Shown here: positions 1 to 64,000 of the stretch, in pieces
Position numbering within the stretch: position 1 is the first letter of the stretch
How the letters are laid out: every line of letters begins with the position of its first letter
Assembly (NCBI RefSeq): GCF_029433255.1
Contig: NZ_JAQTHU010000001.1
Span: 558,001-622,000, forward strand
Direction: 5' to 3'
From: Lactobacillus sp. ESL0791
Lineage (GTDB): Bacteria; Bacillota; Bacilli; Lactobacillales; Lactobacillaceae
Length of the DNA stretch: 64,000 nucleotides
Position numbers and translations under genes: made by a program
The notes under the pieces: generated by a model
What the model was told of the DNA's origin: nothing
The model's database searches: none
What the model saw: only the letters and a program-made list of their open reading frames with translations

Positions 1-575
1 CGATCCATGCTGGATTTTCTAGTGTAATGATGGATTCTTCAGAGCTCACGTTTGAACAAAATATAAAAAACTGCCAAGAAATATGTGAAATAGCACAAAA
101 AAATGATGTTTCTGTTGAAGCGGAAGTGGGAGCTATGGGTGCTGTGAAGAATAGTCAATACACTAATCAAAAGATGTATACTGATCCAGCTCAAGCAATA
201 GAATTTGTGAGGTTAGTTCCAGTAACAGCATTAGCTATTTCTTTTGGTTCTTCGCATGGCATAATGCCTAAAGATTATGTACCAAAATTTAATTTTGATA
301 TTTTAAAAGAAATAAAAAAGGCTACAAATATGCCATTAGTTTTGCACGGAAGTTCTGGATGTGGACCTGAAAATATCTCTAAATCTGTTGAATTTGGAAT
401 AAATAAAGTAAACATTGGCTCTGATGTAATGAAAGCACAATCAGATTCACTATGTGAACAATATAAAAACAATCCAGATCGCGATTTTGTAGAAATTGTT
501 GAAACGACTATTCAGCCTGCTATAGATACTGTAAAAAAATATATTAAAATTGTCGGCTCAAGTAATAAAGAATAA
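1..575 (+). CDS. class II fructose/tagatose-bisphosphate aldolase, 5' end outside window
   Basis: This is the C-terminal part of a class II (zinc) aldolase, which cleaves ketose-1,6-bisphosphates to DHAP and an aldehyde. The frame is open from base 3 (IHAGFSSVMMDSS...), so the start lies outside the window. Visible family marks are EAEVGAMGA, the SSHG zinc histidine, LVLHGSSG with the second zinc histidine, and the VNIGSD phosphate-binding strand. The first HxDH block is missing because of the window edge. It lies 27 bp ahead of a second, divergent aldolase. Substrate (fructose versus tagatose bisphosphate) cannot be told. The DNA is visibly AT-richer than the core genes further right. Confidence 0.85.
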   Translation, partial: IHAGFSSVMMDSSELTFEQNIKNCQEICEIAQKNDVSVEAEVGAMGAVKNSQYTNQKMYTDPAQAIEFVRLVPVTALAISFGSSHGIMPKDYVPKFNFDILKEIKKATNMPLVLHGSSGCGPENISKSVEFGINKVNIGSDVMKAQSDSLCEQYKNNPDRDFVEIVETTIQPAIDTVKKYIKIVGSSNKE

Positions 576-602
576 TAAAGTTTAATACTAAGGAGAAAAA
601 AT

Positions 603-1496
603 ATGTTAATAAATATGAATCAGTTGCTTCCAATAGCTAAAAAGAATCACTTTGCAGTTGGAGCATATAATGTTTCTAATTCGGAACTTTTAAAAGCAGC
701 AGTTGAACAATGTGAAGATGACAATGCACCTGGAATAATTGCAGTACATCCTTCCGAACTTGAGTATGCAAAAGACGACTTTTTTGCTTATGTACTTCAA
801 AGAATAAAAAATAGTAAGGTACCTTTTGTCTTGCATCTAGATCATGGTGATACAATACAAAATGTTGCTAGAGCTATTCATGATGGATTTAGTTCTGTAA
901 TGATTGATGGCTCTCTAAGTACTTGGGAAGATAATGTTGCAATTACTAAAAAGACAGTTGAAATGTGTCATCTTGTTGGAGTTACAGTCGAAGGCGAAAT
1001 TGGAACCATAGGTCAGACTGGTAACCATATCAAAGAGCATTTACAGAATGGAATTTATACTCAGCCTGATGACGCAAAAAAGTTTGTTGATGAAACTGGC
1101 GTTGACACTTTGGCTGTTGGAATTGGGACTGCACATGGTATCTATCCTTCAGATGTTACTCCTAAAATTAGAATTGATATTTTAAAAGAAATATTAGCTA
1201 AAGTTGATGTTCCTTTAGTACTGCATGGTGGCTCTTCTAATCCTGATGATCAGATTGCTGATGCTGTTAAAACAGGTATAACTAAAGTTAATATTTCCTC
1301 AGATTATAAATATGCGTTCTTTGCAGAAGCGCGTAAAGTGCTTTCGGAAAATGATGGATGGGATCCTAATCATCTTTTCCCGAGTTGTATTGTAGCTGCT
1401 AAAAAGGTTGTTCACCATAAGAATAAATTATTTAATGCGATTAATAAGGCTGATCTGTACAAAGATACTGAGCCTTGGAGAAGAGATTTACTTTAG
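603..1496 (+). CDS. class II fructose/tagatose-bisphosphate aldolase
   Basis: Complete 297-aa class II aldolase. HLDHG at 78-82 carries catalytic Asp80 and zinc His81. VEGEIGTIG (about 129-137), TAHG with zinc His178, LVLHGGSS with zinc His208 and VNISSD (229-234) complete the active site of the TIM barrel. The start follows AAGGAGAAAAA at 6 bp. It is co-directional with the preceding partial aldolase and probably co-transcribed, with a terminator at about 1641. The two copies are clearly diverged from each other, which suggests different substrates or partial redundancy in a sugar/polyol pathway whose other genes lie to the left. Exact substrate unknown. Confidence 0.9.
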   Translation: MLINMNQLLPIAKKNHFAVGAYNVSNSELLKAAVEQCEDDNAPGIIAVHPSELEYAKDDFFAYVLQRIKNSKVPFVLHLDHGDTIQNVARAIHDGFSSVMIDGSLSTWEDNVAITKKTVEMCHLVGVTVEGEIGTIGQTGNHIKEHLQNGIYTQPDDAKKFVDETGVDTLAVGIGTAHGIYPSDVTPKIRIDILKEILAKVDVPLVLHGGSSNPDDQIADAVKTGITKVNISSDYKYAFFAEARKVLSENDGWDPNHLFPSCIVAAKKVVHHKNKLFNAINKADLYKDTEPWRRDLL

Positions 1497-1640
1497 AATT
1501 ATTAATAATATGAATCATGTAGAAGCATATAAGATTTTGTTTGCTTATTTTACTGGTAACTAAGAATTATTTTTATGTATTTAAGTCGTATTGCAGAAAG
1601 TGGTATTTTTTAATTAAGCCAATTAGAAAAATTTAACTTA

Positions 1641-1678
1641 AAAAAAGAGCGTTAGAATAAAAAACTAACGTTCTTTTT
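1641..1678. terminator. bidirectional intrinsic terminator
   Basis: An 11-bp stem (1645-1655 with 1665-1675, one G-U) is flanked by A-run and T-run. It serves the aldolases on + and pepI on -. The 144 bases before it (1497-1640) hold nothing recognisable. Confidence 0.8.
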
Positions 1679-1720
1679 AAATGGTATTTACTTAATCTCG
1701 CAGTATTTCCTACGATTTTT

Positions 1721-2635
1721 CTATTCACCCTTAAATGTTCCGGCTTCTACTTCCCTAATGAAATCGGCCAAGTGCTTGTAATAAACAGTCGGATTGTCGA
1801 CCATGTGGTGGTGGCCGCCTTCTGGGGTGGTTACCAATCTTGAATTAGGGATTTCCTTCTGCATGGTTTTGGCAGTTGCAATCGGCATGGTTTCATGTTC
1901 ACCAAAGGTTAGTAAGGTCGGCACCTTGATGTTCTTCAGTTGCTTTCTGAAGTGCCAATTTTTTAACTTGCCCGTGATGACGAATTCATTATCGCCCTGA
2001 AAGACGTGATAAACATCGCTGCCGCCAATGTCCTTCAGGTGATAAAGCTTGGACGGCTGCTTGCGGTCAACAAAATTAATGTTCAGAATATTAACATCGT
2101 CTTGGTAGCGCTGGTTATCATAATCATTATTTTGTTCACATTTGTGCATGAAGTCGATTTCGGTTTGCGGCAGCACTTCTTGCCGGCGCCGGTTGACAGA
2201 CGCAACGTATTCATCAATTTCGTCAACCATCGACGAAATAATGGCGCCCTTTAAATGCTGACCGTACTTTACGGCATATTCCTGTACGAGCAGCCCGCCC
2301 CAGCTTTGACCAATCAGATAAAAATTGTCAAGGCCCAGCTTTCTTCTCACTTCATCAACTTCGTCTAAAAAGTATTCGTAAGTCAAATATTTGTCAGCAA
2401 TTTTTGGATCGGAAAAATCGGGTTGATCGGAATAAAGTGAGCCCAATTGGTCATACATTGTTACCTGCACGTCCAATCCTTGTTTTTTAAGCTGGTCGGC
2501 GGTGTCTTCCCAGTATTCGTGATTGCCGCCGGGGCCGCCGTGCAGCGCTAATAAATGAATGTCGCCGTGCCCCTGAGTATTGGTCCAAAGATGGTAGCCG
2601 TTGTCTAGTGTGATAATTTTGGTTCCAGTTTTCAT
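1721..2635 (-). CDS. pepI: proline iminopeptidase (alpha/beta hydrolase, family S33)
   Basis: 304-aa cytoplasmic alpha/beta hydrolase that would release N-terminal proline from peptides, part of lactobacillar casein/peptide use. HGGPGG (32-37) forms the oxyanion region, MYDQLGS (60-66) is a family block, and GQSWGG (109-114) holds nucleophile Ser111. The HHH cluster at 275-277 supplies the catalytic His. The acid residue is expected near FGEHETM (244-250), where an Asp is not evident. Length is typical for lactic PepI. RBS AAGGAGAAAAAT precedes the ATG. Monocistronic on the minus strand; other S33 hydrolase specificities cannot be excluded. Confidence 0.88.
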   Translation of the reverse strand: MKTGTKIITLDNGYHLWTNTQGHGDIHLLALHGGPGGNHEYWEDTADQLKKQGLDVQVTMYDQLGSLYSDQPDFSDPKIADKYLTYEYFLDEVDEVRRKLGLDNFYLIGQSWGGLLVQEYAVKYGQHLKGAIISSMVDEIDEYVASVNRRRQEVLPQTEIDFMHKCEQNNDYDNQRYQDDVNILNINFVDRKQPSKLYHLKDIGGSDVYHVFQGDNEFVITGKLKNWHFRKQLKNIKVPTLLTFGEHETMPIATAKTMQKEIPNSRLVTTPEGGHHHMVDNPTVYYKHLADFIREVEAGTFKGE

Positions 2636-2783
2636 ATTTTTCTCCTTAATTAACTTATTATTTTCTATTTTAGACTATCTATCTGTAAAAGGGCAAAGGC
2701 TACGCTAAGGTAATATATAGTAGTATTATTGGTGGAATATTGTTGTATAATTTAATTAATTATTGGTGTAAGGAGGAATAATT

Positions 2784-3527
2784 ATGGCAGAACCAGAGTG
2801 GTTAAAAAAGATGAACCGTGACGAGTATCTTAAAGAAGACTTTGCTGCAACAGGCAAGTCGCGCTACACGGTTACAGGTATGGATAAAGAAGATCCGGAT
2901 TGGCTGGACAAGGCGGCTAAGAAGGTGCACGCGGCAGAAGGCGATGATTATGTCAAGCTTGATAGCGGTCTGCTCACAGTCAACCAGCTTAATTGGATGT
3001 TACGCTGCACAATCGGTGAATTAAGTTTTGTTGATGATAACAACCAATTCTTGTGGTACAACCGGCCGGTTGACCCAAATGCAAAAATGAAGGCCAAGCG
3101 TGTGCCGGCGCAGGTCGGCGATACGATGAAGGATGTTCACCCGGATATTGGCGACGTTATTCCCGAAGCCAAAAAAGTTGTGCACGCCTTGCGCACCAAG
3201 GAGGCGGGACATGACGATGTTTACATGCCGGTGCCGAATGGTAATTTGCAAAAGTTGATTTTGCATTATTATAAGCGGGTAGAAGACGACGAAGGCAATT
3301 ATGCCGGCGTTTATGAATGGGTGCAGGACCTCTATCCGCTCGTAAAGTATTTCTGCGAGACCACTGGTCAAAAGCTGGTCGTTGATGAGGATGCAGCGAC
3401 GGGTGCAACTTACCGGCGCAATTCTGATCCCGATAGTACGAGTGGTGCTTCAACCAAGTCCGAAACCGAGAAGGAAGAAAAAACTGCCGCCAGTGAAGAC
3501 ACAGCAACAGGCGCTTCGCAAAGTTAA
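2784..3527 (+). CDS. PAS-domain protein of the DUF438/PAS_10 type
   Basis: 247-aa soluble protein. Residues about 70-190 resemble the C-terminal PAS domain of DUF438 proteins: LRCTIGELSFVDDNNQFLWYN, then PAQVGDTMKDVHP, and YAGVYEWVQDLYPL. No kinase, cyclase or DNA-binding domain follows. The last ~35 residues are low complexity, rich in Ser, Thr, Ala, Glu and Lys. Start is set by TAAGGAGGAATAATT; a -10 TATAAT sits at 2746-2751. Family members are thought to sense ligands or haem; a role here is not predictable. Monocistronic, with a terminator right after. Confidence 0.75.
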   Translation: MAEPEWLKKMNRDEYLKEDFAATGKSRYTVTGMDKEDPDWLDKAAKKVHAAEGDDYVKLDSGLLTVNQLNWMLRCTIGELSFVDDNNQFLWYNRPVDPNAKMKAKRVPAQVGDTMKDVHPDIGDVIPEAKKVVHALRTKEAGHDDVYMPVPNGNLQKLILHYYKRVEDDEGNYAGVYEWVQDLYPLVKYFCETTGQKLVVDEDAATGATYRRNSDPDSTSGASTKSETEKEEKTAASEDTATGASQS

Positions 3528-3543
3528 AAATAAAGTTGGTGAG

Positions 3544-3574
3544 AAAGCTGTTAGAATTTTCTAGCAGTTTTTTG
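3544..3574 (+). terminator. intrinsic terminator after the PAS gene
   Basis: A 12-bp stem (3544-3555 with 3560-3571, two G-U pairs) with a 4-base loop runs into a T tract. Confidence 0.75.
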
Positions 3575-3637
3575 TTATGCTAAAATAAAGCTAAGCGAAT
3601 AATAAGATCTGTATTTATCGCTAATTTGGGAGGCATT

Positions 3638-4084
3638 ATGACTTTTTACACACTTAAGTTTATTCAGGAAAACCAAGATCAAAACAAAACAATTTTGTAC
3701 ACGCTGATTTTGGTCGCTGCTGTTTTAATGATTATTTTTGCGGTGCTCTATTTACGGCACCGTCTCGATACCCGTTACCGGGATTTAGGTATCATTGCGC
3801 TGCTATTTTTGTTATTGTTTGCGGGAACGCAGTATGAACGTTACGTTCAGACAAACACGCAAAAATCACAGTCGGCGCAAGTTGTACCCTTTATTAAGTC
3901 GGTAGCCAAAGATTATGGCGTGGCGGAGTCCGATGTGATGGTTAATTCAACCACGCTGCAGGACGGAATTATCGTGCGGATTGATTCACAGAACAAGGAT
4001 TACCAGCTGACGCTGAATGGCGACAACAACAGCTATACGCTGAAGCAGGCGCACGTAATTGATCATCGGGTAATTAAGAAGTAG
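3638..4084 (+). CDS. DUF3290 family membrane protein
   Basis: 148-aa protein with two membrane segments (about 17-40 and 53-70), then an extracytoplasmic or cytoplasmic alpha/beta domain. It matches the DUF3290 family as I know it in lactobacilli, where it is habitually encoded next to a DUF421 protein, as here (9 bp gap). The ATG at 3638 is preceded by GGGAGG at 7 bp; an upstream in-frame TTG at 3626 lies inside that ribosome binding site and is rejected. Function unknown; the fixed pairing suggests one membrane complex. Confidence 0.72.
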   Translation: MTFYTLKFIQENQDQNKTILYTLILVAAVLMIIFAVLYLRHRLDTRYRDLGIIALLFLLLFAGTQYERYVQTNTQKSQSAQVVPFIKSVAKDYGVAESDVMVNSTTLQDGIIVRIDSQNKDYQLTLNGDNNSYTLKQAHVIDHRVIKK

Positions 4085-4093
4085 GAGACAAAA

Positions 4094-4726
4094 ATGGATT
4101 ATACACAGCTTTTTATTAAATTTGCACTTGGCGTGTTAACGCTGATTTTTCAGATCAATATTTTTGGTAAGAGTAATTTAGCGCCTTCAACAGCCCTAGA
4201 CCAGCTGCAAAACTACGTTCTTGGTGGGATTATCGGTGGTTTGATCTATAATTCCAGTATCACCATTCTGCAATTCCTGCTGGTTCTGGTTGTTTGGACT
4301 TTAGTAGTCTTTATTTTGAAATTTGCGCGTGACCATAATAATTGGATTCGCGGCTTGATTGACGGCAAGCCCGTGCAGGTCATCAAGAACGGGCGTGTGC
4401 TGGTGGCCAACTGCATGAAGGCCGGAATTTCGGCTAATGAATTAATGTTTAAATTGCGCAGCCAGGGCATTTATTCGGTGGAAAAGATTAAGAATTGTAT
4501 TTTTGAACAAAACGGCCAGCTGACAGTGATCGAGAATGATGAAGCAAATATCCGTTTCCCATTAATTAGTGATGGTCAAATCAACCAAGATGTGCTTGAA
4601 TTAATTCATAAGGATAAGTCTTGGATTGAGGAAGAAGTCAAGAAGGCCGGCTTTAACAGTGTTAACGATGTTTTCTTGGGTGAACTTAATAATGGTAAAA
4701 TTTCCTTTACAAGCTATCAGCAATAG
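4094..4726 (+). CDS. DUF421 (YetF-like) membrane protein
   Basis: 210-aa protein with membrane helices in the first ~80 residues and a soluble domain from about 85. The stretch around LIDGKPVQVIKNGRVL, followed by an LRSQGIYSVEKIKNCIFEQNGQL block, is the hallmark of the DUF421/YetF family. B. subtilis YetF-like proteins influence stress and surface traits, but biochemistry is unknown. It is the probable partner of the DUF3290 gene upstream and lies 16 bp ahead of the sirtuin-like gene. Confidence 0.8.
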   Translation: MDYTQLFIKFALGVLTLIFQINIFGKSNLAPSTALDQLQNYVLGGIIGGLIYNSSITILQFLLVLVVWTLVVFILKFARDHNNWIRGLIDGKPVQVIKNGRVLVANCMKAGISANELMFKLRSQGIYSVEKIKNCIFEQNGQLTVIENDEANIRFPLISDGQINQDVLELIHKDKSWIEEEVKKAGFNSVNDVFLGELNNGKISFTSYQQ

Positions 4727-4742
4727 TAAAGAAGAGGATTAA

Positions 4743-5570
4743 ATGACAAAAATTAAGCATGCACAGCAGCTGCTGGCAGCGGCCGACGCGGTGATAGTGA
4801 CCGCAGGTAACGGATTTGCCAAGGCTGAGGGGCTAGATATTTTAAGCAGCCAGGATTTTGCTGCTGCTTTTCCAGAGCTTGCTATCAAATATGATGTGCG
4901 GACAATTGGCGACGCGCTGGATCAAAAATTTGCTTCTTGGAATGAGGCCTGGGCCGTTTGGAGTCAGTTGATTAGCAAGTATTCGCATGACTATCAGCCC
5001 AGTCAGGCGATGGCCGCTTTAAAAATCGTTTTGCAGGGCAAAGAATATTTTATTGCAACGTCTACTTTTGGGCATTTTTTTGAAAACGCCGGCTTTAATC
5101 CCAAGCGCATTTTTAATGCTTTTGGTGATTGGACAAAAATGCAGTGTTCAAGTGGCATCAATCACGGTCTTTATGATGATGGTGCGGTTGTTAGCAAAAT
5201 CATGACTGCGCTGAAAGCGGGCAAGCAGGTGACAGATGAATTCGTGCCAAAATGCCCTAAATGCGGCCAGCCGCTGGAGCTGCACATGCCGCTGACGCCT
5301 CATTTCTTTCCCGACACAGATGCCAATACCGTTTTTCGCTGGTTTTTAACCGGTCACGAAGAGCAAAAGCTGGTCTTTTTGGAACTCGGTGTTGATGAAA
5401 CCAGCCCGCAGCTAGCGGAACCAATTGTTAAATTGGTGGAACAATACCCGACTTGGTCGTATGTTGCGGCTGATTTTAGCCAAGAAGCACTGCCGGATGC
5501 CATTCAGGAGCGGGCGGTTGGACTTGATACAGATTTAACCACGGCTTTAACCGAATTAGCAAAAGAATAG
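4743..5570 (+). CDS. degenerate Sir2-family (class M-like) protein
   Basis: 275-aa Sir2-fold protein. The order of blocks follows macrodomain-linked (class M) sirtuins: TAGNGFAKAEG at 20-30 in place of GAGxSxxAG, TSTFGHFFENAGF where those enzymes have TNVDHQF, IFNAFGDW where they have a QGDYG block, MQCS (Cys135), CPKCG (Cys171, Cys174) and FLELGVDETSP. The Asn/Asp of the NVD motif and the Gln before GDY, needed for ADP-ribosyl transfer in class M enzymes, appear replaced, and only three zinc cysteines are obvious. No macrodomain, GcvH-L or lipoate ligase gene is adjacent. Catalysis is therefore doubtful; NAD or protein binding may remain. Probable operon with the exonuclease 8 bp downstream. 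Confidence 0.78.
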   Translation: MTKIKHAQQLLAAADAVIVTAGNGFAKAEGLDILSSQDFAAAFPELAIKYDVRTIGDALDQKFASWNEAWAVWSQLISKYSHDYQPSQAMAALKIVLQGKEYFIATSTFGHFFENAGFNPKRIFNAFGDWTKMQCSSGINHGLYDDGAVVSKIMTALKAGKQVTDEFVPKCPKCGQPLELHMPLTPHFFPDTDANTVFRWFLTGHEEQKLVFLELGVDETSPQLAEPIVKLVEQYPTWSYVAADFSQEALPDAIQERAVGLDTDLTTALTELAKE

Positions 5571-5578
5571 GAAGAAAA

Positions 5579-6535
5579 ATGAGCATTTTTGTTAAAAATG
5601 GTGTCTTGCATGTTTCAGGCGCCCAGGAAAAACTGCGCGGCAAGGGGCAGGAGCGGCCTGCTTTTTTGACCGATTACACGCTGCTGGATATCGAAACCAC
5701 GGGGCTTAGCCCATACCGCGACCGGGTGACCGAGCTCGGGGCAATTAAGGTAGTCAATAACGAAGTTGTTGACCAATATACCAATCTGACATTTTACCCC
5801 AAATCAAATAAAGTCCCCGCATTTATTACCAAACTGAACGGAATTACCGAGGAGCGGCTGCTTAGTGAAGGGGTGCCGGTTGCTGATGCCATGAAAGACT
5901 TTCGGGCATTTATCGGGGATGACGTTATCATTGGCTACAATGTCAACTTTGACCTAAATTTTTTGTATGACTTAGCAAAAAAATTTCACCTGCCAGAACT
6001 TAATAATGATTATGTTGATGTCTTGCGTTTGGCTCGTGCTTTTTATCCACATGAAAAGCACAACCGCCTGCTGGACTGCATGCAGCGGGCCGGGATTGCC
6101 CAAGTGGAGGAGCACCATGGTTTAGCTGATTCGCTTGATACGAAAAAAGTCTATGATGACTTTCGGGATAATTTTACGCCCGCTTTGCTTGAGCAGGCTC
6201 AGGCGCATGTTAAAAATATCGATTTACTTGAAAAAGAACTTGCGCCGTTGCAGTATGGTTTCCATAATCCGGTTAAAAATAAACGAGTTTTGTTTACCGG
6301 CAATCTGGCAATGGATAAAGCGGAAGCGGCGACGATGGTCAGCAATTTAGGCGGGCAGGTGGACCAGGCTGTGACACCGCAGACCGATTATGTGATTAGC
6401 GGCGACCATGACTTTTTTGATAAGAAAAATGAAGACTTGAAAGTTGTCCGCGATCTCAGTAAACAGGGAGCCAAGATTCGTTCGTGGTCTGAGAGTTTTT
6501 TTCTGAATATGCTGGATGATTGGGCAAGAAGATAA
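5579..6535 (+). CDS. DnaQ-like 3'-5' exonuclease with C-terminal BRCT domain
   Basis: 318-aa protein. The DEDDh exonuclease domain spans about 30-195: LLDIETTG (Asp37, Glu39), GYNVNFDLNF (Asp125), and HHGLADSLDT (His180 with a following Asp). The BRCT domain spans about 233-312 (KRVLFTGNLAMDKAEAA, NLGGQVDQAVTPQTDYVISG). This domain pair is common in Firmicutes as an accessory DNA polymerase III epsilon-like or RNase T-like nuclease, probably in repair. Start has AGGAAGAAAA upstream. A second, membrane-anchored protein with the same two domains is encoded at 57330-58697. Confidence 0.88.
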   Translation: MSIFVKNGVLHVSGAQEKLRGKGQERPAFLTDYTLLDIETTGLSPYRDRVTELGAIKVVNNEVVDQYTNLTFYPKSNKVPAFITKLNGITEERLLSEGVPVADAMKDFRAFIGDDVIIGYNVNFDLNFLYDLAKKFHLPELNNDYVDVLRLARAFYPHEKHNRLLDCMQRAGIAQVEEHHGLADSLDTKKVYDDFRDNFTPALLEQAQAHVKNIDLLEKELAPLQYGFHNPVKNKRVLFTGNLAMDKAEAATMVSNLGGQVDQAVTPQTDYVISGDHDFFDKKNEDLKVVRDLSKQGAKIRSWSESFFLNMLDDWARR

Positions 6536-6537
6536 AT

Positions 6538-6571
6538 AAAAACGGAAAGGTGAGAGCCTTTCCGTTTTTAT
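6538..6571. terminator. bidirectional intrinsic terminator
   Basis: A perfect 13-bp stem (6538-6550 with 6557-6569) with A-run on the left and T-run on the right. Confidence 0.9.
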
Positions 6572-6596
6572 TTTAGGATATTTTGAATGAGAAAGT

Positions 6597-6686
6597 TTAA
6601 AAAGCACCGCCGCCAAAACCGCCTGACGATCCACCAGAAAAACCGCCTGATGCGCCCGTTGTCAATAAGCCATCGGCAGTGAATTA
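6597..6686 (-). pseudogene. relic of a glycine/serine-rich membrane protein C-terminus
   Basis: The minus strand is open for 29 codons and ends with a Gly/Ser/Phe-rich tail (GGFSGGSSGGFGGGAF then stop). Such tails end TPM-domain (YgcG) and DUF2207 membrane proteins, so I read it as the last piece of a deleted gene. A stop codon (6684-6686) closes it upstream and no start or ribosome binding site is present. Assignment to TPM or DUF2207 is inference from composition only. Confidence 0.5.
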
Positions 6687-6716
6687 GTTTAAAAGAATAT
6701 TTTATTTTTTAATGAA

Positions 6717-7925
6717 TCATAATCCTGCCTGGTGTAAATTATTTTCAACTACCTCTTTGCGCTTACCGGAAATCAAGAAGTAGGCTAAAGCAGCATAAAT
6801 GATTAAAAAAACAATGTCCAGCTGCCAGTCAAATGTGGTCGGCACGCTTTCGTGGGTTGTGCCGGTGGTAAAGAATGCCAACAAATCCCAGCAGCCGTGG
6901 TAAATCATGGTGATTGTCAGTGAATCTGTGTAGAGATATAGGGCGGCTATGAACAAAGCCCAGGAACCGACAGCAAACATTTGCTCTAAAGTGGCAGACA
7001 GGGGCTGGGCCGTCAAGTTGCCGAAATGGAAAAGCCCGAAAATAATTCCGTCAGTGACAACCAGCAAAATTAACTTTTGCTTGGTGTTTTTAAAAATTCT
7101 GGCTAGTAAATTTAAAACACAGTATCGATTCAGCCACTCTTCAGCAATTCCGGCTTCGACGGCGGTCAGTGCTAATTTCCAGTTGACCTTGACCAGTTTG
7201 AAATTCCAGGCCGTAAAAAGATTGTTAAATGACGCTGCGGTTGAAAAGCCGTTGAAGAGGGTCGTTGCCACAATGATCAGCAAAAGCCCCAGCAGCATCC
7301 CTTTGCTTACCTGAGAATTAATTTTGCAGTGAGGACTGTGGAACCCCCACTCACGCATGGTAATTGCAGTGACAATAATTAGGATAAAAGTGCCGCTTAA
7401 CCCCGATTCAGTTAAAATTTTAAGTGGTTTAGCATATTTTAAACCCTCCGCAATGGAACTTGGCGTGCCGACGAGCAGACCAAATAGAATTGCGAATAAA
7501 ATGATGATCCGCCCCCAGTTGTTTTGAATCTTTACCAAGGCCAGCATGGTCATTGGAATGTACATTACAAAAGAATACAGTGTTACCGCAGCCACCCAGA
7601 AAGTGCTTGTTAAGATATGGAAATGAGCCAGCATCATCAGCAAAAAGTTTAGACTTTCTTGCAAGGTGAAGGTGACCGCAATTGCCTGAAAATAGTGATT
7701 GAACTGCTGCCAGCCACTGGTTGGATTCTTGGTTTTTTTTAATAAGAAAAATTCCAAGCAGGCTAACAGCAGGCAAAATTTAATTAAAATTAATTGGCTT
7801 AGTTTGGCGGTTCGACCTAGATGCTGTATGTTAAGTTTGGTGAAATAATTGTATGTCAGCAGGATAACAATCTGTGCCCAAGTCTGCCACAGGTGCCACC
7901 TTTTAAGTATTTTTTCTGAAAACAT
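6717..7925 (-). CDS. CPBP-family intramembrane glutamic protease
   Basis: 402-aa polytopic membrane protein with about 9-10 helices. CPBP (Abi) motifs are present near the C-terminus: AEEWLNR with Glu262-Glu263 and Arg267, FGLFH with His300, and HGCWD with His343 and Asp347. Family members are integral membrane proteases, often near bacteriocin immunity genes in lactic bacteria. The N-terminal half is longer than in the second CPBP protein at 16.7 kb. RBS AGGAGGAAAAA precedes the ATG. Substrate unknown. Confidence 0.85.
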   Translation of the reverse strand: MFSEKILKRWHLWQTWAQIVILLTYNYFTKLNIQHLGRTAKLSQLILIKFCLLLACLEFFLLKKTKNPTSGWQQFNHYFQAIAVTFTLQESLNFLLMMLAHFHILTSTFWVAAVTLYSFVMYIPMTMLALVKIQNNWGRIIILFAILFGLLVGTPSSIAEGLKYAKPLKILTESGLSGTFILIIVTAITMREWGFHSPHCKINSQVSKGMLLGLLLIIVATTLFNGFSTAASFNNLFTAWNFKLVKVNWKLALTAVEAGIAEEWLNRYCVLNLLARIFKNTKQKLILLVVTDGIIFGLFHFGNLTAQPLSATLEQMFAVGSWALFIAALYLYTDSLTITMIYHGCWDLLAFFTTGTTHESVPTTFDWQLDIVFLIIYAALAYFLISGKRKEVVENNLHQAGL

Positions 7926-8025
7926 TTTTTCCTCCTAAAAATAGTAAGTCCTCTTTCTAGAATACTACATAAATCCCTGAAATTATTAACTGAAAATTAA
8001 ATATATTTAAAAATAATTTTATCTT

Positions 8026-8130
8026 GGTATAATATTTATAATCTTTAAACGAACTAATATCCATTTAGGAAGAAATGTGTTTTTAGCAAAAATGTTTGCC
8101 AAGACAGATGACTGTCTGCAAGCAAAAATA
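8026..8130 (+). promoter_or_regulatory. extended -10 promoter and inverted repeat upstream of ABC exporter
   Basis: TTGGTATAAT gives an extended -10 (8028-8033), with no clear -35. About 65 bp downstream an inverted repeat AGACAG/CTGTCT (around 8102-8117) with partly matching flanks (TTTGCC left, GCAAGCA right) lies in the presumed 5' UTR. It may be an operator or a leader hairpin. Confidence 0.4.
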
Positions 8131-8150
8131 ATTGTTCATAAGCAGAATGC

Positions 8151-9755
8151 GTGAGAATTATGCAGTTAAAAGGTTTAATCAAGATCAATTATTTAAGAGC
8201 TAGTACAATTTTGCTTTTAGAAATTGCCAATGCACTAGCAATTACTTACGGCTCGTATATTATTATTACGGCTTACAATCAACTAAGCGGCAATAATTTA
8301 TTTTTGTTTGTACTAATTGTTGTTGCTAGTCTGGTCATGCAATTTGGCGGATACCTACTTTCTGCATTGGCAAATTACTTATTTAGCAAGCAAATCCAGG
8401 ATTACATTCACCAGATTAGGTCGCAAATGATTAAGCATTATTATCAAAATAAGCCGCTAGCTGTTGCCAACATGCAAAATGAGCTGAACAATAATTTGCA
8501 AATTTTAACTGATAGCTATGCTAATCAGCTCCTCAATATCTTAAATTCGATTTTATTAGTTATTACTTCTATTGGAACACTGTTCATTTTAAATTGGCGC
8601 TTGGTCCTCTTAACAGTCGTTCTGGCACTTGTTACACTCTATATTCCGCGTTTTGCCCAAAAGCAAACTGCGGCAGCCACTGAAGAAATTGCTAAAAAGA
8701 ATACAGCTTACTTGGCTAATATTCAAAATTGGTTTAATGGACTGGCCGAATTACGGCGGTATTTGGCTTTTTCTGTTTTGGACACAGTAATGCAGAAGCA
8801 AGGTTGGGGTTTGGAAAAGACATATGTCAGGCGGCAAAAGATTTGGTCGATTGTTGAATTCATTAATGGCTGTGCTAATTCATTTTCACAAATCGCAATT
8901 ACAGTTGAAGCAGCACTGCTTTTCTTTCAAGGAAGTATTTCATTTGGAGCGATCTTTGCCGTCGGGAATTTTTCATCCAGTATTTTTGCCGGCATTTTAA
9001 CGATCACAACTTCGTTAACGAGAATGCAATCAGCTAAACCAATTAATGGGCGAATTTTACATTTACGAGTTTGCTTGGATAATAAAACTTGTCCGCATGC
9101 ACAGTTTTCTGCAATCAAGACCAGAAATTTAAGTATTGCTTACAGCAGCGGGCAAAAAATTTCTTATCCGGATTTAACAATTACCAAGGGTGAGAAGATA
9201 TTATTAACTGGTGATAGCGGCGTTGGCAAGTCAACTTTGTTTAAATTGTTACTGGGGGAAATCAAACCAGCAACTGGGCAAATTGTTTTCCAAGATGATG
9301 TTGGCAAGACGCAGAACCGTGCTGCCTTTCAAATAGGCTATATTCCTCAAGACGGCACACTTTTTCCGGCTTCCATTCAAGAAAACATTACGATGTTTGA
9401 CCAAAATTTGGATTCTCAAGTTGATGACACTCTCAAAGAAGTCGAGCTAGCCCAAAATCTTCAGCAAACAGCTAAAGGAAAGACAGTTAAAATCAACCTT
9501 GATAATCCCAATATCTCTGGTGGGCAAAAGCAAAAAATCATTCTGGCAAGAAATGAAATTAGACAAAAACAAATTTTATTAGCCGATGAGCCGACTAGTG
9601 CAATTGATAAAGTCACAAGTAAGCAGATTCTGACCAAATTGTTGGCAGGTAAACAAACAATAATTGTGATTGCACATAATCTTGACCAAGCGACAAAAAA
9701 TTTATTTGACCGTGAGATTCATTTATGTAAAAGAGATGACAGCAATGAGCTTTAA
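8151..9755 (+). CDS. ABC exporter half-transporter (TMD-NBD), subunit 1
   Basis: 534-aa fused permease/ATPase. About six membrane helices cover residues 1-290. The nucleotide-binding domain has Walker A GDSGVGKST (about 354-362), Q-loop GYIPQDGTLFP, signature SGGQKQK (about 456), Walker B ILLADEPTSAIDK and H-loop IAHN. The start is GTG 8151 or ATG 8160; neither has a strong ribosome binding site. It overlaps the next half-transporter by 11 bp, so the two very likely form a heterodimeric exporter. Walker B ends in DEP, the intact acidic residue. Substrate unknown; no peptide or bacteriocin gene is adjacent. Confidence 0.88.
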   Translation: MRIMQLKGLIKINYLRASTILLLEIANALAITYGSYIIITAYNQLSGNNLFLFVLIVVASLVMQFGGYLLSALANYLFSKQIQDYIHQIRSQMIKHYYQNKPLAVANMQNELNNNLQILTDSYANQLLNILNSILLVITSIGTLFILNWRLVLLTVVLALVTLYIPRFAQKQTAAATEEIAKKNTAYLANIQNWFNGLAELRRYLAFSVLDTVMQKQGWGLEKTYVRRQKIWSIVEFINGCANSFSQIAITVEAALLFFQGSISFGAIFAVGNFSSSIFAGILTITTSLTRMQSAKPINGRILHLRVCLDNKTCPHAQFSAIKTRNLSIAYSSGQKISYPDLTITKGEKILLTGDSGVGKSTLFKLLLGEIKPATGQIVFQDDVGKTQNRAAFQIGYIPQDGTLFPASIQENITMFDQNLDSQVDDTLKEVELAQNLQQTAKGKTVKINLDNPNISGGQKQKIILARNEIRQKQILLADEPTSAIDKVTSKQILTKLLAGKQTIIVIAHNLDQATKNLFDREIHLCKRDDSNEL

Positions 9756-11316
9756 AGGATTATATTCGATTAATAAACCAAGAATGATCGCCCTGTTAAT
9801 CTTAGAATTTATTACTTCGGGCTTAGTAATTGGTACTAGCTATCTTACAACTTACATTTTCACCTTCATTAGAGCTAAGAATTGGCATGCCTTTTTAACT
9901 TTTATGAGTTATGAATTAGTCGCATTTTTGCTTAGTTATCTTGGGATGAACTGTTGTCAGTTTTGGATTGAAAAGCAAATTCAGGAATACAATCATCTCG
10001 TGAGAAAGCAGCTGGTTAAGCATTATTTCTATGATAATCAGGATCACCCGGTTAGTCAGTTGCAGAACAGATTAACTAATGACCTGAATATCATTAAGTC
10101 TTCGGATTTAAGCGTTTATACCGATATTCCCTATTATTTAGCACAAGTGCTTTTTGCAATGATTGGTTTATTTTCTTTTCACTGGAGCTTATTAATTGCT
10201 GTGCTCATTCTAGCGTTGCTTAATTTTAAATTGCCGCAATTGTTAAGGCCAATGATGAAAAGAGCGGCAAATAAACTTTCACAAGCAAATAAAAGCTATT
10301 TGGATACGACGGAAAAGTGGTTAAACGGTTTAGCCGAATTGCAAAACTTTATGGCGGGCAAAAAATTGTCTCAGGAAATGGCACATGCTTCTGAAAATTT
10401 AGAAAGTGCTAATGTTAAAAGAACTAAGACCGTTCAGGCTCTTAGCATTTTGAACAAAGCTACTTCCTTGTTTTTACAATTTACTCTGCTGACAATTACA
10501 GCCTACTTGATTACGAAACACATGATTATTTTTGGTGTGATTGCAACGGTTCAACGCTTTAGCCAATCTTTGACTGGCGGTTTCCAGATGCTGACCAATG
10601 AACTTGGACAGATTTCTTCAGTTGGCGATTTGAATAAGGCGATTAAAAAGGATAGAACGAAATTGTCTACCAAGAAAGAAGTCGTTGAACCGGCAACCCT
10701 TTCTGTTACCAATCTTTCGTATCAGTTTAAGAATGGCAAGCAGATTGCTTTTCCTGATTTTAATATTAAGAGCAATGACAAGGTTCTTATCTTAGGACCG
10801 TCGGGCAGCGGAAAAAGCACTTTGTTTCAGCTGCTAGGCAATAAAATTAATCCTGATAAGGGGCAAATTATTTTTAAAGATAAAAATGGCAGCAATATTT
10901 CACCAGAGAAAATTAAAATAGGCTACATTCCACAGGAACCCGTTTTGTTTCCAGCGTCGATTAGCGACAATATAACCATGTTTGATCATGAACTAGAGCC
11001 AGGGGTTAAACAAATTGTTGCGGATGTTTATTTAAAAGACGACCTTGATAAATTTGCCAATAAATTAGCAACCAGAATTAATTTAAACAATCTGAATGTT
11101 TCCGGCGGCCAGCGGCAAAAAATAGTTCTGGCAAGAACTTGGCTTCATGAGTATAAATTTGTTTTGCTGGATGAAGCGACATCTGCAATTGATCAGGCAA
11201 CCACGGAAAAGATTTTGCAAAGATTGTGTCATAGCAATGCCACGATTCTGTTTATTGCGCATAATTTGAGCCAATCTTCAATTAAGCTCTTTGATCAGGT
11301 AATTAGAATTGGTTAG
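9745..11316 (+). CDS. ABC exporter half-transporter (TMD-NBD), subunit 2
   Basis: 523-aa fused permease/ATPase, paralogous to the upstream gene. The N-terminal ~300 residues are membrane helices; the ATPase has GPSGSGKST, GYIPQEPVLFP, SGGQRQK, Walker B FVLLDEATSAIDQ and IAHN. The ATG at 9745 overlaps the upstream stop region by 11 bp, which points to translational coupling; a longer reading frame from 9670 lies inside the upstream gene and is rejected. Both ATPase sites look complete, so the heterodimer need not be asymmetric. Drug, peptide or lipid export are all possible. Confidence 0.88.
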   Translation: MSFKGLYSINKPRMIALLILEFITSGLVIGTSYLTTYIFTFIRAKNWHAFLTFMSYELVAFLLSYLGMNCCQFWIEKQIQEYNHLVRKQLVKHYFYDNQDHPVSQLQNRLTNDLNIIKSSDLSVYTDIPYYLAQVLFAMIGLFSFHWSLLIAVLILALLNFKLPQLLRPMMKRAANKLSQANKSYLDTTEKWLNGLAELQNFMAGKKLSQEMAHASENLESANVKRTKTVQALSILNKATSLFLQFTLLTITAYLITKHMIIFGVIATVQRFSQSLTGGFQMLTNELGQISSVGDLNKAIKKDRTKLSTKKEVVEPATLSVTNLSYQFKNGKQIAFPDFNIKSNDKVLILGPSGSGKSTLFQLLGNKINPDKGQIIFKDKNGSNISPEKIKIGYIPQEPVLFPASISDNITMFDHELEPGVKQIVADVYLKDDLDKFANKLATRINLNNLNVSGGQRQKIVLARTWLHEYKFVLLDEATSAIDQATTEKILQRLCHSNATILFIAHNLSQSSIKLFDQVIRIG

Positions 11317-11321
11317 GTTAA

Positions 11322-11367
11322 AAAAGTGCTTCTGCTAATTATTATGGAGCACTTTATTACTTTTTTA
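11322..11367 (+). terminator. probable intrinsic terminator
   Basis: AAAGTGCT (11323-11330) pairs with AGCACTTT (11348-11355), followed by an interrupted T tract. The loop is 17 bases. Confidence 0.6.
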
Positions 11368-11381
11368 ATACCATAATTTCA

Positions 11382-11410
11382 TTGCAAACAAATGTTCGAT
11401 TTGCTATACT
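11382..11410 (+). promoter_or_regulatory. sigma-70 promoter of the nuclease gene
   Basis: TTGCAA (11382-11387), 17-bp spacer, TATACT (11405-11410). It places the transcript start near 11417 and supports the internal start codon at 11442. Confidence 0.7.
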
Positions 11411-11441
11411 TACTCTTGAATTATCTAGAAAGAGCAGACTG

Positions 11442-12311
11442 ATGGCAAGAAGACGCAGAAAAAAGAAAAATTCTAATAGCTTATTAACGCTGGTTATCAT
11501 TATTATTGCGCTGCTTTGGGGCGTTGGCACCAAGGGCGGCAGTGATCCGAACGGGAGCAAGACCGTCAAGGATTTCACGGATGGAACGACCAAGGTTTCG
11601 CCGCGCAAAGAATTGAGGCAGGCTAAACCAGCCAATAAAATTTATGGCGGCTTGTCCCACGCAGATTATGAAAAGCTGGCCAAGCTTGATTTTAAAAGCG
11701 GCGGCGCTGCCTACATAACTGTCAACAATGATAAATCAACCCTAATTAAGCATGCCTGGAAGGTTAACCGGGTAATTTATTCTGATCTGGACAGTCTGAA
11801 CCGCACCTCACATTCCAATACCGCCTTTATTGAAAAACGAAATGTGGCCAATGATAGTCTGCGGGTGCGGCAATTTATTGAACCGACGGCCTGGCATTAC
11901 AACCGCCGTGATGGTGAACAAATCTATAATCGGGGGCATTTGATTGCTTATTCCGTGTCCGCGGGCATCGACCAGGAGGGTAATTATGAGCCCGATAATC
12001 GTTCGGGTGACCAAAATAATCCTAAAAATCTTTTCACACAGTCGGCTTTTTCCAACCAGCGGATTCAAACAGTTTTTGAAAGTAAAGTCCGGGAAGCACT
12101 GCGGGAAAATAAAAAAGTGCTTTACCAGGCAACACCGATTTTTCGCGGTAATGAGCTGATGGCGCGGGGCATTAACTTGCAGGCCGTGTCAACAGACGGC
12201 AGCCTGGATTTTAATGTCTATTTATTTAATGTTCAGCCCGGATATTTGTTTGATTATCAGAATGGTCACGTAAAAATTGCTCACAACCTGCAAGTTAATA
12301 GTAGAATATAG
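11442..12311 (+). CDS. secreted/membrane-anchored DNA/RNA non-specific endonuclease (EndA type)
   Basis: 289-aa protein with a basic N-terminus and one hydrophobic segment (about 14-29), so a signal anchor or signal peptide. The beta-beta-alpha metal nuclease core has NRGH at 163-166 (canonical DRGH; His166 is the general base) in YNRGHLIAYS, and NNPKNLFTQSAFSNQ at about 192-206 with the metal-binding Asn. Family members such as streptococcal EndA degrade DNA at the cell surface and can serve DNA uptake. The longer frame from 11382 would start inside the promoter, so ATG 11442 is chosen. Confidence 0.85.
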   Translation: MARRRRKKKNSNSLLTLVIIIIALLWGVGTKGGSDPNGSKTVKDFTDGTTKVSPRKELRQAKPANKIYGGLSHADYEKLAKLDFKSGGAAYITVNNDKSTLIKHAWKVNRVIYSDLDSLNRTSHSNTAFIEKRNVANDSLRVRQFIEPTAWHYNRRDGEQIYNRGHLIAYSVSAGIDQEGNYEPDNRSGDQNNPKNLFTQSAFSNQRIQTVFESKVREALRENKKVLYQATPIFRGNELMARGINLQAVSTDGSLDFNVYLFNVQPGYLFDYQNGHVKIAHNLQVNSRI

Positions 12312-12344
12312 ATATATATTTTTACTAAGCGAAGAGGGGACGAA

Positions 12345-13772
12345 ATGAAAAAAGATAATTGTACAGCAATTTTGGTCGGTAAAGACGCAACGATTGATGG
12401 TTCCACCATCATTGCCCGTGATGAAGACGGGTATGGCGGCATAAATGAAAAAGTTTTTGTTCTGAATCCTGCTAAAACCTACAATGAAGACTATGTTTCA
12501 AATTATAATGGTTTTAAAATGCATCTTACAGGCAAGGGCTGCAAGTGGACCGCGACACCCACTGCTGACAGCAGCGCCGGCCGCTGGGATGAGCAGGGGA
12601 TCAACGAATATAATGTTGCCATGTCGGCGACCGAAACGGAAATGACGAATGCTCGCTGTTTGGGGCACGATCCACTGGTTAAGGCTGGGATTAACGAGGA
12701 TTCCATGCTTTATCTGACCCTGCCTTTTGTTAAGACAGCCCGTGAGGGCGTTGCACGTCTTGGAGCATTAATTGAAAAATACGGCACCGGTGAGAGTAAC
12801 GGCATTGCTTTTTCCGATAACAAAGAAGTCTGGTACTTTGAAACTGGTGCCGGGCACCAATGGGTGGCAGCCCGCATTCCCGACGATTCTTACGCAATTT
12901 GTCCGAATCTAATGGTCATTCAAAACGTAGATTTTGCTGATGCGGATAACTTTATGTTTGCTTCCACCCTGCAGGATTTTGTGAGCAAAAATAATTTAAA
13001 TGCGGCAAACGATGACAGTTTCAACTTTCGGGATATTTTCGGAACGCAAGATGAAGCGGACAGCTACTATAACACACCGCGGACGTGGTACGGACAGAAA
13101 CTGTTTAATCCGCATGTTGTGCAGGAACCAACCAGCCAGGAAATGCCCTTTACAAGAAAACCGGAAAAGAAAATCGGTGTTGAGGATGTTCAGCGCTTTT
13201 TGACCAGCCATTATAATGAAACACCGTATGATCCGATGGGCACTTTTGCATCGGGCAGCCCGAAAGAGCAGAAAATGTTTCGGGCAATTGCTCTGGACCG
13301 TAATCAGGAATCCAGTATCTTGCAGATTAGGAACGATGTTCCGGCCAAATTTGCGGCCGTTCAGTGGCTTAATATGGGCTTTTATGCTTATTCGCCTTAT
13401 GTACCTTTTTATACCAATATCGATGATACACCGGCGAATTACCAGGTTGCCGACCAGATGGTTGACCCTGACCGGAGTGCATATTGGTTGTATAAGGTAC
13501 TGCAGGTTGTGGTTGAGCCGCGCTACCACCAGTTTATTTATCAGGTCAACGCTTACCGGGATGAGTGTCAAAGCTATGCGATAAGCCGAATTGAGGAAAT
13601 TGATCGCGAGGCGAAGGCAGACGTGGGGACAGCGCTGGTTAAGTATTTGACCAATGCAAATATTAAGACGGCTGCGGAGATCACGAAGAAAACCAAGAAA
13701 CTACTCAGCTCGCTTGTCCGGCAGACACTGAATTCATCTAAATATCAGTTTGAACGCGGCGACAACTTGTAG
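12345..13772 (+). CDS. pepD: C69-family dipeptidase (PepD type)
   Basis: 475-aa N-terminal nucleophile hydrolase. The protein begins MKKDNCTAILVGKDAT; Cys6 is the usual catalytic Cys of C69 dipeptidases, and IDGSTIIARDEDG follows as in the family. Blocks such as GINEYNVAMSATE and the length are typical of lactobacillar dipeptidase A (PepDA), which releases amino acids from dipeptides in the cytoplasm. RBS AGAGGGGACGAA. It is 33 bp downstream of the nuclease gene and 9 bp upstream of the SLAP gene; joint transcription is likely. Confidence 0.9.
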   Translation: MKKDNCTAILVGKDATIDGSTIIARDEDGYGGINEKVFVLNPAKTYNEDYVSNYNGFKMHLTGKGCKWTATPTADSSAGRWDEQGINEYNVAMSATETEMTNARCLGHDPLVKAGINEDSMLYLTLPFVKTAREGVARLGALIEKYGTGESNGIAFSDNKEVWYFETGAGHQWVAARIPDDSYAICPNLMVIQNVDFADADNFMFASTLQDFVSKNNLNAANDDSFNFRDIFGTQDEADSYYNTPRTWYGQKLFNPHVVQEPTSQEMPFTRKPEKKIGVEDVQRFLTSHYNETPYDPMGTFASGSPKEQKMFRAIALDRNQESSILQIRNDVPAKFAAVQWLNMGFYAYSPYVPFYTNIDDTPANYQVADQMVDPDRSAYWLYKVLQVVVEPRYHQFIYQVNAYRDECQSYAISRIEEIDREAKADVGTALVKYLTNANIKTAAEITKKTKKLLSSLVRQTLNSSKYQFERGDNL

Positions 13773-13781
13773 GAGCTGAAA

Positions 13782-15209
13782 ATGAGTTTTAAACGAAAAA
13801 TTATTACTGGGATGGCAGCCGTGCTGCTTGCTGCCAGTCCGGCAATTTTGCCAAGCAGTAACGTGCAGGTCGTAGAAGCAGCCAAAAAGAATAAGCTGAC
13901 ATTGCTGCGGGATGCATATTTTTATAATAAAAATGGGCAACGTGTCAAGATCAGCAAAGCTTCTGGTGTCCCCGATATGCATCGAAATGAGCAGGGTTAC
14001 TGGTATGCCGCAAGTTACGACAAGATAACCTATACTGGTAAAACCAGAAAACTTAAGGGCCATACTTATTACCAGCTGGACAAAACGACCTTCTTGAGAG
14101 ATTCGGATATTGCAACCGTTAATGGCAAGAGCCTGCAACAAGGGAAGCTGCTTCTTAATCATCAGGCAGCTGTTTATAATAAGAATGGTCAGCGTAAAAA
14201 CATTAAAAGCCTGGCTAAGAATATCTTAGTTAAGTATGCTGGTAAAGTGCAGCCGAAGACTGCTAAACAAAAATATTACCTTGTTAGTGGTGATACCTCT
14301 AATGTGGGGACAGAAACTAAAACAGCATTGGCAACCAAAAAAATCAAGGGCAAAGAATATTATTCATTGGGTCGCAATCGCTATCTGAGAGCTGATAATG
14401 TCGGCTATATTGATGGACTTAAACAATTTTATGACGGTCCGGTCTATGTCACGCTGGCTGCTAATGCCACTACAGAAAATTTGGATATGTCCGACAAAAC
14501 TAGAAAGTTAAAAAAGGGACAGAAAATTAAGGTTGGCCTGAAGATTTATGATAAAGAGGACGATGATGATGAAGTTTCAGAATATTATCGGCTATATAAT
14601 TACCCTAAAGAATACATTACCGCATATTCTTGTGCTAAACCGCGACCTGATTTAGAGCCAATTAATTCAGCGGATGTGTTCCTCTATGGTGTCATTCCAA
14701 CTAAAGAAACACCAGTCTACACGATTGATGGCAAAAAAGATGCAGGCAAAACCGCTTTTAAACCGGGAAAGAGAATAAATGTTGATAGCTTGATGTATAT
14801 TTGGGTGCCGGATGAGCAAAAAGCTGAGCTTTTCTATCATGTACTAAATTTGGATGAGCCAGCCGATAATAAGGCAATTTCTGATACTGAATTTGTTAAG
14901 ACAAGTGATGTTAAATTTGTTACTTATACCAAATTAACGCCACTCAACACGGCGACAGAAGCCCAGGACGATATTGCCGTGGCTGCGCCTGATGATAAGC
15001 TGGAATTAACAACTTTGATTAACAAGAAAATAGAGATTCCTCAAGGTTCCGGCACTTTGCGAGATAATTATGAAGTGGCGCTTGTGCTGGCTCAATCTGC
15101 TAATGATTCTAAAACAGCTACTTTGGCGCAAGTTAAGTTAGCCAGCTGGCAGTTAAAGAATTGCGAAGCTAGGTTAGCGGAGTTTGCTTCTGTGACAAGC
15201 AAAAAATAA
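13782..15209 (+). CDS. SLAP-domain surface protein
   Basis: 475-aa secreted protein. The signal peptide (basic MSFKRKIITG, hydrophobic core, VEAAKK cleavage region near 33-35) is clear. Two repeats of the lactobacillar surface-layer type follow, with RDAYFYNKNGQRVKIS at about 44-59 and a second AAVYNKNGQRKNI at about 130, each with a downstream YYxL-LRxxD segment. These are typical SLAP domains that hold proteins to the wall polymer. The C-terminal 200 residues have no function I recognise. RBS GGAGCTGAAA. Probably S-layer associated. Confidence 0.8.
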   Translation: MSFKRKIITGMAAVLLAASPAILPSSNVQVVEAAKKNKLTLLRDAYFYNKNGQRVKISKASGVPDMHRNEQGYWYAASYDKITYTGKTRKLKGHTYYQLDKTTFLRDSDIATVNGKSLQQGKLLLNHQAAVYNKNGQRKNIKSLAKNILVKYAGKVQPKTAKQKYYLVSGDTSNVGTETKTALATKKIKGKEYYSLGRNRYLRADNVGYIDGLKQFYDGPVYVTLAANATTENLDMSDKTRKLKKGQKIKVGLKIYDKEDDDDEVSEYYRLYNYPKEYITAYSCAKPRPDLEPINSADVFLYGVIPTKETPVYTIDGKKDAGKTAFKPGKRINVDSLMYIWVPDEQKAELFYHVLNLDEPADNKAISDTEFVKTSDVKFVTYTKLTPLNTATEAQDDIAVAAPDDKLELTTLINKKIEIPQGSGTLRDNYEVALVLAQSANDSKTATLAQVKLASWQLKNCEARLAEFASVTSKK

Positions 15210-15223
15210 AAACGATTCTTAAT

Positions 15224-15251
15224 CGCGACAGTCTAAGTGGCTGTCGTTTTT
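15224..15251 (+). terminator. intrinsic terminator after SLAP gene
   Basis: CGACAG (15226-15231) pairs with CTGTCG (15241-15246), followed by TTTTT. Confidence 0.75.
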
Positions 15252-15268
15252 GTAACTTCTATCCTTTT

Positions 15269-15502
15269 TTGCAAGATATAAATGCTGGCCAGAATATTGC
15301 AAATTTAAAACTAGTAAATGAAAATTCTCTTGGCTATACTGGTTACTCAGGAACATTTAATGGGTCTTCTGTTAAATTTGCCGATGAAGCTTTTAAAAGT
15401 TTAAAGAAGAACTTAACAACTGCAAAAATAACTGAAATTGCTATTGGCGCTCATGTATTAGATAATGGTGAAATTTATGTTTGTGTTGGGGAAACGCACT
15501 GA
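15269..15502 (+). pseudogene. orphan 3' fragment of an unrecognised protein
   Basis: A 77-codon frame starting at a TTG without a ribosome binding site, directly after a terminator. The frame stays open upstream (FCNFYPF...), as expected for the 3' end of a lost longer gene. The product ends IGAHVLDNGEIYVCVGETH. The end is vaguely like the last strands of secreted CAP/SCP domains, but this is not a firm match. Confidence 0.4.
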
Positions 15503-15643
15503 TTGCTTTTGAATGGGTAGAGTTGTTACCGCAAATTTCTCAAATGCTGAAGCAATATAATAATTTTTTGCTATAATTAATCATGAACACAGCAAAGAGT
15601 TTTAAGGGTAGTGGTCATTTTTCTAAAAAAGGAGAGGGTGCCA

Positions 15644-15817
15644 ATGGTACGAAAATCCACAGAAAGGAATTTGACCGATGAGCGTTACCGATTTGCTTGC
15701 AACTCTGTTTGCATTTGGATCGTTTCTGCTGATGTTGTTGACATATATCGACAATCATCACAAAAAATGACGGCACTAAAAAACTACCTCGTTTTAACTT
15801 TGGTAGGTTACAGGTAG
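15644..15817 (+). other. 57-codon reading frame overlapping toxin ORF, copy 1
   Basis: This frame has the best ribosome binding site of the locus (AAAGGAGAGGG, 15629-15638) and begins MVRKSTERNLTDERY. It contains the whole toxin ORF in another frame. It could be translated to couple toxin translation, as mok does for hok, or be fortuitous. The same frame is present in copy 2 (16074-16247). Confidence 0.35.
15678..15770 (+). CDS. holin-like type I toxin (Hol_Tox family), copy 1
   Basis: 30-aa peptide: MSVTDLLATLFAFGSF, hydrophobic helix to about residue 22, then TYIDNHHKK with a charged tail. This layout (short start, one membrane helix, DN/K-rich end) matches putative holin-like toxins of type I toxin-antitoxin systems in Firmicutes. 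AAAGGAA lies 8 bp before the ATG. Such peptides depolarise the membrane unless an antisense RNA represses the mRNA. The ORF is identical in copy 2. Confidence 0.8.
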   Translation: MSVTDLLATLFAFGSFLLMLLTYIDNHHKK

Positions 15818-15825
15818 CTTTTTAG
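15776..15825. terminator. bidirectional toxin/antitoxin terminator, copy 1
   Basis: A 14-bp stem (15776-15789 with 15812-15825, one mismatch) starts 5 bp after the toxin stop. A-run and T-run on both sides allow termination of converging RNAs, as in Fst/PepA1-type loci. Confidence 0.7.
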
Positions 15826-15871
15826 TTATACTATAATTGACCACCGCTCTTTAAGCGGAAGCTGTAGTTCA

Positions 15872-15906
15872 GAAGATGTCCCCTTTTGTAATGGGGCTTC
15901 TTTTTT
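15872..15906 (+). terminator. distal terminator, copy 1
   Basis: GAAGATGTCCCC pairs with GGGGCTTC (bulged), followed by six or more T. A preceding hairpin CCGCT/AGCGG lies at 15842-15858. These could end a read-through toxin mRNA, or on the minus strand form the 5' stem of the antisense RNA. Confidence 0.6.
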
Positions 15907-15979
15907 ATTCTACATCAGTATTGTAACATGATTTCACTTGGATAGATAGCTTTGTGACTATAAATTTCATAAAGCTTAA

Positions 15980-16376
15980 AGCAATATAATAATTTTTTTG
16001 CTATAATTAATCATGAACACAGCAAAGAGTTTTAAGGGTAGTGGTCATTTTTCTAAAAAAGGAGAGGGTGCCAATGGTACGAAAATCCACAGAAAGGAAT
16101 TTGACCGATGAGCGTTACCGATTTGCTTGCAACTCTGTTTGCATTTGGATCGTTTCTGCTGATGTTGTTGACATATATCGACAATCATCACAAAAAATGA
16201 CGGCACTAAAAAACTACCTTGTTTTAACTTTGGCTAGTTACAGGTAGCTTTTTAGTTATTATTACTGACCACCGCTCTTTAAGCGGGAGCTGTAGTTCAA
16301 AAGATGTCCCCTTTTGTGTTGGGGCTTCTTTTTTGTCTACACTTGTATTGTAACATGATTTCATTTGGATAGATAG
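15980..16376 (+). repeat. tandem duplication unit, copy 2 (type I toxin locus)
   Basis: Second direct repeat (~397 bp). The -10 TATAAT is at 16002-16007 and the bidirectional hairpin at about 16206-16255. Compared with copy 1 there are changes in the hairpin loop and just downstream, where the minus-strand TATAGTATAAC of copy 1 becomes AATAATAAC. Confidence 0.95.
16108..16200 (+). CDS. holin-like type I toxin (Hol_Tox family), copy 2
   Basis: Identical 30-aa toxin ORF and ribosome binding site to copy 1, 430 bp downstream. Same membrane helix and IDNHHKK tail. Sequence identity of the coding part contrasts with changes in the adjoining noncoding part. Confidence 0.8.
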   Translation: MSVTDLLATLFAFGSFLLMLLTYIDNHHKK

Positions 16377-16695
16377 ATTTTTAATTTCATTATTTTGTAT
16401 TAATATTTTGGTATTATGAACGATTTTGAACAATTATGAATGATTTTGAACGAAAAACAAGCACCTTTTGATGCATTGCTCACGAAAATTGTTCAAATTG
16501 GGAACAAATATTTTGTATCTTATGGGAAATAAACAGCTAAAGCAGTTGCTAAATAAGTGAGCAATTTATTTGCTTCAAATTTAAAATTCTGGGAAATTTC
16601 AAAATTTGAAAGTGTAAATAATAATTACTGATCGTCTAAATTAATTTAAATCATTTGTGAAGGTAATTATAGTAAATTTAGTTAAAGGAGTCTTA
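16377..16695 (+). other. AT-rich intergenic region with tandem 20-bp repeat
   Basis: No gene is supported here. Two adjacent 20-bp repeats, ATTATGAACGATTTTGAACA at 16413-16432 and a copy with two changes at 16433-16452, may be binding sites for a regulator. The rest is AT-rich and holds the untranslated region of the following CPBP gene. Confidence 0.6.
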
Positions 16696-17499
16696 ATGAA
16701 TTTAGGAAAACAAAACAAGAGTGTCTGGTCGGTAATTCTTATTTGGCTTGGTATCTTGGTAGCCTTTACGGTAATTGCGCTTCTGTGCATGATTATCCCC
16801 AGTTTATTTGCGTCTGTGTTATATCATTGGTCTGCAATTGGTAAAGCCGAATGTAGGCAGATTGGTAATAACCTACTGATTATTTTTACCGTCCTTAGAT
16901 ATGTAATTGCTGTTTGGCTGCTCTGTCTTGCTAATAAATATTGGTTTAAGGAAAAATTGTCTTTTAATAATTGGCACTGGTCATGGAACGTGATTATTGT
17001 CACAGTTGCTGCACTGATATTCTATCTTTATAATTTTTCTACACTGCAAATTGGTTTTAATGTAACCGATATGTCTAATCTCTGCTTTACCTTCGGCCCT
17101 GCAATTTTCGAAGAAATTTGGTTTCGCGGGATCGTATTATTGACTTTGGTTAAGGTTTTTAGCCAGCATAGGCATGGCATTTTGCAGGCGCTATTTCTCA
17201 GTGCCATAATGTTTGGCTGTATTCACCTCTTTTTCTCGGATATGACTTTATCTGATACCGTTTTGAATGCCTGTGGCGCGGCCGGTACTGGCCTGCTTTT
17301 TGGTGCACTGTATTTGCGGACCAAGAATTTGCTCTTGCCAATGGTGCTCCATTTTGCGGCAGATTTTGGTGCTAACTTTTTAGCGACGACAGCGCTTAAT
17401 GATTTGTCGCTGGTGTCAATTGTTGTTCAAATACTTGTCGATATTGTGTTTGCCCTCTTCTTATTAAGAAAAACCTTAGTAAGGGATATTCTTAGTTAG
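16696..17499 (+). CDS. CPBP-family intramembrane glutamic protease
   Basis: 267-aa polytopic membrane protein. Motifs: FEEIWFRG with Glu139-Glu140 and Arg144, FGCIH with His177, and LHFAAD with His219 and Asp223. It is a compact member of the same family as the 402-aa protein at 6.7 kb. ATG 16696 follows AAAGGAG at 6 bp; the GTG at 16657 lacks a site and is rejected. Family roles in lactobacilli include bacteriocin immunity, but no bacteriocin is adjacent. Confidence 0.85.
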   Translation: MNLGKQNKSVWSVILIWLGILVAFTVIALLCMIIPSLFASVLYHWSAIGKAECRQIGNNLLIIFTVLRYVIAVWLLCLANKYWFKEKLSFNNWHWSWNVIIVTVAALIFYLYNFSTLQIGFNVTDMSNLCFTFGPAIFEEIWFRGIVLLTLVKVFSQHRHGILQALFLSAIMFGCIHLFFSDMTLSDTVLNACGAAGTGLLFGALYLRTKNLLLPMVLHFAADFGANFLATTALNDLSLVSIVVQILVDIVFALFLLRKTLVRDILS

Positions 17500-17518
17500 A
17501 ATTAATTAGCAATTGTGC

Positions 17519-17564
17519 AAATGCCTAATTGTTGGCCCGAAGGCTAGCAGATCAGGCATTTTTT
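17519..17564 (+). terminator. intrinsic terminator
   Basis: AAATGCCT pairs with AGGCATTT around an inner hairpin (GGCC/GGCT side), followed by six T. Confidence 0.8.
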
Positions 17565-17591
17565 GCTTTAATAATTATTTTTCACTATAGT
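17563..17591 (+). promoter_or_regulatory. promoter of cysS-mrnC-rlmB
   Basis: TTGCTT (17563-17568), 17-bp spacer, TATAGT (17586-17591). No T-box element is seen in the short leader. Confidence 0.55.
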
Positions 17592-17637
17592 TCTGCTAAA
17601 ATAAAGAGAGCATATATTTTAAGAAAGGTTAATATTC

Positions 17638-19062
17638 GTGAAAATTTATAACACGCTGACGAGAACAAAAGAAGAATTTCATCCTTTACATCAGGGCAAG
17701 ATTTCGATGTATGTCTGTGGGCCGACTGTCTACAATTACATTCATATTGGTAATGCCCGCAGCGCGATTGCCTTTGATACCATTCGCCGCTATTTTGAAT
17801 ATCGGGGTTATCAGGTTAATTATGTGTCTAACTTTACCGATGTTGACGACAGGATGATTAACGAGGCGCGGGCCGAAGGAATCAGTGTTCCGCAACTGGC
17901 TGAGCGTTTCATTAATGCCTATCTGGAAGATACAAAGGCGTTAAATATTGAACCCGCAAGTCTGCATCCGCGGGCAACCGAAGAAATACCAGCCATTATT
18001 GCTTTTATTGAGAAGCTGCTTGCTAAGGGCTATGCCTATGAAGTTGACGGCGACGTTTATTACCGTACTAAAAAATTTAAAAATTATGGGCAACTAAGCG
18101 AGCAAAATATTGGCAGCCTTGAAGAAGGAGCTTCCCAGCACATTAATGAAGTTGAACAAGAACGCAAAGAAGATCCGATTGATTTTGCACTGTGGAAGGC
18201 GCAAAAAGAACCTGATGAAATTGCGTGGTCATCACCTTGGGGAATGGGTCGGCCGGGCTGGCATATTGAATGTTCGGTAATGTCGACCAAGTATTTGGGC
18301 GAAACGATTGATATTCACGGTGGTGGTCAGGATTTGGAATTTCCCCACCATGAAAATGAGATTGCCCAAAGTGAAGCTGCGACCGGTAAGAAATTTGTTA
18401 ATTATTGGCTGCATAATGGTTTTGTGACGGTTGGTAAAGAGCAGGAAAAAATGTCCAAGTCACTGCATAATTTTGTAACGGTTCATGACTTGCTTAAAAC
18501 GGTTGATCCGCAGGTGCTGCGCTTCTTTATGGCAAGCGTGCAGTACCGTAAGCAAATCAATTATTCACAAGAAAATTTGCAGCAGGCGGAAATTATCCTG
18601 AAACGCTTTAAAAATACTTTGCAGGAACTTGACTATCGTTTGGCTGATGCTACAGATAGTTTGTCTGCACCGGCTTTGCGTGCAGCCGTTGCGGCAACGA
18701 AGACTGACTTTGAAGCAGCGATGGATGATGATTTCAACGTGCAGAATGCACTGACGACACTCTATAATTTATTACCACTGATTAATGAAAATCTCAATTT
18801 AGCTAAAGTTGATAAGGATGAGTTAGCGAAGCTGAATAATTTACTTAAGTCGTGGCTGGGTGTTTTTGGCATTGATACAGAAAAATTAATTGCGAAAACA
18901 GCAGGTACAGAAGATGACCAGATTACCGCACTTGTACTAAAACGGGACGCTGCGCGTAAAAATAAGGATTGGGCATTGAGTGATCAATTGCGCGATCAGT
19001 TAAAAGAACTGGGGGTAACCGTGAAAGATACCCCGCAAGGGACTAGGTGGACACGTGACTAA
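17638..19062 (+). CDS. cysS: cysteinyl-tRNA synthetase
   Basis: 474-aa class I aminoacyl-tRNA synthetase charging tRNA-Cys. [19 protein letters not shown] holds zinc Cys27 and the HIGN (HIGH) signature at 36-39; HIECSVM and [14 protein letters not shown] give the other zinc ligands; KMSKS follows in [10 protein letters not shown]. Start is GTG with AAGAAAGGTT upstream. mrnC overlaps its end by 8 bp. The cysS-mrnC-rlmB order is the standard Firmicutes one. Confidence 0.97.
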
Positions 19063-19498
19063 AATAAAAAAATTGGTGGAAGAAGAGATTAATCCGGATA
19101 CGCTGAGTGGCCAAACGCTGGCATACTTGGGGGATGCGGTTTATGAAGTTTATATCCGGCGGCATTTGCTTAAAGGCGGGATTGTCCGTCCCCAAGTTTT
19201 GCAGCGCGAAGCCACCCATTATGTTTCGGCTAAAGCACAGGCAGCACTGATTACCAAGTTGCAGGATGAAGGCCGCTTAACGGAAGAAGAAATTGCAATT
19301 TTTCACCGCGGTCGCAATGCTAAAAGTCATACCAAGGCGAAGAATACGAGCTTAGGGACATACCAGATTTCGACCGGCTTTGAAGCGGTCTGGGGCTATC
19401 TTGATTTACTCGGTAAAGATGAGCGAATTAAAGAACTGACCTTGTGGTGTATTGAAACGGTAGAAAATGGTGGAATCGATGAATACAAATTCGACTGA
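19055..19498 (+). CDS. mrnC: Mini-III ribonuclease
   Basis: 147-aa RNase III-like catalytic domain without a dsRNA-binding domain, which matures 23S r[21 protein letters not shown] is the diagnostic signature with the catalytic Asp, and [15 protein letters not shown] is a family block. It overlaps cysS by 8 bp and rlmB by 32 bp, so translation is probably coupled. Confidence 0.93.
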
Positions 19499-20246
19499 TG
19501 AAAATAAAGATTTTGTTTTTGGCCGGCACAGTGGGTTAGATTTTTTAAAAACGCAGAATGCGGATAAAATCAACAAGGTATTTTTACAGCAGGGAGCACA
19601 AGAAAGTTTTGCTAATCAGGTTTATGGCTTGGCTAAGAAAAAGCGGCTGGTTGTGCAGGAAGTTCCGCGAAATAAACTTGATCGCTTAGTTCAAGGACAG
19701 AATCATCAGGGTTTGGTTTTGGCTGTTTCAAGTTTTAAATATGCTGCTTTAGATGAATTGCTCCAGCAATTTGAACAAGACAATAAAGAGCCTTTTTTAT
19801 TGATGCTTGATTCGATTGAGGATCCCCATAATTTAGGATCAATTTTGCGGACTTGTGACGCAACGGGTGTAGATGCCGTGATTATTCCTAAGCGCCGTGC
19901 AACTGGGTTAACGTCTGTGGTTGCTAAAACTTCCACTGGAGCGATTGACTATGTGCCTGTTTGCCGTGTTAATAATTTAGTGCAGACAGCACAAATGTTG
20001 AAAAAGCGTGGCTACTGGCTGTTTGGCACCGATATGGCGGGAACGGACTACCGGCAGTGGAATGCTAAGGGCAAAACTGTTCTGGTAATTGGTAACGAAG
20101 GCAAAGGGATTGCTCCTCTGCTGAAAAAGCAAATGGATCAAACACTTACCTTACCGATGGTGGGGCATGTGCAATCGCTAAATGCCAGTGTTGCTACGGG
20201 AATTTTGCTTTACCAGATGCTGAATAGCAGAAATTCGGTAAAATAG
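19467..20246 (+). CDS. rlmB: 23S rRNA (guanosine-2'-O) methyltransferase, TrmH/SpoU family
   Basis: 259-aa SPOUT methyltransferase. An N-terminal L30e-like substrate-binding domain (FVFGRHSGLDFL...) leads to the knotted domain with DSIEDPHNLGSILRT, LVIGNEGKG and VQSLNASVATGILLYQM. It methylates G2251 of 23S rRNA in known homologues. The ATG at 19467 lies inside mrnC; ATG 19479 is an alternative, and conserved sequence begins after both. Confidence 0.92.
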   Translation: MVESMNTNSTDENKDFVFGRHSGLDFLKTQNADKINKVFLQQGAQESFANQVYGLAKKKRLVVQEVPRNKLDRLVQGQNHQGLVLAVSSFKYAALDELLQQFEQDNKEPFLLMLDSIEDPHNLGSILRTCDATGVDAVIIPKRRATGLTSVVAKTSTGAIDYVPVCRVNNLVQTAQMLKKRGYWLFGTDMAGTDYRQWNAKGKTVLVIGNEGKGIAPLLKKQMDQTLTLPMVGHVQSLNASVATGILLYQMLNSRNSVK

Positions 20247-20263
20247 TTAAATTCATTTAGATA

Positions 20264-20389
20264 TCACAAAATTTGCAAACTTTTATGTAATCTTATTTTT
20301 ACATATTTACGTTTGCTTTTTCTTTGCCAAAACAATTTTTTCTTTCTGTTAGCTTTGAACATCAGTTTTGTTTTTTTGGTATCCGTCAT
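20264..20389 (-). CDS. possible 41-aa highly basic peptide
   Basis: A small frame starting MTDTKKTKLMFKANRKKK and ending SLQIL, with 16 Lys/Arg of 41. AAGGAG sits 8 bp upstream of the ATG. It overlaps a hairpin that fits a terminator for rlmB on the other strand, and lies opposite the gap between rlmB and the sigma factor. It may be a real antisense-oriented small protein or a by-product of an AT-rich spacer. Confidence 0.3.
   Translation of the reverse strand: MTDTKKTKLMFKANRKKKLFWQRKSKRKYVKIRLHKSLQIL
20275..20322 (+). terminator. probable terminator of cysS-mrnC-rlmB
   Basis: GCAAAC/GTTTGC outer arms and ATGTAA/TTACAT inner arms form an interrupted stem followed by TTTTTC. Confidence 0.55.
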
Positions 20390-20433
20390 TTTATAAGCTC
20401 CTTCATAAATGATTATTTAAGGAGGAATACAAA

Positions 20434-21000
20434 ATGGCGAAACTTAAAATGAATCCAAAAAGAGAACTGACCTTAATCAAGCGCATTCGGCAAAATGATG
20501 ATCAGGCCTTACCCGAGCTGTGCTTTTATTATCAACCGTTGATCAATAATGTTAAGAAAAGCTACTTTGTCCGCGATTATGATGACCAGGATTGGGACCA
20601 AGAAGCAATGATTGTCTGCCACCAGGCGGCCATAGATTATTCGCCGGATAAGGGGCATTTTGGTTCTTATTTTAAGAGGCGGTTGAATAATCATGCAACG
20701 TCATTGCTGCGGCGTGATTTGGCTTATCGCAGGCGCGCTTCTAAAGAAGCCATCTCGTGGGAAGCATTTTTAACTACGGAGGACGCATGCAGCTTTATGC
20801 CGCAAATTAATTATTTTTTATCAATTCCGGCGAGTGAAAGTTATACAGAATTTTTAGACAGTCTATCGAATTTGGAAATGAAGGCTTTGCTAGTTATTTT
20901 GGGTGAAGTCAGCCTAGAAGAAGTAGAAATTGACCGGTTGACATTGATCAGGGCAAGGTCGCGCGTGATGCAAAAGCTGCGCAAAGTGCTGCTTAATTAG
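20434..21000 (+). CDS. SigH/ComX-like alternative sigma factor
   Basis: 188-aa sigma-70 family protein. Region 2 is visible in LIKRIRQNDDQALPELCFYYQPLI and DYDDQDWDQEAMIVCHQAAIDY, with GHFGSYFKRRLNNHATSLLRRD after it. The C-terminal region 4 is short and weak. Its place (rlmB, then sigma factor, then rpmG-secE-nusG after a 9.6 kb insertion) equals that of sigH in Bacillus. In lactobacilli such factors are annotated ComX/SigH and may switch on competence-type genes. RBS TAAGGAGGAA. Confidence 0.8.
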   Translation: MAKLKMNPKRELTLIKRIRQNDDQALPELCFYYQPLINNVKKSYFVRDYDDQDWDQEAMIVCHQAAIDYSPDKGHFGSYFKRRLNNHATSLLRRDLAYRRRASKEAISWEAFLTTEDACSFMPQINYFLSIPASESYTEFLDSLSNLEMKALLVILGEVSLEEVEIDRLTLIRARSRVMQKLRKVLLN

Positions 21001-21072
21001 CGTTTTACTAGAAGATGACGTCCAACGAGGCTATAATTTGATTTGTAGAATATTTTTAGGAGGTAATTTAAG

Positions 21073-21288
21073 ATGGCAGAACTAGAAAAAACTGCATTGT
21101 TGGACCGTTACATGGATGAAGTATTTGACTGGAGTGATTCAAAGATTCCGGTCAGGGATGCCCTTTGGGACTATTTCATGGAAAAGAATGGTAGAGATAC
21201 CATTAAGACGGAAGAAGATATGCTTCCATTTTTGAACGACTCTGATGATAAGATCGAAGCCTTCGTCAACAAAAATCTTAAGAAGTAA
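21073..21288 (+). CDS. small conserved-looking protein, function unknown
   Basis: 71-aa acidic soluble protein ([22 protein letters not shown]...). It has a strong ribosome binding site (TTAGGAGG) and a -10 TATAAT at 21032-21037, and is followed by paired hairpins, so it looks like a real independently transcribed gene. No domain recognised. Confidence 0.7.
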
Positions 21289-21317
21289 ATCCAACTAATA
21301 ATGATGTTCTACGCCCG

Positions 21318-21382
21318 GTGGTTACGCATTAGTTTAACCACTAAAGAAGACAGCTGCTCAATTAAGTGACTGTCTTTTCGTT
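21318..21382 (+). terminator. two hairpins ending the 71-aa gene
   Basis: GTGGTTA/TAACCAC (21318-21341), then AAGACAG (21347-21353) with CTGTCTT (21370-21376) followed by TTTTCG. Confidence 0.65.
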
Positions 21383-21412
21383 TGGAAAGATAAAAAAGAT
21401 TTTAAAATTAGC

Positions 21413-21440
21413 TTGACACTAGAAATGAGTCATTTATAAT
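21413..21440 (+). promoter_or_regulatory. strong promoter of liv leader 1
   Basis: Consensus TTGACA (21413-21418), 16-bp spacer and consensus TATAAT (21435-21440). Confidence 0.9.
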
Positions 21441-21482
21441 TTAGTTGTTAAATATAGATGAAAGTCAGAGGAGGGTACTTTA

Positions 21483-21569
21483 ATGGAAAAACAAATAATA
21501 AAATTTTTAGACATTAGAGTATATTCTGCTCAAAAAATAGAGGCCTTGTTGTTGCGCTATCGGACTTAA
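21483..21569 (+). CDS. leader peptide 1 (Ile/Leu/Val-rich), attenuator control
   Basis: 28-codon ORF starting MEKQIIKFLDIRVYSAQK and ending with a run IEALLLRYRT, nine branched-chain residues in all, three consecutive TTG Leu codons near the end. AGAGGAGGG gives a strong ribosome binding site at 21469-21477. The stop TAA lies inside RNA segment A of the attenuator, as expected for a ribosome-sensing leader. The second livJ gene has a matching leader (QKIE plus Leu run plus Arg shared). Confidence 0.85.
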   Translation: MEKQIIKFLDIRVYSAQKIEALLLRYRT

Positions 21570-21678
21570 CTAGATTACTTATATTGGTAATTATCAGAGT
21601 TAAGTCCTTGTTTGCGTTCCTTAATGACGGGGCTTAGCTGGTAAATAGAGCCTCGTTCATTATTGAACGGGGTTTTTA
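21562..21678 (+). promoter_or_regulatory. transcription attenuator of livJ1
   Basis: Five segments can pair alternately. A GGACTTAACT (21562-21571) pairs perfectly with B AGTTAAGTCC (21598-21607). B also pairs over 10 bp, with two G-U, with C (21630-21639). C (21627-21634) pairs with D (21649-21656). D CCTCGTTCA (21651-21659) pairs over 9 bp with E TGAACGGGG (21664-21672), followed by TTTTT: the terminator. Stalling before A gives A:B plus C:D and read-through; a ribosome at the stop codon gives B:C plus D:E and termination. Confidence 0.85.
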
Positions 21679-21712
21679 TTTTGGCTGAAGTTAGTTTAAG
21701 GAGAAAGATATT

Positions 21713-22900
21713 ATGAAAAAGATGCGAAAAACAATGATGACAGTAATGGCTGCTGCGACAGCGTTAATGCTAACGGGCTGCGGCGCCAAAAGCAGTAGCC
21801 ACGGTAATAAGCAGGATGCTGATACCGTTAAAATCGGGGTTAACATGGAACTATCCGGGTCGGCTGCAGGTTACGGTAATGCGGAAAAACAGGGAATTGA
21901 ATTAGCAACTTCCGAAATCAATAAGGCCGGCGGCATCAATGTTAACGGCCACAAGAAAAAGATCAAACTGGTAATCCGTGATAATAAAACGGCAACGACC
22001 ACTTCCTCCTCAATTGCTGCGCAATTAACAACTAAGGATAAGGTAGCTGCAATTGTCGGGCCAGCAACGACCAATGCGGGGACGGCCCAAATACCTAATA
22101 TTACCAAAGCTTCTGTTGCCAGCGTCAGTCCGTCGGCAACTGATCCGGGTTATACGCTGCAAAAGAACGACAAGGTGCAGCCATATGTCTTTCGGGCTTG
22201 TTTCCAGAATAATTTCCAGGGTGAAAGTGCCGCTAAATTTATGGCACAAACATTAAAGGTTAAGCGAGTTGCCGTTTATGCCGATAATTCCAGTGACTAT
22301 GGTACAGGATTAGCCAATGCCTTCAAGAAGACTTTTACCGGAAAAATTGTCGACAGTCAAACGTATTCAGAAGGTGATAAGGACTTTAATGCGGTTCTAA
22401 CCTCGTTTAAGTCAAAGAAAATCGATGCAATTTATGTTCCAGGCTATTACACCGAAGCTGGGCTGATTATCAAGCAAGCACGGCAGATTGGTATCAAGGC
22501 GCCGATCGTTGGCAGTGACGGCATGGCCGATCCGAAACTAGCACAAATTGCCGGTAAACAGAGTGCAACCAATGTTTATTACACGACACCATTTTCACTT
22601 CAGGTTGCTAAGAAAAATCCTGTTGCTGTAAAATTTATGAACGCATTTCGTGCCCGTTACCATGTTGCTGCACCAACATTTTCAGCTTTAGCTTATGATG
22701 CGGTTTATATGGTCAAGTCGGCAATTGAATCTGAGAAATCTGATGATTCAGCGAAAGTTGCTGCCGGATTAGCCAAGATTAAGGACTTTGATGGTGTTAC
22801 AGGTAAAATTACCGTCAACAAGACCCATGACCCAGAAATGCCGATTGCTGTTGAAGAGATGACTAACGGCAAGGTGACGAATTCGTTTAGTGTCAAATAA
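21713..22900 (+). CDS. livJ: branched-chain amino acid ABC transporter substrate-binding lipoprotein, copy 1
   Basis: 395-aa Leu/Ile/Val-binding protein family (Peripla_BP_6). The lipobox LTGC places the lipidated Cys at 23. The mature protein starts with KIGVNMELSGSAAGYGNAEKQ and contains GPATTNAG, YADNSSDYGTG and FSALAYDAVYMVKSA. It captures branched-chain amino acids (or related ligands) at the outer membrane face for LivHMGF. It is closely similar to the second livJ downstream; each has its own promoter, leader peptide and terminator, so the two can be expressed separately. RBS AAGGAGAAAG. Confidence 0.92.
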   Translation: MKKMRKTMMTVMAAATALMLTGCGAKSSSHGNKQDADTVKIGVNMELSGSAAGYGNAEKQGIELATSEINKAGGINVNGHKKKIKLVIRDNKTATTTSSSIAAQLTTKDKVAAIVGPATTNAGTAQIPNITKASVASVSPSATDPGYTLQKNDKVQPYVFRACFQNNFQGESAAKFMAQTLKVKRVAVYADNSSDYGTGLANAFKKTFTGKIVDSQTYSEGDKDFNAVLTSFKSKKIDAIYVPGYYTEAGLIIKQARQIGIKAPIVGSDGMADPKLAQIAGKQSATNVYYTTPFSLQVAKKNPVAVKFMNAFRARYHVAAPTFSALAYDAVYMVKSAIESEKSDDSAKVAAGLAKIKDFDGVTGKITVNKTHDPEMPIAVEEMTNGKVTNSFSVK

Positions 22901-22948
22901 TTAAAAAAAGCAAACATAATGTGCAAAAAATTTTTTCTACTGAGAAAC

Positions 22949-22976
22949 TTGACAGCCGGAAATAGAAGTTTATAAT
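22949..22976 (+). promoter_or_regulatory. strong promoter of liv leader 2
   Basis: Consensus TTGACA (22949-22954), 16-bp spacer, TATAAT (22971-22976), the same design as in front of copy 1. Confidence 0.9.
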
Positions 22977-23019
22977 TTTGTTTATTAAATAAAAATGATA
23001 TACATGGGAGGATAAATTA

Positions 23020-23097
23020 ATGATAAACCAAGGAATTACTACAAAAATTATTATTAATTTGTTTTCCGTGCAAAAGATTGAGATTTTGCTGCGGTGA
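23020..23097 (+). CDS. leader peptide 2 (Ile/Leu/Val-rich), attenuator control
   Basis: 25-codon ORF beginning MINQGITTKIIINLF and ending VQKIEILLR, eleven branched-chain residues, with three consecutive ATT Ile codons and an ATT-TTG-CTG stretch near the end. GGGAGG lies 9 bp upstream. The TGA stop abuts segment A. Confidence 0.85.
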   Translation: MINQGITTKIIINLFSVQKIEILLR

Positions 23098-23203
23098 GGA
23101 CTTGACTTGTGCACAATTAAAGTTAAGCCCTAGTTTGCGTTTATCATTGACCGGGGCTGACAGTAAGACTTAAACCTCGGTCACTAATCTGACTGAGGTT
23201 TTT
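23098..23203 (+). promoter_or_regulatory. transcription attenuator of livJ2-livHMGF
   Basis: Same five-segment plan as copy 1 in diverged sequence. A 23098-23108 pairs with B 23120-23130 (one mismatch). B pairs with C (GTTA and AGCCC with GGGCT-GAC, 23152-23161). C TGACCGGGG (23148-23156) pairs with D CCTCGGTCA (23175-23183). D pairs over 9 bp with E TGACTGAGG (23190-23198) before TTTTT. Pairings are kept although bases changed, which is compensatory covariation between the paralogous leaders. Confidence 0.85.
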
Positions 23204-23247
23204 CATTAATTATGTAATTCATGATTATTTGGTAGAGGAGAGGAATT

Positions 23248-24438
23248 ATGAAGAAAACGACGAAAAAATTAATGACGGTATTTTCAGCTGTGGCGGCAAC
23301 AATGATGCTTGCTGGTTGTAGCGTAGCGAAAAACAGCTCAAAAGGCACAAAGCAGGATGACAAGACTGTTAAAATTGGAATGAACATGGAATTGTCGGGG
23401 GCAACGGCTGGTTATGGCAACGCTGAAAAAAACGGGATTGACCTTGCTGTTTCTGAGATCAATCAAGCTGGCGGCATCAATGTTAACGGCCACAAGAAAA
23501 AGATTAAACTGATTACCCGTGACAACAAGAGTTCGAATACGACCTCGGCTTCAGTTGCTGCCCAATTGGTAAATAAAGATAAAGTAGCAGTTGTTGTTGG
23601 ACCGGCGACAACTAATGCTGCAACTGCAGAAATTCCGAATGTCACCAAGGCAAGCGTTGTTGGCTTGAGTCCTTCGGCTACGGATCCTAATTATACCCTG
23701 CAGAAAAATGGCAAGGTGCAGCCGTTTGTCTTTCGGGCTTGCTTCCAGGATAACTTCCAAGGAACAAGTGCAGCCAAGTTTGCCGATGATACGCTGCATG
23801 CTAAACGAGTAGCAATTTATGCGGATAATTCTAGTGACTACGGTACTGGGCTAGCTAAGGCCTTTAAGAAGACTTTCAAGGGTAAAGTTGTTGATATGCA
23901 GAATTATTCAGCAGGTGATAAGGACTTTAACGCCGTTTTAACTTCTTTTAAAGCTAAGAAAGTTGATGCAATTTATGTTGCTGGCTACTACACTGAAGCC
24001 GGACTAATTGTTAAGCAGGCAAGGCAGATGGGCATCAAAGTACCGATCCTTGGCGGTGATGGCATGGCTGATCCGAAGTTTGTACAAATTGCTGGTCAGA
24101 GCGCCACTAATATTTATTACACGACGCCGTTTTCTAACAGCGCAGCAACGAAGAATCCAGTTGCACTTAAATTTATGAAGGCTTATAAGGCACGTTATAA
24201 CGAAGCGGCCCCAACATTTTCAGCTTTAGCTTACGATGCGGTTTACATGGTTAAGGCAGCGATCGAATCTGAAAAATCTGACGATTCAGTTAAAATTGCC
24301 GATGGTTTAGCCAAATTAAAAGATTTCCCGGGAGTATCGGGCAAGATCACGATGAATAAGACGCACGATCCGGAAATGCCGATCACGATGGTAAAACTGG
24401 TCAACGGTAAAATTAATAAGGCGTTCAGTGTTAAATAA
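23248..24438 (+). CDS. livJ: branched-chain amino acid ABC transporter substrate-binding lipoprotein, copy 2
   Basis: 396-aa paralogue of the upstream livJ, lipobox LAGC with Cys24. Same blocks (GMNMELSGATAGYGNAEKN, GPATTNAATAEIPN, YADNSSDYGTG). It is 7 bp ahead of livH and so belongs to the transporter operon, whereas copy 1 is a separately promoted unit. Two binding proteins feeding one membrane complex would widen or tune substrate range. Confidence 0.93.
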   Translation: MKKTTKKLMTVFSAVAATMMLAGCSVAKNSSKGTKQDDKTVKIGMNMELSGATAGYGNAEKNGIDLAVSEINQAGGINVNGHKKKIKLITRDNKSSNTTSASVAAQLVNKDKVAVVVGPATTNAATAEIPNVTKASVVGLSPSATDPNYTLQKNGKVQPFVFRACFQDNFQGTSAAKFADDTLHAKRVAIYADNSSDYGTGLAKAFKKTFKGKVVDMQNYSAGDKDFNAVLTSFKAKKVDAIYVAGYYTEAGLIVKQARQMGIKVPILGGDGMADPKFVQIAGQSATNIYYTTPFSNSAATKNPVALKFMKAYKARYNEAAPTFSALAYDAVYMVKAAIESEKSDDSVKIADGLAKLKDFPGVSGKITMNKTHDPEMPITMVKLVNGKINKAFSVK

Positions 24439-24445
24439 GTAAGGG

Positions 24446-25333
24446 ATGGTCAATTTGCAAACTGTTTTGCAGCAGGTAATTAATGCCTTGTCGCTGGGTG
24501 CGGTCTACGCTTTGTTAGCGCTGGGCTACACGATGGTTTACGGTATTATTAAACTAATCAATTTTGCTCATGGAGATATTTATATGCTAGGGGCCTTCTG
24601 GGCTTACTATGTTATTAACTTTTGGCATTTAAACTTCATCGGTGCTTTATTATCATCAATGGTTATTGGCGCACTGTCGGGTGTGGTGATTGAATATTTT
24701 GCCTACCGGCCTCTGCGTAATTCCCCACGAATTGCGGTGTTGATCACAGCAATTGGGGTTTCCTTCCTATTAGAGAATGGAATGTCCTATCTGTTCGGCG
24801 CCAATCCGCGGAGTTTTCCGCAGGTAATTAAGCAGTTTAATTTCAATATTGGCGGTGTGCTGATTTCTAACATTCAAATTTTGATTTTAGCGACCGCGCT
24901 GATTTTAATGGTTTTGCTGCAAATTATTATTCAAAAAACCAAAATGGGCCGTGCCATGCGGGCCGTTTCGGTCGATCCGGAGGCAGCCGAGCTTGTGGGG
25001 GTTGATGTTAACCACACGATTTCCTTTACTTTTGCTTTAGGTTCGGCTTTGGCTGGTGCCGCCGGTGTCTTAATTGGGATGTACTACAACTCAATTGACC
25101 CATTGATGGGCATGACCCCTGGGATTAAGGCCTTCGTTGCTGCCGTTTTGGGCGGCATCGGTTCTATTCCTGGTGCTTCGGTTGGCGGCTTCTTGATCGG
25201 AATTTTGGAGACATTCTTCCAGTCAATCGGCTTGTCGGCGTATAAGGATGCCGTTGTTTACCTTGTTTTGATTATTATTTTGCTCTTCTTACCGTCCGGA
25301 ATTTTCGGCAAAAATACTAGGGAAAAGGTGTAG
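24446..25333 (+). CDS. livH: branched-chain amino acid ABC transporter permease LivH
   Basis: 295-aa membrane permease (about 8 helices), LivH/HisM-type. Characteristic are GYTMVYGIIKLINFAHGDIYM near the N-terminus and the cytoplasmic coupling segment RAVSVDPEAAELVGVDV. ATG 24446 has a weak site; an in-frame TTG at 24455 with AAGGGATGG upstream is a possible alternative start. Confidence 0.94.
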   Translation: MVNLQTVLQQVINALSLGAVYALLALGYTMVYGIIKLINFAHGDIYMLGAFWAYYVINFWHLNFIGALLSSMVIGALSGVVIEYFAYRPLRNSPRIAVLITAIGVSFLLENGMSYLFGANPRSFPQVIKQFNFNIGGVLISNIQILILATALILMVLLQIIIQKTKMGRAMRAVSVDPEAAELVGVDVNHTISFTFALGSALAGAAGVLIGMYYNSIDPLMGMTPGIKAFVAAVLGGIGSIPGASVGGFLIGILETFFQSIGLSAYKDAVVYLVLIIILLFLPSGIFGKNTREKV

Positions 25334-25341
25334 GTGGCAAA

Positions 25342-26295
25342 ATGAAAAAGAATTGGAAATACATTTTAGCCTGGCTGCTGATTATGATTGCGGGCTTTTG
25401 CCTGATTGATGCTCTAATTGCGGTTGGGGTAATTGACAACTTTATTGAAAACATGCTGGTAACGATCGGCATTAATATCATTTTGGCAACAGGACTAAAC
25501 CTGATTATCGGCTTTAGCGGGCAATTTTCATTGGGCCACGCCGGTTTTATGGCGATTGGTGCTTATGCGACGGCAATTATCACGCAGCGCATGGACAGCA
25601 ATCTCGGCTTTCTCATTTCGCTGATTGTGGGAATGATTTTGTCAATTATCGTGGCTTTGATTGTTGGTTTTGCGACTTTGCGTCTGCGCGGCGATTATTT
25701 GGCAATTGCCACGCTGGGAGCTGCGGAAATTATCCGCAACGTGATCAATAATTTGAAGATTACCGGCGGTTCAAGCGGGATGTTTAATATTCCCCAATAT
25801 TGTACCTGGGCCACGGTTTATGTCTTGGTCTGCCTGACTACGATTGTTTTACTGAACTTTGTCCGTTCCCGCAGCGGCCGGGCAATCAAGGCTGTGCGCG
25901 AAGACGATATTGCTGCTGAAGCAATGGGCATCAACACAACCAAGTGGAAACTTGCTGCTTTTGTCCTAGGTGCAGCGACTGCGGCTATTGCTGGCGGCCT
26001 TCACGCATCTTACCTGCAGACAATTGCCCCAAGTGATTTCGGCATTATGGAGTCAATCTCAATTTTGGTGATTGTTGTCTTGGGCGGTGTCGGCAGCATG
26101 ACCGGGACCTTTCTTGCAGCGATTGTTTTGGGTATTTTGGATACGGTTCTGCAGAACTTCGGTGCTTTAAGAATGGTGATTTACGCTGCTGCCCTAATTT
26201 TGATCATGATCTTTAAACCGTCTGGCCTTTTAGGCAACCGGGAATTATCATTAAAGAAGTTGGGTCAGCACTTTACCAGGAAGCAGAGGAGTTAG
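25342..26295 (+). CDS. livM: branched-chain amino acid ABC transporter permease LivM
   Basis: 317-aa partner permease. GFSGQFSLGHAGFMAIGAYA and the coupling segment GRAIKAVREDDIAAEAMGI are typical of LivM. RBS AGGTGGCAAA. It follows livH by 8 bp and precedes livG by 3 bp. Confidence 0.94.
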   Translation: MKKNWKYILAWLLIMIAGFCLIDALIAVGVIDNFIENMLVTIGINIILATGLNLIIGFSGQFSLGHAGFMAIGAYATAIITQRMDSNLGFLISLIVGMILSIIVALIVGFATLRLRGDYLAIATLGAAEIIRNVINNLKITGGSSGMFNIPQYCTWATVYVLVCLTTIVLLNFVRSRSGRAIKAVREDDIAAEAMGINTTKWKLAAFVLGAATAAIAGGLHASYLQTIAPSDFGIMESISILVIVVLGGVGSMTGTFLAAIVLGILDTVLQNFGALRMVIYAAALILIMIFKPSGLLGNRELSLKKLGQHFTRKQRS

Positions 26296-26298
26296 CGC

Positions 26299-27081
26299 AT
26301 GAAACATTTACTTGAAGTTGACCATGTTGTAAAAAAGTTTGGCGGACTAGTTGCCGTTAATGATGTGTCGCTGTATTTAGATGCTAATGAATTGATTGCT
26401 TTGATTGGCCCGAACGGTGCCGGGAAAACGACGCTGTTTAATCTGTTAACGGGGATGGTGACACCAACAAGCGGAAAAATAACCTTGAACACGGAACACC
26501 ATTCGTATGATTTAACGCGTAAGACGGCGACGCAAATTGCAGACTTAGGTTTATCCCGAACCTTTCAAAATATTCGTCTTTTTAAGGACTTGACTGTTTT
26601 GGACAATGTCTTAACGGCAATGACCAACAAGTATCATGAAGGCTTTTTGACGACAGTATTACGCTTACCCAGTTTCTACCGGACTGAGCAGGAAATGAAG
26701 ACCGCCGCACAGAAGTTACTGAAAATTTTTGACCTGGAAAATGAGCAGACGACGTTAGCCAAGAATCTGCCGTACGGAACGCAGCGCCGCCTGGAAATTG
26801 TGCGGGCCCTGGCTACTCAGCCGAAGATTCTGTTTTTGGATGAACCAGCTGCAGGGATGAACCCGGAAGAAACTGCTGATTTAACGGATTTGATCAAGTA
26901 TATTCAAAAAGAATTCAAGATCACGGTGTTACTGATTGAACATGATATGTCGCTGGTAATGAATCTGGCGCAGCGAATTTATGTTCTGGATCAAGGGCAA
27001 GTTTTGGCTGCCGGAAAGCCGGAAAAGATCAAGGCTGATCCGGCAGTTATCAAAGCATACTTGGGAGAGGGTGACGATTAG
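26299..27081 (+). CDS. livG: branched-chain amino acid ABC transporter ATPase LivG
   Basis: 260-aa ABC ATPase. Walker A GPNGAGKTT, the Liv-type GLSRTFQNIRLFKDL segment, a variant signature LPYGTQRRLE (Liv ATPases often have YGxQRRLE) and Walker B ILFLDEPAAGMNP. It drives uptake together with LivF. Ends directly at the livF start. Confidence 0.94.
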   Translation: MKHLLEVDHVVKKFGGLVAVNDVSLYLDANELIALIGPNGAGKTTLFNLLTGMVTPTSGKITLNTEHHSYDLTRKTATQIADLGLSRTFQNIRLFKDLTVLDNVLTAMTNKYHEGFLTTVLRLPSFYRTEQEMKTAAQKLLKIFDLENEQTTLAKNLPYGTQRRLEIVRALATQPKILFLDEPAAGMNPEETADLTDLIKYIQKEFKITVLLIEHDMSLVMNLAQRIYVLDQGQVLAAGKPEKIKADPAVIKAYLGEGDD

Positions 27082-27792
27082 ATGGCAATGCTTGAAGTTA
27101 AGGATTTACATGTCAATTACGGAGTTATTCAGGCGGTCAAAGGCGTCAGCTTTGAAATCAATAAGGGCGAGATTGTTTCCCTTATTGGTGCCAACGGTGC
27201 CGGTAAATCAACAATTGTTAAGACAATTTCTGGATTGCTCAAGCCTAAGGAAGGCACGATCGTTTACCAGGATCAGGAAATTCAAAAGATGAAGGCGCCG
27301 CAGATTGTTGCGGCTGGAATCTCCCAGGTTGCTGAAGGGAGGCACATCTTTTCCGGAATGACGGTTTTAGAAAATTTGCAAATGGGTGCTTTTTTACAGC
27401 ATAACCGAACAGAAACACTCGCCACCTATAAAGAAGTTTTCGAGCGCTTTCCCATTTTGAAACAACGGCAAAATCAGGATGCGGCCACGTTGTCCGGTGG
27501 TGAGCAGCAGATGCTCGCGATGGGGCGGGCGTTGATGGCCAGGCCAAAACTGCTGCTTTTGGATGAGCCCTCAATGGGTTTGTCACCGCTCTTTATTCAA
27601 GAAATTTTTACAATTATTCAAGAATTAAATAAAAAGGGCACAACTATTTTATTGATTGAGCAAAATGCCAAGCAGGCGCTGGCAATTGCGGACCGCGGTT
27701 ATGTGCTGGCAACGGGCAACGTCCAGCTGACCGGAACCGGTGCTGAATTGCTGGCAAATCCTGACGTTCAGCGTGTTTACTTTGGTGGCTAA
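27082..27792 (+). CDS. livF: branched-chain amino acid ABC transporter ATPase LivF
   Basis: 236-aa ABC ATPase: GANGAGKST, QVAEGRHIFSGMTVLENL (Liv-type), SGGEQQM, LLLDEPSMGLSP. RBS GGAGAGGG within livG. Last gene of the operon, followed by a terminator. Confidence 0.94.
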   Translation: MAMLEVKDLHVNYGVIQAVKGVSFEINKGEIVSLIGANGAGKSTIVKTISGLLKPKEGTIVYQDQEIQKMKAPQIVAAGISQVAEGRHIFSGMTVLENLQMGAFLQHNRTETLATYKEVFERFPILKQRQNQDAATLSGGEQQMLAMGRALMARPKLLLLDEPSMGLSPLFIQEIFTIIQELNKKGTTILLIEQNAKQALAIADRGYVLATGNVQLTGTGAELLANPDVQRVYFGG

Positions 27793-27854
27793 TATTATAG
27801 TAGAAAAAATACTGATTAACACAGTGAACCGAATATTTATAATTTAAAAAGATG

Positions 27855-27895
27855 AGAAAGAGGAAGACCATCTAGTATGATTTTCCTCTTTTATA
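27855..27895. terminator. bidirectional terminator after livF
   Basis: AAAGAGGAA (27857-27865) pairs with TTCCTCTTT (27883-27891), A and T runs on both sides; shared with the minus-strand dxs-like gene. Confidence 0.75.
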
Positions 27896-27914
27896 TCTAA
27901 TAATTACGGAATAT

Positions 27915-29657
27915 TTATTTTAGTACTTGCTGGGTATCAGCGATAATTTGCGGAACCGTCAAGTGATTTTCTTTGTAAAGCTGATCAAGTGGTGTTTGAT
28001 CGGTGTAGACACGCTTTTGCCCGTAGTTAAGAACTTTTACAGCGGATTTTCCTAAATATGATGCGATTTTTTGACCAAAGCCGCCATCAAGAACATCATC
28101 CTCCAAGGTAATGATCAGCTGGTGAGTCTGCGCTAGTTGCGCCAATGTCTTTTTGTCTAAAATATTGGCAGACAGGGGATTGACCAAGGTTGCGCCAAGC
28201 TGGCTGGCAGCTTCTTGTCCCAACGGATAAAAGTCGCCCAAAGCCAAAACCGCCACCTTTTTTCCTGGCTTAACCTGGTAGTTGATTTCGGAATAATCTG
28301 TTAGGGTGCCAGTCAAATTATCTTCAGGAACTGCTTGGGCGGGCATCTTAATTGCTACCGGACGCTGCCGCTGCCTGATTGCCCAGTGCATCATTGCCTT
28401 TTCTTCTGCAAGCGTGGTTGGCGCAAGATAAAGCCAATTGGGTAAGTTACTAAGCAGTACTTGATCAAACAGGCCGAGGTGCGTTTTAGGTTGATTGGAA
28501 ATGCCGCTGCGGCCAACCATCATTACTACGGGTAAATTATTGGCGGCAACATCATGAGACAGCTGGTCAAATGCCCGCTGCAGGAAGCTAGCATTTTCAA
28601 ACAGCACCGGAATGCCGCCCTCTTTGGCAAAGCCGGCAGCCACGGCGATTGAGTCTTGCTCAGCAATCCCGACATCAAGATAGTTTTCTGGATAATTAAT
28701 TTTGATTTCATCTAAGGAGAAATTAGCCGGGATCGCGGCATTGATGGCCATAATTTTTTGTCCGGCAGTAATTTCGTCTTTGAGAACATCAATTGCGACA
28801 GAATTTGCATCTGCTTTTGTTTTGTTGCTCGTTTTACCTGAAAGTAAGTCGGCTGAAGCCCAGTGATAGTGCTCCTCATCTTTAAGTGCAGGCGCAAACC
28901 CCTTGCCTTTCAGCGTGTTAATGTGCAGTACAACGGGGTGATCAATATTTTTGACAGCTTTAAATGCGGCGATCATTGCTTCAAGGCTATTACCATCGGC
29001 AACGTAGCGGTAATCAAAGCCCATCGCCGTGAAGGGATTCTCAGGGCTGGTGCCGTTTGAAGCGCGCAGCTTTTTGAGAGCAGTAACCAAGCCGCCGACA
29101 TTTTTATCAATTGACCATTGGTTGTCGTTGACAACAATGACTAGGTTGCCTTTTTCCCGTGCAGCATTGTTAAAACCCTCAAAGGCCAGTCCACCGGTCA
29201 TTGCACCGTCACCAATTAGGGCCATGATGTTTTCGTGACCGCCCAGCAAGTCGCGTGCTTTAGCCATGCCTGTGGCCAATGCAATTGAAGTTGAAGTGTG
29301 GCCGATGGCAAAATAATCGTAGGGACTTTCTTCGGGATCGGTATATGGGCCAACGTCCTGATAGTGTTCCGGATCCAGCCAGGCTTGTGCGCGTCCCGTT
29401 AACATTTTATGGGGATAACTTTGGTGGGAAACGTCCCAGATAATCTTGTCCTTGGGTGCGTTAAAAACATAGTGATAAGCAATTGTGGCTTCGACAATTC
29501 CCAGGTCTGGACCTAAATGCCCGCCAAGTGCAGTATCTTTTTCAATGATTAGGGTGCGAATTTCTTTGGCTAACTGTTGCAATTGTGTTAGTGATAATTT
29601 TTTTAAATCGGTGGGGCCGGAAATTTTATTTAATAAGTAGTTTGGGTGCTGATTCAT
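27915..29657 (-). CDS. dxs: 1-deoxy-D-xylulose-5-phosphate synthase-like thiamine diphosphate enzyme
   Basis: 580-aa transketolase-fold enzyme, slightly shorter than usual DXS (~620). DXS blocks are strong: GHLGPDLGIVEATIAYHYVF, DKIIWDVSHQSYPHKMLTGR, AIGHTSTSIALATGMA, GDGAMTGG with the ThDP-binding continuation NDNQWSID, and a C-terminal domain with AEQDSIAVAAGFA. DXS condenses pyruvate and glyceraldehyde 3-phosphate to DXP. Lactobacilli normally make isoprenoids by the mevalonate route, so DXP would serve thiamine or other use, or the specificity differs. No other MEP gene is present. RBS AAGGAG. Confidence 0.8.
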   Translation of the reverse strand: MNQHPNYLLNKISGPTDLKKLSLTQLQQLAKEIRTLIIEKDTALGGHLGPDLGIVEATIAYHYVFNAPKDKIIWDVSHQSYPHKMLTGRAQAWLDPEHYQDVGPYTDPEESPYDYFAIGHTSTSIALATGMAKARDLLGGHENIMALIGDGAMTGGLAFEGFNNAAREKGNLVIVVNDNQWSIDKNVGGLVTALKKLRASNGTSPENPFTAMGFDYRYVADGNSLEAMIAAFKAVKNIDHPVVLHINTLKGKGFAPALKDEEHYHWASADLLSGKTSNKTKADANSVAIDVLKDEITAGQKIMAINAAIPANFSLDEIKINYPENYLDVGIAEQDSIAVAAGFAKEGGIPVLFENASFLQRAFDQLSHDVAANNLPVVMMVGRSGISNQPKTHLGLFDQVLLSNLPNWLYLAPTTLAEEKAMMHWAIRQRQRPVAIKMPAQAVPEDNLTGTLTDYSEINYQVKPGKKVAVLALGDFYPLGQEAASQLGATLVNPLSANILDKKTLAQLAQTHQLIITLEDDVLDGGFGQKIASYLGKSAVKVLNYGQKRVYTDQTPLDQLYKENHLTVPQIIADTQQVLK

Positions 29658-29767
29658 GATTGTTCTCCTTAACTGGTAAATAAGATGATTGTTATAATTA
29701 ACTTCACTTCATTATATATCTATTTTGTTTGTCTGGCGTTCTGATTCTAACCAATTGTTTCAAATAT

Positions 29768-29796
29768 TTGCCAGTTTATAAAAAATTGATTATAAT
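29768..29796 (+). promoter_or_regulatory. strong promoter in intergenic region
   Basis: TTGCCA (29768-29773), 17-bp spacer, TATAAT (29791-29796). No ORF starts within 200 bp before the terminator at ~29976, so it probably drives an RNA. Confidence 0.7.
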
Positions 29797-29802
29797 CATA
29801 GT

Positions 29803-29978
29803 AAAGGTTTGATTAGTACCTAGCCAAAAGTTATTGTTAAATCTGTGCGTTTAACGTTAGGTTAAGCTCTTTAGCCTTAAAAGAGATATGGTTGCTGCAT
29901 TTGTTAATGTAGCGTAAACTGTGTGGCTCAGTTAAAAACTGATTAAGCGTGTCACTTTAAGGGTGATGCGTTTTTTGT
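29803..29978 (+). ncRNA. candidate structured small RNA, ~175 nt
   Basis: It lies between a good promoter and an intrinsic terminator. Hairpins: GTTAAA/TTTAAC around 29837-29856, CTCTTT/AAAGAG around 29867-29886, GCTGCAT/ATGTAGC around 29894-29914, TCAGTT/AACTGA around 29928-29942. AGCCA near the 5' end can pair with TGGCT at ~29923, closing a multibranch. The terminator (29945-29976) is a stem with several G-U pairs and a T6 tail. I do not recognise the family; not SRP, tmRNA or RNase P. It might alternatively be the 5' leader of the next gene. Confidence 0.5.
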
Positions 29979-30004
29979 TTGTTTCACGATGGAAAGAAAT
30001 ATAG

Positions 30005-30445
30005 ATGTCAGAAATACCACATAATCTTTTCAGAAAATATAACCCTAAAACAAATAAATTGCTTAAGTATCATATGAAAGACTTAAAAAGCTCATATTTG
30101 TTTTTAGAAAAAGAAGTGTTTCCGTATTTTTTTACTAGTATTAAAGTTAAGGTAACGAAAGATATGCAAATTAGTTATTCTTTTGAATATGACGGCTTCG
30201 TGTCTACAAAAAGTAAAATTATAGCGATTGGACTAAAACATACAAGTTCAGATTTATTTGTATCTAAAACTTTGCTGAATTTGCATTCTATGAAAAAAGA
30301 ATTGGACGGACAAAGCATTCATCTCTTATTAAGACAAGACAAAACAAAGCAACTAAAAATATCAAAATTGTTGATACAGATCAAAAAATTTCAAGTATCC
30401 AGTTGGAGCGCTTCTTTTGAAAGCTATCATGTATGCTTTATTTAA
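30005..30445 (+). CDS. hypothetical protein, AT-rich
   Basis: 146-aa protein of unknown function, Lys/Phe/Ser rich (MSEIPHNLFRKYNPKTNKLL...). No membrane segment or motif recognised. It has only a weak ribosome binding site (GGAAAG) and its DNA is AT-richer than neighbours, which suggests recent acquisition. It stands between the candidate RNA and rpmG. Confidence 0.5.
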   Translation: MSEIPHNLFRKYNPKTNKLLKYHMKDLKSSYLFLEKEVFPYFFTSIKVKVTKDMQISYSFEYDGFVSTKSKIIAIGLKHTSSDLFVSKTLLNLHSMKKELDGQSIHLLLRQDKTKQLKISKLLIQIKKFQVSSWSASFESYHVCFI

Positions 30446-30658
30446 ACTAGTAAGTTATTTGTGCCATAATTTTCTTTATTTGTGGTTATGGTCATAGTGA
30501 AAAGAATTATTTTGTTGATGAAAGATCAAAAACAATATCAAGTCATTAAATAGTTAGTTGAACATCATGGCAATAAGAAGCTGCGATTCAAGGTATTTTT
30601 AAAATAATTGCTTGATTAGCAAATTTTTGCTAAAATAAAGAAGTTTAGGAGTGAGATT

Positions 30659-30808
30659 ATGGCAGTAAAAAAGGCGGCCTTAGCCTGCAGCGAATGCGGC
30701 GCGCGTAATTATTCAATCACCGCAAGCCAAAATCGCACCAAGCGGCTTGAGTTGAATAAATTCTGTAAGCATTGTGGAAAAAAGACGTTGCATAAGGAAA
30801 CGAGGTAG
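30659..30808 (+). CDS. rpmG: 50S ribosomal protein L33
   Basis: 49-aa zinc-type L33: CSEC and CKHC are the two cysteine pairs. RBS TTAGGAG. First gene of rpmG-secE, as in Bacillus. Confidence 0.9.
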
Positions 30809-30812
30809 GGCA

Positions 30813-30983
30813 TTGTTTAAGTTTTTGAAGAGCGTTGGACACGAAATGAAGTTGGTAAGCTGGCCAAGTGCTAAGCAGAATCGTCACGATACAATAATTG
30901 TTATCGTAGTATCGATTTTGTTTGCAATTTATTTGGGTGCTTTGGACTGGCTGTTTACCAGTCTTGCACAGTGGTTTTTATAA
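30813..30983 (+). CDS. secE: preprotein translocase subunit SecE
   Basis: 56-aa single-span SecE: LKSVGHEMKLVSWPSAKQNR is the conserved cytoplasmic amphipathic block, then one membrane helix. TTG at 30813, 4 bp after rpmG, with GAGGTAGGG upstream; a longer frame from 30774 runs into rpmG and is rejected. Confidence 0.9.
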   Translation: MFKFLKSVGHEMKLVSWPSAKQNRHDTIIVIVVSILFAIYLGALDWLFTSLAQWFL

Positions 30984-31009
30984 TCATAGAAATAATTGTT
31001 GATCAGTGC

Positions 31010-31059
31010 TATAATTTAAGCAAGTTGAAAAGCCCTCGTGTATTTTTGGAGGCTTTTTT
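31010..31059 (+). promoter_or_regulatory. -10 box and hairpin between secE and nusG
   Basis: TATAAT at 31010-31015 precedes by about 12 bp a hairpin (AAAAGCC 31028-31034 with GGCTTTTT) followed by a T run. As it lies between the promoter and nusG it may terminate part of nusG transcripts, or only end rpmG-secE transcripts. Confidence 0.45.
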
Positions 31060-31091
31060 ATTTGGCAAAAATTCAAGGAGAGAAAATAATA

Positions 31092-31640
31092 ATGGTAGAA
31101 ACAGCAAAAAAACAATGGTTTGTTCTGCACACTTATGCGGGTTATGAAGACAAAGTCAAGTCTGATCTGCTTTCGCGTGCGCAAAGCATGGGGATGCAGG
31201 ACTATATTTTTCGAGTGATGGTGCCGGAACAAGAAAAAATTGAAAAGGTCCGCGGCAAAAAAGAAGCGGTTGAGGAAAAAATCTTCCCCGGCTATGTCTT
31301 GGTTGAAATGGTGATGACCGATGAAAGCTGGTTCGTTGTCAGAAACACGCCCAACGTTACGGGGTTTGTCGGTTCACACGGTGGTGGGTCGAAGCCGTCG
31401 CCGCTGCTTGATGACGAGATTAACCGCTTATTGCGGCAGCAGGGCACACCTGCCAAACGGCCAGCCATCACTTTTGAAATTGGCGAGCGCGTAACGATCA
31501 TTGACGGTGCCTTTAACGGTGTGGTCGGCAAGATTACCGAAATTCAGCCGGACAAATACAAGTTATTTGTTTCTGTTGACATGTTTGGCCGGGCCACCAC
31601 AACCGAGCTTGATTATGATCAGGTTAAGAAAATTAATTAA
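31092..31640 (+). CDS. nusG: transcription termination/antitermination factor NusG
   Basis: 182-aa protein: NGN domain (QWFVLHTYAGYEDKVKSDL, FPGYVLVEM, VRNTPNVTGFVG) and C-terminal KOW domain (GERVTIIDGAFNGVVGKI). It binds RNA polymerase. ATG 31092 follows CAAGGAGAG; the frame from 31038 lies across the preceding hairpin and is rejected. Confidence 0.96.
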   Translation: MVETAKKQWFVLHTYAGYEDKVKSDLLSRAQSMGMQDYIFRVMVPEQEKIEKVRGKKEAVEEKIFPGYVLVEMVMTDESWFVVRNTPNVTGFVGSHGGGSKPSPLLDDEINRLLRQQGTPAKRPAITFEIGERVTIIDGAFNGVVGKITEIQPDKYKLFVSVDMFGRATTTELDYDQVKKIN

Positions 31641-31656
31641 GTAAAAACATGGGCTG

Positions 31657-31685
31657 TTGAATTTATTCGTAAACGATGATAAAAT
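31657..31685 (+). promoter_or_regulatory. promoter of rplK-rplA
   Basis: TTGAAT (31657-31662), 17-bp spacer, TAAAAT (31680-31685). Confidence 0.6.
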
Positions 31686-31768
31686 ACAACAGTACTTTTA
31701 TTATTGTGGGAGGAAAGAACGGAATCTTTCCATTTTAACCACATCACGGAATCAAGGAGGTTTTGACC

Positions 31769-32194
31769 GTGGCAAAAAAAGTTATTAACGTAGTTAAATT
31801 ACAAATTCCGGCCGGTGCTGCAACTCCTGCACCCCCAGTTGGTCCAGCTTTGGGTCAAGCAGGAATTAACATTGTTGGCTTTACAAAGGACTTCAATGCA
31901 AGAACTGCTGACCAAAAGGGTATGATTATTCCTGTAGTCATCACAGTATATGAAGATCGTTCATTCGAATTCATTACTAAGACACCGCCAGCAGCAGTGC
32001 TCTTGAAGCAAGCTGCTAAGATCAAGAAAGCTTCCGGTGAGCCGAACACAAAGAAAGTTGGTAAAGTAACCAAGGATCAAGTGAAGGAAATTGCCGAGAC
32101 CAAGATGAAGGATCTTAACGCTGCTGATATCGAAGCTGCTATGCGTATGGTTGAAGGTACCGCTAGAAGTATGGGTATCGAAGTCGAAGACTAA
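31769..32194 (+). CDS. rplK: 50S ribosomal protein L11
   Basis: 141 aa, full length. GTG start at 31769 ([15 protein letters not shown]...) with AAGGAGG 8 bp upstream; [15 protein letters not shown] is the L11 signature. Also the anchor of RelA-dependent signalling on the ribosome. Confidence 0.97.
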
Positions 32195-32268
32195 TCCTGT
32201 TATTTATAACAATTTAGGTGGGAGAGTTAACGAAAACTTGTTTGACCACATATTAAGGAGGAAATCAC

Positions 32269-32961
32269 ATGCCAAAGCATGGTAAAAAATATTCGGATGC
32301 TGCTAAAAAAGTAGATTCAAAGAAATTATATTCGGTAGCAGATGCAATTAAGCTGGTGAAAGAGACTTCATATGCCAACTTTGATGCTTCAGTAGAAGTT
32401 TCATATAACTTGAGCGTTGACCCTAAGCAAGCCGACCAACAAATCCGTGGTTCACTTGTTTTGCCTAACGGTACCGGTAAGACACAAAAGGTTGTTGTGT
32501 TTGCTGAAGGTCCGCAAGCTGAGCAGGCTAAGGCAGCTGGCGCTGACGAAATCGGTTCAGATGACCTGGTAGAAAAAATTCAAAACGGGTACTTGGACTT
32601 TGATGTTGTAATCGCAACCCCAATGATGATGGCAAAGGTTGGTCGCTTGGGTCGGATTCTTGGGCCTAAAGGCTTAATGCCAAACCCGAAGACCGGTACG
32701 GTTACAATGGACATCGAAAAGGCCGTTAAGAACGTTAAGGCTGGTCAGGTTGAATACCGGGTTGACCGTCAAGCAGCGATTCATACGGCAATCGGTAAAG
32801 TTTCCTTTACTGATGAGCAATTAATTGAAAACTTTGATGCTTTGCGTGACGTCATTTTACGTGCACGTCCAGCATCAGCAAAGGGACAATACATTAAGAG
32901 TGTTGCAGTTGCTGCAACCTTTGGTCCTGGGATCAAACTGGACCCATTAAACTTGGACTAG
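32269..32961 (+). CDS. rplA: 50S ribosomal protein L1
   Basis: 230 aa; conserved [17 protein letters not shown] block near residue 130. Strong RBS AAGGAGGAAA. In many bacteria L1 represses its own rplK-rplA mRNA. Here the operon ends after rplA rather than running on to rplJ. Confidence 0.97.
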
Positions 32962-33015
32962 TTTTTTATTAAATCACGTAATTAAAAAAACTGAGAAAAG
33001 CTCAGCTTTATAGGT

Positions 33016-33059
33016 AAGACTGATGGAGAATTATATTTCTCTGTTAGTCTTATTTTTTT
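33016..33059. terminator. terminator between rplA and the histidine kinase
   Basis: Long imperfect stem AAGACT...AGTCTT (33016-33051) followed by ATTTTTTT; another small hairpin CTGAG/CTCAG precedes it at 32991-33005. Confidence 0.8.
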
Positions 33060-33078
33060 GTACACTTTTTAAGTGTTG

Positions 33079-34761
33079 TTACAGCGGAAGCAAGATCTTG
33101 AAACAGCTACCAACACCGAGCTTACTGGTGACAGAAATTTTGCCGTTGAGAGCCTGGACGGCTTGTTTGACAATTGCCAGACCCAGCCCAGTACCAGGAA
33201 TTTTCTTGTTGCGCGATTTATCCACCCGGTAAAACCGTTCAAAAATGTGTGCCTGATCTTCTGGCGCAATTCCGATGCCGTTGTCACTGACTTCAAGCTT
33301 TAAATAGTTGTCAATTTCGTCGTGCTTAAGTAAAAGTGCAATTTTACCCTTGGGCGGGGTATATTTAATTGCATTGCTAGTCAAATTTTGGATAATTTGT
33401 GTCAGTGTGTGTTTGTTCGAACTAATCCACGGGTTGCCCTGAATTTGGTAGCTGACCGTAACAGCGGCTTTTTTACTTGCCTGAGCATATTCAGTCAAGG
33501 TTTGATTAACCAGTTTCCTGAGGTCAATTCGTTCTAGTTTATTTTGAGTGCTCTGATCAATCTTGGTCAGTGTCAACGAATCTTTAATCAGGTTAGTCAA
33601 ACGCAAGGATTCTTGCTTGATAATTTTCAAGAATTTTTCACTCTGCTCATGGTCATTCATTGCTCCATTTAGCAATGTGTCAGTGAAACCAATGATGGAC
33701 GTGACTGGAGTTTTAAGTTCATGACTGACATTACCCACAAAATCGATTTGTTCTTGTTCCACTTGCCTAAATTCCGTTAGGTCATAAAGGATTACAATTA
33801 CTTGGCGCTGCACCCTTTCTTCTGTGTGGGTGATTCGGATTACATTTGCATCAACTAGGCTATTAGTATCGTTGGTCAATTGGATTTCTTGGTGGTGGTT
33901 GCGGTTTTGCTTCATGGTGTGCCTAATCATTTTCTGCAACCGCTCGGTGGTAATATCCTGGTCAAAATAGTGAGGTTCATCAGAAATGTTTTTGCCTAAA
34001 ATCACGGCCATTGCCTGGTTATGCAGAATTACATTGCCGTTGTGGTCTAGCAGCATCACCCCGACGGGCAGATGTTTCATTAAACTTTTAAACTGCCGCT
34101 TGGCAAGAAAATTATCGGTTGCGAGTTTGTCCATTTTATTTGCCAATAATGCAACCGCCTGCTGCAGTTCTACTATTGTTACCTGCTTTTTTGAAGGCTG
34201 TTGGTATGCATTTTCGTTTTTATTTGAAAGCAGCTGGTCAAGTTTTTGCTTAAGTGTCCATCGTTTTAGATTTTCTTCATTGAACAGTGTACGTTGCCCG
34301 TAAATGATACAGGCCCAAATGACGCCAAAAATAATTGAAAAAAGGATTAACCAGTTGGCAATTGACCAGATGGACCGATATCTTTTCACGATAACTTTTT
34401 GGGGACTGGCTTTGGTCGTATCCAGCAGGCAAAACAAGTATTTTTTCTGGTGGTAATAGGTTATATAGGTTGGAAGGTTATCATCCATTTTTTGTTGCGG
34501 CAGCAGCTTGTGCACGTATGCTTGCAAATCCGAACGCGGCTTATTGGAATTAGTTACAATCTGCATTTGATGGTGGTCAGCCCAAGCCGTAAGTGTCTGA
34601 CGGCTGCTTACCTTATCAAGCAGTGCATAATCAGCTTTTAAAGCTGTTAGGTGGTTAATTTGGTCCTGTTTGGCAAATTCCGTAGTTGTAAATAGGCACA
34701 AGCTGTAGCTGATTATCCCCAGCACCAATAAAAGCAGTGAGACCTTATTTTTTTGCTTCAT
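33079..34761 (-). CDS. phoR: PhoR/PnpS-type sensor histidine kinase
   Basis: 560-aa membrane kinase. Two membrane helices (about 8-25 and 133-154) bracket an extracellular domain; a HAMP-like linker, a PAS domain (~225-330), HisKA with FVGNVSHELKTPV (His347) and HATPase_c with NLTSNAIKYTPP, DNGIGIAPEDQ and GTGLGLAI follow. It is paired with the response regulator 9 bp upstream and divergent from pst genes, so it very probably senses phosphate status through the PstSCAB-PhoU complex. Confidence 0.9.
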   Translation of the reverse strand: MKQKNKVSLLLLVLGIISYSLCLFTTTEFAKQDQINHLTALKADYALLDKVSSRQTLTAWADHHQMQIVTNSNKPRSDLQAYVHKLLPQQKMDDNLPTYITYYHQKKYLFCLLDTTKASPQKVIVKRYRSIWSIANWLILFSIIFGVIWACIIYGQRTLFNEENLKRWTLKQKLDQLLSNKNENAYQQPSKKQVTIVELQQAVALLANKMDKLATDNFLAKRQFKSLMKHLPVGVMLLDHNGNVILHNQAMAVILGKNISDEPHYFDQDITTERLQKMIRHTMKQNRNHHQEIQLTNDTNSLVDANVIRITHTEERVQRQVIVILYDLTEFRQVEQEQIDFVGNVSHELKTPVTSIIGFTDTLLNGAMNDHEQSEKFLKIIKQESLRLTNLIKDSLTLTKIDQSTQNKLERIDLRKLVNQTLTEYAQASKKAAVTVSYQIQGNPWISSNKHTLTQIIQNLTSNAIKYTPPKGKIALLLKHDEIDNYLKLEVSDNGIGIAPEDQAHIFERFYRVDKSRNKKIPGTGLGLAIVKQAVQALNGKISVTSKLGVGSCFKILLPL

Positions 34762-34770
34762 TTGACTGCC

Positions 34771-35454
34771 TCACATTGTTAAGCGGTAGCCGAAGCCGCG
34801 CACAGTTTGCAGATACTTAGGTTCTTTAGGATTTTGTTCAATTTTGTCGCGTAAATGACTGATTTGAATGTCAATTGCTCGAGAAGACTGCAATGAAAAA
34901 GTAGAGATGTCGCCAAGGTGCTGCGCGATTTGTTCGCGAGTCAGGGTAATGTTGACGTTATCATACAAATATTTGAATAACTTGTATTCAGTTTTAGTTA
35001 AAAGGATATGTTTGCCTGCCACCACTGCTTGGAAGTTGTTGTTATCAATTTGCAGCGGTGCATTTGTATTAATATGGTTTGCTTCCGCCCCTTGTCGGCG
35101 CAAAACGGCGTTAACCCTGGCAATTAATTCTGTGATTTCAAAGGGCTTAGTAACATAATCATCGGCGCCCAGATTCAGGCCTGTCACCTTGTCTTCTTGA
35201 CTATCTTTTGCGGTTAAGATGATGATTGGCACCTTATTCTTATCTGCTCGTAAGCGCTTAATAATTTCAAGCCCGCTAATCTTCGGCAACATTAAATCTA
35301 GCAGTACGAGTGAAAAAGAAACGCTCTTAAGCAATTCCATGGCTTCTTGACCATCAAATGCTGTCAGCGCATGAAAGTTATTTTGTTCAAGGTTATAGCG
35401 CAATAATTCTGAAATTGCAGGATCATCTTCGACAATTAAAATTCGTTTTTTCAT
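34771..35454 (-). CDS. phoP: PhoP-type OmpR-family response regulator
   Basis: 227 aa. Receiver domain with phospho-acceptor Asp53 (LVLLDLMLPKISG), switch Thr/Lys in LTAKD and KPFEITELIARV, then a winged-helix domain (LTKTEYKLFKYL, SRAIDIQISHLRDKIE, VRGFGYRL). RBS GAGGAGGACCAG. It should bind the repeats at 35669-35709 in front of pstS. Confidence 0.93.
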   Translation of the reverse strand: MKKRILIVEDDPAISELLRYNLEQNNFHALTAFDGQEAMELLKSVSFSLVLLDLMLPKISGLEIIKRLRADKNKVPIIILTAKDSQEDKVTGLNLGADDYVTKPFEITELIARVNAVLRRQGAEANHINTNAPLQIDNNNFQAVVAGKHILLTKTEYKLFKYLYDNVNITLTREQIAQHLGDISTFSLQSSRAIDIQISHLRDKIEQNPKEPKYLQTVRGFGYRLTM

Positions 35455-35510
35455 CTGGTCCTCCTCATAAATAATTAAACAAACTTTATTTTACACCTAA
35501 GATCGGTATT

Positions 35511-35570
35511 AAAAAAAGCAACTGCAGAGCGCAGTGGAGGAGTGCACCTCAGGCTGCAAGCGGCTGCAGC
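35511..35570 (-). ncRNA. GC-rich three-hairpin element upstream of phoP
   Basis: Read on the minus strand: GCTGCA-loop-TGCAGC (35553-35570), GAGG-loop-CCTC (35537-35550), ACTGC-GCTCT-GCAGT (35521-35535), then TGC and seven T (35511-35517). The last hairpin with its T tract is a standard intrinsic terminator, located before phoP on phoP's own strand. It may be a small RNA or a phoPR attenuator. Composition stands out from the AT-rich flanks. Confidence 0.5.
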
Positions 35571-35639
35571 GGGTGATAGTTCTATTACCAATGATAACTT
35601 ATTTCAGGTTATAATGGATTATAAATGTTTAACCGTAAT

Positions 35640-35709
35640 CATGTAAAAATTATCTAAAATTTGGAAAATTTACATAACTTTTACATTAAACGGTAGTCAT
35701 TCTTTACAT
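35640..35709 (+). promoter_or_regulatory. PHO-box cluster of the pst operon
   Basis: TTTACAT occurs at 35669-35675 and 35680-35686 (11-bp spacing) and again at 35703-35709; an inverted copy ATGTAAA lies at 35641-35647. PhoP-type direct repeats of TTNACA with an 11-bp period are the known recognition pattern in Gram-positives. Confidence 0.75.
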
Positions 35710-35779
35710 TGTTCCCTAATAATAAAATTATCATTTGAAGGGACCAATAGCGTCATGATAATTTATGAGGAAAAATAGA

Positions 35780-36646
35780 ATGAAAAGAAAAACCTTACCA
35801 AAACTAGTTATTTTCTTATTGTTGTTAGTATCGCTCTTAGACGGGTGCAGCAATGACAGCTCCAAGATTACCATCGTGGGCTCAAGTGCGCTGCAGCCCC
35901 TTGCCGAACAGGCAGGCAATGACTATCGTTTAGCACACTCGGGCAGCAATATTGTCGTCCAGGGTGGTGGTTCCGGTACTGGCCTCAGTCAGGTACAGGC
36001 AGGCGCCGTGCAGATAGGCTCATCTGATGTCTTCGCGGACACGCAGAAGGGAATTAATGCGAACCAGCTGCATGATTACAAGGTCGCGGTTGTGGGCATC
36101 GTTCCGATTGTCAATAAAGATGTTGGTGTTAAAAATCTTTCGACTAAGCAGCTGCGGGCAATTTTTACCGGTAAAATTACCAATTGGTCGCAGGTCGGCG
36201 GCAAAAAAGAGAATATTATCGTAATCAACCGTTCCCGCGGCAGCGGTACTCGTGCCACTTTTGAAGATTTGATTCTGCAGGGGCAAGACGCAATGAAATC
36301 GCAAGAGCAGGATTCCAATGGTACTGTGAAGAAAATTGTCAATTCTACTCCGGGAACGATTTCTTACATTTCTTTTCCTTATGCGGAAGACAGCAATATC
36401 CAGAAACTGAGCATTGACCACATCCAGCCGGTAAATAAAAATATTCCTGATAATAAGTGGCATTTGTGGTCTTATGAGCACATGTATACCAAGGGCAAAC
36501 CTAACAAGGCCACCGCAGCTTTTCTCAGGTACATGCTGAGTAAAAAAGTTCAAAAGAACCTAATTCCCCAAATTGGTTATCTTAGCGTCAATGAAATGAA
36601 AGTTATGCGTGACAGTCATAATAAGATTACGGAAATAGGTAAATAA
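35780..36646 (+). CDS. pstS: phosphate ABC transporter substrate-binding lipoprotein
   Basis: 288-aa lipoprotein; lipobox LDGC with Cys23. IVGSSALQPL, GGGSGTGL and NRSRGSGTRATFED are phosphate-binding loops. ATG 35780 is chosen because GAGGAAAA precedes it; the ATG at 35765 lies over this site. First gene of pstSCAB1B2-phoU, under PHO boxes. Confidence 0.94.
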   Translation: MKRKTLPKLVIFLLLLVSLLDGCSNDSSKITIVGSSALQPLAEQAGNDYRLAHSGSNIVVQGGGSGTGLSQVQAGAVQIGSSDVFADTQKGINANQLHDYKVAVVGIVPIVNKDVGVKNLSTKQLRAIFTGKITNWSQVGGKKENIIVINRSRGSGTRATFEDLILQGQDAMKSQEQDSNGTVKKIVNSTPGTISYISFPYAEDSNIQKLSIDHIQPVNKNIPDNKWHLWSYEHMYTKGKPNKATAAFLRYMLSKKVQKNLIPQIGYLSVNEMKVMRDSHNKITEIGK

Positions 36647-36648
36647 TT

Positions 36649-37641
36649 ATGAGTGAAAAAGAAACAGACTTACAAGAAGTTGTCAATCAAGCATTAGCTG
36701 AGCAAAAAGTTCCTCACGTTAAGCTGAAAAAAATCGGTCCCAACAGTGTTGATATTGAAAAATTAACTAAGCCATCTAAAGAAACCCACCAAGAATACTG
36801 GGGCCGGGGTCTGACCCTGCTGGCTATTTTTCTGATAGGCCTGTTGGTGGTTTCAATCATCGGTTTTGTTGGTGAACATGGCCTAGCGACCTTTTTCAGC
36901 GACCACGTCAATCTTTTTAGTTTTTTGTTTTCTAGTGACTGGAATCCGGGTGCGGGCAACAAGCATGTCGGCGCCGCGGCCATGATTGTTACATCCTTTG
37001 CGGTCACCTTGATTGCGGCCTTGATCGCCGCGCCGTTTGCAATTGCGGTTGCGCTGTTTATGACAGAGTATTCGTCTGCTAAAAGCGCCAACTTTTTACA
37101 ATCGGTTACTGAATTGCTGGTCGGAATTCCGTCGGTTGTTTATGGTTTCTTAGGCTTGAGTGTTGTGGTCCCAGCAATCAGAATGATTTTTGGCGGCACT
37201 GGCTTCGGAATTTTGGCAGCCACTCTGATTTTGTTTGTAATGGTACTGCCAACGATTACCTCTTTGACAGTTGATGCCTTTAAGGCGGTGCCGGATGAAT
37301 TGCGCAAATCCTCGGCAGCCTTGGGAGCAACACGCTGGCAGACAATTTACCACGTGGTGCTGCGGGCAGCCACGCCGCGCATCTTGACGGCAATTATTTT
37401 TGGCATGGCTCGGGCTTTTGGGGAGGCTCTCGCTGTTCAGATGGTTATTGGTAATGCGGTTTTGATGCCGTATAACTTGGTTAGTCCGGCAGCCACTTTG
37501 ACCAGCCAACTGACCAGTCAAATGGGGAATACAGTTATGGGAACCTTACCGAACAATGCCTTGTGGTCGTTGGCACTGCTGCTGCTCTTGATGTCTTTAG
37601 TGTTTAACTTCTTAGTGCGGCTAGTCGGAAAGAAGAGGTAA
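36649..37641 (+). CDS. pstC: phosphate ABC transporter permease PstC
   Basis: 330 aa, six membrane helices after a ~55-residue cytoplasmic N-terminal extension. The EAA-type coupling loop is DELRKSSAALGATRWQ. Two bp after pstS. Confidence 0.94.
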   Translation: MSEKETDLQEVVNQALAEQKVPHVKLKKIGPNSVDIEKLTKPSKETHQEYWGRGLTLLAIFLIGLLVVSIIGFVGEHGLATFFSDHVNLFSFLFSSDWNPGAGNKHVGAAAMIVTSFAVTLIAALIAAPFAIAVALFMTEYSSAKSANFLQSVTELLVGIPSVVYGFLGLSVVVPAIRMIFGGTGFGILAATLILFVMVLPTITSLTVDAFKAVPDELRKSSAALGATRWQTIYHVVLRAATPRILTAIIFGMARAFGEALAVQMVIGNAVLMPYNLVSPAATLTSQLTSQMGNTVMGTLPNNALWSLALLLLLMSLVFNFLVRLVGKKR

Positions 37642-37645
37642 TAAG

Positions 37646-38539
37646 ATGAATGCAAAACGAAATGATAAGGTTGCAACAGCCTTAATTTATATTTTTGTTG
37701 GTATTGTTGTTTTAATCTTAGCAGGCATCCTAGGTGATATTTTAATTGCTGGTGTTCCCCATCTTTCCTGGCATTTTTTATCATCGTCTGCCTCATCGTT
37801 CGCGGCTGGCGGCGGTGTGCGCGACCAATTATTTAATTCTTTGTACTTGCTTGTTTTGACAATTTTGATTTCCCTGCCGATTGCCTTAGGTGCGGCCATT
37901 TATCTGGCGGAATATGCCAAGGATAACTGGCTGACCCGGTTAATCAGGACAACGATTGAAATTCTGAGTTCTTTACCTTCAATTGTTGTTGGTCTGTTTG
38001 GCTATTTGCTGTTTGTTGTTCAATTTGGTCTAGGTTTTTCAATTATTTCTGGTGCCTTGGCACTAACCTTTTTCAACCTGCCGATTCTGACCAGTAATAT
38101 TGAACAGGCAATTAATGGGGTTTCGGAGTCGCAAAGAGAGGCGGGCCTTGCTTTAGGCTTGTCTAATTGGAAAACGATTCGCGGGATTGTTCTGCCCGCA
38201 GCCTTGCCTGGAATTTTAACCGGAATTATTTTAAGTGCCGGCCGTGTTTTTGGCGAGGCGGCAGCACTGATCTATACCGCGGGGCAAAGCGGCTCAACGA
38301 TTGATTATTCCAATTGGAATATCTTCAGTCCGACCAGCTTTTTGAATGTGATGCGCCCAGCAGAAACTTTGGCCGTCCATATTTGGAAGGTTAATACAGA
38401 GGGAATTATTCCTGACGCAACGCTTGTTTCGGCAGCAACTTCCGCTTTGCTGGTAATTGTTGTCATTATCTTTAATTTTGGTGCGCGGACACTCGGTAAT
38501 TGGCTGTACCGCAAACTCACAGCCGCTAAGGCTAAGTAA
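37646..38539 (+). CDS. pstA: phosphate ABC transporter permease PstA
   Basis: 297 aa, six helices; coupling loop SQREAGLALGLSNWKT; LSSLPSIVVGLFGY is a PstA/PstC family block. RBS AGAGGTAATAAG. Confidence 0.94.
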   Translation: MNAKRNDKVATALIYIFVGIVVLILAGILGDILIAGVPHLSWHFLSSSASSFAAGGGVRDQLFNSLYLLVLTILISLPIALGAAIYLAEYAKDNWLTRLIRTTIEILSSLPSIVVGLFGYLLFVVQFGLGFSIISGALALTFFNLPILTSNIEQAINGVSESQREAGLALGLSNWKTIRGIVLPAALPGILTGIILSAGRVFGEAAALIYTAGQSGSTIDYSNWNIFSPTSFLNVMRPAETLAVHIWKVNTEGIIPDATLVSAATSALLVIVVIIFNFGARTLGNWLYRKLTAAKAK

Positions 38540-38549
38540 GGTGATTTTA

Positions 38550-39350
38550 ATGGATGATTTACAAACACAAAAAGCTTACCTTAAAACTTTTGATGACGAC
38601 GAATTAGCACTATCTACCAGCGACCTAAGTGTATTTTACGGCGGCACCGTACAAAAATTGTTTGACGTCAGTTTGGGTTTTAAAAAAAATACAATCACGG
38701 CTTTAATTGGCGCCTCTGGGTCGGGTAAGTCCACTTTTCTGCGGTCCTTAAACAGGATGAATGACAAGGTGGCCCGGGTTGACGGGCAGATCATGTTTCA
38801 TGGGCTGGACGTCAATAAGCATAATATCAATGTTTACGAACTGCGGAAGACGATTGGCATGGTCTTTCAAAAGCCGAATCCCTTTCCCAAATCGATTCGT
38901 GAAAACATCACTTATGCATTAAAATCGCATGGGTTAAAAGACAAGAAAGAGCTGGATAAAATAGTAGAAGAAAGCTTGCGGGCTGCTGCCTTATGGGACG
39001 AAGTTAAAGATAAACTTGACCAAAGTGCCTTGGCCTTGTCCGGTGGTCAGCAGCAAAGGCTATGTATTGCACGGGCGATTGCAATTAAGCCGGAAATTTT
39101 GCTTTTGGACGAGCCAGCCAGTGCCTTGGACCCGGTTTCTACGTCTAAATTGGAAGATACGTTGAAGCAGCTGCGCAGCAAATATACGATGATCATGGTA
39201 ACCCATAATATGCAGCAGGCCTCAAGAATCAGTGACTATACGGCTTTTTTCCATCTGGGTCACGCACTGGAATATGATGTTACTGCTAAGATTTTTACTA
39301 ATCCGCAGGGTGAAATTACTGAGAAGTACATTCAGGGTAGTTTTGGATAG
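38550..39350 (+). CDS. pstB: phosphate ABC transporter ATPase PstB, copy 1
   Basis: 266 aa: GASGSGKST, MVFQKPNPFPKSI (PstB-specific), SGGQQQRLCIARA, LLLDEPASALDP. ATG 38550 with AAGGTG upstream; the longer frame from 38457 overlaps pstA and is rejected. Its Walker B region ends EPASALDP versus EPTSALDP in copy 2. Confidence 0.94.
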   Translation: MDDLQTQKAYLKTFDDDELALSTSDLSVFYGGTVQKLFDVSLGFKKNTITALIGASGSGKSTFLRSLNRMNDKVARVDGQIMFHGLDVNKHNINVYELRKTIGMVFQKPNPFPKSIRENITYALKSHGLKDKKELDKIVEESLRAAALWDEVKDKLDQSALALSGGQQQRLCIARAIAIKPEILLLDEPASALDPVSTSKLEDTLKQLRSKYTMIMVTHNMQQASRISDYTAFFHLGHALEYDVTAKIFTNPQGEITEKYIQGSFG

Positions 39351-39360
39351 GGGATAAAAA

Positions 39361-40116
39361 ATGAAAAATATTGTCACTGCCAAAAATGTTAGACTAAGTT
39401 ATGGTAAGTTTGAAGCCCTGCACGGAATCAGTCTGGATTTTCCCGAAAAGGAATTAACGGCACTGATTGGCCCGTCGGGTTGCGGTAAATCGACTTTCTT
39501 GCGCTGCTTAAACCGGATGAATGATGATATTGCTAATATCAAGATCACGGGTAAAATTTTATTGGAAGACCAGGATATTTATCAATCGCGAATGGATTTG
39601 GTCGCGTTACGAAAAAAAGTAGGGATGGTTTTTCAGCAGCCGACACCATTTCCCTTTTCGGTTTATGATAACGTTGCCTATGGCCTGAAAGTTTCCGGCA
39701 TTAAAGACAAGGAACTGATTAGTCAGCGTGTTGAAGAGAGTTTGAAGCAGGCAGCCATTTGGGAAGAGACCAAGGACAATTTAAAGCGCAATGCGCAAGA
39801 ATTTTCCGGTGGTCAGCAGCAGCGGATTTGTATCGCACGGGCTTTGGCTGTGCGGCCAGAAGTGGTTTTGCTTGATGAGCCAACCAGCGCGCTTGATCCA
39901 ATTTCCAGCATGGAAATTGAAGAAACCTTGATGAATTTAAAGCAAAAGTATACTTTTATCATGGTAACGCATAACTTGCAGCAGGCCAGCCGTGTCTCCG
40001 ACCAGGTTGCATTCTTGATGAACGGCGATTTGATTGAGTCTGGCTCCACTAAAGAAATGTTCATTGCTCCTAAAAATGAAATCACTAGTAATTATTTAAA
40101 CGGCCGTTTTGGTTAA
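39361..40116 (+). CDS. pstB: phosphate ABC transporter ATPase PstB, copy 2
   Basis: 251 aa: [54 protein letters not shown] second pstB directly after the first is a known lactic/Gram-positive arrangement; the ATPase may work as a heterodimer. Confidence 0.94.
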
Positions 40117-40133
40117 ATCTTTGAGGAAGAAAA

Positions 40134-40805
40134 ATGCACGAAATATTTTTAGATGAATTAAAAAAATTAAACGAACAATTTATGGAAATGGGTGTTTTTG
40201 TCAATGATCAAATCGATCAGGGGACGCGTGCCTTTGTTGATCATGATAAGAAAACTGCCAAGGGGATGATTGAGAATGCTGTTGAAATTCCTAAAAAATC
40301 TCTGCGGATTGAAAAGAAGTCCTTGGATCTGATTGCGCTGCAGCAGCCAGTAGCAACCGATTTTCGGGTAGTTATCAGTATCTTGAAAGCAACTACTGAT
40401 TTGGAGCGAATTGGTGAAAATGCTTTGAGTATTGCTCTGGAAACAGTTCGTCTCAAAGGTAATCCACGGATCCCTGATGTTGAGGAAATCATTTCGGGAA
40501 TGACCCACCAGGTACGGCACATGCTCATTCAAATTTTAACAGCCTATGTTCAAGATGATGAAAAAATGGCGCGTTTAGTTGTCAGCAGCCATGAGCTAGT
40601 GATTAAGGATTATATTAAAGCGCGCAAATTAATTGTTGATGGCATTGAAAAAGATCCGAACGCAGCCGTTGCCTCTGCTAGTTACTTTGTTGTTATTAGG
40701 CTATTGGAGCGAATCGGTGACCACATTGTCAATCTGGCAGGCTGGGTTGTCTATAAAACAACGGGCAAATTGATTGAACTGAATGATCCGAAAAAAGAAT
40801 TATAA
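40134..40805 (+). CDS. phoU: phosphate signalling regulator PhoU
   Basis: 223 aa, two three-helix PhoU repeats; conserved TDLERIGENA and RLLERIGDHIVN metal-binding stretches. It links PstSCAB to the PhoR kinase and restrains it when phosphate is ample. Last gene of the pst operon; L10 leader promoter follows within 6 bp. Confidence 0.93.
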   Translation: MHEIFLDELKKLNEQFMEMGVFVNDQIDQGTRAFVDHDKKTAKGMIENAVEIPKKSLRIEKKSLDLIALQQPVATDFRVVISILKATTDLERIGENALSIALETVRLKGNPRIPDVEEIISGMTHQVRHMLIQILTAYVQDDEKMARLVVSSHELVIKDYIKARKLIVDGIEKDPNAAVASASYFVVIRLLERIGDHIVNLAGWVVYKTTGKLIELNDPKKEL

Positions 40806-40810
40806 TGGCT

Positions 40811-40838
40811 TTGCAAAAGCCGTTTGATCTGCTATACT
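40811..40838 (+). promoter_or_regulatory. rplJL promoter
   Basis: TTGCAA (40811-40816), 16-bp spacer, TATACT (40833-40838). Confidence 0.7.
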
Positions 40839-40844
40839 TATCAG

Positions 40845-40960
40845 AGTAGATTCTACCTAAGACTCGGGTGACGAAAAGTCTTAAAATCCCGCCGAGGCCA
40901 GAAGATAATGAAGAATTTTGAATGCTCCATGTCTTGCTTGGCATGGAGTTTTTTTCGGCC
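40845..40960 (+). ncRNA. ribosomal protein L10 leader with terminator
   Basis: The 5' UTR holds the conserved L10-leader region (CCTAAGACTCGGGTGACG, then AGTCTTAAAATCCCGCCGA and GGCCAGAAGA) and ends with CTCCATG (40925-40931) pairing CATGGAG (40942-40948) before seven T. L10(L12)4 binding to such leaders causes premature termination in Firmicutes. Confidence 0.75.
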
Positions 40961-41002
40961 TTTAGAGAATTTATCAATTTTTACTAACGGAGGTGAATTC
41001 GA

Positions 41003-41515
41003 TTGAGTAAAGCTACTATTGCTGCAAAAGAAAAATTGGTTGATGCTTTTGCAGAAGAGCTTAAGACTGCCAAGGCGATTTTAATAATTGACTATCTTGG
41101 TTTAACTGTTGAAGAAGTTACCAACATGCGTAAAGAACTTCGCGATAACGACGTTAAGATGAAAGTTATCAAGAATACTTTTCTTCGCCGGGCCGCTAAG
41201 AAGGCTGGCATTGAAGGTTTAGACGATACTTTTGTTGGCCCAACCGCTGTTGTCTATACTGATGATGCTGATGATATTACTGAACCAGCAAGAATTGTTT
41301 CTAAGTATGAAGATGACTTTGAAGTTTTGCAAATTAAGGGTGGTATGCTTGAAGGCAAATTGACTTCTAAAGAAGAAATCAAGGAGCTTGCTGCTATCCC
41401 TGGCCGTGAAGGCTTGCTCTCAATGCTTGTTTCTGTATTGCAAGCACCTGTGCGCAACTTCGCATATGCTGTTAAGGCTGTTGCTGATTCTAAAGATGAA
41501 TCTGCTGCAGAATAA
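41003..41515 (+). CDS. rplJ: 50S ribosomal protein L10
   Basis: 170 aa. TTG start at 41003 with GGAGGTG upstream. LRDNDVKMKVIKNTFLRRAA is conserved. It forms the stalk base and represses its own operon through the leader. Confidence 0.96.
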   Translation: MSKATIAAKEKLVDAFAEELKTAKAILIIDYLGLTVEEVTNMRKELRDNDVKMKVIKNTFLRRAAKKAGIEGLDDTFVGPTAVVYTDDADDITEPARIVSKYEDDFEVLQIKGGMLEGKLTSKEEIKELAAIPGREGLLSMLVSVLQAPVRNFAYAVKAVADSKDESAAE

Positions 41516-41560
41516 TGTTGAAAATAATATCTAAATACTAATTTTTTGGAGGATACATAA

Positions 41561-41923
41561 ATGGCTTTAGATAATGAAAAGATTATTGAGGACTTAAAAG
41601 GTGCTTCAATTCTTGAATTGAACGACCTGGTAAAGGCTATTGAAGATGAATTTGGCGTTTCAGCTGCTGCTCCAGTTGCTGCTGCAGGTGCTGGCGCTGC
41701 TGAAGCTGCTAAGTCAACTTACGATGTTGAATTGACTGAAGCAGGTCAAGAAAAGGTTAAGGTTATTAAGGCAGTTCGTGACATTACTGGCCTTGGCCTT
41801 AAGGACTCAAAGGATCTTGTTGATGGCGCTCCTAAGAACGTTAAGGAAGGTCTTTCTGAAGATGAGGCTAACGACATCAAGTCTAAGCTTGAAGAAGTTG
41901 GCGCAACTGTAACCCTTAAATAG
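41561..41923 (+). CDS. rplL: 50S ribosomal protein L7/L12
   Basis: 120 aa with Ala-rich hinge ([14 protein letters not shown]) and conserved [34 protein letters not shown]. Confidence 0.97.
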
Positions 41924-41955
41924 TTACGGTCCAACTGGACAAACTTAACAAAAAC

Positions 41956-41992
41956 CGCGCAAGCTCAACGATTAGAGCCTGTGCGTTTTTTT
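41956..41992 (+). terminator. rplL terminator
   Basis: CGCGCAAGCTC pairs imperfectly with GAGCCTGTGCG, followed by seven T. The decayed integrase starts its 3' end 31 bp further right. Confidence 0.8.
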
Positions 41993-42022
41993 AATTTTTC
42001 CATTTGTGTACCAAACGTGTAC

Positions 42023-43115
42023 CTACTTGCTAAATAAATCGTTTATTTTGTCCTCTACTTCTTTATCGTTTTTGTTTTTTAGTTCCTCAATCATGTACGC
42101 ATAAACACCCAAAGTGATGTTTACATTTTTATGTCCTAAGCGTTGGCTTATTGCATAAATATCTACTCCTTGGTATAGAAGCATGGCCACATGACAATGA
42201 CGCAATGAGTGGACAGTAAACGCGGGGCTTGATAAATTAGCCTTAATCATTAATTTTTTAAGTGCATTATTAACATTACCAGTTAAAGGAATAGTTTGAT
42301 ATCGCTTGTTTTCAAAAACAAAATCAGTTTTGTTAATTTTTAATTCATCTAGAATATCTAGCAATTGTTGGGTAACTTTGATTGTACGGTATGAAGATTC
42401 GTTTTTAGTTGGCATAAGTTGGTGGAGCTTTTCACTGTAACTGTGATGGATGTCAATAGTATGTTTATCATAATGAATGTTATGCCAACGCAGAGCTTTT
42501 ATCTCACTAATTCTAGCACCAGTTAAAATTGCCGTGATTATCATATATGTGCTAGTCGAATTGGTAGATCGATTGTCTAAAGCGACAGCAAACAATTTCT
42601 TGATTTCGGCCAGCGATAAAAATTTAACTTTGTCCTTTCTGGTATGAGCTTCATTACCAATAATTTGGGCACCAAAAGTAAAATCACGAGTGATAATTTC
42701 ATCTGTCATAGCATTTTTTACACAAGCTTTATAAGGGGCACAATTTTTGTTCACAGTATCGGCAGACAGGTTCTCTCCCAACTTATTGCCAAACTTTTGC
42801 GACTAATATTCTTAATTTTTGTATTGCCCCAATATTTTTTTAGATGATTGTATGCAGCTCGATATTTAAGCTGTGTACCATATAACTTAAAGAATTTTTA
42901 CGATAAGTTTCATACCAATCTTTAAAATAATCTACAAAAACGGGATTCTTAACAACGTCAACGCCAGAATTATGCTTAATTTTAATATCCGCCAGCCAAT
43001 TCGAAGCTTCAGATTTTGTTTTAAAGCCAGCTTTAGATCTACTATGACGTTTGCCTTGCTCATCGTACTAGATGAAGCGAGCTTGCCATTTGCTGCCGCG
43101 TTTTGTAATTGCCAT
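42023..43115 (-). pseudogene. tyrosine-recombinase (phage integrase), multiply disrupted
   Basis: The minus strand reads from MAITKRGSKWQARF (ATG at 43115, AGGAG upstream) through an AP2-like arm-binding and a SAM-like core to the catalytic domain. Lesions: in-frame TAG at codon 16; a frameshift after VDYFKDWYETYRKNS (next frame LYGTQLKYRAAYNHLKKYWG); a second frameshift near 42790. The intact 252-codon 3' part keeps TGARISEIKALRW (Arg), HSLRH (His, Arg) and GVYAYM (Tyr). It is the left edge of a degenerate integrative element after rplL. Confidence 0.88.
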
Positions 43116-43244
43116 TTTTAATTTCTCCTAAATATGATAAAACAGGGTAGACAAAAACCACTGAATTATTCAGTATTTTGCCCACAATTACTAGCTTTTA
43201 AGATGAGTTTTCCAGGCTGTTCTTGAAGGCTTTTTAATAAAAAA

Positions 43245-43272
43245 AGACTGTGGTATTGTCCACAGCCTCTTT
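43245..43272 (-). terminator. terminator, minus strand
   Basis: GGCTGTGG/CCACAGTC stem with a 6-base loop, then T8 on the minus strand, 6-10 bp after the stop of the small peptide ORF. Confidence 0.7.
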
Positions 43273-43277
43273 GACAT

Positions 43278-43361
43278 TATTTCTTAAAATGGTTGATTAG
43301 CCATTCGGAAATAATGCTGGCCAGTATACTAGATACTAAACCAATAATAAATTGTTTCAAA
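43278..43361 (-). CDS. candidate small membrane peptide (Fst-like type I toxin?)
   Basis: 27-codon frame from TTG 43361, product KQFIIGLVSSILASIISEW followed by LINHFKK: one membrane helix, a Trp near its end, and a basic tail, as in Fst/Ldr-type toxins. It ends a few bases before an intrinsic terminator, typical of those mRNAs. The start lacks a good ribosome binding site; the frame remains open to 43382, so a non-canonical start is possible. Confidence 0.4.
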
Positions 43362-43413
43362 GGCGATTCGTCTCGTAAATCCTAAAGACGATTACTTTAG
43401 GTAGCCATTAAGT

Positions 43414-43442
43414 CCTTCGTGTTTATGCACGAGGGATTTTTT
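43414..43442 (+). terminator. plus-strand terminator
   Basis: CCTTCGTG (43414-43421) pairs with CACGAGGG (43428-43435), followed by ATTTTTTG. It is preceded by the hairpin CCTAAAG/CTTTAGG (43381-43401). It may end a plus-strand RNA antisense to the 5' part of the small peptide transcript, or act for the 97-aa gene on the other strand. Confidence 0.6.
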
Positions 43443-43444
43443 GT

Positions 43445-43738
43445 TTACTTTTTATATTGAAATTGGCGACCACAATCCATACAAATCATGTCTACTTTCT
43501 TGGTCTTTTTGCCAGCAAAACCGGCTAATGCTCCGACTCCACCAGTAAGAATTGTGCCAGCAGCAGCTTTGCCAACCGAAAAACTTTTCTTGTGTTGGCC
43601 TATGGCTGAAACATTTGTGGACCTGCATCTAGGGCAACGAACTTTTTTCTGAAATGCTGAATGAATTTCATCCATACCTTCACTTATCTTTGCTAAATTT
43701 TCTAAAAAACTAGTCTTGTCTTCTTTATTTGAACTCAT
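43445..43738 (-). CDS. zinc-ribbon protein of unknown function
   Basis: 97 aa. Two cysteine pairs (CPRC at 39-42, CMDC near the C-terminus) flank a Gly/Ala hydrophobic stretch (AAAGTILTGGVGALAGFAG). This split ribbon layout occurs in phage/element-borne membrane-associated proteins. RBS GAGGAGATAAA. Co-directional with the 233-aa gene upstream. Confidence 0.65.
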   Translation of the reverse strand: MSSNKEDKTSFLENLAKISEGMDEIHSAFQKKVRCPRCRSTNVSAIGQHKKSFSVGKAAAGTILTGGVGALAGFAGKKTKKVDMICMDCGRQFQYKK

Positions 43739-43754
43739 TTTTATCTCCTCAAAA

Positions 43755-44456
43755 TTAATCCAAGTTATACCATTTGTATTTATGACTGCTTAACATCCTT
43801 GAGTGGCCCACAGCTCTTTTACCTAAATAGAAAAATAAACCTGCACCTTGGTCTTGCTCTTCCTGCATGTAATCATCTTTAACAACTGCAAGTGCAGCAC
43901 CTATAACTCCTTGGACCTTTTCAGCTACAATACTTTTGCTTTCATTATCCAGACTAGCAAAGTTTGTATTAACTTGGGCCCTGGCTCTGTCTGTATCATC
44001 TTCACCAGTATATTTTATTGAGTTAATAAAAGGCGCGTAGTTATATCTTTTATCGCCTTTAGCAAAGAAATTTTGATCTTCACTTAGGCCTTTTTTAAGT
44101 TCTCGATTAACTTCGGCATTAAATTTCTTTTGCTTTGCTTTAGCCTTAGCTTCTTTTTTCTGTTCAGCTTTTTCTTTGTCTTTCTGTTTTTGTTCATAGT
44201 CATCATGAGATTGAGTTTCTGTGGTGCTTGATGATTCTGTGGAAGAGCTGGATGGATTAACAGCTGAGTAAATCATGAGAATTGGACTAAGCAAAAACGC
44301 TATTCCGAAGTAACCACCGATTATAATTTTAAACCAACCATATTTTCGTTGCTTTCCTTCCTTGTGTCTTTTCCAAGTATCATATGCCGGTCGCAAAAGG
44401 CGTACTGCGAAAAACCATAAAACGATAGTTGTAAATAATATTATTATATAAACCAT
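43755..44456 (-). CDS. membrane protein of decayed element, function unknown
   Basis: 233 aa from ATG 44456 (AGAGGAGAAC upstream; the frame reaches 44486 but without a site). Two membrane helices (about 2-20, 40-60), a Ser-rich linker, a Lys/Glu/Gln coiled coil (QKQKDKEKAEQKKEAKAK) and a C-terminal soluble domain. It resembles prophage/element lysogeny-module proteins in layout only. It ends 17 bp before the zinc-ribbon gene. Confidence 0.6.
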   Translation of the reverse strand: MVYIIILFTTIVLWFFAVRLLRPAYDTWKRHKEGKQRKYGWFKIIIGGYFGIAFLLSPILMIYSAVNPSSSSTESSSTTETQSHDDYEQKQKDKEKAEQKKEAKAKAKQKKFNAEVNRELKKGLSEDQNFFAKGDKRYNYAPFINSIKYTGEDDTDRARAQVNTNFASLDNESKSIVAEKVQGVIGAALAVVKDDYMQEEQDQGAGLFFYLGKRAVGHSRMLSSHKYKWYNLD

Positions 44457-44537
44457 GTTCTCCTCTTTAAAATTAATAATTTTCATCTATAACTATAATT
44501 TTATCAGAGATTAATTTTAATTAATACGCTTACTTTG

Positions 44538-44636
44538 CTAAAACAATAAATCATTGTGATTTTCAAATAATTTCACAGTGTCATCAAACATTCTATCAGG
44601 AATGCCATAAGCTTGCATGAAATTCCAAGGTTCGGT
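44538..44636 (-). pseudogene. 3' fragment of an ImmA/IrrE-like phage gene
   Basis: Minus-strand reading TEPWNFMQAYGIPDRMFDDT and on to NDLLF-stop matches the end of the 62-aa frame at 58707-58895 (EPGEFMNQYGIPDWMLDDT). Only the last ~33 codons remain. The EFMxxYGIP motif is like the C-terminus of phage ImmA/IrrE metallopeptidases. Confidence 0.6.
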
Positions 44637-44643
44637 AAAAGTG

Positions 44644-44696
44644 AAGTGCTCCATAATTGTTAGACATAGAACTAACAGTTAGGAGCACTTTTTTCT
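44644..44696. terminator. long bidirectional hairpin
   Basis: AAGTGCTCC/GGAGCACTT outer arms plus ATTGTTAG/CTAACAGT inner arms around an 8-base loop, ending in TTTTTT. It marks the right edge of the element before rsmC. Confidence 0.7.
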
Positions 44697-44757
44697 ACCC
44701 TTGTTTTTAACTGTTGTTCTTATTTTTGGTAAAATTATTTAAAGAAGTATTTTAGAA

Positions 44758-45387
44758 ATGAGTAATAAGATGGCTAATGAAAACCAAATGTATTTTGCCG
44801 CTGATCCCACCGCTAAACATGATGAGCATGTGGTGGACTACCATGTTGCCGGGATTGATTTAAAATTTAAGACGGATGCTGGTGTTTTTTCAAAAATGCG
44901 TGTTGATTATGGTTCCGGTGTTTTGATTAAAGTAATGCACGAAGTGACCTTTCCGTCGTGTAATATTTTGGATGTTGGGACCGGCTATGGCCCTCTGGGT
45001 CTATTTGCCAGTAAATTCTGGCCCCAGCAAACAGTAGAAATGGTAGATGTTAATGAGCGTGGGCTGGCACTGGCGCAAGAGAATGCCCAGCTTAATTACT
45101 GCCGGAATGTAACAATTTATTCTTCTGATGCCTATAGCCAAGTGGATAAGAGTAAAAAATTTGGCCTAATTGTAACCAATCCGCCAATCCGTGCGGGCAA
45201 AAAAGTCGTGTCCGCGATTTTGACGGGCGCCAAAGAATACCTGGTTGATAATGGCGTTTTGCTTGCTGTCATCCAGAAAAAGCAGGGGGAACCGAGTGCT
45301 AGAAAATTGCTCACGGCAACTTATGGCAACTGCACAATTTTAGCGCGTGATAAGGGCTACTACGTGCTTCAAGCAGTTAAAAAGTAG
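44758..45387 (+). CDS. rsmC: 16S rRNA (guanine-N2) methyltransferase RsmC-like
   Basis: 209-aa class I SAM methyltransferase: ILDVGTGYGPLG (SAM loop), VDVNERGL, and catalytic NPPIRAGK. N-terminal half has VFSKMRVDYGSGVL as in single-domain RsmC homologues (YbxB). ATG 44758 has only a weak site; ATG 44767 is possible. Confidence 0.88.
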   Translation: MSNKMANENQMYFAADPTAKHDEHVVDYHVAGIDLKFKTDAGVFSKMRVDYGSGVLIKVMHEVTFPSCNILDVGTGYGPLGLFASKFWPQQTVEMVDVNERGLALAQENAQLNYCRNVTIYSSDAYSQVDKSKKFGLIVTNPPIRAGKKVVSAILTGAKEYLVDNGVLLAVIQKKQGEPSARKLLTATYGNCTILARDKGYYVLQAVKK

Positions 45388-45396
45388 GGGGGTTAA

Positions 45397-45924
45397 ATGG
45401 ATTTTACCAGTGAAGAAAAAAAGAAGTACATGCAATTAGCGTTTGCGGAAGCCAAAAAAGCTGAAGAACAAGGTGAAGTGCCAATTGGTGCGATTGTTGT
45501 TGCACCCGCTGGTCAGGTAATCGGTACGGGGTATAATCGCCGCGAGCTTGATCAAGACGCCAGTAGTCACGCGGAAATGCTGGCAATCCGGCAGTCCTGT
45601 GCCAATTTGGGCCTGTGGCGCCTCATCGACTGCAGCCTGTTTGTTACCCTGGAGCCCTGTCCGATGTGTGCCGGTGCAATTATTAATTCCCGTATTAAAA
45701 ATGTGTTTTATGGTGCACCTGATCCTAAGGCTGGCGCTGCCGGCAGCGTGATTGACCTTTTTTCCGTTCCCAAATTTAACCATCATCCTAACGTAATTCG
45801 CGGCCTGTACCGTGATGAGGCTAGTCAAATGTTAAAGAGTTTTTTTCAGGCGATTCGAGCAGAACAGAAAAAAGCAAAAATTCAGCAAAACGGTGGAAAA
45901 AACTGGAAAAATACGTTATCATAA
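45397..45924 (+). CDS. tadA: tRNA-specific adenosine deaminase
   Basis: 175 aa; zinc/catalytic HAE at 58-60 and PCPMC with Cys88 and Cys91. It deaminates A34 of tRNA-Arg. RBS AGGGGGGTT. It immediately precedes the SRP RNA gene, as in Bacillus. Confidence 0.93.
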   Translation: MDFTSEEKKKYMQLAFAEAKKAEEQGEVPIGAIVVAPAGQVIGTGYNRRELDQDASSHAEMLAIRQSCANLGLWRLIDCSLFVTLEPCPMCAGAIINSRIKNVFYGAPDPKAGAAGSVIDLFSVPKFNHHPNVIRGLYRDEASQMLKSFFQAIRAEQKKAKIQQNGGKNWKNTLS

Positions 45925-45927
45925 TTT

Positions 45928-46010
45928 GTGGGCAATGTTTGACTCCCAAAGCGTGTCAGGACCGGAAGGTAGCAGCACTAAGGCCGCTTGAGCATGTGCC
46001 TTTTATTAGA
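45928..46010 (+). ncRNA. ffs: signal recognition particle RNA, small bacterial type
   Basis: Contains the universal domain IV core GTGTCAGGACCGGAAGGTAG followed by CAGCACTAAG, with flanking arms (GGCAATGTTTGACTCCCAAAG / CTTGAGCATGTGCCTT) that pair. Location between tadA and dnaX is the conserved Firmicutes site. Ends are approximate. Confidence 0.92.
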
Positions 46011-46016
46011 AATTCA

Positions 46017-46053
46017 TAAACTCTTAACTCTTTTAAAGAGTTAGGAGTTTTTT
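46017..46053 (+). terminator. terminator between SRP RNA and dnaX
   Basis: A long stem AAACTCTTAACTCTTT/AAAGAGTTAGGAGTTT with G-U pairs, followed by T6. Confidence 0.85.
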
Positions 46054-46070
46054 ACTAGGAAGACAAATTC

Positions 46071-47873
46071 ATGGCTTATCAAGCGTTATATCGTAAGTGG
46101 CGGCCACGGACTTTTGCAAGTGTTGTTGGTCAAGAAGAAATTACTGCCACCTTAAAGAATGCAATTAAGCGTGGTACGGTTTCGCATGCTTTTTTGTTTG
46201 CGGGGCCGCGTGGTACGGGAAAAACTTCCTGTGCCAAGATTTTCGCTAAAGCGTTAAATTGCAGCAACCTGCAAGATGGGGAGCCATGCAATGAATGTGC
46301 CAACTGCAAGGCAGCAGATCAAGGCATAATGCCGGATATTATTGAGATTGATGCTGCTTCCAATAACGGTGTTGATGAAATTCGCGATATTCGTGATAAG
46401 GTCAAGTATGCGCCTACCCAAGGCAAGTACAAGGTTTATATCATCGATGAGGTGCACATGTTGTCGATGGGAGCATTTAATGCTTTATTGAAAACATTAG
46501 AAGAGCCGCCAGAGCATGTTGTCTTTATCTTGGCCACGACCGAGCTGCAGAAGGTGCCGGCCACAATTATTTCGCGAACTCAGCGCTATAACTTTAAACG
46601 GATTTCCCAGGCTGACCTTGAGCAGCGGATGAAGTATATCCTGGATCAAGAAAAAATCTCTTATGAAGATAAGGCACTTTCTGTGATTGCTCAGGTTGCC
46701 GACGGCGGGATGCGGGATGCACTAAGCATTTTGGACCAGCTGTTAAGTTATGAAAAGGGCAGTGTTAATTATACCGACGCGCTCAATGTTACCGGTTTTG
46801 CTGCTCAAGAAAAGATCGAGCAGCTTCTGCTCAGTCTTTTGCAGCATGACGCGGGTGCCGCGCTGACAATGGCCCAGGAGTTGCTGGCAGCGGGCGCAAG
46901 TGTCAAAAATATTTTAGACGAACTGATTGAAATGGCGACCACATCGTTAATTATTGTTAAGGCGGGTGAAGACGGTTCGGGCAACTTTTTAACTGCTGAT
47001 TTTGTTCAGAAGGTCAAAAAGGTTCCGGCGAAAACGTACTTTAAGCTGATTACCTTAGCCAACAAGGCTCTAACCGACCTACGTTATACCAATCAGCAGG
47101 AAATTCCGCTTGAGGTATTTTTGGTGGCCGCTGCTTCTGAAGAGGCACTGGCAAATAGCGCGGGCGAAGTTAAAGAAGATTTGAACTTACAGACGGAAGT
47201 TGCCACGTTAAAAAAGCAGGTGTCAACTTTGACTCAGCAAGTAGCCACTTTGGCTCGTGGCCGTCAAAGTTCACATTCTAGTGAGCAAATTTTTCATATT
47301 GATGCAGGTGTTCCTGCTAAAGAGACAAAAACTTCTCAGAATGAGCCGGAACAGCAAAAGATTAAGACGAAAAAGCCGCTCAAGAAAGTTAAGCATGATG
47401 ATGAACAGGATCGGAAACGAATTTACCACGTTCTTGAAAATGCGACTAAGCGGGACTTGACGGCAATTAAAGACGTCTGGCCCGACGTGCAATCGAAACT
47501 AGGTGTGTCGCAGCGGGCTTTGCTGGATGTGCTTGAGCCGGTTGCTGCCAGCAGTGATCAAGTTGTTATGAAGTGTAAGTATGCTTTCTGGTTTGAGAAG
47601 GCCAGTTCTGATAGCGACCTGCTCACGCTGCTGACAAACGAGATTGAAAAATTTGCTAAGCATAAATATGAGATTGTCTTGGTACCCGATGAATCCTGGC
47701 TGAAAGTCAGGGCAGAATTTTTAAAGGGACATAAAGACGAGCTACTGGCAAAACAAAAGCAGTCTGATCCGGAACAAGATGTTCCTGCTGATGAGGCAGA
47801 AATCAAGGAAGAACAGGAAGTTGTGACGAAGGCCAAGGAACTTTTTGGCGATGCAGTTACTGTTAAAGATTAA
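46071..47873 (+). CDS. dnaX: DNA polymerase III subunits tau/gamma
   Basis: 600-aa clamp-loader ATPase. Walker A GPRGTGKT (45-52), zinc cysteines 64, 73, 76, 79 (CNECANC), Walker B IIDEVHML, sensor 1 LATTE and SRC-like ISRTQRYNF. Residues after ~380 form the tau-specific charged linker and C-terminal domain. A possible -1 frameshift heptamer lies at codons 380-382 (separate entry). Upstream of ybaB-recR as usual. Confidence 0.96.
47210..47216 (+). other. possible -1 frameshift heptamer in dnaX
   Basis: A-AAA-AAG sits in the zero frame as TTA AAA AAG (codons 380-382). A -1 shift would add about 20 codons and stop near 47282, giving a gamma-length product (~400 aa) as in E. coli. A GGAA sequence lies ~12 nt upstream and a small AGCCA/TGGCT hairpin ~30 nt downstream; both are weak stimulators. 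Confidence 0.4.
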
Positions 47874-47899
47874 ATAAGCAGAAGTGTAAAGGAGATAAA

Positions 47900-48229
47900 A
47901 TGAGCAAGAGACCTAATTTTGGCGGTATGGGCGGCATGAATATGCAGCAGATGATGAAGCAGGCCAAAAAATTACAGGAACAGATGACCCAAGAACAAGA
48001 AAGTATTACCGCACAGGAATTTACTGGTAAGTCAGCCGATGATTTGGTTGTTGCCATTTTTACCGGCGACCGGAAACTAAAGGATTTAAAGATTAATCCG
48101 GAGGCAATTGATCCAGATGATCCGGATATGCTGCAGGATCTAGTGATTGATGCGGTTAATAAGGGACTGGAAGAGATTGATCAGGCTACTCAGGCCAGTT
48201 TAGGTAAGTACACGAAAGGTATGATCTAA
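47900..48229 (+). CDS. ybaB: YbaB/EbfC nucleoid-associated protein
   Basis: 109 aa; [17 protein letters not shown] and [15 protein letters not shown] are family blocks. Binds DNA as a dimer. Directly abuts recR. Confidence 0.94.
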
Positions 48230-48829
48230 TTGCAATATCCATTACCCATTGCGCATTTGATTGATTCCTACATGAAGCTGCCCGGAATTGGTGAAAAGAC
48301 TGCGACACGGCTGGCTTTTTATACGCTTGATATGCCTGATGAAGATGTTCAGGACTTTGGCAAGGCGCTCACAGAGGTCAAGCAGAATTTACGGCGCTGC
48401 TCTATTTGCGGAAATATTACGGAAAAAGATCCGTGTGAAATATGCAGCAATCCGAATCGTGACCAAGCAACGATCATGGTGGTGGAGCAGCCTAAAGATG
48501 TGATGGCGTTTGAAGAAATGGGCGAATATATCGGACTTTATCATGTCCTGCATGGTGTCTTGTCGCCAATGGATGGTATCGGTCCGGAAGAAATTAATAT
48601 TAAATCCCTGATTGTCCGCCTGCAAAAGCAGGACAGTGTCAAAGAAATTATCTTGGCGCTTAATTCAACGCCTGAGGGCGAATCAACGGCGATGTATATC
48701 AGCAAGTTGATTAAACCCGCGGGAATAAAAGTTACGCGGCTGGCTGCAGGGCTTGCCGTCGGCAGTGATATTGAGTATGCTAACTCTATTACTTTGAAAC
48801 GGGCAGTGCAGGGGAGAACGGCGATTTAG
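48230..48829 (+). CDS. recR: recombination mediator RecR
   Basis: 199 aa: helix-hairpin-helix ([14 protein letters not shown]), C4 zinc finger ([16 protein letters not shown]), Toprim ([16 protein letters not shown]) and Walker-like end. TTG start at 48230 directly after ybaB. Works with RecF/RecO. Confidence 0.95.
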
Positions 48830-49063
48830 ATGCGAAAAAAAGACATAGTTAAAGAACAAGGCGACCAGCTTCTGGTTGATTTGATTGAAAAGCTGCAGGC
48901 AGAAATAGCACTTGAAAGTGATCTTGATCAAACCACAATGGATTTGTCGGATGATAATATTGCTGCCAGTAAAATTTTGCAGGCCAAGTACTCGTTTTTA
49001 TATAAGGAAGCGCGGCACCGCAACACAAGATTTAGTGGTTTTACAAATGCGATCAGCCAGTAA
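48830..49063 (+). CDS. yaaL: DUF2508 protein YaaL
   Basis: 77 aa, helical; C-terminal FLYKEARHRNTRFSG is the family block. Conserved next to recR; function unknown. Confidence 0.85.
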   Translation: MRKKDIVKEQGDQLLVDLIEKLQAEIALESDLDQTTMDLSDDNIAASKILQAKYSFLYKEARHRNTRFSGFTNAISQ

Positions 49064-49088
49064 AAAGCTCAAACTTTGGGCTTTTTTA
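49063..49088 (+). terminator. terminator after yaaL
   Basis: AAAAGCTC/GGGCTTTT stem (one G-U) and T run. Confidence 0.7.
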
Positions 49089-49163
49089 TTTTGGGCAATT
49101 AACTGCTGGTCCAAACTGTCATTATTGTAGTAACTTAGGTAAAATGTACTTATGGAGAGTTTT

Positions 49164-49811
49164 ATGAAAAGTTTTTTTATTAGTTTTGAAGGTCCCGACG
49201 GTGCTGGTAAAAGTACGGTTGTTGCCCAAGTGGTGCGTGAACTTGCACCTAGACTTAAGACACAATATCTAGTGACACGTGAACCGGGCGGCTCGGAAAT
49301 TGCCGAAAAAATTAGGCAGATGATTTTAGATCCTGCAAATAGTAAAATGGCGGCTAAAACCGAGGCACTGCTTTATGCCGCTTCGCGCAGCCAGCACATG
49401 GCGGAAGTTATTCTGCCAGCACTTGCGGCAGGAAAAATGGTTTTTTCTGACCGCTTTGTTGACAGCTCACTTGCTTATCAGGGCGTGGGGCGTGATTTAG
49501 GCATTGCGCAAGTTAAACAGATCAATGATTTTGCTACCAGCGGGGTTGAACCTGATTTAACGCTATTCCTGGATGTTAAGCCGGAAGTTGGCTTGGCGCG
49601 GATCAATCGCCTGCGTCCCCATGCTGAAGATCGTTTGGAACAGGAAAAATTGACTTTTCATAAGAAAGTTTATCAGGGTTATCAAGAAATCTGCCAGGCC
49701 AATCCTCAGCGCATCAAGATTGTTGATGCAAGTCGAAATTTTACGCAGGTTGTTGCTGATTGTATTAAAATTATTGAAAATAGTTTACCAATAGATTTTA
49801 TAAAGGACTGA
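49164..49811 (+). CDS. tmk: thymidylate kinase
   Basis: 215 aa: P-loop [23 protein letters not shown] (DRx motif), lid near [13 protein letters not shown]. Makes dTDP. ATG 49164 is preferred because GGAG at 49154 serves it; ATG 49152 overlaps that site. Confidence 0.95.
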
Positions 49812-49816
49812 TTTTA

Positions 49817-50140
49817 ATGAAGTTAGTAATCGCAATTGTTCAAAAAGAAGACGCAAAGAAACTGCAGCGTGCGTTTATTGAAAATAATATCCGGGAAACC
49901 AGACTGGCAACTACCGGTGGCTTTTTAAGTCAAGGCAACACGACTTTCCTGATCGGGATTGATGACGAGCATGTCAAGACGGTGCTGCGGATTATTAAGC
50001 AGGAATCAAAGGCGCGCGAGGAGTATATGAATCCCAACATGGTGCCGACAGGCTTTGATATGAATAGTCAGCCGGTGAAAATTACGGTCGGCGGCGCAAC
50101 CTGTTTTGTTGTGCCCATTGATGAATTTAAGCGTTTTTGA
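49817..50140 (+). CDS. darA: PII-like cyclic di-AMP receptor (DarA/PstA/YaaQ)
   Basis: 107 aa, DUF970. GGFLSQGNTTFLIGI and the ATTGG loop are the c-di-AMP binding stretches of DarA/PstA. Its effector target is unknown. Its stop overlaps the holB start (TGATG). Confidence 0.9.
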   Translation: MKLVIAIVQKEDAKKLQRAFIENNIRETRLATTGGFLSQGNTTFLIGIDDEHVKTVLRIIKQESKAREEYMNPNMVPTGFDMNSQPVKITVGGATCFVVPIDEFKRF

Positions 50141-50994
50141 TGAAGATTGATATTAAACAGGTTGGCCCGGAAACGCAAAGCTTGCGTGCGGCTCATGACA
50201 AAGGGCAGCTGGCCCACAGTTATCTTTTTGTTACTGGTGACCGGCAGCAAGGCATTAATACAGCTTACTGGCTGGCCTGCCTAGATAATTGTACTGGCAA
50301 GCAAAAGCCGGATGGTCAGTGCCAAAATTGCCGGCAGATTATTTCCGGCAACCATCCGGATATTTTGCTGGTGGAACCGGAAGGTAAGCAAAGTTTGGGG
50401 ATTGACCAGGTGCGACCGTTGAAAGAGGAGCTGGCGAAGAGCCCGGTGCAGAGCAGTCGCCGTTTTTTCATTATTGATCAGGCAGAAAAGCTGACCCTGC
50501 CGGCGGCTAATGCTCTGCTTAATTTACTTGAAGAACCGGTTGCACCCGTTGTTACTATCTTGATAACCAACAACCGTGACCAGATCTTGCCAACTGTGCG
50601 CTCGCGTACGCAGACAGTTGTTTTTCCTGCGGGTAATCAGGCCGATGGCAGAAGTGATTTTTTACTCAAGAACGGTTTTTCACCGGAAGATATTTCTGGA
50701 CTGGATGATCCGGCTAAGCTTGATCAAACAAGTAGATATTTTTATCAGGAATGCCTAGAAAAAAATCCTTTGTCTCTTGTTAGTGCCCATCAATTAGCCG
50801 CTGCAGCTAGCAGCAAGCTTGATCAGGATTATGTTTTGCTTCAGCTTAAGCAATTGGCGCAAAAAGATTTACCTGAACATCCGCAAGTGAGTGCGAGAAT
50901 GTTAAAATATTTAGTAGATGTTGATCGAATGCGTTATAGCAATGTAAGTTTTCGTAATCTGCTCGATTATCTTGCCTTGCAGTGGAAACGGTAG
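50140..50994 (+). CDS. holB: DNA polymerase III delta-prime subunit
   Basis: 284 aa AAA+ clamp-loader subunit: zinc-like C-x-x-C residues (DNCTGKQKPDGQCQNC), FFIIDQAEKLTLPAANALL, LLEEPVAPVVTILIT, SRTQT. Walker A is degenerate as normal for delta-prime. ATG overlaps darA stop. Confidence 0.92.
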   Translation: MKIDIKQVGPETQSLRAAHDKGQLAHSYLFVTGDRQQGINTAYWLACLDNCTGKQKPDGQCQNCRQIISGNHPDILLVEPEGKQSLGIDQVRPLKEELAKSPVQSSRRFFIIDQAEKLTLPAANALLNLLEEPVAPVVTILITNNRDQILPTVRSRTQTVVFPAGNQADGRSDFLLKNGFSPEDISGLDDPAKLDQTSRYFYQECLEKNPLSLVSAHQLAAAASSKLDQDYVLLQLKQLAQKDLPEHPQVSARMLKYLVDVDRMRYSNVSFRNLLDYLALQWKR

Positions 50995-51000
50995 GTGAAA

Positions 51001-51342
51001 ATGGTGGATCCTTATTCAAAATTGCAACAGCTTCACGACACGATGGCCAATATGACTAAGACAATTGCCAGTCTTGAGAATAATATTTTGGACACGCTTA
51101 AGGAAAACACAGAATTGAAAGTGGAAAATGAATTATTGCGTGAGAAACTGGACAAGTTGACTAGTAATAATAATGAACCGGCTGTCAAGACGAGAAGCGG
51201 GCTTGAATCATTAAGGCAGATTTACAAGTCCGGCTATCATATTTGCAACATGTATTATGGTTCACACCGTGATCCCGATTCTGATTGCATGTTTTGCCTT
51301 GATATCTTAGATAATTTTGGCGAAAAAAAGAAAAAACAGTAG
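51001..51342 (+). CDS. yabA: replication initiation control protein YabA
   Basis: 113 aa: N-terminal coiled coil (LHDTMANMTKTIASLENNI...) and C-terminal zinc domain (YHICNMYYGSHRD, CMFC). Bridges DnaA and DnaN to restrain initiation. ATG 51001 follows TAGGTG; GTG 50995 is an alternative. Confidence 0.92.
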   Translation: MVDPYSKLQQLHDTMANMTKTIASLENNILDTLKENTELKVENELLREKLDKLTSNNNEPAVKTRSGLESLRQIYKSGYHICNMYYGSHRDPDSDCMFCLDILDNFGEKKKKQ

Positions 51343-51345
51343 GGG

Positions 51346-52209
51346 ATGAAGAGCATGCAGCGGCAAAGTTCTTATGCAAAAGATGAAGGCAAGCTTTACC
51401 TTGTACCGACGCCGATCGGTAACCTGGAAGATATTACGATCCGGGCCAAGAAGGTTCTGCAGCAGGCAGATTATATTGCGGCCGAGGATACACGAACTAG
51501 TGGTATTTTGCTGGAAAAAATTGGCGTGCATAACCGCATGTTGTCCTTTCATAAATATAATTCAAAAGAGAGAGCTCCGGAACTGATCAAACTAATGCAG
51601 GACGGGGCAGTAATTGCGGAAATCAGTGATGCGGGGATGCCCGTGATTTCTGATCCCGGTTATATTCTGGTGCAGGAATGCATCAAGCATGATATTCCAG
51701 TCGTACCTTTGCCAGGACCGTCGGCGTTTGCGACCGCATTAATTGCTTCCGGCTTTGATGCTCAGCCCTTTACTTATTATGGTTTTTTGCCGCGGAAGAA
51801 AACGGAGCAGGTACCTTATTTTGCGGAAATGAATAAGGCGCATGCGACCTCAATTTTTTATGAGGCACCCCACCGCTTAAGCAAAACCCTGCAAAACTTG
51901 GCGAGTGTTTTGCCAGCAGACCGGCCAATTGTTGCTGCGCGCGAATTAACCAAGATACATGAGGAGTTTGTCCGTGGGACGGTCCAAGAAGTTGCCGAAT
52001 ATTTTGCAGAAAATGCGCCACGTGGCGAATTTGTTATCTTGGTTTCACCGAGTACGGAAGAACCCGAGCAATTGTCTTGGAAAGAATTGATCAAATTAGT
52101 TGATGCCCAAGTTGCAGCTGGCAGCAGCAAAAAGGACGCGGTGAAGAATGTGGCTAAAGAACATCGTGTTTCTAAAAATGAACTTTATGACAAGTACCAC
52201 GAGCAATAG
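51346..52209 (+). CDS. rsmI: 16S rRNA (cytidine-2'-O) methyltransferase RsmI
   Basis: 287 aa tetrapyrrole-methylase fold: LVPTPIGNLEDITIRA, AAEDTRTSG, ISDAGMPVISDPGY, PLPGPSA. C-terminal helical domain with KKDAVKNVAKEHRVSKNELY. Methylates C1402 of 16S rRNA. Start ATG 51346 or 51355. Confidence 0.94.
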   Translation: MKSMQRQSSYAKDEGKLYLVPTPIGNLEDITIRAKKVLQQADYIAAEDTRTSGILLEKIGVHNRMLSFHKYNSKERAPELIKLMQDGAVIAEISDAGMPVISDPGYILVQECIKHDIPVVPLPGPSAFATALIASGFDAQPFTYYGFLPRKKTEQVPYFAEMNKAHATSIFYEAPHRLSKTLQNLASVLPADRPIVAARELTKIHEEFVRGTVQEVAEYFAENAPRGEFVILVSPSTEEPEQLSWKELIKLVDAQVAAGSSKKDAVKNVAKEHRVSKNELYDKYHEQ

Positions 52210-52232
52210 AAAATAGCCAAAGGAAGGTAAAA

Positions 52233-52970
52233 ATGCAATACAGTGAAAAGCACCAAGTAGAATATGATGAATGTGATGAAAATAAAAATCTCCGTCTTGC
52301 ATCGCTGATCGATTTAATGATGCAAGTGTCTGAGCACCAGCTCTGGCATGGGGATGCCAGCACCAAGTCGCTGAATGAGCGGGGACTTGGTTGGGTGGTC
52401 ACCCAATACCATTTTGAAATTAATCGTTTGCCACGCGTAACGGAAAAAGTTGTTTTGACGACCGAGGCTAAAGGATATAACCGCTTTTTTGAATATCGTG
52501 ATTTTAGCATTGATGATCAGGCGGGCAATAAGCTGATTACCGTTAAGAGTGAGTGGGTTCTGTTTGACTTGAAAAAACGTAAAATGGTGGCGACAGACGA
52601 AAAAATGATGAACGAATTGCATATTCCGCTGCTGCCAAAGCTGCCACACTTCCCGCGCCTGCGCCAGCAAGCTGAATATGAGAAAAAAAGGCAGTACCGT
52701 GTGCGCTACGATGATTTAGATACCAACCATCATTTAACCAATAGTCATTATTTTAATTGGTTTTTGGACATGCTCGACCGTGAATTTTTGCGTCAGCATG
52801 TTGTTAGTAAAATTGAAATTAAATTTAACCAAGAAGTCCGTTATGGTCAGGAACCATATTCTTGCGTCACAGTGAAAGAAAATGATGCTGAGACAAAGTC
52901 TTACCATGCGATTGAAGATGATGAAGGCAAAGCACGGGCACTTTGTGAGCTTACCTGGCGTGAAATATGA
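52233..52970 (+). CDS. acyl-ACP thioesterase
   Basis: 245-aa double hot-dog protein of the FatA/FatB-like bacterial family. First hot-dog around VEYDECDENKNLRLASLIDLMMQ, second around YRVRYDDLDTNHHLTNSHYFNWFLD with the catalytic Asn/His region. It releases fatty acids from acyl-ACP and so affects membrane lipid supply. RBS AAGGAAGG. Confidence 0.88.
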   Translation: MQYSEKHQVEYDECDENKNLRLASLIDLMMQVSEHQLWHGDASTKSLNERGLGWVVTQYHFEINRLPRVTEKVVLTTEAKGYNRFFEYRDFSIDDQAGNKLITVKSEWVLFDLKKRKMVATDEKMMNELHIPLLPKLPHFPRLRQQAEYEKKRQYRVRYDDLDTNHHLTNSHYFNWFLDMLDREFLRQHVVSKIEIKFNQEVRYGQEPYSCVTVKENDAETKSYHAIEDDEGKARALCELTWREI

Positions 52971-52983
52971 TGAACTATTAGGG

Positions 52984-53010
52984 CATGACCAAGAAGTCAT
53001 GTTTTTTTAT
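52984..53010 (+). terminator. terminator after thioesterase
   Basis: CATGAC/GTCATG 6-bp stem, 6-base loop, T8. Confidence 0.75.
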
Positions 53011-53026
53011 TGGAAGGGGACTTTGA

Positions 53027-53545
53027 ATGATAAGCAAAAAATGGCTGAAGATTGACTTGCAGGGCCTTGTTTTGTTGGGGCTTGTTGTTGCAATTAAAGT
53101 AATCTTGGGTAAGATTGCTTTTGGCACCGCTACTGTGCGCTTGAGTTTGGGTTTTGTCGGTAGTGTCATGTTGGGCTACTTTTTTGGCCCCGTTTGGGGC
53201 AGTGTTGGTGGCGGTGTCAGCGATTTGGTTTCGTCTGCGCTATTTGGCAATAGCGGCGGCTTTTTTCTTGGCTTCACGCTGTCCGCGATGGTCGGCCCCC
53301 TTATTTATGGCCTCTTTTTCTTTGACCGGCAGGTAAAACTTTGGCGCGTAATTGCGGCAACACTGCTGGTGACAATAGTCGTAAACATTGGCTTGAACAC
53401 ATTGTGGGTGCATTTATTGTATGGAATGGAGTTTAAGGCGGCGCTGATTCAACGCCTGCCCAAAGAGACAATCACACCCTGGCTGCAAATCTTTGCCAGT
53501 TACTTTGTTTTGACGGCACTTTCTCGTGTTAAAATAAAAAAGTAG
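53027..53545 (+). CDS. folT: ECF transporter S component, FolT (folate) type
   Basis: 172-aa membrane protein with about six helices. TVRLSLGFVGSVMLGYFFGPVWGS and GGVSDLVSSALFG match folate-type S components. It would bind folate and dock to a shared EcfA-A'-T module encoded elsewhere. RBS GGAAGGGGA. Confidence 0.8.
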   Translation: MISKKWLKIDLQGLVLLGLVVAIKVILGKIAFGTATVRLSLGFVGSVMLGYFFGPVWGSVGGGVSDLVSSALFGNSGGFFLGFTLSAMVGPLIYGLFFFDRQVKLWRVIAATLLVTIVVNIGLNTLWVHLLYGMEFKAALIQRLPKETITPWLQIFASYFVLTALSRVKIKK

Positions 53546-53572
53546 TTTGAATAAAAAGGAAAATAATTAAGA

Positions 53573-54313
53573 ATGAAAATTTTGAGTGTTTCGACAGCTA
53601 CTGATAATTTAAGTATTGCCCTGAATGAAAACGAAAAGGTGATCGTTGAAAAAAATGAGCAGGGAGGGCGCAATTATAATGAACACCTAGATCCAATTAT
53701 TAATGAGATGCTAACCGCTAATAAATTGCAGCTTGCGGATATTGACCGCTATGCCGTAGCAATCGGCCCCGGCTCGTACACGGGCTTACGAATCGGCATC
53801 ACAACGGTTAAAATGTTTGCCAGCATTTTAGAAAAAGAGGTTGCCGGTATTTCTACGCTGCAGGCCCTGGCGGTTAACCAAATTGGAACAAAGATGCTGA
53901 CGGTTGCCGGAATTGACGCCAGAAATGATAATTATTTTGCGGGTGCTTATTGCAATGAGGACGGCCAACTGGTGAACGTGATTCCGGACGGGCACTACCA
54001 TATTACGACGCTGCTTCAGGCTGTGAAGGAGTGGGCAATTAAAACTAATTGTGACAAGGTAATATTTCTCGGTTCCGGTTTTGCCAAGCAGGATGAACTG
54101 ATTAAGCAACTGGGGCTAGCTTATGCCTATGGCAGCGATGAACAAAATCTAGTTCATGCGGGACGAATAGGAAAATTGGCTTTAGGGGCACCGTTGACTG
54201 AACCCGATGACCTGCTGCCAAAATATTTACGCCGGACCCAAGCAGAAATTGACTGGCACAATAAAACGGGCCAGCCATTTGTCTCTGATCGTAATTATGT
54301 TGAAGAAGTTTAA
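53573..54313 (+). CDS. tsaB: tRNA threonylcarbamoyladenosine biosynthesis protein TsaB
   Basis: 246-aa ASKHA-fold protein: ILSVSTATDNLSIAL, NYNEHLDPII, AIGPGSYTGLRIGITTVK. Partner of TsaD in t6A synthesis. Overlaps rimI by 17 bp. No tsaE gene is found in this cluster. Confidence 0.92.
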   Translation: MKILSVSTATDNLSIALNENEKVIVEKNEQGGRNYNEHLDPIINEMLTANKLQLADIDRYAVAIGPGSYTGLRIGITTVKMFASILEKEVAGISTLQALAVNQIGTKMLTVAGIDARNDNYFAGAYCNEDGQLVNVIPDGHYHITTLLQAVKEWAIKTNCDKVIFLGSGFAKQDELIKQLGLAYAYGSDEQNLVHAGRIGKLALGAPLTEPDDLLPKYLRRTQAEIDWHNKTGQPFVSDRNYVEEV

Positions 54314-54878
54314 TTTATTGCAGGGCTTGTTTCATCCAGAGAAAAAACAAGTACGGCCAACTTTTGCCCCGGTTGCGACGATTGTGCAGGGCCAGACCCT
54401 GCAAGTGATGCAGGCAGGCAGCGAAGATATCCCAGCACTGCTGGCGCTGGAGCAGAAGGTATATCATGGTCCTTTGCCGTGGGATGCATCTTCATTTAAA
54501 ACGGAGTTACGCAAAAAAAACACGGTGTATTTGGTTGTTTACCATGCCGAGAATTTGGTAGCCTTTATTGGAATGCGGTTTGCCCCGGTTGAGTGCCACA
54601 TCACTAATTTTGCGGTTGATCCGTCTTGGCAAAGTCATGGTTTGGGGACATACTTGCTGCAGTTAATGCTGAACTGGGCCAAGAATAACGATAGTAAATA
54701 TGTGAGTTTAAACGTGCGGTCTGATAATTTGGGTGCGCAAAGGCTGTATCGGACATTTGGCTTCACAATTACCAACGTTCAGGAAAATTATTATCAGGAT
54801 ACGCATACTGCCGGCCTACGGATGGTTATGCGTTTAAAACCAGATTTGGCCGGGAAAGGGAAGAGAAGTTTTGAGTGA
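54297..54878 (+). CDS. rimI: ribosomal protein S18 alanine N-acetyltransferase RimI-like (GNAT)
   Basis: 193-aa GNAT protein with an extra ~45-residue N-terminus. Acetyl-CoA loop [11 protein letters not shown], then [19 protein letters not shown]. Position between tsaB and tsaD is conserved. The start ATG 54297 overlaps tsaB; TTG 54312 is another option. Confidence 0.88.
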
Positions 54879-55920
54879 GAAAAAAGATATTCGGATTTTA
54901 GCTTATGAAAGTTCATGTGATGAAACTTCGACCGCGGTCGTTAAAAATGGTCGCGAAGTTGAGAGCCTAATTGTGGCAACGCAGATCAAGAGTCACCAGC
55001 GTTTCGGCGGTGTTGTGCCTGAAGTTGCCAGCCGCCACCATATTGAGGTAATCAGTCAGATAACTAAAGAAGCGCTGCGTGAGGCTGATGCCAGCTGGCA
55101 GGATATCGATGCGATTGCCGTCACTTACGGACCGGGGCTGGTTGGAGCGCTCTTGATTGGTGTCAGTGCCGCCAAGGCTGCGTCGATGGCTACTGGCTTG
55201 CCGCTGATTGGGGTTGACCACATTATGGGGCACATCATGGCTGCACAGCTAAAAGATGAAATTGTGTATCCCGCGCTCGCACTGCAGGCTTCTGGCGGTC
55301 ATACGGAAATTGTTTTATTAAAAGATCCGCTGCACTTTGAGATTGTGGGCGATACCCGTGATGATGCTGCGGGTGAAGCGTATGATAAGATTGGCCGGGT
55401 TTTAGGGGTAAATTATCCCGCGGGTAAAACAATTGATGAATGGGCACATCAGGGTAAAGATACCTTTAATTTTCCCCGGGCAATGATGGAAGACGATGAC
55501 TATGACTTTTCTTTTTCCGGTTTGAAGAGTGCGTTTATCAATACTTATCATCATGCAGAGCAGATTCATCAAGAATTGAATAAATATGATCTGGCTGCTA
55601 GTTTTCAGGCGGCCGTCATTGATGTTTTGGCCCATAAGACAATCAGAGCGATTAAGGAATATCAGCCTAAAACTTTTATTATGGGCGGCGGTGTTGCTGC
55701 TAACCTGGGTCTGCGTGAGCGGATGAATCAGGAATTGGCAGCTCTTCCTGCAGCGATTCGGCCCAAAGTGATCTTACCGGATTTAAAATTGTGTGGCGAT
55801 AACGCGGCAATGATTGGGGCGGCCGCTTATAATTTGTATAATGCGGGTAAGTTCGCTGACTTGACCCTGAATGCAGATCCATCCTTGGAATTGCCGTATG
55901 CAAAAAGCATGTTGAAATAA
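54871..55920 (+). CDS. tsaD: tRNA t6A threonylcarbamoyltransferase TsaD
   Basis: 349 aa: [17 protein letters not shown], iron-binding HIMGH with His117 and His121, [21 protein letters not shown] and [12 protein letters not shown] start overlapping rimI by 8 bp. Catalyses transfer of threonylcarbamoyl to A37. Confidence 0.96.
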
Positions 55921-55929
55921 AGTGATATT

Positions 55930-55968
55930 AAAAAAAGCCATGAAGTGGAATAAAGCTTCATGGCTTTT
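55930..55968. terminator. terminator after tsaD
   Basis: AAAGCCATGAAG/CTTCATGGCTTT perfect 12-bp stem with A and T runs. Confidence 0.9.
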
Positions 55969-56083
55969 AATTTGTTGTGCAAATTTATCTTTACAAACTT
56001 GCTATTATGTAGCTAGTAAAATATGTTTAAGCATGATATATTTTTAGTAAGCAGGAAGTTACACTAATTATGTGTGGTGTTAT

Positions 56084-56113
56084 TTGCTTAACACGTATTA
56101 TACGTGTTAAAAT
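56084..56113 (+). promoter_or_regulatory. hicAB promoter with palindromic operator
   Basis: A perfect inverted repeat with arms TTAACACGTA and TACGTGTTAA and a 3-bp centre (56088-56110) fills the spacer between TTGCTT (56084-56089) and TAAAAT (56108-56113). It is a plausible site for autorepression by HicB. Confidence 0.75.
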
Positions 56114-56131
56114 ATAAATATGGAGTTAGAA

Positions 56132-56329
56132 ATGCCTTTTACTGGAAAAGATATGTTAAAACTGTTGCTAGAACATGGCTGGATTGAACGTAGGGTTGCT
56201 GGTTCACATCATCATTTGTATAAAGATGGTGTGAGAATTACTGTACCAGTTCATGGCAATCAGGATTTAGGCAATGGGCTTGAACGTAAAATCCTTAAAG
56301 AAGCCGGCCTTATAAAGAATAAATCTTAG
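56132..56329 (+). CDS. hicA: HicA-family mRNA interferase toxin
   Basis: 65-aa dsRBD-like toxin. RRVAGSHHHLYKDG holds the catalytic His (His26) and GVRITVPVHG and ILKEAGL complete the family pattern. ATG 56132 follows GGAG at 56124; ATG 56120 overlaps that site. It cleaves mRNA unless bound by HicB. 12 bp before hicB. Confidence 0.9.
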   Translation: MPFTGKDMLKLLLEHGWIERRVAGSHHHLYKDGVRITVPVHGNQDLGNGLERKILKEAGLIKNKS

Positions 56330-56341
56330 GAAGGAATCAAC

Positions 56342-56746
56342 ATGACTGAGACGAAAAAAATGTTTTTAGTTTACCCTGCAATTTTTACTCCAGAAAAAAA
56401 GGGTGGCTATTTTATTGATTTTCCTGATGTTCAAGGAGCATTCACTGGAATTAATACAAATGATATTTCATATGGGATTGAAATGGCTGAAGAGGCGCTT
56501 GGATTAACTTTGGCGGACTATATTGAAAATAATGATGCCTTTAAAAAGCCGACCGCTATTAATGAGCTTAAAGTTCCTGCTGGCTCATTTGCAACTTTAA
56601 TTAAAACTGATGTAGAAAAATACTTAACTAATAATGATCTTGTTAAAAAGACGTTGACTATTCCTAAATGGGCTGATCAAAAAGCTAAAAAGCAAAAGTT
56701 GAATTTTTCCGCTCTTTTGACTAAAGCAATTTTACATGCAAATTAA
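56342..56746 (+). CDS. hicB: HicB-family antitoxin
   Basis: 134 aa. N-terminal partially degraded RNase H fold (FLVYPAIFTPEKKGGYFIDFPDVQGAFT, then EMAEEALGL) and a C-terminal part (IPKWADQKAKKQKLNFSALL) that fits a ribbon-helix-helix DNA-binding domain. RBS AGGAAGG. Neutralises HicA and probably represses the promoter via the upstream palindrome. Confidence 0.9.
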   Translation: MTETKKMFLVYPAIFTPEKKGGYFIDFPDVQGAFTGINTNDISYGIEMAEEALGLTLADYIENNDAFKKPTAINELKVPAGSFATLIKTDVEKYLTNNDLVKKTLTIPKWADQKAKKQKLNFSALLTKAILHAN

Positions 56747-57048
56747 AGCTTAAAGAGTCATTTTATAAATAGACAGGAATTGCTGTAGATTTAGATTTAT
56801 GTGAGCATTTGAAATAAGCAAAGACAGCCCAAGAAAATCTTGAGCTGTTTCCAGCGCGGGTAAATCCATAATAGATCGCTCTTTCCCTGTACTACTTGAT
56901 TAGTTTGTTAAGGATAGCATGGAACAAACGCACAATGCAATTTGACTACTTGCAAGGTACCTGGAAGCAGTCGATTGCTTTTTTTGTTGCATTCAAAAAG
57001 CCTCTCAGTATTTGTTGAGAGGCTCATTTGATTAAAAGCTATTATTAC
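56747..57048. other. gene-free region with three hairpins
   Basis: No gene seen. AGCCCAAGA/TCTTGAGCT lies at about 56826-56847. A long imperfect stem (56936-56978) ends in T8 and suits a plus-strand terminator. AGCCTCTCA/TTGAGAGGCT (56999-57024) suits the minus-strand 79-aa gene. Confidence 0.65.
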
Positions 57049-57288
57049 TTAATCCTCTACATCTAAAAATTTTTCAAGCATAAGCTTAACTAGAAAACTT
57101 GAATATTCTATGCCATAACCATACGCAACAGCAACCAGCTTACTTACTGCAGTACCTAAATCTTTCGATTCTCCTACTTCTTTCTCTAGTCGTTTTTGAA
57201 ATTTATCATTACGCTCTTTTGTGTCAAATTCATCAAGAAATTCTTCCATATATTTAGCATACTTTACTTCAAATTCTTCTTTGCCCAT
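57049..57288 (-). CDS. small helical protein of accessory island, unknown
   Basis: 79-aa charged helical protein (MGKEEFEVKYAKYMEEFLDEFD...). ATG 57288 has GAGGGATAGAATT upstream; the longer frame to 57303 covers that site. Sits 41 bp after the exonuclease gene in the same direction; perhaps a partner. Confidence 0.6.
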   Translation of the reverse strand: MGKEEFEVKYAKYMEEFLDEFDTKERNDKFQKRLEKEVGESKDLGTAVSKLVAVAYGYGIEYSSFLVKLMLEKFLDVED

Positions 57289-57329
57289 AATTCTATCCCT
57301 CACATTTTAAACTAATTTGCTGTTCTTTT

Positions 57330-58697
57330 TTAATCAGCTTTCCGATCACTTATAAGTTGTTCTAAATACGGATAAGCTATTATCTGAATTTTGCCTTTAT
57401 CCATTTGCAATTCGCGAGCCCTCCATTCATTAGCACTATACTTTCCGTTTTTGAGAATTTTTGCAGGTTGCACACCATCAATTAAGTAATCTGTCTTTGT
57501 AGAAACCGAACCAGTAACACAACCGCCGTGAGCCTCAATTTCAGCCTTGATATCTTTATTAGGTTTATCAAAAATACCAGTTAAAACAAACGTTAATCCT
57601 TTAAGTTCAGAATCAGGTTCCTGGCAAATAGGAACTTTGTATTCTAGGTCATGATCACGTAATTTTTGGTAAATTACTAAATTTGTCTTGCAGTCTTCTA
57701 AACTAGTATGCGGCTTATTACCAAGACCAAAATATTCTTTTAGCGTGGCGAACTTCATATCTTTAAGTGCGACAGGAAAGTCATCACGTATTCTTCTAAC
57801 CATGCGAAGAGTATCGATAGCTTTAATATGCTTTTGAGCAAAACCATTATTTACAACAAATGGAATATCAAATTGAATAATATTATGGCCAACTAAAGTT
57901 GCATCATCAACAAACTCATTAAATTTTGGCATTACTTCAGTAATTGGGTCCGCATTTGCAACATCAGCATCAGTTATTCCAGTAATTTTTGTAATGTAAC
58001 TAGGGATACTTTTCTTAGGTTTAACATAGCTATTAAATTGATCAATTACTTGGTCATCTTTAACCTTTACCGCAGCCACGTGAATAATTTCATCGTTCTC
58101 ATAACCAAGCTCTGTGGTTTCCAAATCAAATACTACGCAATCCTTTAATTTAGTATCCGATACATCTTCAATATCTACGCCATGCTTTGATAAAAATTGC
58201 TGATACTTAGGTATCTTGGGTGTTTTAGGGTTAAGCACACAATCCTTTAAAACGGCATCTGAAATAATTTTATCTGTTGAAGATTTAAGAGTCGAAATTT
58301 TCTCTTGGACATTTTCAGAAATTGCCGATTTTTTGTTATCTGTAATCTTAGTTTTTTCGGCTTCAGAATCTTTAACAATAAGATTAGGTTTTAAATCCTT
58401 TGTAATTTTTAAATTTGCTTTATCATTGTCAGTTGCATACTTTGAAGGCTTTCTTAGCGCCTTACTAATTGCATAAATGGTCCATTCAATAATTACGCCA
58501 ATCGCCAAAATTACTAAGAACATGCCAATGGAAGTAGCCGCACCGAAAAATGCAATAAACCATCCAGCCACAAAAAGCATAAGTGAATAACTAATTCTTG
58601 CTGGCAGTTTCTTTACTAACTTAACCAAATCGACAATAAACAAAGCAATACTAGCAAACACAGTTAGCATGCCAAGTCCCATCACAAAATCTGACAT
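57330..58697 (-). CDS. membrane-anchored DnaQ-like exonuclease with BRCT domain
   Basis: 455 aa. Three membrane helices (about 4-26, 36-55, 57-78), a charged linker (80-180), a DEDDh exonuclease (VVFDLETTE with Asp191 and Glu193; GHNIIQFDIPF with Asp277; KPHTSLEDCKTN with His330 and Asp335) and a C-terminal BRCT domain (GLTFVLTGIFDKPNKD..., THxSVSTKTDYLIDG-like, ~367-450). All acidic catalytic residues are present. RBS AGGAGGTTGA. It lies in an island with HicAB and a phage relic; defence or DNA processing at the membrane is possible, not shown. Confidence 0.85.
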   Translation of the reverse strand: MSDFVMGLGMLTVFASIALFIVDLVKLVKKLPARISYSLMLFVAGWFIAFFGAATSIGMFLVILAIGVIIEWTIYAISKALRKPSKYATDNDKANLKITKDLKPNLIVKDSEAEKTKITDNKKSAISENVQEKISTLKSSTDKIISDAVLKDCVLNPKTPKIPKYQQFLSKHGVDIEDVSDTKLKDCVVFDLETTELGYENDEIIHVAAVKVKDDQVIDQFNSYVKPKKSIPSYITKITGITDADVANADPITEVMPKFNEFVDDATLVGHNIIQFDIPFVVNNGFAQKHIKAIDTLRMVRRIRDDFPVALKDMKFATLKEYFGLGNKPHTSLEDCKTNLVIYQKLRDHDLEYKVPICQEPDSELKGLTFVLTGIFDKPNKDIKAEIEAHGGCVTGSVSTKTDYLIDGVQPAKILKNGKYSANEWRARELQMDKGKIQIIAYPYLEQLISDRKAD

Positions 58698-58706
58698 TTC
58701 AACCTC

Positions 58707-58895
58707 CTAAAATACCAAATCATCGTTCTTCTTAAACAATGATTTAGTATCATCAAGCATCCAATCAGGAATGCCATATTGGTTCATAAATTCGCCAGGC
58801 TCAACACATATATCAATTTGGCGCATGGCATAATCATAAATTACACGCAGAGCATACATGTCTGCTCTGTGTTCTATAGTTCCTTTATAGAACAC
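58707..58895 (-). pseudogene. 3' fragment of an ImmA/IrrE-like gene
   Basis: 62 codons: FYKGTIEHRADMYALRVIYD, then EPGEFMNQYGIPDWMLDDT. The frame begins at a GTG without site and continues upstream into a hairpin (about 58905-58935), so it looks like the truncated tail of a larger gene. HRAD plus the EFMxxYGIP end fit a phage ImmA/IrrE metallopeptidase. The same tail, shorter, is at 44538-44636. Confidence 0.55.
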
Positions 58896-58934
58896 TTCAA
58901 AATGATTAGAAGATTTTTCCTCTAATCATTTTTG

Positions 58935-60857
58935 TTATTCAAATTTATCTAATGCATCAACGGCTTGCTCCCAAGCGGTGTTTGCCTTATCAAGTTTTTG
59001 GCTGATTTCTGTTAACTGTTCCTGCAGCGGTCCTAACTTATCAAAATTAGTGGCAATTTCTGGATTCGCCATTTTCTCTTCAATTGCTGCCTGCTGTTTT
59101 TCTAGATCGTCAATCTTGTCTTCGGCTTGACTGACATCTCGTTCCAATTTTCGTTTTTGCGAATCACGCTGCTTTTGTTCCTGGTACGATAATTTTTGTG
59201 AACCACTATCGCTCTTATCTTCATTTTGCATCAGTGCATTATTATCTTGCTCAGTGGCATCCTGCTTGGCCTTTTCGTCGAGGTAATATGAATAGTCGCC
59301 TTCGTATACTTTGGCCTGGCCGTCTTTGACCGCCACAATCTTGTTAGACAGCTGATTGATAAAGTAACGGTCATGGGAAACGAAGAGCAAGGTTCCGTCA
59401 AAGTCCTGCAGAGCATTTTCTAAAACTTCCTTTGCTTCAATGTCTAAGTGGTTGGTTGGCTCGTCCATTAACAAGAAGTTGTTGTGCTCAAGTGACAGAA
59501 CGGTTAAAGTTAACCGCGCCTTTTGTCCACCCGATAGCTGGCCCACGGTCTTATCAATGTCTTTGGCCGTAAAAAGAAAACTGGCTAAAATCGACCGGAC
59601 ATCCTTTTCCGGCATCGTTTTATGGCGGTCCCAGACCGTGTCGATCACGGTTTTGCCCGGTTCAAGTGTCTGCAGTTCCTGATCATAATAGCCGATATCT
59701 AGCGCAGCACCGTACTTAATGCTGCCGCCTTTAGGTGTCAGCTGCTTCATGATTGTTTTGAGCAGAGTCGACTTGCCAATCCCATTTGGTCCGATCACGG
59801 CGACGCGGTCACCCTTGTTGACCTGCAGCGAGATGTCTTTGACCATCGTCTTTGTGGGATAACCAATTGTAAGGTCTTTTAAAATTAGGACTTCCTTGCC
59901 TGATGGCCGTTCACTTGCAAAGTGAATCCGTACCTTGCTCTTGTGTTTGGGCGGCTGAATCCGTTCGATTTTTTCGAGCTGTTTGCGCCGGCTTTGCGCC
60001 CGCTTAGTTGTGGTTGCACGCACTAGGTTTTTTTGGATGAATTCTTCATCTTTTTTGATTTTTTCCTGCTGCTTTTCGTAAGCTTCTTCTTGCTGACGGT
60101 CGCGCAATTTGCGTTCAGCGAGATAGGCGGAATAGTTGCCTTTAAAAGCAGTCAGTTTGCCAAATTGTAATTCGAAAATTTGGGTCGCAAGATGATCCAA
60201 GAAATACTGGTCATGTGAAACAACCAAAATGGCACCGGAATAGCCCTTAAGAAAGCTTTCCAGCCAATCTAGTGTATCCAAATCCAAATAATTGGTCGGC
60301 TCATCAAGCAGCAGCAGCGGCGGTTTTTGCAACAGCAATTTGACAAAAGCCAGTCGCGTTTTTTCACCGCCAGACAAACTGCCGATTAGTTTCGACCAGG
60401 TTTTTTCGGGGAAGTTAAACCCGTTCAAAATGCTCTTGATATCTGCCTGGTAAGTATAGCCGCCGTCTTGTTCAAAATTGAACTGCATTTGGTCATATTG
60501 TTTGAGCAAATCCTGATTTTCTGGCTGCTCGGCAATTTGTTCCTGCATCTGTTCAATCTTTTTGCCTGTATTAATCAGTGGTGCAAAGACTTCCAGCACC
60601 TCGTTCCAGATGGTTTTATCCTCGTCTAGCGCATTTTCCTGGGCAATATAGCCGACGTCAATGTTCTTGTTAACGGTAAAGTCGCCATGTGTTGCTTCTT
60701 CTTCACCCGTCATGATTTTGAGTAGGGTGGTTTTGCCGACACCGTTGGGTCCGACGAGACCGATGCGGGCATTAGAGTCAATCGAAAAGTTAACATTTTT
60801 AAATAAAGTGGTGGCACCGAATTGTTTTTCTAAATCGTGCCCTTGTGCAATTATCAT
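58935..60857 (-). CDS. ABC-F family ATPase (Uup/YdiF-like)
   Basis: 640-aa soluble protein with two ABC domains (GPNGVGKTT, LSGGEKTRLAF, LLLDEPTNYLD; GPNGIGKST, LSGGQKARLTL, LLMDEPTNHLD), the ABC-F linker in between and a C-terminal coiled coil. It acts on the ribosome. The location after tsaD corresponds to ydiF in Bacillus. ATG 60857 follows AGGTG. A copy of its 5' end is at 61835-61913. Confidence 0.93.
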   Translation of the reverse strand: MIIAQGHDLEKQFGATTLFKNVNFSIDSNARIGLVGPNGVGKTTLLKIMTGEEEATHGDFTVNKNIDVGYIAQENALDEDKTIWNEVLEVFAPLINTGKKIEQMQEQIAEQPENQDLLKQYDQMQFNFEQDGGYTYQADIKSILNGFNFPEKTWSKLIGSLSGGEKTRLAFVKLLLQKPPLLLLDEPTNYLDLDTLDWLESFLKGYSGAILVVSHDQYFLDHLATQIFELQFGKLTAFKGNYSAYLAERKLRDRQQEEAYEKQQEKIKKDEEFIQKNLVRATTTKRAQSRRKQLEKIERIQPPKHKSKVRIHFASERPSGKEVLILKDLTIGYPTKTMVKDISLQVNKGDRVAVIGPNGIGKSTLLKTIMKQLTPKGGSIKYGAALDIGYYDQELQTLEPGKTVIDTVWDRHKTMPEKDVRSILASFLFTAKDIDKTVGQLSGGQKARLTLTVLSLEHNNFLLMDEPTNHLDIEAKEVLENALQDFDGTLLFVSHDRYFINQLSNKIVAVKDGQAKVYEGDYSYYLDEKAKQDATEQDNNALMQNEDKSDSGSQKLSYQEQKQRDSQKRKLERDVSQAEDKIDDLEKQQAAIEEKMANPEIATNFDKLGPLQEQLTEISQKLDKANTAWEQAVDALDKFE

Positions 60858-60889
60858 ATTTTTCACCTAAAAACTATTTTAGCATATTG
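60787..60889. repeat. 5' end/promoter segment of ABC-F gene, intact copy of direct repeat
   Basis: About 100 bp covering the first ~25 codons, start and upstream region of the ABC-F gene. It recurs with changes at 61835-61935, on the other side of the transaldolase gene. Confidence 0.8.
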
Positions 60890-61055
60890 GGTGCAGATAT
60901 TACTTTGCTAATCTTGGAATAGATGCTAAATGTTTGGGGCTGGTAAGAATTGTGCTAATGTAAATATAAAAATCAAGGAAACAAGAGGACAAAAAGTAGT
61001 AGAATGAAAGCGGCTAATTAAAATGGACTGTAAATTATAAATAGAGGTGTTGGAA

Positions 61056-61733
61056 ATGGAATTTCTGTTAGATACAGCTGATGATGCTGCGATTGCAAAA
61101 TACAAAGAAATAATTCCCTTGGCTGGTGTGACTACCAATCCGTCAATTATGAAAAAAGAAGGCAAAGTTGACTTCTTCGAACGACTGAAAAAAATTAAGG
61201 AAATTATTGGCGCAAACCGTGCCTTGCATGTACAAGTAGTTGCTACAACCAGAGACGGCATTATTAAAGATGCACACAGAATAATTGCTGAACTGGGAAA
61301 AGAAACCTATGTTAAAATTCCTGTGACGCAAGAGGGCTTGGCAGCGATTAGGGTGCTGAAAAAAGAGGGCGTTAGAATAACTGCAACGGCGATTTACACC
61401 GAATTGCAGGGCTATTTAGCAATCTGTGCCGGTGCTGATTATCTTGCCCCGTATTATAACCGGATGCTGGAAAGTAATATCAATGCTAAGGAAGTTCTTT
61501 CTTACTTTGTCGAAGCCATTGCAAGAACAGGGAGTAAGACTCAAGTATTGGCTGCCAGTTTCCACACCGTTCAACAAATAAATGAGGCAATTGAAAGCGG
61601 AGCTCAGGCAGTGACAGTTGCTCCTGAGTTTATTGAAAAGGGACTGGAAAACCATTTGATTATGGATGCGGTTAGCGACTTTAGCTCAGACTGGTCCCAG
61701 ATACATGGTGCTGGTTCGATTGTTGATTTATAA
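61056..61733 (+). CDS. fsa: transaldolase / fructose-6-phosphate aldolase family
   Basis: 225-aa TIM-barrel protein. MEFLLDTADDAAI, GVTTNPSIM and YVKIPVTQEG (Schiff-base Lys), TATAIYT, AGADYLAPYYNRM. Length favours the small FSA/TalC subfamily. It transfers or cleaves dihydroxyacetone units. ATG 61056 follows GAGGTG at 6 bp. It is flanked by the two copies of the ABC-F 5' segment. Confidence 0.9.
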   Translation: MEFLLDTADDAAIAKYKEIIPLAGVTTNPSIMKKEGKVDFFERLKKIKEIIGANRALHVQVVATTRDGIIKDAHRIIAELGKETYVKIPVTQEGLAAIRVLKKEGVRITATAIYTELQGYLAICAGADYLAPYYNRMLESNINAKEVLSYFVEAIARTGSKTQVLAASFHTVQQINEAIESGAQAVTVAPEFIEKGLENHLIMDAVSDFSSDWSQIHGAGSIVDL

Positions 61734-61765
61734 AAAGCGTAAATGATAAAAACTGTGTTGATACC

Positions 61766-61812
61766 AAAAAATCTTCCAATGATTTTAAAAAGTCAGTGGA
61801 AGATTTTTATTT
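61766..61812 (+). terminator. terminator after fsa
   Basis: AAAATCTTCCA/TGGAAGATTTT 11-bp stem and T run. Confidence 0.85.
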
Positions 61813-61834
61813 ATTATGCCGTTTTTTTTTGTCC

Positions 61835-61935
61835 AAGTTAACATTTTTGAATAAAATAGAGGCACCGAATTTTTTATAAATTGTGCCTTTGTGTAATTAT
61901 CATATTTTTCACCTAAAACCTATTTTAGCATATTG
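61835..61935 (-). pseudogene. duplicated 5' fragment of the ABC-F gene
   Basis: Minus-strand ATG at 61913 reads MIITQRHNL then a one-base shift, then KKFGASILFKNVNLD, compare MIIAQGHDLEKQFGATTLF in the real gene. The upstream region to 61935 also matches. Frame is broken and only ~25 codons remain. Confidence 0.8.
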
Positions 61936-61981
61936 CAGGCAAGTATCAGGCAATAAAATAGGTGTCAGCAAGGCAATCACG

Positions 61982-62019
61982 GCAAAAAAAGACTAGCGCA
62001 GAAATAAATCTTGGCTAGC
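61982..62019 (-). terminator. minus-strand terminator
   Basis: GGCTAGC/GCTAGTC stem then T7 on the minus strand, ending the interrupted membrane gene. Confidence 0.7.
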
Positions 62020-62029
62020 CTTTGCTATT

Positions 62030-62413
62030 TTAAATAGATTTTCTTTTATCATTTGCGCTTGGCGGCTTAAGCAAACCTATAAGACCAGCATCCATCATAA
62101 TTAATCCAGCACTGATCCGTTGCTCAGTAATCATGGTCAATATTGCTCCGCAAATAAGCGTAATACCAAGGACTTAATCCCATTTTTGCGCTTGCGTCAT
62201 CTTTTCTTTAATGACTGCTTTTTCTTTAGCAATTTTTTTATTAAATGAGCAAATAAAAATTAGTAAGCCGAGGACAACAAAAATGCTTAAGGAAATATAA
62301 CGAAAGTTTCCTTTTACAGTAAGATAATACACAATGCCGATAATAATTTGCAGTAAGGCAAAGACTTGCAGTGCTTGTTTCTTGGTTAATTTGTTTACAA
62401 ACATAGTTCGCAC
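62030..62413 (-). pseudogene. four-helix membrane protein gene interrupted by in-frame TAA
   Basis: The first 76 codons from ATG 62404 (AAGGAAG upstream; MFVNKLTKKQALQVFALLQ) end KMTQAQKWD at a TAA (62174-62176). The same frame continues for 47 codons (VLGITLICGAILTMITEQRISA...KPPSANDKRKSI) to a second stop just before a terminator. Two helices lie on each side. Either the first product alone is made or the gene is recently disabled. Function unknown. Confidence 0.6.
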
Positions 62414-62555
62414 TTCCTTTAAAAATATGTAGCTAAGTATAATCTTAACCTGATTTTTTACAAGATAATTGTTAGGTTACTATTTGTATAATTAATCTTT
62501 AGGGAGCTAAATCTGCCCTATTGCGAATTGTGAAAAATACACTGGTTCTACAAAG

Positions 62556-62957
62556 CTAGTTTTGTTTCTTGTGGTTTCTTTTAGCTAAAGTTTCGTTGAT
62601 TTTTTTAACTCGGAGATAACTCATCAGTATCAGGACGATCCAGACAAAAACATAAATAGTAATGAAAATAAGCCAGAAGATAACTGAATGCAGGGCCAGC
62701 ACCAGTTTGCCTTCATAAGCGGTGGCGGCAAGGACAATTAATAAAGTAAGGCCAAAGTGTAGTAGCAGCCTAACAATAGGGAAGTTGTCAGTTTGCAGAA
62801 TTTCCGACAGCATACCGATTAACGCGCTCATTACAATAACTGTCAGAATATTTTTTTGACTGGGAAAAGTTGCGGGCGTTTTAAACAATAGGAGCATCAA
62901 ATATGCAAATGCGCCAAAGCCAATCCCATAAATTGCTTCCGATAATATTCGTTTCAT
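62556..62957 (-). CDS. DUF3021 family membrane protein
   Basis: 133 aa with four membrane helices; the family is usually encoded next to a LytTR regulator, as here (9 bp downstream). It probably controls the regulator at the membrane. RBS AGGAGGCCCAG. Confidence 0.8.
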   Translation of the reverse strand: MKRILSEAIYGIGFGAFAYLMLLLFKTPATFPSQKNILTVIVMSALIGMLSEILQTDNFPIVRLLLHFGLTLLIVLAATAYEGKLVLALHSVIFWLIFITIYVFVWIVLILMSYLRVKKINETLAKRNHKKQN

Positions 62958-62966
62958 CTGGGCCTC

Positions 62967-63431
62967 CTATATTCCTAAAAAATTCATCAAGTCTTTGACG
63001 TATTTGCGGCTGACACTGGTACGAAAATCTCCGGTTAGTTTGGCGGTTAGGTTTCCGGAAAAACTGTCTTCAAGAGCCAGCAAATGATCGACATTAATGA
63101 TTGCATGTTTGGAAATTTGTAAAAATTGTTCTGCGGGTAATTTACGGCCAAAGTTTGCCAATGTGTCTTTAGCATGAAAAATTCCGTTGGTCGTGTAAAT
63201 TAGTAGTGCCGCATTATAAATATCAACGAAAATAATCTCGGCAGTTTTGACCATCAAAATCCGCTCGCTTGTTTTAATAGCAACAATGCTGCTTTGCCTA
63301 CCTTCATTATAATTGTCCAAATAGTGTAAAAGTGCCTCAACCTCCGGGCTTTTTTCGGCAGCCTTGATAACTATAGTTGGTTCATGAGCATCAACTTTTG
63401 CATCTTTTTCAAAACTTACATGCACTTTCAT
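62967..63431 (-). CDS. LytTR-family DNA-binding regulator
   Basis: 154 aa. LytTR domain about 55-154: KTSERILMVKTAEIIFVDIY, FHAKDTLANFGRKLP, FLQISKHAIINVDHL, TSVSRKYVKDLMNFLGI. No receiver domain. Such regulators with DUF3021 commonly control a linked ABC transporter; the permease gene is 3-6 bp upstream. RBS AGGAGTGATGAA. Confidence 0.88.
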   Translation of the reverse strand: MKVHVSFEKDAKVDAHEPTIVIKAAEKSPEVEALLHYLDNYNEGRQSSIVAIKTSERILMVKTAEIIFVDIYNAALLIYTTNGIFHAKDTLANFGRKLPAEQFLQISKHAIINVDHLLALEDSFSGNLTAKLTGDFRTSVSRKYVKDLMNFLGI

Positions 63432-63436
63432 CACTC

Positions 63437-64000
63437 CTATGCTTTTACTTTTTGCAATAAGTAGTCAACTAGTAGTGCGGCAAACAAAATGCTTATGACA
63501 ACCAAAAATGTTTGCTGCAGCGTTAATAGATGGTTCCATTTTAACCGGATTCCCATTATTTTGGCAAATTCAGCCCGCATGGGTTGAGCAACGGAATTGC
63601 CGACTAAAAGTTGGCGGTAAATAGATGCAACATAGGTTCCAGGTGTTAACTTCATTAACAGCTGCGCAAATTTTGGCAGGCTGCCTAGTGGCAGGTATGC
63701 ACCCACGAGGAACCCGGATGCCGTGCCGATAATCGTGCTGAATTGTCCTAAAGTTGCATTGGTCTTAATAAAGTAAAGAAGAAGATCGTTTAGAAGTACA
63801 GCCAAAATTGAGCTTAGAATAATTATCAGGCAAATTTGCAATAAATTATGCCAAGGGAAATTCAGATTATCAGTAAGATGGAAGTAAACCACCATGCTGA
63901 TTAGCAGAACTAATTGTAGGATAATACCGATGATTGTGCTGCTGATTAAATAGCTGAGGTGAATTTGCCAATTTGAGCGCTTAGTCAAAGTCAAATCGGC
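63437..64000 (-). CDS. ABC-2 type transporter permease, 5' end outside window
   Basis: At least 185 residues with six hydrophobic segments and a long loop between them (TPGTYVASIYRQLLVG), in the style of ABC-2/drug-efflux permeases. The frame runs to the window end (ADLTLTKRS...), so the start is not seen. With the LytTR and DUF3021 genes it forms a regulator-transporter module; an ATPase gene is expected outside the window. Confidence 0.75.
   Translation of the reverse strand, partial: ADLTLTKRSNWQIHLSYLISSTIIGIILQLVLLISMVVYFHLTDNLNFPWHNLLQICLIIILSSILAVLLNDLLLYFIKTNATLGQFSTIIGTASGFLVGAYLPLGSLPKFAQLLMKLTPGTYVASIYRQLLVGNSVAQPMRAEFAKIMGIRLKWNHLLTLQQTFLVVISILFAALLVDYLLQKVKA

Follow-up and report, generated by a model that had tools for sequence, protein, structure and literature searches.

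In enterobacterial trp and leu leaders, the control codons occupy the first strand of a helix on which the release or blocking of the antiterminator strand depends. In Staphylococcus aureus, an ilv-leu attenuator with a Leu-rich leader peptide has been experimentally tested, and predicted branched-chain amino acid (BCAA) leader peptides for synthesis genes of Lactococcus lactis and Streptococcus are cited as well, according to the accessible part of PMC5794164. The corresponding part of PMC5864092 describes a tested attenuator of Listeria ilv-leu, Rli60, with a 13-residue leader peptide and super-attenuation when translation is blocked, and that of PMC2494555 reports that, in lactobacilli and others, certain BCAA symporters of the LIVCS type are T-box regulated. 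Literature searches, with limited coverage of subscription papers and supplements, returned no recognised description of leader-peptide attenuation ahead of liv, leuA, or leuB in Lactobacillaceae, and the main text of Naville and Gautheret (PMC2965389), in the portion available, contained neither 'livJ' nor 'branched'.

We investigated the leader upstream of livJ1 in the window, that is, the whole 64,000-nt stretch of Lactobacillus sp. ESL0791 DNA that was analysed (table 1). Judging from its sequence and from folding models, leader 1 very probably responds to charged tRNA-Leu by ribosome-mediated attenuation of transcription. The locus is ordered leader1-livJ1-leader2-livJ2-livHMGF. The NCBIfam matches of LivJ, LivH, LivM, LivG, and LivF were all below curated cut-offs, and the substrate of the liv transporter is a putative assignment. 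Among the neighbours, positions 20434-21000 encode a Sigma-70-like protein whose similarity to ECF or SigH-type sigma factors is weak and under the cut-offs, and a 1-deoxy-D-xylulose-5-phosphate synthase-like gene (27915-29657, minus strand) is convergent with the liv operon.

Table 1. Features of the two leaders and the liv genes (positions within the window)
Feature	Position	Strand	Remarks
Promoter 1	21413..21440	+	TTGACA-16-TATAAT, 12/12 consensus positions
Shine-Dalgarno-like sequence ahead of leader ORF 1	21467-21475	+	AGAGGAGGG
Leader peptide ORF 1	21483..21569	+	MEKQIIKFLDIRVYSAQKIEALLLRYRT*, 28 codons plus TAA
Segment L	21542..21555	+	TTG TTG TTG (21546-21554) plus flanks; partner C
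Segment A	21562..21571	+	holds leader 1 stop codon; partner B
Segment B	21598..21607	+	partners A or C; runs a few nt further in B:C
Segment C	21621..21639	+	three partners: L, B, D
Segment D	21647..21659	+	with C antiterminator, with E terminator
Segment E plus T tract	21664..21682	+	terminator 3' arm; E 21664-21676, T tract 21673-21682; 13 bp stem plus T run
Leader 1 terminator	21647-21676		formed by D:E
livJ1	21713..22900	+	branched-chain-type ABC substrate-binding protein; PF13458 above cut-off, PRK15404 below its cut-off
Leader 2, whole	22949-23247		own terminator
Promoter 2	22949..22976	+	TTGACA-16-TATAAT, 12/12 positions
Leader peptide ORF 2	23020..23097	+	MINQGITTKIIINLFSVQKIEILLR*
R2 match to leader 2	23071-23207		E 1.2e-8
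Segment A2	23098-23108	+
Segment B2	23120-23130	+
Segment C2	23144-23164	+
Segment D2	23172-23183	+
Segment E2	23190-23201	+
livJ2	23248..24438	+	76% identical to livJ1
livH	24446-25333	+	Pfam domains; best NCBIfam match
livM	25342-26295	+	Pfam domains; best NCBIfam match
livG	26299-27081	+	Pfam domains; best NCBIfam match
livF	27082-27792	+	Pfam domains; best NCBIfam match

The original prediction had described a consensus promoter, a 28-codon leader with three TTG codons four codons ahead of its stop, a perfect 10-bp helix A:B, a stop codon inside A, and a terminator D:E with a T tract, and all of these parts were recovered. The helices B:C, C:D, and D:E were present too, but the 10, 8, and 9 bp claimed for them were too short; we counted 14, 14, and 13 pairs, with one interruption each in B:C and C:D. 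The description of the leader as rich in Ile/Leu/Val held weakly (32% here, compared with 26% on average in the non-redundant leaders, counted ahead of the Leu run), and the conserved feature is the Leu run. Absent from that prediction were the helix L:C, the second leader, and the wide distribution of the element. L:C comprises 14 bp at −16.6 kcal/mol by duplex computation; the energies of B:C, C:D, and D:E are −16.1, −18.4, and −18.1 kcal/mol. On folding, the leader 1 RNA was more stable than 200 of 200 shuffles (z −6.15). As in ribosome-mediated attenuators, a short ORF with a ribosome-binding site and a run of amino-acid codons is present, and an intrinsic terminator separates the leader from the gene.

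In the mechanism that we infer, leucine is the regulated amino acid, and the leader would be translated, stall its ribosome under Leu shortage, and so elicit a transcriptional response. During shortage, a ribosome stalled on the Leu run would cover L and leave A free; A would pair with B, so that neither L nor B could hold C, and C would pair with D, blocking the terminator D:E and allowing livJ1 to be transcribed. When leucine is plentiful, a ribosome at the stop codon would cover A, leaving B to pair with C, and with B:C formed D would pair with E and transcription would end. With no ribosome, L and C would pair, enclosing the A:B hairpin, and D:E could form. Because the control codons would be one arm of the terminator-guarding helix, the choice of Leu codons would be doubly constrained, by coding and by RNA pairing.

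Two covariance models were used. R1 was built from 36 leaders, hand-picked among those folding clearly and including both window leaders, and R2, the hold-out model, from 31 leaders, none of them from the window's genus. When the window was scanned with R2, leader 1 was found at E 6.6e-13 and leader 2 at E 1.2e-8, the next match being at 0.075. The family genomes with livJ numbered 112 of 397 by genome search. A covariance search in other lactobacilli had been suggested as a check, and R1 matched strongly upstream of 83 of 124 livJ loci, 36 of them its seeds and 47 non-seeds. This total consists of 53 of 94 loci (E 2.5e-8 or better), all 28 livJ loci from L024-L052 that had upstream DNA, and the two window leaders; a strong match at the contig end of G199 was left uncounted, and the upstream counts exclude L030 (contig start) and the second fragment of G295. 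In L053-L101, livJ shares 60% or more identity with livJ1, and 48 of these 49 loci had an R1 match, the exception (L097) being cut by a contig end. The 40 other loci without a strong match had livJ copies at most 56% identical, and weak matches were seen at L103 (2.3e-5) and L124 (6.1e-4).

The leader ORF was similarly widespread. In named genomes, livJ was preceded by a leader ORF containing a run of Leu, or of Leu and Ile, at all 13 Lactobacillaceae loci L001-L013, among them L008 of Levilactobacillus parabrevis ATCC 53295; the Selenomonadales locus L014 (28% identity) lay outside this set. An ATG ORF with [AV]LLL near its end occurred in 80 of the 124 upstream regions, compared with 0.6 on average when the regions were dinucleotide-shuffled in ten rounds. 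Looser rules gave 86 (LLL; 3.4 in shuffles) and 94 (any three of L, I, V; 35.0 in shuffles) of 124. GTG serves as leader start in L075 and L076. The Leu codons varied synonymously among leaders (TTA, TTG, CTA, CTG, CTC, and CTT), Leu itself being a selection criterion there; leader composition and codon counts are biased by the selection for Leu/Ile runs, and it is the shuffled-ORF test that gives the chance rate. From 89 candidate leaders chosen by a Leu or Ile run, we obtained a set of 86 by omitting L023 (the window again), L073, and L077; the last two had no terminator by the rule used, yet both were R1-matched. Eight of the 86 had no strong R1 match (L103, L105, L108, L138, L139, and L142-L144). 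In genus g17 (L138, L139, and L142-L144), a diverged livJ leader ends in SQALLLLLML and has a terminator, with no R1 match at E 0.05.

The element also precedes other genes. With a threshold of E 0.01, an order-wide R1 search matched 81 of 395 genomes, of which 31 belong to the window's family and 50 do not; among the latter only G614 (4.8e-7) fell below 1e-5, and the other outside-family matches were treated as background. Besides G614, 46 non-liv matches at E 1e-6 or better and six weaker ones (E 2.5e-6 to 2.2e-5, among the matches listed, which reach to E of about 4.7e-4) make up 53 further loci. Their downstream proteins were LeuA-like (34), LeuB-like (10), glycerol-dehydrogenase-like (3), and amino-acid ABC binding proteins (2), with single cases of a peptide-type binding protein, an MFS protein, a liv-type binding protein (G614), and a contig end. 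One representative per downstream cluster was scanned, in pieces of up to 320 residues. Those of the LeuB, peptide-type, MFS, and liv-type proteins (the last with its Pfam match only) were above curated cut-offs, and the best matches of the LeuA, dehydrogenase, and amino-acid binding protein representatives lay under the cut-offs. All 53 loci had an ORF with at least three consecutive L, I, V, or M within its last ten residues, under a permissive rule allowing ATG, GTG, or TTG starts; in G614 (L249), from another family, the run consists of five Ile codons. At three loci of one genus (g6; L203, L229, and L234), the element lies ahead of a glycerol-dehydrogenase-like gene, whose connection to leucine is not apparent. 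At L225, an MFS transporter lies 245 nt beyond the element in place of leuA.

Covariation was measured on two alignments. In A4, 98.1% of cells paired, compared with 90.8% in shuffles, 14 of 24 pairs varied on both sides, and none of 500 shuffles reached any of five covariation measures. In A5, made without the window's genus, the paired percentage, the number of cells changed on both sides, and the covariation score were each reached by 0 of 500 shuffles, the count of both-side-changed pairs by 4, and that of pair types by 21; L:C here has 10 pairs, four of them changed on both sides. The A4 and A5 counts favour the structures because these were derived from the same alignments. L:C, A:B, and D:E covaried. 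In the MAFFT alignment, TTA-type and TTG-type leaders have C shifted by one base relative to each other, and B:C and C:D were for this reason assessed by segment swaps and not by column counts. This test used 61 leaders (L105, L108, L138, and L142 having been removed by hand beforehand) and 3092 swaps between leaders of similarity 0.75 or less, related leaders being non-independent. The mean weakening was 6.2 kcal/mol for D:E (93% of swaps weaker, 6% stronger), 4.1 for L:C (81%, 18%), 2.4 for C:D (65%, 32%), 1.7 for A:B (73%, 18%), and 1.6 for B:C (62%, 37%), and five control pairings changed by −0.3 to 0.3. A mutually exclusive antiterminator is thus backed by both covariation and swaps for L:C, A:B, and D:E, and by swaps only for B:C and C:D.

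The peptide is conserved as well in the residues flanking the Leu run (QDLALLLKxKDPT and similar). Such conservation would fit a nascent peptide whose end (LALLL..KDP or ..RT) stalls the ribosome on free leucine or another signal and not on uncharged tRNA-Leu. We regard this arrest as quite improbable, because the conserved residues coincide with segments L and A, whose pairing can explain their conservation, whereas the N-terminal part of the peptide varies freely. Moreover, the run reads VLIICC in one relative (L004/L026) and is five Ile codons in L249, which fits codon sensing better.

The consequences of stalling were predicted with a thermodynamic model, in which the RNA was folded from an assumed ribosome front to the end of D. 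The antiterminator pairing of leader 1 was 0.90 with the ribosome at the Leu codons, 0.13 at the stop, and 0.41 upstream, with an intermediate value (0.58) without a ribosome. Averaged over the 86 liv leaders, pairing was 0.30-0.39 while the front stood at −30 to −8 relative to the first Leu codon, rose to 0.58-0.69 at 0 to +14 nt, and fell back to 0.35-0.44 at +18 to +30. Forty leuA-like/leuB-like leaders not used in model building (44 minus L196, L209, L224, and L248, which missed the pattern used) gave 0.70-0.73 at 0 to +15, 0.40-0.47 at −30 to −6, 0.41 at +18, and 0.19 at +30. If 12-15 nt separate the ribosome front from the first P-site base, a front at +9 to +18 means that the A site is occupied by one of the three Leu codons. 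The means of the Leu, stop, upstream, and no-ribosome states were 0.60, 0.33, 0.33, and 0.41 for the liv leaders and 0.71, 0.37, 0.44, and 0.52 for the leu leaders. Individually, a margin of 0.2 for the Leu state over both the stop and upstream states was seen in just 43 of the 86 liv leaders and 21 of the 40 leu leaders, and a margin of 0.2 over the no-ribosome state in just 37 and 19, respectively. The reverse, by 0.2, was found in one liv leader each on the stop and upstream comparisons and in no leu leader. Stall-on/completion-off behaviour is predicted for leader 1 and on average, not for leader 2.

Strong alternative structures form even without a ribosome, as they would in a translation-independent attenuator, be it a ligand-binding RNA, a T-box-like tRNA sensor, or the site of an RNA-binding protein, with an incidental ORF. 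We consider this even less probable than peptide arrest. Rfam 15 gave no match at the window leaders at gathering score, nothing relevant over 21290-23260 at E up to 10, and only an unrelated cspA match at 8 related loci. The T-box model RF00230 had no match at the window leaders, and none of the 23 T-box matches of the genome (three above cut-off) lay inside the window. Furthermore, ORFs with [AV]LLL are much more frequent than expected by chance, and the model places the switch at the Leu codons. Candidate trpB, Spot 42, and anti-hemB matches were far under the Rfam cut-offs and were rejected. Elsewhere in the window, Rfam identified a ribosomal protein L10 leader (40838-40964), a small SRP RNA (45919-46014), and, marginally, the Listeria sRNA rli28 (15992-16178; 45.5 bits vs. 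a cut-off of 45). Taken together, the R2 match, covariation, swaps, stall scan, and leuA-like/leuB-like occurrence favour ribosome-mediated attenuation by Leu codons at livJ1, as had been proposed.

Leader 2, homologous to leader 1 and ahead of the adjacent paralogue livJ2, was found by reading and by the covariance models; a DNA search of the genome with leader 1 returned leader 1 itself, then a match at E 0.67, and missed leader 2. The leader 2 RNA was more stable than 200 of 200 shuffles (z −5.19). The modelled pairing was 0.84 at the Leu codons, 0.81 at the stop, 0.84 upstream, and 0.80 without a ribosome, and because these four states are nearly equal, no switch is predicted. This result, the lower R2 score than that of leader 1, and several broken L:C pairs raise the possibility that leader 1 works as described and leader 2 is a duplicate that has decayed or is constitutively open. 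We think this rather unlikely but a serious candidate: leader 2 has kept a perfect promoter, a strong terminator (−15.4 kcal/mol), and the pairings of all five helices, and its ORF, which includes IEILLR, is translatable. In three other genomes with two adjacent livJ copies (G363, G345, and G216), the second copy had no R1 match at E 0.05 (L106, L109, and L110).

Considering host physiology, the window's own genome (99.93% complete) had no match for ilvC (PF01450), leuA (TIGR00973), or CodY (PF06018); in the control genomes, the same searches were positive in 14, 14, and 2 of 14, respectively. The host probably depends on imported BCAAs. On balance, we lean towards a single uncatalogued attenuator family of nested design that would unite, in a large part of Lactobacillaceae, uptake genes (liv and, now and then, genes of peptide or amino-acid binding proteins) and the synthesis genes leuA and leuB in one leucine regulon, and that may be a main leucine sensor in CodY-less genomes. 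If so, lactobacilli, including genomes lacking CodY or leucine synthesis, would have a leucine sensor, and ABC-type uptake would join biosynthesis among the functions under leader-peptide attenuation. Direct tests of the mechanism could build on the natural replacement of Leu codons by Ile codons and on the two constraints that Leu codons would be under, and a covariance model of the R1/R2 kind could be used to annotate the family.

Compared with the known systems, leader 1 shares with the enterobacterial trp and leu leaders the placement of control codons in the first strand of a helix; unlike in those, its stop codon is far from C, and a separate segment B would close C once the ribosome finishes. 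With T-box leaders (RF00230) it would share tRNA-charging logic and transcription termination, but here a translated ORF takes the place of the T-box, of which the window has no match. The S. aureus ilv-leu attenuator, likened here by description and not by sequence, has in common a leader peptide, Leu-dependent attenuation, and a host among the Firmicutes; as far as the accessible text goes, it serves biosynthesis together with CodY (PMC5794164), whereas leader 1 precedes an uptake gene in a genome without a CodY match. Listeria Rli60 likewise combines a leader peptide with a terminator and an antiterminator; in the accessible part of its description (PMC5864092), it controls a biosynthesis operon with CodY and its terminator is formed by segments 3:4, whereas six segments are present here and A:B is nested within L:C. 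The best reading is a known mechanism in a Lactobacillaceae family of nested design for which Rfam gave no match.
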